Below, in pieces: positions 1-20,223 of a stretch of 20,223 nucleotides of DNA. Origin of the DNA: a virus; the IMG/VR virus record IMGVR_UViG_3300046413_000500, positions 1-20,223 of that record; one strand, written 5' to 3'. Both the position numbers and the translations under genes were made by a program. Below the pieces are notes generated by a model, which was not told where the DNA came from, searched no databases, and saw nothing but the letters and a program-made list of their open reading frames with translations. Numbering within the stretch: the stretch's first letter is position 1; each line of letters begins with the position of its first letter.

Positions 1-1000
1 GTACTTCCTTGAACACTACGCCTTCACGTAGATGACCAGTGAAACCGATAACTGATTTGCCGTCAGCATAATCAAGAAGTTGTGGGATATCCGTAATCTT
101 CAAGGTGTCATACAATGTAGCAGATTCTTCAATTACCGGTGCATGCTTCAGACCCATACGAGCAATCAACTCACGTCGAGCTTGTGGTCGTAGGTACTCA
201 CCGGTTTGAATGTTGTACACATCAAAGACACGGAATTCAGTTTCTGATAAACCGTAAATGTTATCTTGAATGCCTGGGCCAACTAATTCACCTTGAATAG
301 CGAAATCCCAGAATTCATCGACAGCTTTCATCTTTGCTTCGATATCATCTTTGCGAGCTCTATCCCAGAACGAGTTGCCTTCGGTTTCCTTTAGGTTCAG
401 GTTGCGTGAACATACGCCGAACTCCATAACATCATCTACCTTCATTTGGTAAACGGTCATTGAAGAACCTTCGCACTTTTCAGTGATTTCGAAAGCAGTA
501 CCTGCTTCGTTGGCTTGGGTAATTTCTTTCTTTAAGTTTTGGCAACGTTCTTGATCTGTCTTTGGAATCTTTGATGGGAAGTTACCTTTGCAAACACCAG
601 CCAATTGAGCAGGAATTGCTTTTTCCCATTTCTTAATACCTAACCATTCAGTTACATCATCACCTTCTTGTACTGGTGACCAACAACCTGCATTCTTAAT
701 TGCTTCTTCCAAAGGAATCAGCAAACCTTGAGAGATTTGACCACGAAGTTTAATAGTCTTTAGACGTTCGCCTTCAACGCCTTCAAAAACTTTCGGGTAG
801 TGACCAGCTTTTGTTAGAAATGGCGCGACCTTAGATGGAATCCAAGAGTCGATTTCAAAATAAACTGCTAGATCACCAACGTTGTACAAACCCTTTTGTG
901 CAACAACTTTCCAACCACCCACGGTGGCTACTTCAATTTTATCAGCTCCTTCGATAGGATCAAGAGCATCAATTTTTCGAATACACGCCAATTTTCTCAT
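1..1000 (-). CDS. RNA ligase, Rnl5 (DraRnl-like) family, C-terminus beyond the window
   Basis: ATP-dependent RNA ligase that would seal nicked or broken RNA through a covalent lysyl-AMP intermediate. Only 333 codons are visible because the gene runs off the left edge. The N-terminus (residues about 1-60, MRKLACIRKIDALDPIEGAD) resembles the OB-like domain of the Deinococcus radiodurans DraRnl type. Nucleotidyltransferase motif I is EKCEGSSMTVY with candidate nucleophile Lys175, and EGVVFK near the visible end fits motif IV. The start at 1000 is preceded by AAAGGAAAG, a good ribosome site. The adjacent upstream gene ends 12 bases before it. With the Rnl1-like ligase at 15799-16671 and the kinase at 14134-14532, it suggests RNA repair. 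Family placement is fairly sure; the substrate is unknown. Confidence 0.85.
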   Translation of the reverse strand, partial: MRKLACIRKIDALDPIEGADKIEVATVGGWKVVAQKGLYNVGDLAVYFEIDSWIPSKVAPFLTKAGHYPKVFEGVEGERLKTIKLRGQISQGLLIPLEEAIKNAGCWSPVQEGDDVTEWLGIKKWEKAIPAQLAGVCKGNFPSKIPKTDQERCQNLKKEITQANEAGTAFEITEKCEGSSMTVYQMKVDDVMEFGVCSRNLNLKETEGNSFWDRARKDDIEAKMKAVDEFWDFAIQGELVGPGIQDNIYGLSETEFRVFDVYNIQTGEYLRPQARRELIARMGLKHAPVIEESATLYDTLKITDIPQLLDYADGKSVIGFTGHLREGVVFKEV

Positions 1001-1011
1001 TTTCTTTCCTT

Positions 1012-1209
1012 TCATTCAATAACACGAATAATTTTTAACCACATCTTGAATTCTTTTTGAGTCCAAATTCCTTGGCGAATCCAATAGTGAATCTTTTCAA
1101 CATTTAGGTCTGCGATCTCATCATCAGTTAGCAAACCTTTGATTTTAATATCAGAACCATGAATGCCTTTACGTTTAATGCGCATACGCATTTGTTCAAA
1201 CTGAGTCAT
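1012..1209 (-). CDS. Small basic phage protein, unknown function
   Basis: A 65-residue protein starting MTQFEQMRMRIKRKG and ending in KIIRVIE. I do not recognise the family. The N-terminal third is rich in Arg and Lys; the remainder (LLTDDEIADLNVEKIHYWI) looks helical and tryptophan-containing, so a small nucleic-acid or protein-binding helical bundle is possible. The ATG at 1209 lies just after the stop of the HNH gene and has GAAAG five bases upstream. A second in-frame ATG at 1221 would overlap the HNH gene by 11 bases. It is followed directly by the RNA ligase gene, so the three probably share a transcript. Confidence 0.6.
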   Translation of the reverse strand: MTQFEQMRMRIKRKGIHGSDIKIKGLLTDDEIADLNVEKIHYWIRQGIWTQKEFKMWLKIIRVIE

Positions 1210-1210
1210 T

Positions 1211-1552
1211 TTAACTTTCATTAAATAGATGTTGAGGGACTGAACCAAACAACTTATATAAGATGCCGCTTGATGTACTAGCAACAGCGAGTTTCATGTT
1301 CTTCCTCGCGGCTTGCAATTTGTAATAGTCACGAGCAATCCGATTTCTTTGATTGCCTCGGCTATTGTTACATTGAAAGCAAGCAGCAACTAAGTTTGAT
1401 TTTGACTCAATCTTTTTATTCCGAGGACTTGCCCACTTATCAAGCAAGTGCTCAATTGTTGCGTGCTGACTAGAACTCGTAATGCTGTTCATTTCACAAG
1501 CACAATAATAGCACTTGTTATTTTGTTTTGCAGTTAAACTTAAAAGAGACAT
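1211..1552 (-). CDS. HNH endonuclease
   Basis: A 113-residue HNH nuclease. The zinc/metal fold is clear: CYYC near residue 15, the catalytic-type His in ATIEHLLDKW (about 31-40), then CFQCNNSRG (about 58-66) with the second Cys pair and the Asn of the motif. The size fits a free-standing phage HNH protein, possibly a homing endonuclease or a DNA nickase. A phage promoter (TATAAT at 1581-1586) lies about 30 bases upstream, so it heads its own unit with the small gene and RNA ligase after it. I see no intron remains beside it, so a homing role is unproven. Confidence 0.85.
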   Translation of the reverse strand: MSLLSLTAKQNNKCYYCACEMNSITSSSQHATIEHLLDKWASPRNKKIESKSNLVAACFQCNNSRGNQRNRIARDYYKLQAARKNMKLAVASTSSGILYKLFGSVPQHLFNES

Positions 1553-1580
1553 AACTTTCGTTGTTTGATTTGATAGATTA

Positions 1581-1602
1581 ATTATACCACAGATTTATTA
1601 AA
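1581..1602 (-). promoter_or_regulatory. Phage promoter, TTTAAT-N10-TATAAT, for the HNH-RNA ligase unit
   Basis: On the minus strand, TATAAT occupies 1586-1581, preceded by TGTGG and, ten bases further up, TTTAAT (1602-1597). There is no TTGACA-like -35 box. The stretch 1571-1593 is almost identical to the promoter near 11307. The -10 overlaps the stop codon of the upstream gene (1582-1896). Predicted start of transcription is about 1574. Confidence 0.6.
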
Positions 1603-1896
1603 TTTTGACATTTTGTATCGCTCTTGCCCAAGATTTATACACAATTGACGAAGGTTATAATTATGATCTTTGATTTCCTTAGAGGCATCTTTGCCTTCTG
1701 GAATAAACTGTAACCTAATGTATTCAAGTTGTTTTGTTGTACTATCCCATTGGCATGACTTACAAATTACGCGACGCTTATAACCGATGAACCGTTCTTT
1801 ACATTCAATGCATCGACAGTAATACATTCCATTTTCATGCGGCCAATCTTCTGGCCAATCATGCTTTGATAGTGTTGGTCGCATTGGATTGTTCAT
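1582..1896 (-). CDS. Small zinc-finger-like phage protein
   Basis: A 104-residue protein (start MNNPMRPTLSKHDW) with two Cys pairs, CRCIEC (about 27-32) and CKSC (about 45-48), which together look like a four-Cys zinc ribbon followed by a charged helical tail. Family not recognised. The ATG at 1896 is the first in frame; the longer frame opens only at a TTG at 1932. It overlaps the end of the next upstream gene (1859-2074) by 38 bases; a second ATG at 1884 would reduce this to 26. DNA or RNA binding is possible. Confidence 0.6.
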   Translation of the reverse strand: MNNPMRPTLSKHDWPEDWPHENGMYYCRCIECKERFIGYKRRVICKSCQWDSTTKQLEYIRLQFIPEGKDASKEIKDHNYNLRQLCINLGQERYKMSKFNKSVV

Positions 1897-2074
1897 ATTC
1901 TTTTTGGATTGCTTGTTCAGCCTTATAGGCAATATAAGCCGTTAGAAGTTCAGCATTTGTTTCTTTTTCTAGGCATTCCTGCTTGTAGTTGGAGATTGTA
2001 CAGCATCGGCAAGTAAGATGCATGTGCTTTTTGCCTTTTAGCTTAAACTGACCCGCGTCCCATCTTGTCTTCAT
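1859..2074 (-). CDS. Small Cys-rich phage protein
   Basis: A 71-residue protein starting MKTRWDAGQF. It has a Cys cluster (CRCC, with another Cys about ten residues on) and then an Ala/Glu-rich helix ending NATNTIKA. The start at 2074 is chosen because AAAGGAAAGG sits six bases upstream; the longer reading to 2098 has no such site. It overlaps the end of 2043-2558 by 32 bases, which is large, so one boundary could be wrong. No function assigned. Confidence 0.55.
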   Translation of the reverse strand: MKTRWDAGQFKLKGKKHMHLTCRCCTISNYKQECLEKETNAELLTAYIAYKAEQAIQKEYEQSNATNTIKA

Positions 2075-2558
2075 AAAGCGCCTTTCCTTTAGCTGCATCA
2101 ACCATTCGACGATTATTCACATCTTCAATGAATTTTGCATTTGGTCGTTTAATGACATAAGCCAATCTTCCACCAAAATAAACTGCAAATTCACCAGTAA
2201 GATCTGATTCAATAATCGTCACATAAGCAGATGTCATTGCTGCTCCGCCTATGCCACCAAAGCCTAGTGCGGTTGATCCCCAAGTTTGGATGAACATTGC
2301 AAAGACCGACATATCATAATCAGTATGCTTACGAGTTTTTTCAACTAAACAATCAGACGGACCCATGAATGTATTTGTACGACGTTCTTCATCATACATT
2401 TTCTTTTGTTCTTCTTTAGAAAGTTTATCAAAAACTGTCCTACGCCATTTATCATACTTGGGCCAATCACGATCTTTGTACTTGTACTCTGAAAAACCTT
2501 CGTATGCTGCATGACCCATGCAACCGTGCAATGTACTAATAGGACATCCGGCTTTCAT
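2043..2558 (-). CDS. Conserved-looking phage protein, unknown function
   Basis: A 171-residue protein beginning MKAGCPISTLHGCMGH. The first half is charged and helical (KLSKEEQKKMYDEERR), with a Gly/Ala-rich stretch around residues 95-110 (ALGFGGIGGAAMTSAY) followed by a strand-like segment EFAVYFGGRLAYVI. I do not recognise the family. Four Cys/His residues near the N-terminus could bind metal. The ATG at 2558 overlaps the stop of 2555-2788 as ATGA, so the two are translationally coupled. Confidence 0.6.
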   Translation of the reverse strand: MKAGCPISTLHGCMGHAAYEGFSEYKYKDRDWPKYDKWRRTVFDKLSKEEQKKMYDEERRTNTFMGPSDCLVEKTRKHTDYDMSVFAMFIQTWGSTALGFGGIGGAAMTSAYVTIIESDLTGEFAVYFGGRLAYVIKRPNAKFIEDVNNRRMVDAAKGKALYEDKMGRGSV

Positions 2559-2788
2559 ATAATCTTTCCAATACTTGCGTAGATTAATTCGTCGAGTTCT
2601 TTTTGATAATCTTTACCACAACGACGTTGGTGCCAGATTTTGATGATTAAAGCTTTTGTTGCTTCAGGATCTGAAAATCCACCAGGGACTTCCAAGTTAC
2701 GACGTTCAAGTTCATCGATTAGATCTTCATCATAAATATCGGCAAGATCAACTTCGACATCTACATTAATATTTACATATCGTGACAT
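2555..2788 (-). CDS. Small acidic phage protein, unknown
   Basis: A 77-residue acidic protein: a short strand (YVNINVDVEVD) followed by two Asp/Glu-rich helices (LADIYDEDLIDELERR) and a C-terminal helix. Family resemblance to small phage proteins with a VDVDVDLDDF-type opening is an impression only. AAGGGA lies four bases upstream of the ATG at 2788. Its stop overlaps the start of 2043-2558. Confidence 0.65.
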   Translation of the reverse strand: MSRYVNINVDVEVDLADIYDEDLIDELERRNLEVPGGFSDPEATKALIIKIWHQRRCGKDYQKELDELIYASIGKII

Positions 2789-2796
2789 ATATTCCC

Positions 2797-3243
2797 TTAT
2801 GGATTTACCAAGAATGTTTCAACATGAGCATAACCAAAGTTTTCAAAGTATCCAGCAGCTGGGTTACTTTGCTTCAACTTTTCTCTGCCATCAACTTCAA
2901 ATTCAATTGAAAATGCTGGGTTGCATTTTTCATTTTCTTCTTCGTATTGTTGCTTAGCTTTCATTGCCAGGGCCGCATCTTTAAATACCCAGATGATTTC
3001 ACCAACGCCGCGTGCTCGACCAAACGAATCGCCTGTGTCATAAGTAATGTATAAAACAAAAACGGGTTCACCGGCCTTTACATCAACTAAGCAACCAAGT
3101 TTTTCTTCGTAGTAATCACCGCTGCTTGTCAAACTTACGCGACGAACGCTAAAATCATACGATTCACGCCATTCGCCATACATCTCACCTGAGCGATAAC
3201 TATCAGTGCAATTTTTATCGTATTGTACATATAATTCTGTCAT
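2797..3243 (-). CDS. Hypothetical phage protein
   Basis: A 148-residue protein starting MTELYVQYDKNC, predominantly strand-like, with many Tyr and Gly residues and charged loops (GDSFGRARGVGEIIWVF around 74-88). No known motif. AAGGA is placed five bases before the ATG at 3243, supporting the start. It lies between the release-factor-like gene and an acidic protein in one compact run. Confidence 0.65.
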   Translation of the reverse strand: MTELYVQYDKNCTDSYRSGEMYGEWRESYDFSVRRVSLTSSGDYYEEKLGCLVDVKAGEPVFVLYITYDTGDSFGRARGVGEIIWVFKDAALAMKAKQQYEEENEKCNPAFSIEFEVDGREKLKQSNPAAGYFENFGYAHVETFLVNP

Positions 3244-3251
3244 ATTATTCC

Positions 3252-3647
3252 TTAACGCGGTACTTCAACCAACATAAAAATTTTCCAATCTTCATCTGGA
3301 CTTTGTTCTTTTACATACTTTAGAAAATTCTCAGCTTCTTCTATAGTACCAGAATGAACTTCGTTATGGTATGTATAGCAGCCAACCGAATCCTTTACTT
3401 TATGATCCCAGTAGTGACCAACTGCATAACTGAATTTTTTCTTTGGCGGCTTCTTGTAATAAGCACGAACTTTTTTCTGAAGTTCTTTCCAAGCAATTTC
3501 TTTATTTGCAAAGTCAGAACGTTGCATACCAGCTCGTGCGAATAAACCGCTTGGTTTATGTTCAATCATAACTACACGATGAGGAGCGCCAAATCCAGCC
3601 GGCACTAACTCAACACTTACGGTAATATCTTCAGGTTTTAGTTTCAT
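3252..3647 (-). CDS. RF-1 domain (class I release factor)-like protein lacking GGQ
   Basis: A 131-residue protein. Residues about 13-60 resemble the catalytic domain of class I peptide-release factors: VVMIEHKPSGLFARAG corresponds to the family's VRITHIPTGI segment, and QRSDFANKEIAWKELQKKV to its RSQHKNKxxAxxxLxxxL helix. Where family members carry GGQ, this protein reads PAGFGAPHR, so it should not hydrolyse peptidyl-tRNA by the normal mechanism. The C-terminal half (KKPPKKKFSYAVGHYWD onward) is unrelated to release factors. The ATG at 3647 has GGAAG five bases upstream; the longer frame begins only at TTG. A role in ribosome binding or rescue, or a purely structural reuse of the fold, is inference. 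Confidence 0.55.
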   Translation of the reverse strand: MKLKPEDITVSVELVPAGFGAPHRVVMIEHKPSGLFARAGMQRSDFANKEIAWKELQKKVRAYYKKPPKKKFSYAVGHYWDHKVKDSVGCYTYHNEVHSGTIEEAENFLKYVKEQSPDEDWKIFMLVEVPR

Positions 3648-3870
3648 CTTGACTTCCAAATCTTTCAATCAATGTCTCAGCTGCAAAGTGGTCATCTAAT
3701 TCGTCCATCAAAAATTTAGCGCAATCTTTGATAATCAGATGATAAAACTTTTCAATTTTGTCGTCCCAAAGTTCAATGCATTCTCTATATTGAACAGGAT
3801 TGCTTGCTAAGTTATGCGTACTGAAACTTCCACCAGCACGCTTTACAAGTTCACGAACGTTTTCTTTCAT
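3631..3870 (-). CDS. Small phage protein, same family as 10470-10691
   Basis: A 79-residue protein starting MKENVRELVKRAGGSF, with a central helix IEKFYHLIIKDCAKFL and end TLIERFG. The opening, the FxxLIIxxC helix and the ending in a Phe-Gly motif match the design of the gene at 10470-10691 and of a small family common in T4-like phages (MNERIxELAEQA, KFAELIVREC, IKEHFGVE). No function is known to me. It is coupled to the membrane gene upstream by an ATGA overlap and overlaps the release-factor-like gene by 17 bases. Confidence 0.65.
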   Translation of the reverse strand: MKENVRELVKRAGGSFSTHNLASNPVQYRECIELWDDKIEKFYHLIIKDCAKFLMDELDDHFAAETLIERFGSQDETKT

Positions 3871-4232
3871 ACTGTCACTAATGCTACTAAACCAATGTAT
3901 GTCAAAGCATGCAGAAGTTGGTCAACACCTAAAAGCCACCAGAATTCTTCATGTGTGTCGGCTTTCCAACCACATTGTTTATTGATATTCATCTTTGCCC
4001 AATCAATATGATAGTGCAAGAATGCGTCCATTACACCAAGAATCAAACATGCTAGTGGGGCATACCAATAGAAGCACATTGCTGTACCGATACCATGAAG
4101 TCCTGAATGGATTATACCGCCTGGGTGGCCGTAAGTTCCTTTGTTCATCCATTGATACGGTTTCTGCAAAGGGAAGTCAACAATAAAGTGTTTCAAAAAT
4201 AGAAACGTGATTAAGAATAATGTATCATTCAT
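3867..4232 (-). CDS. DUF3307-like membrane protein
   Basis: A 121-residue inner-membrane protein resembling DUF3307. Typical features are the N-terminal segment with KHFIVDFPLQKPYQW (about 14-28), the conserved HSGLHG (about 42-47), a hydrophobic segment around 50-70, DAFLHYHIDWAK (about 69-80) and a C-terminal hydrophobic helix. The spaced His and Asp residues suggest a metal site in the membrane. Function is unknown in general; such genes are frequent in phage genomes. It overlaps its neighbours on both sides by 4-8 bases. Confidence 0.75.
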   Translation of the reverse strand: MNDTLFLITFLFLKHFIVDFPLQKPYQWMNKGTYGHPGGIIHSGLHGIGTAMCFYWYAPLACLILGVMDAFLHYHIDWAKMNINKQCGWKADTHEEFWWLLGVDQLLHALTYIGLVALVTV

Positions 4233-4470
4233 TCTCTATATCCATTTCAACATCAAATTCACAACCGCAAGCAGTACAAAGAAGTTCATCAATTGAAGAT
4301 GATTCATTAACTGGTGAGGACTCATAAATCAGTTCACCTTCATTGTTATATGCTTTATCACCTTCTTGACAGATACCACAAATATGTTTGAATAACTCTT
4401 TGTGTAATTCGTCTTTGGTTTGGAATTCTTTTTCCCAACCAGGCGCAGACAGTTTGAACAGCTTATGCAT
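4225..4470 (-). CDS. Small protein with two CxxC motifs
   Basis: An 81-residue acidic protein with CGIC (about 31-34) and CTACGC (about 66-71), which can form one zinc site, separated by an acidic Ser/Glu-rich linker. The N-terminal part is KLSAPGWEKEF followed by a helix. No family recognised. It overlaps the DUF3307 gene by eight bases and lies two bases after a small membrane protein gene. Confidence 0.65.
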   Translation of the reverse strand: MHKLFKLSAPGWEKEFQTKDELHKELFKHICGICQEGDKAYNNEGELIYESSPVNESSSIDELLCTACGCEFDVEMDIENE

Positions 4471-4471
4471 A

Positions 4472-4657
4472 TTATGACCAGATTAAAGAAAGCATAGTCG
4501 CAACTAATGCAACGAAACCAACCATTACACCTAACCCACCAATAAGTTTGATAATAATTAGGGGTGTCCCAGACGGCAGTGTTGCATCTTCAATAATTGT
4601 ACATACGACAAAGATTATAAGACACGTTGCAAAAATTTTAAATGCAATAATAGACAT
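4472..4657 (-). CDS. Small two-helix membrane protein
   Basis: A 61-residue hydrophobic protein with membrane segments at about residues 4-21 (IAFKIFATCLIIFVVCTI) and 33-58 (LIIIKLIGGLGVMVGF onward), joined by a short polar loop. The ATG at 4657 has AAAGG five bases upstream and begins just after the stop of the HD-hydrolase gene. Function unknown. Confidence 0.65.
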   Translation of the reverse strand: MSIIAFKIFATCLIIFVVCTIIEDATLPSGTPLIIIKLIGGLGVMVGFVALVATMLSLIWS

Positions 4658-4658
4658 A

Positions 4659-5138
4659 TTAACCTTTAACAGAGGGAGTTGTGATTCGTTCAAATGCTTC
4701 TACACGAGCTTTAAGTTCCATGTAGAAAGTTTGGTATTTTGCAATACGAGCGATGTCTTTCTCCGTGACACCTTTCAGTCGACGAATGTCTGTGTTGTGT
4801 CGCAAGTCAGCCATCTTAACACGCATAGCATCGATGTTTGAACAAACACAATCTTTATATTCTTCGTATGTTTGTCCACGTTGTTTTGTTAGTGCTTTGA
4901 CACCCTTGATAACTCGTTCAGTCATACCAGCATCGCGAAAATCTTGATATGTTGTATTCGTATCTTCAATTACATCATGGCCTAAAGCCATACACATCAG
5001 TTCTTCATCATCAGTTTTCAGATAATGCATAACTTTCAATGGGTGCAAGATGTAAGGATTACCACCCTTATCAAATTGGCCATGATGAGCGTTCACAGCA
5101 ATGTGAAGCATCTTATCTAACATCTCGCCCTTTTTCAT
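4659..5138 (-). CDS. HD-domain (p)ppGpp hydrolase-like protein (SpoT/Mesh1 type)
   Basis: A 159-residue single HD domain like the hydrolase part of RelA/SpoT and the free-standing Mesh1 enzymes, which remove the 3'-diphosphate of (p)ppGpp. Visible motifs in order: HHGQFDKGGNPYILHP (18-33) with His32, ALGHDVIED (51-59) with the HD pair 54-55 and the Glu-Asp pair, and KMADLRHN (108-115) with Asp111 and Asn115. All metal and catalytic positions expected of an active hydrolase appear present. There is no synthetase, TGS or ACT domain. It would act in the cytoplasm, perhaps ending a host stringent response or an alarmone-based defence. Mesh1 enzymes can also cleave NADPH, so that activity is an alternative. 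It overlaps the phosphatase gene as ATGA. Confidence 0.8.
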   Translation of the reverse strand: MKKGEMLDKMLHIAVNAHHGQFDKGGNPYILHPLKVMHYLKTDDEELMCMALGHDVIEDTNTTYQDFRDAGMTERVIKGVKALTKQRGQTYEEYKDCVCSNIDAMRVKMADLRHNTDIRRLKGVTEKDIARIAKYQTFYMELKARVEAFERITTPSVKG

Positions 5139-5623
5139 ATATCACCTTCATAATTCTTTGGAACGATTAGCCCACTATCAAGCTCAATGCCGTTGATAGT
5201 ATGGGGTTCATTTTCATCATAAGTCCATCCAAGTACTTTCATCATCTTGTGTTTAACCAACAAGTTAGGACTACGGAAAACTTCAGTATCTTGGAATCCC
5301 ATCATTACGCCAACTTCACAAACTGCACCGCTGCGACATACACCTGCGACACAATGAACAATAACATCCATTCGTTCTTCAAAAGCATGCTGAAGAAGGC
5401 GAACAAGTTCTTGTGCTTGTTCGTCTGTGATTTTAAAATCTTCACCCCAAGGATCATTCTTTTCAAGGTCAAGAAATTCAAACTGATGAACTTCTTTAAA
5501 CTTATGAGCAGGAATTGGAAATGTCATCGCTGGGTCGACGATCTGAATGAGCATCGAGTTTTCTCCAACGGAAACATGGTGCTTCTTTGGAATGTCAGCG
5601 AGTGCTACATTTTGAATCCACAT
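5135..5623 (-). CDS. Cys-based (dual-specificity/tyrosine) protein phosphatase-like protein
   Basis: A 162-residue protein with the PTP signature HCVAGVCRSG: Cys91 is the thiolate nucleophile and Arg97 the phosphate-binding residue (CX5R). The preceding segment (VRLLQHAFEERMDVIVH) matches the helix-strand leading into the P-loop. A candidate general acid is in DPWGED (57-62). Substrates could be phosphoproteins, RNA 5' ends or nucleotides; nothing in the sequence decides. A promoter (5644-5666) lies 20 bases upstream and GAAAG precedes the ATG, so this gene heads the unit that continues with the HD hydrolase and smaller genes down to about 1.6 kb. Confidence 0.75.
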   Translation of the reverse strand: MWIQNVALADIPKKHHVSVGENSMLIQIVDPAMTFPIPAHKFKEVHQFEFLDLEKNDPWGEDFKITDEQAQELVRLLQHAFEERMDVIVHCVAGVCRSGAVCEVGVMMGFQDTEVFRSPNLLVKHKMMKVLGWTYDENEPHTINGIELDSGLIVPKNYEGDI

Positions 5624-5643
5624 ATTAATCTTTCAAAAATTTA

Positions 5644-5666
5644 ATTATACAGTACATGCAATTAAA
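5644..5666 (-). promoter_or_regulatory. Phage promoter, TTTAAT-N11-TATAAT, for the phosphatase unit
   Basis: On the minus strand TATAAT lies at 5649-5644 with TTTAAT at 5666-5661. The upstream box overlaps the T-tract of the nadV terminator, so one unit ends where the next begins. Predicted transcript start is about 5637, about 14 bases before the ATG. Confidence 0.55.
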
Positions 5667-5684
5667 AAGGCCCGAAGGCCTTTT
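5661..5684 (-). terminator. Rho-independent terminator of the nadV unit
   Basis: On the minus strand AAAAGGCC, a TTCG loop and GGCCTTTT make an eight-pair stem with the very stable C(UUCG)G closure, running into T residues. It begins one base after the nadV stop codon. Confidence 0.85.
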
Positions 5685-5685
5685 C

Positions 5686-7086
5686 TTATGTGTTCGAGTT
5701 TGCGCGAACTTCGTCGAATGTAATCTCGTTATATAGTTTACCGTTACTAAATGTAGTCACAAGTGCCTCAGCCCAACCGCCAATGCCCTTATCGGTCCAA
5801 CCCGTAGGGGGATTTACACCTGATGCAAATTCACCACCAGAGTTAGTCCACAATGTTACTCGGCCAGCTTTTGATTTCTTACCAGAGTCGGTGATAGGAT
5901 CTTTCTGAACATCAATCCATTTGCCATCAATACAAGCACTAGAACATTTCATGGCAAACTTCTGTGTGTCACGGTTAATGCCTTGAAGTAATGCGCCACC
6001 CATACCGAATGCGATGTTATCAGCAGAGAAGTTCAATACTGTGAAGTGACCAAGGATGTTACGAATAACTCGTTCATTGATACCATCACCTTGAATCAAG
6101 CGAACATTGTTCAAGACTTTGTAACCTTTGTCATTGATTGTGAATCCGAATTTCTTAGCAAGGATTTGGACCAATTTGACGCATACGGCTTCAGGATCAC
6201 CAGAGTCGGGTCGGATAACCACCGTTGCACCGCTATTGATAACTTCTGCCTTGAGTTCGTCACCCCAGATATTTTCACCTGCGTTGAATACGTCATATGA
6301 ATCACTTACCACTGCGATTGTGGCTCCTTGCTTTGCGAATTGCTGCAGCATGTTTCGGTAGGCTTTGGACTCGTTTTCTCGTCCCCAACTTGTGATTGTG
6401 CTATGTTCGGCTGCTGGGATTGAGAATCCTGCGATTCCGGCGTTATAGTATTCACGAGCAAAAAGAATGCCACTAATAGTGTCTGAACCCATAAAGTTAA
6501 CGAGGTGGGCTGCTCCTCCAAGTCCTGCAGACTCGAGAGAAGATACGCCACGAGCGCCAAAGTCATGAAGTTTAAAGTTAATACCATTGATATCTCCGGT
6601 TCTTTCCAAGAAGCCCGCAATCACGTTCTTAATGGATTTTGATTGTGTTGCCACTGTTGTTGGGTACCATACTGCTCGAAGCAATGCAGTCTCCAAATAA
6701 GTGGTTAGCCAGAAACATTCAGGATCCGTGTTTTCAATAGTCGCCAATACGTTCTTAACAGGTACCACTGTGCCTTCAGGAACAGCCCGGATAACGACAG
6801 GAAGGTAACCTCCGTGCACCCGTAGAATGTACTCCCATCCTTGTCGGTTAAAGGGTTCTCCGTGAGCAGTGAGAATCTCGTCAGCAATATCAATGTCGGC
6901 TTGTGTGATAGGCTCAAGTAAATATTCCTTAATGAATGCTTGCAAACCGAAGAATACGGTTTCATCATAAACGCCACCACGTGACTCGATGTAACTATAC
7001 ACACCTGTTGTATTTGCTGGATATTGTTTGAACATAGACGTTTTGTATGAGTCAGTGTTCAATAGAATGTTCTTTGTTAGTTTCAT
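5686..7086 (-). CDS. nadV: Nicotinamide phosphoribosyltransferase
   Basis: A 466-residue Nampt enzyme that joins nicotinamide and PRPP to make NMN, the first step of the two-step NAD+ salvage route. Length is normal for the family. Recognisable parts: the N-terminal NTDSYKTSMFKQYP (10-23), HDFGARGVSSLESAG (174-188), MGSDT with Asp202 (human Asp219), AAEHST with the catalytic-type His228 (human His247), VSDSYDVFNA (260-269) and VIRPDSGDP with Arg292 and Asp294 (human Arg311 and Asp313). The gene has its own promoter (7117-7138), AAGGAG seven bases before the ATG, and a strong terminator. NMN is the substrate of the NadM-Nudix protein at 8599-9573. Phage Nampt-NMNAT pairs are known to restore NAD+ emptied by defence systems. 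Confidence 0.97.
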   Translation of the reverse strand: MKLTKNILLNTDSYKTSMFKQYPANTTGVYSYIESRGGVYDETVFFGLQAFIKEYLLEPITQADIDIADEILTAHGEPFNRQGWEYILRVHGGYLPVVIRAVPEGTVVPVKNVLATIENTDPECFWLTTYLETALLRAVWYPTTVATQSKSIKNVIAGFLERTGDINGINFKLHDFGARGVSSLESAGLGGAAHLVNFMGSDTISGILFAREYYNAGIAGFSIPAAEHSTITSWGRENESKAYRNMLQQFAKQGATIAVVSDSYDVFNAGENIWGDELKAEVINSGATVVIRPDSGDPEAVCVKLVQILAKKFGFTINDKGYKVLNNVRLIQGDGINERVIRNILGHFTVLNFSADNIAFGMGGALLQGINRDTQKFAMKCSSACIDGKWIDVQKDPITDSGKKSKAGRVTLWTNSGGEFASGVNPPTGWTDKGIGGWAEALVTTFSNGKLYNEITFDEVRANSNT

Positions 7087-7116
7087 GATAAACTCCTTAT
7101 CGTTTGTTGATGTTTT

Positions 7117-7138
7117 ATTATATACTAGTTTAATTAAA
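7117..7138 (-). promoter_or_regulatory. Phage promoter, TTTAAT-N10-TATAAT, for nadV
   Basis: On the minus strand TATAAT lies at 7122-7117 and TTTAAT at 7138-7133. Downstream, the leader contains ATCAAC and then AAGGAG before the nadV ATG. It separates nadV from the NadM unit, although no terminator is seen between them, so nadV may be read from both promoters. Confidence 0.6.
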
Positions 7139-7158
7139 GTATATCTATTTTATGTGTT

Positions 7159-7629
7159 TCAGGACTTAACTACTTCTTTAACTTCTTTGATTAGTTCGTC
7201 AAAGCTGTTAACTAAAGTAATACCGTATCGCTGGCACACAATTTCTACGTTACCTTTGCGCCAAAATCCATCTGGGCAGCACACAATAACATTATCTTTC
7301 TTTGCAAATAACCCTAGTTCCATCAAGGTAATCGGGCTCTTTGTACTTGGATCAAAATAGAATACCACCAAGTCGCTGTACTCAAGTGCATCTAATTCCC
7401 AATTAACTTGTTCATTGAACTGAGGGTTAGATGCCTCTTGCACCCAAGATGAATCCCAATCATCGCGTCGTGGATTCAAAAATCGTAAGTTGGTATCTTC
7501 AAATTCTTTAACCAATCGTTCTTGCCAATGTTCGGCAGTACCCATTTCGATACTGCCGCCCAAGAAGATATTGCAAGTCATCCAATCGGAATTTTTGTAA
7601 TATAGTTCTGGTGACTTGATGTGCTTCAT
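7159..7629 (-). CDS. Nucleoside 2-deoxyribosyltransferase-like protein
   Basis: A 156-residue protein of the nucleoside 2-deoxyribosyltransferase-like fold (Nuc_deoxyrib_tr2 type). The N-terminal strand-loop IFLGGSIEMGTAEHW (21-35), the middle FLNPRRDDWD (50-59), and YSDLVVFYFDPST followed by MELGLFA with the expected nucleophile Glu104 (84-109) all match. Family members cleave or exchange the N-glycosidic bond of nucleosides or nucleotides; the fold is also shared with ADP-ribosyl cyclases and TIR-like NAD-cleaving enzymes. The ATG at 7629 overlaps the stop of the radical SAM gene and has GGAG five bases upstream. The longer frame to 7749 lies inside that gene and was rejected. Lying between the two NAD salvage genes, it may act on a nicotinamide- or ADP-ribose-containing nucleotide, which is inference. 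Confidence 0.8.
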   Translation of the reverse strand: MKHIKSPELYYKNSDWMTCNIFLGGSIEMGTAEHWQERLVKEFEDTNLRFLNPRRDDWDSSWVQEASNPQFNEQVNWELDALEYSDLVVFYFDPSTKSPITLMELGLFAKKDNVIVCCPDGFWRKGNVEIVCQRYGITLVNSFDELIKEVKEVVKS

Positions 7630-8588
7630 GCTGTCTCCAAGTTCCACTCTTTTGGAGTGTGAATTTTTTGCATGCCGCAACCAACCGATGGTTTTACGTG
7701 TTCTGGATGATCTGCCATCCAATCTTGCACATACCATAGTTGGCCGCATCCACCACCAATTGTATCTTGGCCAGCAGGATCAAATACTCTTACATTATAA
7801 CCCTCATTTAGCAATTGGTTACCAAACTCTATTGCTAAATTGCGTTGATAATTATTTGTTGCTTCAGCATGGGCATCACGTTCACAGATAACTGAGACGG
7901 TTGCTTCCCAAATTCGTGGATGATATAGTTTCAACAAACGTTGAACATCTTCATCTTTATCGTTACCTTCGTGAGCGCAGTAATTGAAATACGGTTTACG
8001 ACCAGTTTCCAAATGCCAACGAACACCAACATCAGCGATTTCTTGGAGATTCAATTTCTTATCAAATGGAATCAACTTATCACGAGCTTCATCTGTACTT
8101 TCGTGAATGCTGAATTGCAAACCAACTGTTGGAATTCGTTTGCTCATTTCGATGATCCATTGATAGCTTACCTTAGGACCTGATGAACTAATTAGTAGAG
8201 CAGCATTTGGGTACTTCTCATAAAGAATATCGAATGCTTGTTCAAGGTTCTTGTTCAAAGCAGGTTCGCCCATAGACATAACCATGATTTGCAACTTCTT
8301 GATTGATTGTGGATGCAATCCATCAATCTGTGTTTCAAGAATATATTCTGCTTGTGCTACGATTTCATCGGCGGTAAGGCTTCGAACGAAGTAATCTCCA
8401 GTCCCGCAAAAGCGACAGCCCATAGGACAACCGCACATAGTACTAATACAAAGAACAGTACGTTCATCATAGGTTGGATAACGGTAAAGTACTGACTCAA
8501 TTGCGATGTCATCTTTCTCAAATACGTATTTTTTAACATGTTCTTTTTCGTCTTCAAAGACATTAATATTTTTCCATTGATGTTGCAT
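7626..8588 (-). CDS. RlmN-like radical SAM methyltransferase, short form
   Basis: A 320-residue radical SAM enzyme close to RlmN, which methylates C2 of A2503 in 23S rRNA and of A37 in some tRNAs. The cluster motif is CPMGCRFC, with Cys54, Cys58 and Cys61. Cys47 lies seven residues before the cluster, as Cys118 does in E. coli RlmN, and Cys281 in GGGCGQL matches the methyl-carrying Cys355. GEPALNK (107-113) is the SAM-binding GEP motif, and QFSIHESTDEARDKLIP (158-174) fits the family's LSLHAPNDEIR region. It lacks the N-terminal accessory domain of about 70 residues that contacts RNA. All catalytic cysteines are therefore kept while the usual RNA-binding part is missing. GGAG precedes the ATG. 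It sits in the NAD operon between NadM and the deoxyribosyltransferase. Target RNA unknown. Confidence 0.82.
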   Translation of the reverse strand: MQHQWKNINVFEDEKEHVKKYVFEKDDIAIESVLYRYPTYDERTVLCISTMCGCPMGCRFCGTGDYFVRSLTADEIVAQAEYILETQIDGLHPQSIKKLQIMVMSMGEPALNKNLEQAFDILYEKYPNAALLISSSGPKVSYQWIIEMSKRIPTVGLQFSIHESTDEARDKLIPFDKKLNLQEIADVGVRWHLETGRKPYFNYCAHEGNDKDEDVQRLLKLYHPRIWEATVSVICERDAHAEATNNYQRNLAIEFGNQLLNEGYNVRVFDPAGQDTIGGGCGQLWYVQDWMADHPEHVKPSVGCGMQKIHTPKEWNLETA

Positions 8589-8598
8589 AGTAAGCTCC

Positions 8599-9573
8599 TT
8601 ACAGTTTTGCGAAAGCGGGAATAGGCATTACACCTGTTACTTTTGAGATGATGTCTTTATGATCATCATACATTTCAATGTTATTCAAAGCGTCAGTTAG
8701 CGGAATCCATTTACAAAGTGCTGCATCATCTGCACCATTCGCACGAGGTAAAGAACCATCAGGATTAGGACTGATTCGCATGTACACAGCCATTGTATTT
8801 CGAGGAATACCAAATGAACGTGATGGATCATCAAACAATTCAGTCTTTACAATAGAACCGCGTAGAACCTTTTCTGGGACTCTTACATTTGTTTCTTCTT
8901 GTAATTCTCGGATTGCGCAGGATAGAAAAGTTTCACGTTGATTACGAAAGCCTCCTGGCAATGCCCAAGCACCTCGGCCTGGACTAAACTTGCGTTGGAT
9001 GAGGAGAACGTGACCTTGGCATTCGAGAATGGCATCACTACAGTTGAAGTTGAGTGTTTCTGGGAATGGGTAGTTTGCAAATAGTGCCGTCTCTTTCTTG
9101 TAGAATTCGTAATCACCCCTTACGGTTTCTGGCATGTCTGGATCATCTGTCTCAAACATACGTTTACGAATTGCTGTTGCGTTGATTTTGTATTCAGCTT
9201 CAATGCTTTTAAATCGCAGTTCTGGGAACCACTTTAAATAATCATTACCATCTTTTAAATGGCCGAACAAAATTGGTGATTCAATTTCGTAATGCTCAAT
9301 TGTTGAGCGTACATCTGACATCCATTGGGTGTCAGAATATTTGTAATCATTTAATGGGACGATTTCGAAGTTTGAAATTCGGTGCGCCCATAACTTTGAA
9401 CGAATCATATTTACTCGTTCTTGATATGTCCATGGGTTACGAATACTTCGGCATTGGTTAGCAGAACCAACGAAGATGTAGAGTTTGTCTACTTGGGAAG
9501 CAGCAATACCCAGCGCGTGGATATGCCCTTGGTGTATGGGCTGGAAACGCCCAATAAAGATACCATTTTTCAT
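8599..9573 (-). CDS. nadM: Bifunctional NMN adenylyltransferase / Nudix hydrolase
   Basis: A 324-residue two-domain protein. Residues 1-145 are a nucleotidyltransferase that joins NMN and ATP into NAD+: GRFQPIHQGH (8-17) carries the HxGH motif, and NATAIRKRMF (131-140) is the family's ISxTxxR-type motif. Residues about 175-324 are a Nudix domain with a complete box, GGFRNQRE, seven residues, then RELQEE (207-227), so it should be active, perhaps as an ADP-ribose pyrophosphatase. The same fusion occurs as NatV of T4-like vibriophages and in some bacteria. AAGGAG lies eight bases before the ATG and a promoter lies at 9626-9647. It completes NAD+ salvage begun by NadV, while the Nudix part may recycle ADP-ribose or hydrolyse it after NAD+ has been cleaved. 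Confidence 0.94.
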   Translation of the reverse strand: MKNGIFIGRFQPIHQGHIHALGIAASQVDKLYIFVGSANQCRSIRNPWTYQERVNMIRSKLWAHRISNFEIVPLNDYKYSDTQWMSDVRSTIEHYEIESPILFGHLKDGNDYLKWFPELRFKSIEAEYKINATAIRKRMFETDDPDMPETVRGDYEFYKKETALFANYPFPETLNFNCSDAILECQGHVLLIQRKFSPGRGAWALPGGFRNQRETFLSCAIRELQEETNVRVPEKVLRGSIVKTELFDDPSRSFGIPRNTMAVYMRISPNPDGSLPRANGADDAALCKWIPLTDALNNIEMYDDHKDIISKVTGVMPIPAFAKL

Positions 9574-9625
9574 TTTCTAAACTCCTTAGAAATATAACGA
9601 TAGACTGCCTACCGTTGATTTATTT

Positions 9626-9647
9626 ATTATAACACGATTTGATTAAT
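9626..9647 (-). promoter_or_regulatory. Phage promoter, ATTAAT-N10-TATAAT, for the NadM operon
   Basis: On the minus strand TATAAT is at 9631-9626, preceded by CGTGT, and ATTAAT at 9647-9642. The initially transcribed stretch contains ATCAAC as at 7117 and 11307. It starts the nadM, RlmN-like and deoxyribosyltransferase-like operon. Confidence 0.6.
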
Positions 9648-10115
9648 TTATTCGCTTGTTTTAAATTTAATCTTAAAACATGTCTTATCTTTGAACTTAC
9701 GATATGCAAGTGCGATGAAACCTGGCGGCCGATTACGCTTTTCATGTGTACCGTACATTACTTTTTTGAATCCGTTGTGAATTGACGGAAGTGCTTTTTC
9801 AAACAAAAACCAAAGCATCAAAAGCATTAACATGATTCCGATAATGGCAACATATATCGTGCATGTGATTTCACCCCAAAGACTTAGTGTTACATCGTTT
9901 GTAAAATAGTTGTACACTTCATATAGCATATTGCCAGTTAGCCCAATTGCCGTTAGTCCTGCACCAGCAGCCAATGCAAACCAAAATAGTCCTTGTAGAA
10001 CTGCTTGTGTATATGAGCAAAGATCATTATCATCTCGCCACTCTCGAACTCGTCGTGTACCAAAGTTAGACAACCAAAAGTGCCACGAGTTAGTTTTTAA
10101 TTCAAATTCCATCAT
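9648..10115 (-). CDS. Two-helix membrane protein, unknown function
   Basis: A 155-residue protein with an amphipathic, Arg/Asp-rich N-terminal part (SNFGTRRVREWRDDNDLC, 16-33), a membrane segment at about 40-60 (LQGLFWFALAAGAGLTAIG), a second at about 86-108 (TIYVAIIGIMLMLLMLWF) and a basic C-terminal tail rich in Lys and Arg. No family name known to me. GGAAAG precedes the ATG at 10115; an adjacent ATG at 10112 is also possible. It ends next to the NadM-operon promoter. Confidence 0.65.
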   Translation of the reverse strand: MMEFELKTNSWHFWLSNFGTRRVREWRDDNDLCSYTQAVLQGLFWFALAAGAGLTAIGLTGNMLYEVYNYFTNDVTLSLWGEITCTIYVAIIGIMLMLLMLWFLFEKALPSIHNGFKKVMYGTHEKRNRPPGFIALAYRKFKDKTCFKIKFKTSE

Positions 10116-10125
10116 TTTCTTTCCT

Positions 10126-10473
10126 TCACCATTTAATTAACATGTATGGGTGATCTTCATATTTTACTTCATCATCCATAGAACCTAAACCGCCGCCAAC
10201 CTTGATATTACGAGTATCAATTACCAGCATAAAACCATGACGTTTAAGTTCTTTTTCGATTAGTCGTTGAACTGGATTAAGCTCTGGTGGATAGAAGGGT
10301 TTCTTTTCAATGTTTACCCAATCATCATGATAAAGTACATCAGCAGGATAAAGTTCTCGTTTGCCCAGTGATGCCGCTTCACGAATCTTTTCACCTAACT
10401 TATCAAGGCGCTGATCTAACACCGCTTTACTTTGCTCAACCAATTGACGAGCTTCTTGAGCATTGATGTTCAT
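10126..10473 (-). CDS. Conserved-looking small phage protein
   Basis: A 115-residue protein. The first 38 residues are one charged helix (ARQLVEQSKAVLDQRLDKLG), possibly a coiled coil; the rest contains a basic helix RLIEKELKRHGF and a strand-rich end. The helix followed by REAASLGKREL looks like a recurrent phage protein type, but I cannot give it a function. GGAG precedes the ATG, which overlaps the upstream stop as ATGA. Confidence 0.65.
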   Translation of the reverse strand: MNINAQEARQLVEQSKAVLDQRLDKLGEKIREAASLGKRELYPADVLYHDDWVNIEKKPFYPPELNPVQRLIEKELKRHGFMLVIDTRNIKVGGGLGSMDDEVKYEDHPYMLIKW

Positions 10474-10691
10474 TCTTCAACTCCGAAATGTTCCATTGCT
10501 GTGTACTTACCCGCTTTGATAATACCTTTAGCATCATGAAAACGACCGTCATTGATAACAACATCAAATGCTGCTTTTAGCATTAACTCGGCGAACTTTT
10601 CCTTGTCAAAAGTTACACGATCAAATCCATTATCAACTCCATGCTCAACGGTGGTGGCTTGCTCAATTAGTTCTTGAATTTGATTGTTCAT
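10470..10691 (-). CDS. Small phage protein, paralogue of 3631-3870
   Basis: A 73-residue protein: MNNQIQELIEQA at the start, KFAELMLKAAFDVV in the middle and MEHFGVEE at the end. These are the three hallmarks of a small family repeated within T4-like genomes; the gene at 3631-3870 is a more diverged copy. The ATG at 10691 has GGAG seven bases upstream and begins two bases after the preceding stop. Function unknown. Confidence 0.7.
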   Translation of the reverse strand: MNNQIQELIEQATTVEHGVDNGFDRVTFDKEKFAELMLKAAFDVVINDGRFHDAKGIIKAGKYTAMEHFGVEE

Positions 10692-10692
10692 A

Positions 10693-11079
10693 TCAGTACT
10701 CCATGTTACCAAGACGGTCAAATGTGCTCACGCCACGGCGCTTGGCATTGATGTAGACAATGTTCTTTTGACTGTAACGCTTTTCTTTAACGTCATCTTC
10801 ATCAACAAACTGGTTACATTCCCAGCCAATATATTGCTTGTAGCTTTGACGCAGTTCAGCAATTTCTTCAGCATCAAATTGAATGTCCCAATTTTTAAGT
10901 TCATGACAGCGTTGAAGACGAACCCGTTCAACATAGTTTTGGAATGTCTGCTTGACAAGAGTGGCCGGAACCAATTCTTTATCAACGTCCATCCAATCAC
11001 CAACCATACCATTCCAAAGTTTGATATCTGGATTGCCAGGGATAGCGTTCAAAAGTTCAATCAGTTGTGACTTTTTCAT
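10693..11079 (-). CDS. Small phage protein, unknown
   Basis: A 128-residue protein opening MKKSQLIELLNAIPGNPD, then IKLWNGMVGDWMDVD. This opening (a helix, then NPDIxxWNG and DWM) is familiar from many small phage proteins of unknown role. The second half is charged and helical (FDAEEIAELRQSYKQY). The ATG at 11079 is the first in frame; an upstream TTG at 11091 was not used. Only a weak ribosome site is visible. Confidence 0.65.
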   Translation of the reverse strand: MKKSQLIELLNAIPGNPDIKLWNGMVGDWMDVDKELVPATLVKQTFQNYVERVRLQRCHELKNWDIQFDAEEIAELRQSYKQYIGWECNQFVDEDDVKEKRYSQKNIVYINAKRRGVSTFDRLGNMEY

Positions 11080-11102
11080 GTTTGTATCCAAAGTATTCTT
11101 GA

Positions 11103-11276
11103 TTAGTAAACTTCTTTGATGATATCAAAGTCAGATTTTGGAAACTTCTCTTTGAATTCATCTGTCTTGACGTATTCATTGTATGACTTGGCATCAAAGA
11201 ATACTTTCTTCAATACAGATACGTGATTGTTTTTTGGACATACTGTCAAGTAGATCGAAGTTGCTTTACCGGCCAT
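11103..11276 (-). CDS. Small phage protein, unknown
   Basis: A 57-residue protein (MAGKATSIYLTVCPKN at the start) with a mixed strand and helix pattern and a Lys-rich end (TDEFKEKFPKSDFDIIKEVY). The ATG at 11276 has AAAGGA seven bases upstream and sits about 30 bases after a clear phage promoter. The frame stays open back to 11453 through the promoter and the lipoprotein gene, which was rejected. Confidence 0.65.
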   Translation of the reverse strand: MAGKATSIYLTVCPKNNHVSVLKKVFFDAKSYNEYVKTDEFKEKFPKSDFDIIKEVY

Positions 11277-11306
11277 GATTAGTTCCTTTAAGTTGTTGAT
11301 AGATTT

Positions 11307-11330
11307 ATTATACCACAGAAAATGATTAAA
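11307..11330 (-). promoter_or_regulatory. Phage promoter, TTTAAT-N12-TATAAT
   Basis: On the minus strand TATAAT lies at 11312-11307 after TGTGG, with TTTAAT at 11330-11325. The sequence 11297-11319 differs at one position or so from the promoter near 1581, including the downstream ATCTATCAA stretch. It drives the small gene at 11103 and those that follow, and overlaps the stop of the lipoprotein gene. Confidence 0.6.
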
Positions 11331-11487
11331 TTGGATCTTTGATGCAAGTTTTTCCGGTATTTGTGTAAAAATCTTCATTCCAATGTTTTGTGTAAACGAC
11401 ACCGTTGACACATTTTGCCATCGGTGTGCCTTCTTTCTTGCCACACCCAACAAGTAATACCATTGTTATAAGTACAAGAAATTTCAT
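11326..11487 (-). CDS. Small lipoprotein with signal sequence
   Basis: A 53-residue protein: MKFLVLITMVLLVGCGKKEG opens with a short Lys-containing n-region, a hydrophobic core and the lipobox LVGC, so cleavage and lipidation at Cys15 are expected. The mature 39 residues contain two more Cys and end in CIKDPI. A phage lipoprotein of this size could be an outer-membrane spanin part, a superinfection-exclusion (Cor-like) factor or another envelope modifier; no inner-membrane spanin partner is evident nearby. Its start overlaps the upstream stop as TAATG. Confidence 0.75.
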   Translation of the reverse strand: MKFLVLITMVLLVGCGKKEGTPMAKCVNGVVYTKHWNEDFYTNTGKTCIKDPI

Positions 11488-11684
11488 TAATATTTACTCA
11501 CGGTTACTTTGTCACGACATTCTGGACATTCGATGAAATGATACACATCACGCCCACCACCATAGTCAACTTCAACACGTTCCTGGATATCACGAGGAAC
11601 ATATTCCAATGTGCATCCGCAGTTTTTACAAACTACTTCTTTAACTACACTTCGGTGTGGGGGTTTACTTACTACTGTTACCAT
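11487..11684 (-). CDS. Zinc-ribbon protein
   Basis: A 65-residue protein with CKNCGC (about 19-24) and CPEC (about 53-56), a standard four-Cys zinc ribbon, separated by about 30 residues with strand character (TLEYVPRDIQERVEVDYGGG). No catalytic motif; nucleic-acid or protein contact is likely. TAATG overlaps join it to genes on both sides. Confidence 0.7.
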   Translation of the reverse strand: MVTVVSKPPHRSVVKEVVCKNCGCTLEYVPRDIQERVEVDYGGGRDVYHFIECPECRDKVTVSKY

Positions 11685-12031
11685 TATTTCGTTCCTTCTG
11701 TCTTTTCAAATTTCTTCTTAAGACGTTCGTATGTTGCGAGTTCTTTTTCTTCCTTGGTCTTCTTAGCTTTTGCTTGCTTTTCTTTTTCAGCCTCGAATTC
11801 TTTGCGGCGCTTGTTATACTCTTTGTCGGTTTCAAGACGTCGCTCACGTAAACGTAATTCTTTGCCGCCATCATAGCCATAAGACTGGACAAAGAAATAA
11901 ATGTCACGCTTCCCGTATTCTTTCTTAAGACTTTCCATTTGAGCAATGACTTCATCAAATGTCTTATATTCAATTACGTCAAAGTCAATATAGTCATTAA
12001 GTTCAACATCTACGATTTGTTTCTGTATCAT
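11684..12031 (-). CDS. Coiled-coil phage protein, unknown
   Basis: A 115-residue protein. Residues 1-55 look like a small alpha/beta domain (DYIDFDVIEYKTFDEVIAQM, then DIYFFVQSYGYDGG). Residues about 58-115 are a very charged helix rich in Lys, Glu and Arg, probably a coiled coil. No family recognised. The stop overlaps the zinc-ribbon start. Confidence 0.65.
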   Translation of the reverse strand: MIQKQIVDVELNDYIDFDVIEYKTFDEVIAQMESLKKEYGKRDIYFFVQSYGYDGGKELRLRERRLETDKEYNKRRKEFEAEKEKQAKAKKTKEEKELATYERLKKKFEKTEGTK

Positions 12032-12032
12032 A

Positions 12033-12506
12033 TTACACCGCCTTGCAAATTAAACCATGCGTTTGACAGCATGATTCCACATCGGTCAGGATACGTCTGA
12101 GTTCATCAATGTTGATTTTCAAAAACTGAATAGTCATATAATTAGCAACTTCTTGTTCAAGTGTAAGATCCTGTTCATCCCTGATTTTTATTGCGTTGGC
12201 AAGATACGATTCTTTGCCAGCAATTGTCTTTTGAAGATTATCGCGGACAATAGAGATATTCATTTCTGGTTCTTCATCATCTTTTTTAACTGTAAATCCA
12301 TAGCCCCCACGGCATGAACCATCGTATGGTTGAATGATCACAAAGAATTTCGTTTGATGTTTTTCATTATATTGTGTATAAGCATATGAATGCGCTTTAG
12401 CCAAGTCATCTGATTCAAACAATACTTTGGTTATGTCATAACTCCAATAGTCATTAGGGTTAGAACACTCAAAAACCTGATAAAAACTTTTTTGAAATTT
12501 ATTCAT
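12033..12506 (-). CDS. Hypothetical phage protein
   Basis: A 157-residue protein starting MNKFQKSFYQVFEC. The N-terminal half is aromatic-rich and strand-like (KFFVIIQPYDGSCRGGYGFTV); the C-terminal half is helical (NISIVRDNLQKTIAGKE and IQFLKINIDELRRIL). No motif recognised. It overlaps the preceding small membrane gene by TAATG. Confidence 0.6.
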   Translation of the reverse strand: MNKFQKSFYQVFECSNPNDYWSYDITKVLFESDDLAKAHSYAYTQYNEKHQTKFFVIIQPYDGSCRGGYGFTVKKDDEEPEMNISIVRDNLQKTIAGKESYLANAIKIRDEQDLTLEQEVANYMTIQFLKINIDELRRILTDVESCCQTHGLICKAV

Positions 12507-12664
12507 TAAAAATATCCGTTTCCAATAGAGTTAATCTTCTTCATTTGCTCTTCATATTGACGTTCGGCTTGGTTCTGTTTATGAACGAAGAAGTACAAGA
12601 TAACCCATGCTATGCATAGACCAAAGAGCCACATAATTGGAACAGTCAAATCACAGTTTGTCAT
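12506..12664 (-). CDS. Small single-span membrane protein
   Basis: A 52-residue protein: a hydrophobic segment at residues 7-26 (VPIMWLFGLCIAWVILYFFV) followed by a charged helix (HKQNQAERQYEEQMKK). This is the shape of a small membrane-anchored phage protein. Its ATG lies inside the end of 12651-12845 (14-base overlap) and its stop overlaps the next start. Function unknown. Confidence 0.6.
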   Translation of the reverse strand: MTNCDLTVPIMWLFGLCIAWVILYFFVHKQNQAERQYEEQMKKINSIGNGYF

Positions 12665-12845
12665 TTTCATCTTCCATGTTTAAGTACATCACATACGCTG
12701 CGTTTAAATCAATACCTAACACAACGAAAAAGATTAGCAAGAACTCGAGTGGTTTATTGACGATTGATATTTCAGCATAGCCAAGAAATAGTCCCAATAA
12801 AGCATATAGAATAATGCCTAAGTAATTTGTTTTTAGCTTTTTCAT
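12651..12845 (-). CDS. Small two-helix membrane protein
   Basis: A 64-residue protein with membrane segments at about 8-28 and 33-55, a short loop EISIVNKP between them and an acidic end MEDENDKL. Short, hydrophobic, no family recognised. It follows the gene at 12846-13079 directly. Confidence 0.6.
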   Translation of the reverse strand: MKKLKTNYLGIILYALLGLFLGYAEISIVNKPLEFLLIFFVVLGIDLNAAYVMYLNMEDENDKL

Positions 12846-13079
12846 TTACATCTCTTGCAAGTAAAACACATCTTGGCCATTCCAAACATTACACATGTAA
12901 TCTTTGTCGTTACATCTAAATGTCAGAATTTTAACACCGAACTTTGGTGGGTATGTATTGATAACAACAAGTTCAAAACCTGGATCAAATCCGGCGGCAT
13001 CAGCTAACCAAAATTTATCTCGTAATTGCATACACCCAAGAATGGGATAGAAGTCTGTTGGAAGTTTGATCGTTTTCAT
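12846..13079 (-). CDS. Hypothetical phage protein
   Basis: A 77-residue protein (MKTIKLPTDFYPILGCMQLR at the start), rich in aromatic residues and predicted strands (FELVVINTYPPKFGVKILTF), ending VFYLQEM. Not recognised. The ATG at 13079 overlaps the stop of the small membrane gene 13076-13237 as ATGA, which fixes the start; a TTG-opened longer frame to 13121 was rejected. Confidence 0.6.
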   Translation of the reverse strand: MKTIKLPTDFYPILGCMQLRDKFWLADAAGFDPGFELVVINTYPPKFGVKILTFRCNDKDYMCNVWNGQDVFYLQEM

Positions 13080-13237
13080 TTCATAATCCCAACAGCAATA
13101 AATGTTAACAGAATAGAACAAAAGAATGGAAGTACTTTGAAAACCAACGCGCTTTGAATATTCTTTGTGCTAATTACTAGAGCAAAGATTGCCTGCAACG
13201 CAGCAATCACTAGAATAATGATTTCATTGTTATTCAT
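13076..13237 (-). CDS. Small two-helix membrane protein
   Basis: A 53-residue hydrophobic protein, starting MNNNEIIILVIAALQAIFAL, with membrane segments at about 5-23 and 35-52. It overlaps its neighbours on both sides as ATGA, which supports it being real despite its size. Function unknown. Confidence 0.6.
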   Translation of the reverse strand: MNNNEIIILVIAALQAIFALVISTKNIQSALVFKVLPFFCSILLTFIAVGIMK

Positions 13238-13410
13238 TGGCGGGCCTCTTGTCTTCCTTGTTCGATTAATTTAATTGCGTACTCTTTGTCTTTAGGAGTT
13301 TCATCAGCAAGCATTTTATTGATTGTATCACGAATTTTTACAGCCGCTGAAGGCTTTGACTTTTCGTATTTGAAACCAATTTTTACGTAGTCGTTTTCAG
13401 CGTGTACCAT
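13234..13410 (-). CDS. Small charged phage protein
   Basis: A 58-residue protein, starting MVHAENDYVKIGFKYEKSKP, mostly helical and charged afterwards (KIRDTINKMLADETPKDK). Not recognised. TAATG overlap with the macro-domain gene upstream and ATGA overlap with the membrane gene downstream support it. Confidence 0.6.
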   Translation of the reverse strand: MVHAENDYVKIGFKYEKSKPSAAVKIRDTINKMLADETPKDKEYAIKLIEQGRQEARQ

Positions 13411-13886
13411 TATTTGAACTCCACTAAAGTTACTGTACCGCCTTTTTTACCGACTTCATCGGCGAACCATTCAAGTAAGCCAATAATTTTTTGCGGATCA
13501 CCTTTTGCTAAACCCATTCCGATGTAGGGGAAACCAAATCGTCGACCGGGATAACAGAACAGAAGTTTTTGCAGAATCAGTTCAAATGCGGTGTATTCAA
13601 ATTCATCATCGCCTGTGCTCATTTTATATTGAGTATATGCATTAATGATATTAAAGCAATCGCTGTCAGTAAATACTACCTCATCTGTCCATGCACCGAG
13701 CTTAGTATAATCACCCCGCATAGTTTCGCTATCTGCGTTTGCAACGTGCGGGTATCGTTCGCGAATTTCTCGTGCAATACCACCACCCATTGTGTTGAAG
13801 CAATTGCATCCTTGAACGACGATATCAAAGTCGCCGTTCTCAGCCATGTCTAGTAAATTACCTTGTGCGTGTTTAAGCATTTTCAT
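13410..13886 (-). CDS. Macro-domain protein (ADP-ribose binding or hydrolysing)
   Basis: A 158-residue single macro domain. The ADP-ribose pocket is clear: GNLLDMAENGDFDIVVQGCN (9-28), then CFNTMGGGIARE (29-40) with the Asn and Gly-rich loop of the family, and the second loop FPYIGMGLAKGD (about 118-129). Closest in style to Poa1p/ADP-ribose-1''-phosphate phosphatases and to DarG-type deADP-ribosylases. It may remove ADP-ribose from nucleic acid or protein, or process the ADP-ribose phosphate left by tRNA splicing-type repair. Two possible ATGs (13886 and 13880) are close together. Confidence 0.88.
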   Translation of the reverse strand: MKMLKHAQGNLLDMAENGDFDIVVQGCNCFNTMGGGIAREIRERYPHVANADSETMRGDYTKLGAWTDEVVFTDSDCFNIINAYTQYKMSTGDDEFEYTAFELILQKLLFCYPGRRFGFPYIGMGLAKGDPQKIIGLLEWFADEVGKKGGTVTLVEFK

Positions 13887-13891
13887 CTTTC

Positions 13892-14077
13892 TTAATCAAT
13901 GGTTGTCATTTCAATGATGTACATCTTACATCCCGGATCAATTATATCAAGAACCGCAATAGCAGACTCACCTTGCATCGTGATCTTACGTGTCGCAGGG
14001 TGCTCCTTAAGAGGAATCCTATAATCGCATTCCTCGACGAACTCGGTTGGGCAGATATAGACTTGATATGTTTTCAT
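13892..14077 (-). CDS. Small phage protein with leaderless-type start
   Basis: A 61-residue protein (MKTYQVYICPTEFVEECDYR at the start), probably a small beta-rich domain; family not recognised. TATAAT ends seven bases before the ATG at 14077, so transcription should begin at or next to the start codon and no ribosome site fits between. It would head the unit that includes the macro-domain gene. Confidence 0.6.
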   Translation of the reverse strand: MKTYQVYICPTEFVEECDYRIPLKEHPATRKITMQGESAIAVLDIIDPGCKMYIIEMTTID

Positions 14078-14083
14078 AGATCA

Positions 14084-14105
14084 ATTATAACCCAAAATTT
14101 TAACA
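14084..14105 (-). promoter_or_regulatory. Phage promoter close to a start codon (leaderless type)
   Basis: On the minus strand TATAAT lies at 14089-14084, preceded by TTGGGT. The upstream box is weaker than elsewhere (TGTTAA at spacing 10 or GTTAAA at 9). Only six bases (TGATCT) separate TATAAT from ATG, so the transcript would start at about 14077. Confidence 0.5.
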
Positions 14106-14133
14106 TTTTGCGCAAAAATGAAAAATTTCTTAA

Positions 14134-14532
14134 TTATTTTACCAAATTTAGCAATTCGTCAATGTTGTACTGAAACCGGTTCTTCATTTTGACCAATGTT
14201 TCTTCCGGGACATTGTGAACATTACCAAAATCTCCTTGTGCAATGTACACAGACGGGACAATGCCGCGAGAAGAAGCAATCTCAAAATAAGGACGAAGTT
14301 CCTTAACTGTCGTGAATGTATTTGACACAACGACATTCATATCTTCATTAAGCCACTTGAGTGTCTCGTTTTGACACCATTTGTGAGCTGCTCCAATTTT
14401 AGAAATATCGAACTCATAGTTCGGACCCCAATATTGGTCGGTTTCTAGATGAATGTATGCCGGCTTCAGAGCCTTAGCAATTGTTGACTTACCTGACCCA
14501 GGCAAGCCACGAATTAAAATTAAGCGTGCCAT
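14134..14532 (-). CDS. P-loop kinase, polynucleotide-kinase-like
   Basis: A 132-residue AAA_33-type kinase. The Walker A loop is GLPGSGKST (9-17); HLETDQYW (28-35) fits the acceptor-side Asp of T4 polynucleotide kinase and its relatives, and VVVSNTFTT (67-75) is the strand with the Walker B-like role. It lacks the phosphatase domain of T4 Pnkp, but a metallophosphoesterase is encoded right upstream with a TAATG overlap. Together with the Rnl1-like ligase at 15799 it may heal and seal cleaved tRNA. Kinase of small molecules is an alternative. Confidence 0.78.
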   Translation of the reverse strand: MARLILIRGLPGSGKSTIAKALKPAYIHLETDQYWGPNYEFDISKIGAAHKWCQNETLKWLNEDMNVVVSNTFTTVKELRPYFEIASSRGIVPSVYIAQGDFGNVHNVPEETLVKMKNRFQYNIDELLNLVK

Positions 14533-15170
14533 TATTTCCCCATTGACTCAAGCAACATTTTCCATTTCTCTGACGGTGTAATTGTACTTTTGACCATTTC
14601 CTTCAAAAGTTCTTCATACCCTTTCGGATGATGGCCTCGGATGATTCCTTGTAAGGCCTTAGTTACCATTTCATTCAATGGGACTACAACTTGGCGTGTA
14701 GCATCCATTCCTACATCTAATGCTCGAGAACCCTCAAGTCCAGTTTTACCGCCATGCACATGGCCATGGAAGTGAACAGAACCTCTGTGCATTTGATCCC
14801 ACTCCATAATAGGATAGTGAAACATGATCACACGATTTCCGTCAACAGTAATATGTTTATACGGAGTAATTTCAACAAAGCAATCAGTGAACTCTTTTTG
14901 CTTGATGAGTTTAGTGTCATGATTGCCAACAATCAATGTCTTCGTGCCGTTACATCGATTCAATAATCGTGCAGCAGTCAAATGACTACAGAATGCAACA
15001 TCACCAAGAATGTATGTATGATCTTCAGGCTGAACGGTTTCATTCCACTCAAGGACGATCTTCTCATTCATGTACTCGACATTATTTTTAAAGCGTTCCC
15101 TTGACTCTGGGCAGAACTTCATAATGTTCTTGTGTCCGAAGTGGATGTCACTAGTAATAAAATCCCTCAT
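14532..15170 (-). CDS. Calcineurin-like metallophosphoesterase
   Basis: A 212-residue phosphoesterase with the full set of metal motifs: SDIHFGH (7-13), ILGDVAF (about 54-60), VGNHD (about 80-84), a His in FHYP (about 117-120) and HGHVHGG (about 134-140). Phages often carry this type beside nucleic-acid repair genes. It may act as a 2',3'-cyclic phosphodiesterase/phosphatase that prepares RNA ends for the adjacent kinase and ligase, taking the place of the phosphatase domain of T4 Pnkp; this is inference. The C-terminal 70 residues are less conserved. Confidence 0.88.
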   Translation of the reverse strand: MRDFITSDIHFGHKNIMKFCPESRERFKNNVEYMNEKIVLEWNETVQPEDHTYILGDVAFCSHLTAARLLNRCNGTKTLIVGNHDTKLIKQKEFTDCFVEITPYKHITVDGNRVIMFHYPIMEWDQMHRGSVHFHGHVHGGKTGLEGSRALDVGMDATRQVVVPLNEMVTKALQGIIRGHHPKGYEELLKEMVKSTITPSEKWKMLLESMGK

Positions 15171-15340
15171 GGGTTTTCCTTATATTCTTTAATTTGTTCT
15201 GGTGTCAGTGCCAGAACTTTTGTGATTAATTCTTGATCGGCTTCTTTAGCACCGTCAAATGTAATGAGGGCTTCTTTACCTTCATAGAGAGTTGCTTGGT
15301 CTTCACTGATTAGTACCAAACGAGTTTTATTTTTATCCAT
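15167..15340 (-). CDS. Small phage protein, unknown
   Basis: A 57-residue protein (MDKNKTRLVLISEDQATLYE at the start) with a strand-strand-helix pattern, ending LTPEQIKEYKENP. An ATG nine bases further up (15349) is an alternative start. It overlaps the upstream gene by eight bases and the phosphoesterase gene by ATGA. Not recognised. Confidence 0.55.
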   Translation of the reverse strand: MDKNKTRLVLISEDQATLYEGKEALITFDGAKEADQELITKVLALTPEQIKEYKENP

Positions 15341-15542
15341 GATATTCATCTCTCAAAATTTCAATTGTTTCATTTAGTTGCTCAATCTCATGAGCAGCTT
15401 CATCCAATAGATTAGCAATTTTATCAGGTTTTCCTTCTATTACGGCTAATCGTCCAGGAATTTGTCTACGAATTTCAGCTCGTTTACGCAGGCGAAAGAC
15501 TAAACTTTGTTCAGCTACTGGCAGATGTGATTCATCAATCAT
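15333..15542 (-). CDS. Small phage protein of a recurrent type
   Basis: A 69-residue helical protein. The stretch RLRKRAEIRRQIPGR (17-31), followed by EGKPDKIANLLDEAAHEIEQ, is a pattern seen in many short phage proteins of unknown function. Likely a helical hairpin or coiled coil. Start overlaps the stop of 15539-15799 as ATGA. Confidence 0.7.
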   Translation of the reverse strand: MIDESHLPVAEQSLVFRLRKRAEIRRQIPGRLAVIEGKPDKIANLLDEAAHEIEQLNETIEILRDEYHG

Positions 15543-15799
15543 TTCATTTCCTCCGATTGATATGTGTACATTTTAAACGCGATCAACTTAAAGAAAATCA
15601 AACCTTTACAGGTATGCCCATCATAGTATGAATTTTCAATTCCAAACCACTTATCAGCCAATCCAAAGCCAATAGACCATTCTTCCCAGATGTGCCAGGG
15701 TTTGTTCTCAAAATATTCGTTCAACCAAATATCATACTTCATCTTGTACACGAAGTACAATTTGTTGTAATAAACATAAAAGCGTTTAGGTTTTTGCAT
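15539..15799 (-). CDS. Aromatic-rich small phage protein
   Basis: An 86-residue protein unusually rich in Tyr, Trp and Phe (YVYYNKLYFVYKMKYDIW, 8-25; HIWEEWSIGFGLADKWFG, 36-53). No family recognised. TAATG overlap with the RNA ligase gene upstream places it in the RNA-repair run. Confidence 0.6.
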   Translation of the reverse strand: MQKPKRFYVYYNKLYFVYKMKYDIWLNEYFENKPWHIWEEWSIGFGLADKWFGIENSYYDGHTCKGLIFFKLIAFKMYTYQSEEMK

Positions 15800-16671
15800 T
15801 ATTTCTCCAAGAACTCGCTAACCCACGTTAGTCGGGTTTGTTCATCCATAGCAGTGTACTCTTCAATGTTTGCCTGAATTGCATCAATCAATGGATAGTA
15901 TTCTTCATCAATACTATTTTTGATATCAGCACGCATCAGTTTATCAGTGCGCGGATTGCGAGCAACAAACTTCTTAACCAAGTAATATGGTGACTTAATC
16001 TTTGTCGCAATTTTACCAGGACCGTAAATTACAAATCCTTCGTGCTTAACATGTTTAGCTAGGATTTCAATGTATTCCATTGGTGCATATACAACTGGCA
16101 CATATTTAGCATTAAATTCTGTGCAGTCAAATAACTTTGTTGTGATATATGCTCCAAGTGTTTTATGGCGAGCACCTAACAAGTACATGCCTTCTTCTTC
16201 AGGAATGATATGTGGATCATTTCTATGTACACACTCAAACATAAATGTGTAATGTGAATTCTCAGAACATGTTTCACGATAACGTTGCAGATCTGGTTCA
16301 ATTAATTCTTTTGCCATTTTCACGTAGTCAGAATCAATAGATCCAGTTGTTGATACTAGGATATCTCCTTTGTACCAAGTCACCGCAACCATGAAGCCAT
16401 TTACTTTACGGTGAGCTTCAACTATTTCATCAGGGTGAATAATTGGTGCATTCTTCTCAACACCGTAATTGTAAATCTTTGTAAATGGATATGACACAAT
16501 GTTGAATTCATCATCAACAATTAGTCCACGGCATTCTTCCAAGTATTCATTCCAAAGTCCATCATAGAATACTTTGCGCTTGTACTTTAATACGTGCAAC
16601 CCATTTCCGCAATCCTTCATCTGAACAAGATTGCTTGTTTGCACATATTCCTTCAATTCATCTAAAGTCAT
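15799..16671 (-). CDS. RNA ligase, T4 Rnl1-like
   Basis: A 290-residue ATP-dependent RNA ligase resembling T4 RnlA. Motif I is HRKVNG with nucleophile Lys89; CRGLIVDD (47-54) matches the conserved arginine segment before it; YTFMFECVH fits motif III/IIIa, EGFVIY motif IV and ATKIKSPYYL motif V. T4 Rnl1 has 374 residues; this one is shorter, mostly at the C-terminus where T4 carries its tRNA-specific domain, so specificity may differ. T4 Rnl1 with Pnkp repairs tRNA cut by anticodon nucleases such as PrrC. Its start lies one base beyond the preceding gene's stop. Confidence 0.85.
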   Translation of the reverse strand: MTLDELKEYVQTSNLVQMKDCGNGLHVLKYKRKVFYDGLWNEYLEECRGLIVDDEFNIVSYPFTKIYNYGVEKNAPIIHPDEIVEAHRKVNGFMVAVTWYKGDILVSTTGSIDSDYVKMAKELIEPDLQRYRETCSENSHYTFMFECVHRNDPHIIPEEEGMYLLGARHKTLGAYITTKLFDCTEFNAKYVPVVYAPMEYIEILAKHVKHEGFVIYGPGKIATKIKSPYYLVKKFVARNPRTDKLMRADIKNSIDEEYYPLIDAIQANIEEYTAMDEQTRLTWVSEFLEK

Positions 16672-16672
16672 T

Positions 16673-16846
16673 TCAATTATACCTTGTTAGTAAATCTTTT
16701 GCCCGCTGTTCAACATCTTTCATGTGAACATCCAATTTCTTCTGAGCAGCATTACGATCTTTCTTTTCTTTCTGCCATTCTTCCCAAAGCTCCAATGCTT
16801 TAGAACCTTTAGCTAAGATAGAACCTTTATATTGAACTTCTCTCAT
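16673..16846 (-). CDS. Small charged helical protein
   Basis: A 57-residue protein (MREVQYKGSILAKGSKALEL at the start), thereafter a long helix rich in Lys, Glu and Gln (WEEWQKEKKDRNAAQKKL). Possibly a coiled coil. ATGA overlap with 16843-17016 supports it. Function unknown. Confidence 0.6.
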   Translation of the reverse strand: MREVQYKGSILAKGSKALELWEEWQKEKKDRNAAQKKLDVHMKDVEQRAKDLLTRYN

Positions 16847-17016
16847 TGTTTTACCTCAATGATTTTATCTTGTTCGCCATAGTATGATACATACCTTGGT
16901 CCAAGATCTTTGTGACGTTTAAGATATGCTTCAGCCGCTTCACGACTTTGAGCTTTGACGATTACCATTTCTTGGTCAGTTTGTGACCATTCAATGTTAA
17001 AGATGTAATATTTCAT
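16843..17016 (-). CDS. Small phage protein, unknown
   Basis: A 57-residue protein (MKYYIFNIEWSQTDQEMVIV at the start) with a strand-helix-strand layout: QSREAAEAYLKRH is the helix, RYVSYYGEQDKIIEV the final strands. Similar layouts occur in many small phage proteins. It begins two bases after the deaminase stop. Confidence 0.6.
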   Translation of the reverse strand: MKYYIFNIEWSQTDQEMVIVKAQSREAAEAYLKRHKDLGPRYVSYYGEQDKIIEVKQ

Positions 17017-17018
17017 AG

Positions 17019-17336
17019 TTATGTATGTTCAATGAGTTCAATGTTTGCCCGCTTTAGTGCCGATTGACATATAGGGCAGGGTTTAGCAATTACAGGATTT
17101 CCGTGTACATCATATCGTTCAACTTTTATGCGATGGGCCCTAGACCAATCTTTAAGTTTAACCAATGCTGCAATTTCAGCATGGAGATAAATTGCCTCTG
17201 GCCTTCCGGCCTTATTAGCAAGTTCTCTCTGATACGGATGAGTCTTCATATATGAATTCTCTCCAACCGATAGCACACGACCTTTCTTGTCATAGATCGT
17301 TGCTTTTATGTCGAATTTTCTGCGAAGTTTTGCCAT
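17019..17336 (-). CDS. Deaminase-fold (cytidine/deoxycytidylate deaminase-like) protein, leaderless-type start
   Basis: A 105-residue zinc deaminase: YLHAEIAAL (about 50-58) has the HAE motif with the proton-shuttle Glu, and KPCPICQSAL (about 87-96) the PCxxC zinc ligands. It is shorter than phage dCMP deaminases (about 150-190) and lacks their additional zinc and allosteric parts, so free cytidine, a nucleotide or a base in RNA could be the target. TATAAT at 17348-17343 ends six bases before the ATG at 17336, so the mRNA would begin at the start codon. The longer frame to 17360 starts upstream of this promoter and was rejected. Confidence 0.8.
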   Translation of the reverse strand: MAKLRRKFDIKATIYDKKGRVLSVGENSYMKTHPYQRELANKAGRPEAIYLHAEIAALVKLKDWSRAHRIKVERYDVHGNPVIAKPCPICQSALKRANIELIEHT

Positions 17337-17342
17337 AACTAA

Positions 17343-17364
17343 ATTATAACACAACTCCATTAAA
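17343..17364 (-). promoter_or_regulatory. Phage promoter, TTTAAT-N10-TATAAT, leaderless type
   Basis: On the minus strand TATAAT is at 17348-17343 after TGTGT, with TTTAAT at 17364-17359. The six bases TTAGTT separate it from the ATG. It lies right after the terminator 17371-17408, as promoter 5644-5666 does after the nadV terminator. Confidence 0.6.
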
Positions 17365-17370
17365 TTTAGT

Positions 17371-17408
17371 GAAAGAAAAACCCCTCTGCAGAATAAATCT
17401 GAGAGGGG
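17371..17408 (-). terminator. Rho-independent terminator after 17428-17649
   Basis: On the minus strand CCCCTCT pairs with AGAGGGG, with an inner CAGA/TCTG stem, followed by TTTTTCTTTC. Stem 17408-17381, T-tract 17380-17371. It closes the unit carrying the GNAT and the small helical protein. Confidence 0.85.
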
Positions 17409-17427
17409 CCGTGTTAAAGATTATTTA

Positions 17428-17649
17428 TTAATCTTTCTTGATGACGAATGCATACATTTCGCCAGCTTTTTTCATTAGATCGTCCATCGTATATGGAGTG
17501 TATGCTGTTTGCATTTCTTCTACAGTTTTCTTGCCCTGTTCAAACAATTTCTTAGTGAACTCAACATTCATTGCGTATTGCTTGTCCATGTAGTCCTTGG
17601 CCATACCAAGAACGTCTGAGCGGATTTCAAATGGGTTTTTGTTAGACAT
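17428..17649 (-). CDS. Small helical phage protein, conserved-looking
   Basis: A 73-residue all-helical protein: NPFEIRSDVLGMAKDYMDKQ (5-24), a charged middle (FTKKLFEQGKKTVEEMQ) and MDDLMKKAGEMYAFVIKKD at the end. The NPFEIR..LGMAKDYMD opening is familiar from T4-like phages, but I know no function. It has AAGGAAAA before the ATG and its own strong terminator, which suggests high expression. Confidence 0.7.
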   Translation of the reverse strand: MSNKNPFEIRSDVLGMAKDYMDKQYAMNVEFTKKLFEQGKKTVEEMQTAYTPYTMDDLMKKAGEMYAFVIKKD

Positions 17650-18235
17650 GATAATTTTCCTTATGTGATGTGTCTGTGTTGCCGAGCATTAAGTTTAAAA
17701 TTCGTAGACGAAGCTCGGTCATTTCATCTACTAATCTACCGTATTCTTTAAAAATTTGATTGTTTTTCTCGAACAAGTCCGGATTTGACAACTCAATAGC
17801 TGCCACACGTTCACCATAACCACGTTCTTTTGTCTTTAATTTATTCTTTGCCGCTAAGTGCTGAATAACTTTGTTGTTCTCAATGCAGTGCATGTACACT
17901 TCATGAATGCCATGGAACTTTGCCCATTCTAACATTTCTTGGATTAGTTTATTACCAACACCTTGGCGTTGAACTGATGCATCAACACTAACAGCAAGTT
18001 CCCATGATTTGCCATCATAAGCCATGTGGCCGAAGCCATAGATGTTATGAGAGAAATCTACTGCTGCCCAAAGTTCATGATCCGTTGGGTGATAGACCAT
18101 TTGCAAGATGAGTTGATCGATACCTGCATCACTCATGTTTGTACCGAAGCGGCTGTACTTATCTTCTTGGCTTAAAGCCTTTAAATGACTTGAGTATTCA
18201 CTAATGCTATTTAGATCTACCTTGATGATTTTCAT
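17642..18235 (-). CDS. GNAT-family N-acetyltransferase
   Basis: A 197-residue protein. The acetyl-CoA loop is QRQGVGNKLI, preceded by the strand ELAVSVDASV; the later CIENNKVIQHLAAKNKLK matches the family's second cofactor-side segment. The N-terminal 40 and C-terminal 45 residues are extra helices. Substrate unknown: a host protein, an antibiotic-like molecule or tRNA. The ATG at 18235 has AGAGAA upstream. A 126-bp inverted repeat lies in the leader. The frame is open as far as 18298, but only from TTG, and was not used. Confidence 0.8.
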   Translation of the reverse strand: MKIIKVDLNSISEYSSHLKALSQEDKYSRFGTNMSDAGIDQLILQMVYHPTDHELWAAVDFSHNIYGFGHMAYDGKSWELAVSVDASVQRQGVGNKLIQEMLEWAKFHGIHEVYMHCIENNKVIQHLAAKNKLKTKERGYGERVAAIELSNPDLFEKNNQIFKEYGRLVDEMTELRLRILNLMLGNTDTSHKENYHV

Positions 18236-18258
18236 AATGTTCTCTGTGATGTGCTGTT

Positions 18259-18384
18259 TGTGTAAATATTGAATATGTCTGAATGTGAAAGATACCAATT
18301 TTACATCGTGTTCCTCGGCAGGTGGCTTCCTGCTTTACTGATTCACGCCCATGATACAAGCCAAACATATTCAATATTTACACA
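18259..18384. repeat. Inverted repeat with perfect 20-base arms, 86-base loop
   Basis: Arms 18259-18278 and 18365-18384 are exact reverse complements. The right arm contains the last codons and stop (TGTAAATATTGA on the minus strand) of the gene 18371-18610, and the left arm ends 23 bases before the GNAT start. The loop has a further small hairpin (GCAGG, six bases, CCTGC) and GAGGAA followed by a start-stop ATGTAA. Transcribed, it would form a closed structure of about 126 bases in the gap between two genes. Confidence 0.8.
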
Positions 18385-18610
18385 GTTGAGGATTCAACCT
18401 TGATCTCTTTGCTCTTCCGATTCTACTTGATTTATCCCAGTCATACTTTATGCCGTCAGGACATAAACCATCTTTGACTGAATCAACACCGAACATTCCG
18501 CAAACTTCAAAGTCTTTACCTTTGATTGTTACGAACTCATTCAATGTCTTTGCATATTGCATCGCTAAATCTAAATTTTCGAATTCTTTTTCTTTTATTT
18601 TATACACCAT
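18371..18610 (-). CDS. Small phage protein of a recurrent type
   Basis: A 79-residue protein starting MVYKIKEKEF. The core NEFVTIKGKDFEVCGMFGVD (25-44), then LCPDGIKYDWDKSSRIGR, looks like a recurrent T4-like phage family of unknown function. Two starts are possible (18610 and 18646); I chose 18610 because the preceding 12 residues do not fit the family pattern. Neither has a clear ribosome site. The start is in the left arm of the inverted repeat 18605-18737 and the stop is in the right arm of 18259-18384, so both ends are inside stems. Confidence 0.65.
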   Translation of the reverse strand: MVYKIKEKEFENLDLAMQYAKTLNEFVTIKGKDFEVCGMFGVDSVKDGLCPDGIKYDWDKSSRIGRAKRSRLNPQLCKY

Positions 18611-18737
18611 ATAAAAACACAATCTCGGAATCAAGATCCTTTTCATCGCGCTGGTTAGGCTGCTTCATAGAGAGACTCAACTATTGACCAAGTTGCTCGA
18701 AGTCTTCTACCAATGATGATTGCGTTTTTATATGGTG
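18605..18737. repeat. Second inverted repeat, 20-base arms with one mismatch
   Basis: Arms 18605-18624 and 18718-18737 are reverse complements at 19 of 20 positions; the loop is 93 bases. The right arm covers the 3' end of tRNA-Leu(UAG) including its CCA, and the left arm covers the start codon of 18371-18610. Pairing in an uncut transcript would hide that start codon; trimming of the tRNA 3' end would free it. The loop also reads as a 25-codon C-terminal-like frame without a start (ending near 18658). Confidence 0.7.
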
Positions 18738-18816
18738 CCTAGGGAGAGACTCGAACTCTCAATCCTCGCGGCGACGGCTTCTAAAACCGTAGTGTATTCC
18801 ATTCCACCACCTAGGC
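18733..18816 (-). tRNA. tRNA-Leu (UAG anticodon)
   Basis: An 84-base class II tRNA with encoded CCA. Acceptor GCCTAGG/CCTAGGC, anticodon stem ACGGT/GCCGT around TTTAGAA (anticodon TAG), a long variable arm, T-arm GAGAG-TTCGAGT-CTCTC, discriminator A. It reads CUA and possibly other CUN leucine codons. Confidence 0.93.
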
Positions 18817-18861
18817 ATTTGACAATTTTTATTGCGGGAGAACTGTCGAAACTCTCTTTTA

Positions 18862-19245
18862 TTAAATCATTGACCAATCGATAATTGTCTTACGATCAAT
18901 TCTTCGTTGATCACCTTTACCATACTTTATTACCATAGCAACAATGCGCGGTACGATGTACAACTTGAACATATCGTCATTGTATTTTGATCGTTTTTCA
19001 ACAGAAATATAAGGTTTACCTTTTAAGTAAGCTCTTGCTAATTCTGTGGCTCTTGCTTCATTACGAACGTTCCAACGTCGATGCGTCGATAAACTTTCTA
19101 GTTTAGTATTTAGTGCAAATGCTAAACCAACGTTCCCAAGTTTGTTATGATATTTAATTTGACCTTTGAGTTTGTCCTCTTCACATCGAATGATTTGAGG
19201 CTCTAAAGCTAAATGTTTTGATTTGATTTTTAGTTCCATACACAT
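18862..19245 (-). CDS. Basic protein, unknown function
   Basis: A 127-residue strongly basic protein (MCMELKIKSKHLALEPQIIR at the start) with many Lys and Arg; the middle helices include RNEARATELARAYLKGKPY and the end is RIDRKTIIDWSMI. Its composition suggests nucleic-acid binding. No family recognised. ATGs at 19245 and 19239 are possible: AAAGGAA favours the first, whereas a TATAAT placed six bases before the second could make a leaderless start. It lies between two tRNA genes. Confidence 0.6.
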   Translation of the reverse strand: MCMELKIKSKHLALEPQIIRCEEDKLKGQIKYHNKLGNVGLAFALNTKLESLSTHRRWNVRNEARATELARAYLKGKPYISVEKRSKYNDDMFKLYIVPRIVAMVIKYGKGDQRRIDRKTIIDWSMI

Positions 19246-19268
19246 ATTATAAATTCCTTTTGTTTAAA
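19246..19268 (-). promoter_or_regulatory. Possible phage promoter, TTTAAA-N11-TATAAT
   Basis: TATAAT at 19251-19246 and TTTAAA at 19268-19263 on the minus strand. The spacer also holds the ribosome-site-like AAAGGAA, so the TATAAT may be chance. Distance to the ATG at 19239 is six bases, as at 14077 and 17336. Confidence 0.35.
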
Positions 19269-19334
19269 TTATTAAAGATAAATTAAAAGAATTCATTATG
19301 GTGGATGAATCTATACGCGTGGAATCTTCTCCAT
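19264..19334 (-). other. Tandem mini-ORFs with strong ribosome site and an in-frame TAG
   Basis: On the minus strand AAGGAG (19346-19341) is followed six bases later by ATG (19334) and seven codons (MEKIPRV) to an in-frame TAG at 19313-19311. If TAG is read, four more codons (IHPP) follow to TAA (19298-19296). That TAA overlaps a second ATG as TAATG, the usual coupling form in this genome, opening a ten-codon frame (MNSFNLSLII) ending at 19264. It lies directly downstream of the CUA-anticodon tRNA. It may be a leader, a decayed gene or chance. Confidence 0.3.
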
Positions 19335-19359
19335 GATATACTCCTTAGTATGTTGAAAG

Positions 19360-19436
19360 TGGTGCGCCTGACAGGAATCGAACCTGCTACAATCTGGTTT
19401 AGAATCAGTTGCCCTTACCTTATGGGCCTCAAGCGC
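19360..19436 (-). tRNA. tRNA with CUA anticodon (candidate amber suppressor)
   Basis: A 77-base class I tRNA with encoded CCA. Acceptor GCGCTTG/CAGGCGC, D-stem GCCC/GGGC, T-arm GCAGG-TTCGATT-CCTGT, variable loop of five, discriminator A. The anticodon region is ACTGA-TTCTAAA-CCAGA: three inner pairs (CTG/CAG) hold, the outer A27-A43 and the loop-closing A31-C39 do not. Standard numbering gives U33, C34-U35-A36, A37, A38, that is CUA, complementary to UAG. It begins three bases after the SGNH hydrolase stop. The amino acid carried cannot be read from the sequence. Confidence 0.8.
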
Positions 19437-19438
19437 AA

Positions 19439-19840
19439 TTATTTTGTTTTTTCAGCAAGTTGTTTGTACCCAGCCCAACTTGGATGAATTTTATCTTTTT
19501 GCCAACGTGTATTTGTTAATATCACATCATTAAATTCCTGTGCCACTCGTTTAACATGTTTTACAGCGTCTGGTTTAGATTCTTCATTTGGTAAAATCCA
19601 ATAAACATTTTTTGAGTGAATCTTAGTACGAATGTCCATTAATACGCCGTATGTGTCAGCTTTATCGTAATCATTGGTACTTAAGCTAATAATTACTGTT
19701 TGCGCTCGCAAATCTTTGTTACTGAACTTCTTATTCCATCCATGCGATGTTATACCGCTTTGCGCATAATCTACGCATTCTGGTCTGAACATTTTTGTAC
19801 CAACCGCAATACTATCGCCTAAAATTAAACACTCTAACAT
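19439..19840 (-). CDS. SGNH/GDSL-type hydrolase
   Basis: A 133-residue protein with block I LILGDSIAVG (5-14, Ser10 nucleophile), block III STND (about 56-59) and block V DKIHPSWAGY with the Asp-x-x-His catalytic pair. It is shorter than most SGNH esterases (about 180-200). It may deacylate a lipid, sugar or peptidoglycan component; such proteins also appear as phage tail or receptor-modifying enzymes. GAGAAAG lies just before the ATG at 19840. The frame extends upstream through a tRNA gene to 20152, which was rejected. Confidence 0.8.
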   Translation of the reverse strand: MLECLILGDSIAVGTKMFRPECVDYAQSGITSHGWNKKFSNKDLRAQTVIISLSTNDYDKADTYGVLMDIRTKIHSKNVYWILPNEESKPDAVKHVKRVAQEFNDVILTNTRWQKDKIHPSWAGYKQLAEKTK

Positions 19841-19872
19841 GTCTTTCTCGCAATTCTCAAATTTATTTATCT

Positions 19873-19957
19873 TGGTGCCCAAGGTCGGATTCGAACCGAC
19901 ACTCCTTTCGAAACTGGATTTTGAATCCAGCGCGACTACCGATTTCGCCACTCGGGC
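19873..19957 (-). tRNA. tRNA-Leu (CAA anticodon)
   Basis: An 85-base class II tRNA with encoded CCA. Acceptor GCCCGAG/CTTGGGC, anticodon stem CTGGA/TCCAG around TTCAAAA (anticodon CAA), variable arm with TTTCGAAA, T-arm GTCGG-TTCGAAT-CCGAC, discriminator A. Reads UUG. Confidence 0.94.
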
Positions 19958-19959
19958 TA

Positions 19960-20100
19960 TATTAAGATGTACTGTCCGAAACTCACCTATGTTTCGCGTT
20001 CTCCCCGCAATCCAAGTTAGCGTGAAGGTAGGTTGTCGAGGCAGGATAATTCTAGTAAACACGCTAATGAATACTAGTCCAGCGACAATACATTTTAATA
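19960..20100 (-). other. Gene-free, richer-in-GC stretch with several paired segments (possible structured RNA)
   Basis: No convincing gene. Exact complementary pairs: 20017-20024 with 20060-20067 (eight), 20033-20038 with 20083-20088 (six, interleaved with the first, so a pseudoknot is possible), 20052-20057 with 20072-20077 (six), and 19977-19982 with 19991-19996 (six, eight-base loop). It lies between two tRNA(-like) genes, the position where T4 encodes its stable RNAs C and D. One frame from the ATG at 20093 to TGA at 19983 is open for 36 codons only if two TAGs are read. Confidence 0.35.
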
Positions 20101-20116
20101 TAGCATGATAAAACTC

Positions 20117-20187
20117 ATTGTAGGCAGGGCTCGAACCTGCATTCACCTCCATAATGAGGCTTTCCTAACCAATTAGAAGACTACGAG
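20117..20187 (-). pseudogene. Degenerate tRNA or tRNA-like element
   Basis: A 71-base element with a good T-arm (GCAGG-TTCGAGC-CCTGC), D-arm (TTCT/GGAA around AATTGGTTA) and five-pair anticodon stem (GCCTC/GAGGT), but the anticodon loop has six bases (ATTATG) instead of seven. The acceptor pairs in only five of seven positions and no CCA follows. If the missing base is at position 38 the anticodon would be TAT (Ile). Flanking AAACTC and GAGTTT can pair and extend the stem around a three-base bulge. Likely a decaying tRNA gene, or a tRNA mimic. Confidence 0.6.
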
Positions 20188-20223
20188 TTTGCCGAGGTCA
20201 TGACTCCCGACTATGGTCTGGGT

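Follow-up and report, generated by a model that had tools for sequence, protein, structure and literature searches.

A 20,223-base virus fragment, referred to here in its full length as the window, carries a large-phage cluster in which the genes of an NAD+ salvage pair are accompanied by an RlmN/Cfr-like radical-SAM protein and a deoxyribosyltransferase-like protein (NDTL). Since both kinds of gene repeatedly occur beside NAD-rebuilding genes in unrelated phages, it is likely that at least one of these two extra enzymes acts on immune signals or on products of NAD breakdown.

The four genes are real and occur in the order NadM-Nudix, radical SAM, NDTL and nadV that a preliminary description of this DNA had given; all four open reading frames lie on the minus strand (Table 1). 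The coupling of the radical-SAM and NDTL genes through an ATGA is likewise present in the sequence, and the gap from NDTL to nadV, in which a terminator had been thought absent, was found to hold no terminator-like hairpin. A shared promoter and a separate one for nadV had also been proposed. Identical copies of a candidate element lie 5' of nadMN and of nadV, but a promoter consensus scan found promoter-like sites no more frequent than in shuffled sequences, and we regard a promoter role of the two copies as no more than plausible. The interval 7159–9631, delimited earlier as an NAD operon, holds confirmed genes but leaves out nadV and a macro-domain gene, which lies outside the four-gene block in the window and within the cluster, often adjoining NDTL, in most relatives, as judged by synteny.

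Table 1. Features of the NAD-related gene cluster and its surroundings, in window coordinates.
Feature	Position	Strand	Description
NadM-Nudix	8599-9573	-	324 aa; NMN adenylyltransferase (GRFQPIHQGH motif) with fused Nudix domain
RlmN/Cfr-like radical-SAM protein	7626-8588	-	320 aa; RlmN N-terminal domain absent; PF04055, E 7.8e-9
NDTL	7159-7629	-	156 aa; PF15891, deoxyribosyltransferase-like, E 9.5e-37; nucleophile Glu104; ribose/deoxyribose switch residue Phe22
nadV	5686-7086	-	466 aa; nicotinamide phosphoribosyltransferase, Nampt (PRPP) type; PF18127 (NAMPT_N) and PF04095 (NAPRTase)
ATGA	7626-7629	-	stop of the radical-SAM gene overlapping the start of NDTL, read in the sequence
TATAATAAA	7114-7122	-	candidate promoter element 5' of nadV; exact match
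TATAATAAA	9623-9631	-	candidate promoter element 5' of nadMN; exact match
GC-rich hairpin	5665-5684	-	candidate terminator directly 3' of the nadV stop; near-perfect palindrome AAAAGGCC..GGCCTTTT, given as + strand
Macro-domain gene	13410-13886	-	phrog_335, E 2.9e-35; Pfam Macro E 0.02, below cut-off

The NadV–NadM route (NARP2) has already been described in phages. Here, NadM-Nudix combines the Pfam domains CTP_transf_like (E 8.8e-13) and NUDIX (E 1.4e-17) and matches phrog_395 and NCBIfam PRK05379 (E 3.2e-69, under the curated cut-off), while the nadV product matches NCBIfam PRK09198 (E 1.4e-191). Related Namat enzymes owe their selectivity to a clamp formed by residues F392 and Y396 (PMC12774641). 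We typed NAMPT-family proteins by regular expression, which some of them escaped, using a pentapeptide that in our reading of the alignment corresponds to F392–Y396 of Namat: it is FTYQY or YTYQY in Namat-type proteins, ALLQQ or GLLQQ in Nampt-type proteins and ALLQG in the NadV of the window (motif typing after PMC12774641). With its NAMPT_N and NAPRTase domains and no aromatic clamp, this NadV has a PRPP pocket of the Nampt type, for which reason the cluster, with an NMN adenylyltransferase in the same operon, is on sequence grounds a NARP2-type NAD+ salvage set; the pairing of NadV with NadM for salvage is thereby borne out. NARP1, which consists of Adps and Namat, is ruled out for the window by the non-aromatic clamp residues and by the lack of Adps, no PRPP-synthetase-like reading frame having been found within the 20 kb. 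NARP1 sets, which also occur on chromosomes, are accompanied by NDTL and macro genes as well. Compared with NARP2 of phage KVP40, the window has the same two enzymes, with a Nampt-type NadV, a fused NadM-Nudix and adjacent genes, but adds two genes between NadM-Nudix and nadV and a macro gene nearby. The earlier view that these two middle genes stand outside the NadV–NadM route is supported. Two large surveys of viral NAD systems mention no RlmN-like or deoxyribosyltransferase genes in such a role (PMC9503650, PMC7824862), and in the literature other than the Nature 2024 NARP paper we found no description of a PF15891 or RlmN-like gene in NAD reconstitution loci.

To quantify local linkage, we counted neighbors within 5 kb at loci dereplicated at 90% with full flanks, with the RNA ligase of the window as control anchor; each scan kept the best 80 matches, so the rates hold for close homologues only. 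Among these loci, a NAMPT gene lay within 5 kb of NDTL in 18/43 cases and of the radical-SAM gene in 14/46, and Namat genes had NDTL nearby in 17/38 and a macro gene in 10/38. The RNA-ligase control gave 1/20 for NAMPT, 1/20 for NDTL and 0/20 for macro genes (Fisher p 0.002 for NDTL–NAMPT, 0.001 for Namat–NDTL and 0.02 for radical SAM–NAMPT). On the opposing side, no NAMPT gene was found within 5 kb in about 58% of the NDTL and 70% of the radical-SAM loci among the best 80 per scan. When neighbors were clustered without labels, NAMPT emerged as the commonest family beside both NDTL (21/56 dereplicated loci) and the radical-SAM gene (19/67), in every case on the same strand (21/21 and 19/19). 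Co-occurrence in unrelated phages, the check proposed in the preliminary description, thus came out positive at the local scale. On the protein trees, the label linked or unlinked changes at least 14 times for NDTL and at least 8 times for the radical-SAM protein, numbers that rule out linkage confined to a single phage lineage. Genome-wide co-occurrence was dropped as support: NAMPT is present in 13/14 named phages with NDTL but also in 7/10 RNA-ligase control phages, and the signal on non-adjacent IMG/VR contigs is weak (12/20 versus 5/14 controls).

The four genes in exactly this combination represent just one of several variants. IMG/VR relatives carry a cluster of NadM-Nudix, radical SAM, NDTL and nadV, in some cases with the macro gene, in changing order, and in most of them NadM-Nudix is about 30% identical to that of the window whereas the radical-SAM protein is 83–94% identical, which indicates that the adenylyltransferase was exchanged while the set persisted. 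Free variation of neighbors had been named as an observation that would speak against a functional set. Neighbors do vary, since close relatives of NadV have NadM-Nudix within 5 kb in 33/33 loci and a macro gene in 15/33, but NDTL in 4/33 and the radical-SAM gene in 3/33; the variation stays, however, within a limited pool. The link between NDTL and NAD+ chemistry reaches far beyond this phage, to NARP1 phages and bacterial chromosomes. The 80 top-scoring NDTL loci of bacteria come mostly from Bacteroidota such as Aquimarina; 37 of them belong to chromosomal islands that place NDTL close to an Adps-like gene and a Nudix-winged-helix regulator of the NrtR type, and 27 have a Namat-type gene. 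Neighbors confirmed by Pfam are NrtR_WHD, NADAR, ADP_ribosyl_GH, KptA, Macro, PARG and SLOG. Chromosomal NARP1 is already known (PMC12774641); the literature searched yielded no description of NDTL as a partner of it. A fusion of NDTL with an ADP-ribosyltransferase domain lies beside the portal gene of Tunturiibacter phage Tunturi_5, and a PF15891–LuxR fusion also exists.

NDTL scores 126 bits against PF15891 (Nuc_deoxyri_tr2, cut-off 30) and 20.5 bits against the nucleoside 2'-deoxyribosyltransferase family PF05014 (cut-off 28.8), of which it keeps the glutamate and replaces the tyrosine by phenylalanine in 72/72 homologues. Its model (pLDDT 95) gives VIA Z scores of 20.6 to 4mcj, 13.6 to YtoQ, 12.2 to the CMP N-glycosidase MilB and 12.1 to human DNPH1. 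The alignments to the MilB and DNPH1 folds span 131–134 residues at about 15% identity and share the position of the catalytic glutamate. This nucleophile, correctly numbered Glu104 before (counting from the Met at 7629), is invariant in all 72 homologues. Phe22, invariant in the 72 phage sequences and present in 76/80 bacterial ones (best 80 loci), aligns with F17 of MilB and Y24 of DNPH1 by structural range offsets, and the FL(G/A)G motif concurs. The exchange F17Y turns MilB from CMP to dCMP specificity (PMC4081090, PMC10603095), and deoxyribose-specific NDTs and DNPH1 have Tyr at this switch, whereas Phe or Ala occupies it in TIR NADases (PMC11204291). Because Phe22, as in MilB, sits where deoxyribose-specific enzymes carry Tyr, NDTL is predicted to act on ribosyl rather than deoxyribosyl substrates. 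The name deoxyribosyltransferase is therefore probably wrong as to the substrate. By the FL(G/A)G-x-x-R motif, the equivalent of MilB R23, which contacts the 5'-phosphate, is Glu28 in NDTL (E in 65/72), and NDTL has conserved motifs beyond those of MilB and DNPH1, namely NPRRxxWDxxW and RKGN. Together, Glu28 and the NPRR, WDxxW and RKGN motifs suggest a substrate larger than a monophosphate. The closest characterized folds act on nucleoside monophosphates, which counts against an ADP-ribose substrate; ADP-ribose enzymes were absent among the close fold matches, and of the relation to ADP-ribosyl cyclases and TIR proposed in the preliminary description the model gave a weak match to a TIR domain (Foldseek, 4lzp, E 0.12).

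NDTL is best read as an accessory glycosidase that would cleave an N- or O-linked derivative and so liberate ADP-ribose or an NAD product related to it. This is the simplest role since each of its common partners, Adps–Namat, NadV–NadM-Nudix, macro, NADAR and glycohydrolase proteins, produces, releases or recycles ADP-ribose or nicotinamide. In the pathway we envisage, NadV would convert nicotinamide to NMN and NadM would convert NMN to NAD+, while the Nudix domain could split ADP-ribose or NAD+. Glu104 of NDTL would attack C1'' of the ribose and displace a base or, from an ADP-ribose signal or adduct in cyclic or conjugated form, the alcohol; hydrolysis would then free ADP-ribose or ribose phosphate for NAD+ synthesis, in either a recycling or an anti-defense role. 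In NARP2 this product would re-enter by way of PRPP and the Nudix domain, in NARP1 directly through Adps–Namat. A precedent is the glycosidase RyDEP, which supplies ADPR for NAD+ synthesis from within a NARP1 operon (PMC13232231). Like NDTL, RyDEP of mycobacteriophage DyoEdafos is encoded among NAD+ reconstitution genes, the ADP-ribose product of NDTL being predicted. It is, however, a RyR Repeat12 protein (PF02026) with inverting His/Asp chemistry, whereas NDTL has no PF02026 match, an NDT-type Rossmannoid model and a glutamate nucleophile; the different fold rules out NDTL as a relative of RyDEP.

Several other roles for NDTL have to be weighed against glycosidic release of ADP-ribose. An ordinary nucleotide hydrolase or pool sanitizer, acting on (deoxy)nucleoside monophosphates and found near NAD genes since large phages group their nucleotide metabolism, would agree with MilB, DNPH1 and NDTs as nearest characterized folds, with the activity of the phage NDT relative DmtZ on dAMP (PMC12884076) and with the many NDTL loci that have no NAD gene nearby. 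We consider it unlikely, given that the enrichment is specific to NAD genes and repeated with NARP1, NARP2 and bacterial NrtR–Adps islands, that Phe22 speaks against deoxyribose, and that Arg23 of MilB is replaced by a nearly invariant glutamate. NDTL might instead tune the pathway by hydrolysis or base exchange of NMN or NAD+, giving nicotinamide and ribose phosphate for PRPP. The predicted ribose preference, the use of nicotinamide and PRPP as NadV substrates and the release of ribose 5-phosphate by MilB-type enzymes (PMC4081090) fit such a role, which would nonetheless oppose NAD+ rebuilding and, with Namat specific for ADPR-PP (PMC12774641), would leave the NARP1 linkage unexplained if it fed PRPP; we hold it to be decidedly unlikely. 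That NDTL is no enzyme at all, and acts as a binding sponge or sensor, appears very unlikely: most tested RyDEP homologues bind without cleaving (PMC13232231) and the LuxR fusion suggests ligand sensing, but a nucleophile invariant in 72/72 sequences is unexpected in a pure sponge.

The radical-SAM protein matches TIGR00048 (E 1.3e-30) from profile position 70 onward, with 106.5 bits against a cut-off of 290. Aligned to Cfr, it has the cluster motif CxxxCxxC at Cys54/58/61 and the two catalytic cysteines at Cys47 and Cys281, and the [4Fe-4S] and both catalytic cysteines are invariant in 55/55 homologues. Its AlphaFold model (pLDDT 90) matches RlmN (6fz6, 3rfa, 5hr6) and Cfr (9p0p), with which it also shares the GEP and CGQL motifs; it differs from them in lacking the N-terminal accessory domain, in scoring far under the family cut-offs and in a 35-residue C-terminal tail. 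These residues and the model predict a capacity for adenine methylation, on either RNA or a small nucleotide. We give roughly equal weight for and against an RNA methyltransferase that rides along, modifying adenine in tRNA or rRNA, perhaps as a shield against attack by the host on tRNA or ribosomes, and that has no immediate role in NAD+ chemistry. The fold and both catalytic cysteines agree with this role, as does Stenotrophomonas phage ANB28, where the gene sits among tRNA genes in a genome without a NAMPT gene. Against it, NAD genes are the only strongly recurrent neighbors, linkage to them was repeatedly gained or lost on the radical-SAM tree, and the RlmN N-terminal domain is absent. In our main reading, the protein would be an adenine methyl synthase of class A (RlmN/Cfr type) that was recruited to an NAD+ setting.

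The combined reading, a NARP2-type operon with accessory NAD/ADP-ribose enzymes in which NDTL is a retaining glycosidase for an NAD+-derived ribosyl nucleotide and the radical-SAM protein a recruited adenine methyl synthase, has in our judgment about an even chance of being correct. A more elaborate scheme of a chemically marked NAD pool seems highly improbable: the radical-SAM protein, freed of the N-terminal domain for RNA recognition, would methylate the adenine of NAD+, ADP-ribose or an immune signal and NDTL would remove host ADP-ribose signals, so that neither the NAD+ of the phage nor what is made from it would be open to the NADases or sensors of the host.

No described pathway explains why a radical-SAM methyl synthase without its usual N-terminal domain is repeatedly encoded beside NAD+ salvage genes. 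Depletion of NAD+ is a common last step in bacterial antiphage immunity. Phages rebuild NAD+, and a recent preprint describes a glycosidase in the same operon that cuts an immune signal back to ADP-ribose (PMC13232231). If the predicted activity and anti-defense role are true, NDTL would represent a second, testable class of such glycosidases, unrelated to the first, widespread, and linked to both reconstitution pathways as well as to chromosomal ADP-ribose islands.

In relatives among loci L002-L010, the NadM-Nudix protein shares only about 30% identity with that of the window, whereas the radical-SAM protein shares 83-94%, and these identities indicate that the adenylyltransferase has been swapped inside a retained cluster. 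Around nadV, which encodes the Nampt-type nicotinamide phosphoribosyltransferase, the second commonest neighbor is an AAA+ ATPase gene (32 of 59 loci; e.g., L238 and relatives). Near the NAD genes, the window also encodes a P-loop kinase, a calcineurin-like phosphoesterase and a T4 Rnl1-like RNA ligase, which together make up an RNA-repair-like group. A tRNA labelled Pyl carries the anticodon CUA, and the 45 called genes, on the minus strand, end in TAA (27) or TGA (18) and never in TAG, a combination that may mean that the amber codon is suppressed or reassigned, or that TAG is avoided as a stop.

Positions of the features discussed
Feature	Source	Position	Strand
NadM-Nudix	window	8599-9573	-
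Kinase, phosphoesterase and RNA ligase genes	window	14134-16671	-
tRNA (CUA)	window	19360-19436	-
AAA+ ATPase	L238	9519-10610	
NDTL island	L461	4383-7913	
NDTL-ART-PolyVal fusion	Tunturi_5 (L489)	3953-7741	
PF15891-LuxR fusion	L435	2961-3908	
Tandem NDTL pair	X1 (L022)	5950-6881	
Adps-like, Namat, macro and radical-SAM genes	166E36-1 (L018)	2121-6924	

The deoxyribosyltransferase-like protein (NDTL, PF15891) recurs in other architectures. Among the best 80 bacterial NDTL loci (L408-L487), Bacteroidota chromosomes carry islands of the form NrtR-Adps-NDTL-NADAR/ADP-ribosylglycohydrolase/KptA/macro/PARG-Namat (e.g., L459, L461 and L464), which look like ADP-ribose recycling loci. In Tunturiibacter phage Tunturi_5, a 1262-aa protein, whose gene adjoins the portal gene, joins an N-terminal NDTL to an ART-PolyVal ADP-ribosyltransferase domain. 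A LuxR-type helix-turn-helix is joined to PF15891 in L435, possibly yielding a nucleotide-sensing regulator, and Xanthomonas phage X1 carries a tandem pair of NDTL genes, of which the second copy has diverged.

In Vibrio phage 166E36-1, an Adps-like gene, Namat, macro and a radical-SAM gene lie in near proximity; its Namat clamp, the aromatic pentapeptide separating Namat-type from Nampt-type proteins, reads YSYQY, and the Adps-like and Namat genes form a NARP1-like set. This named phage is suited to testing the radical-SAM link.
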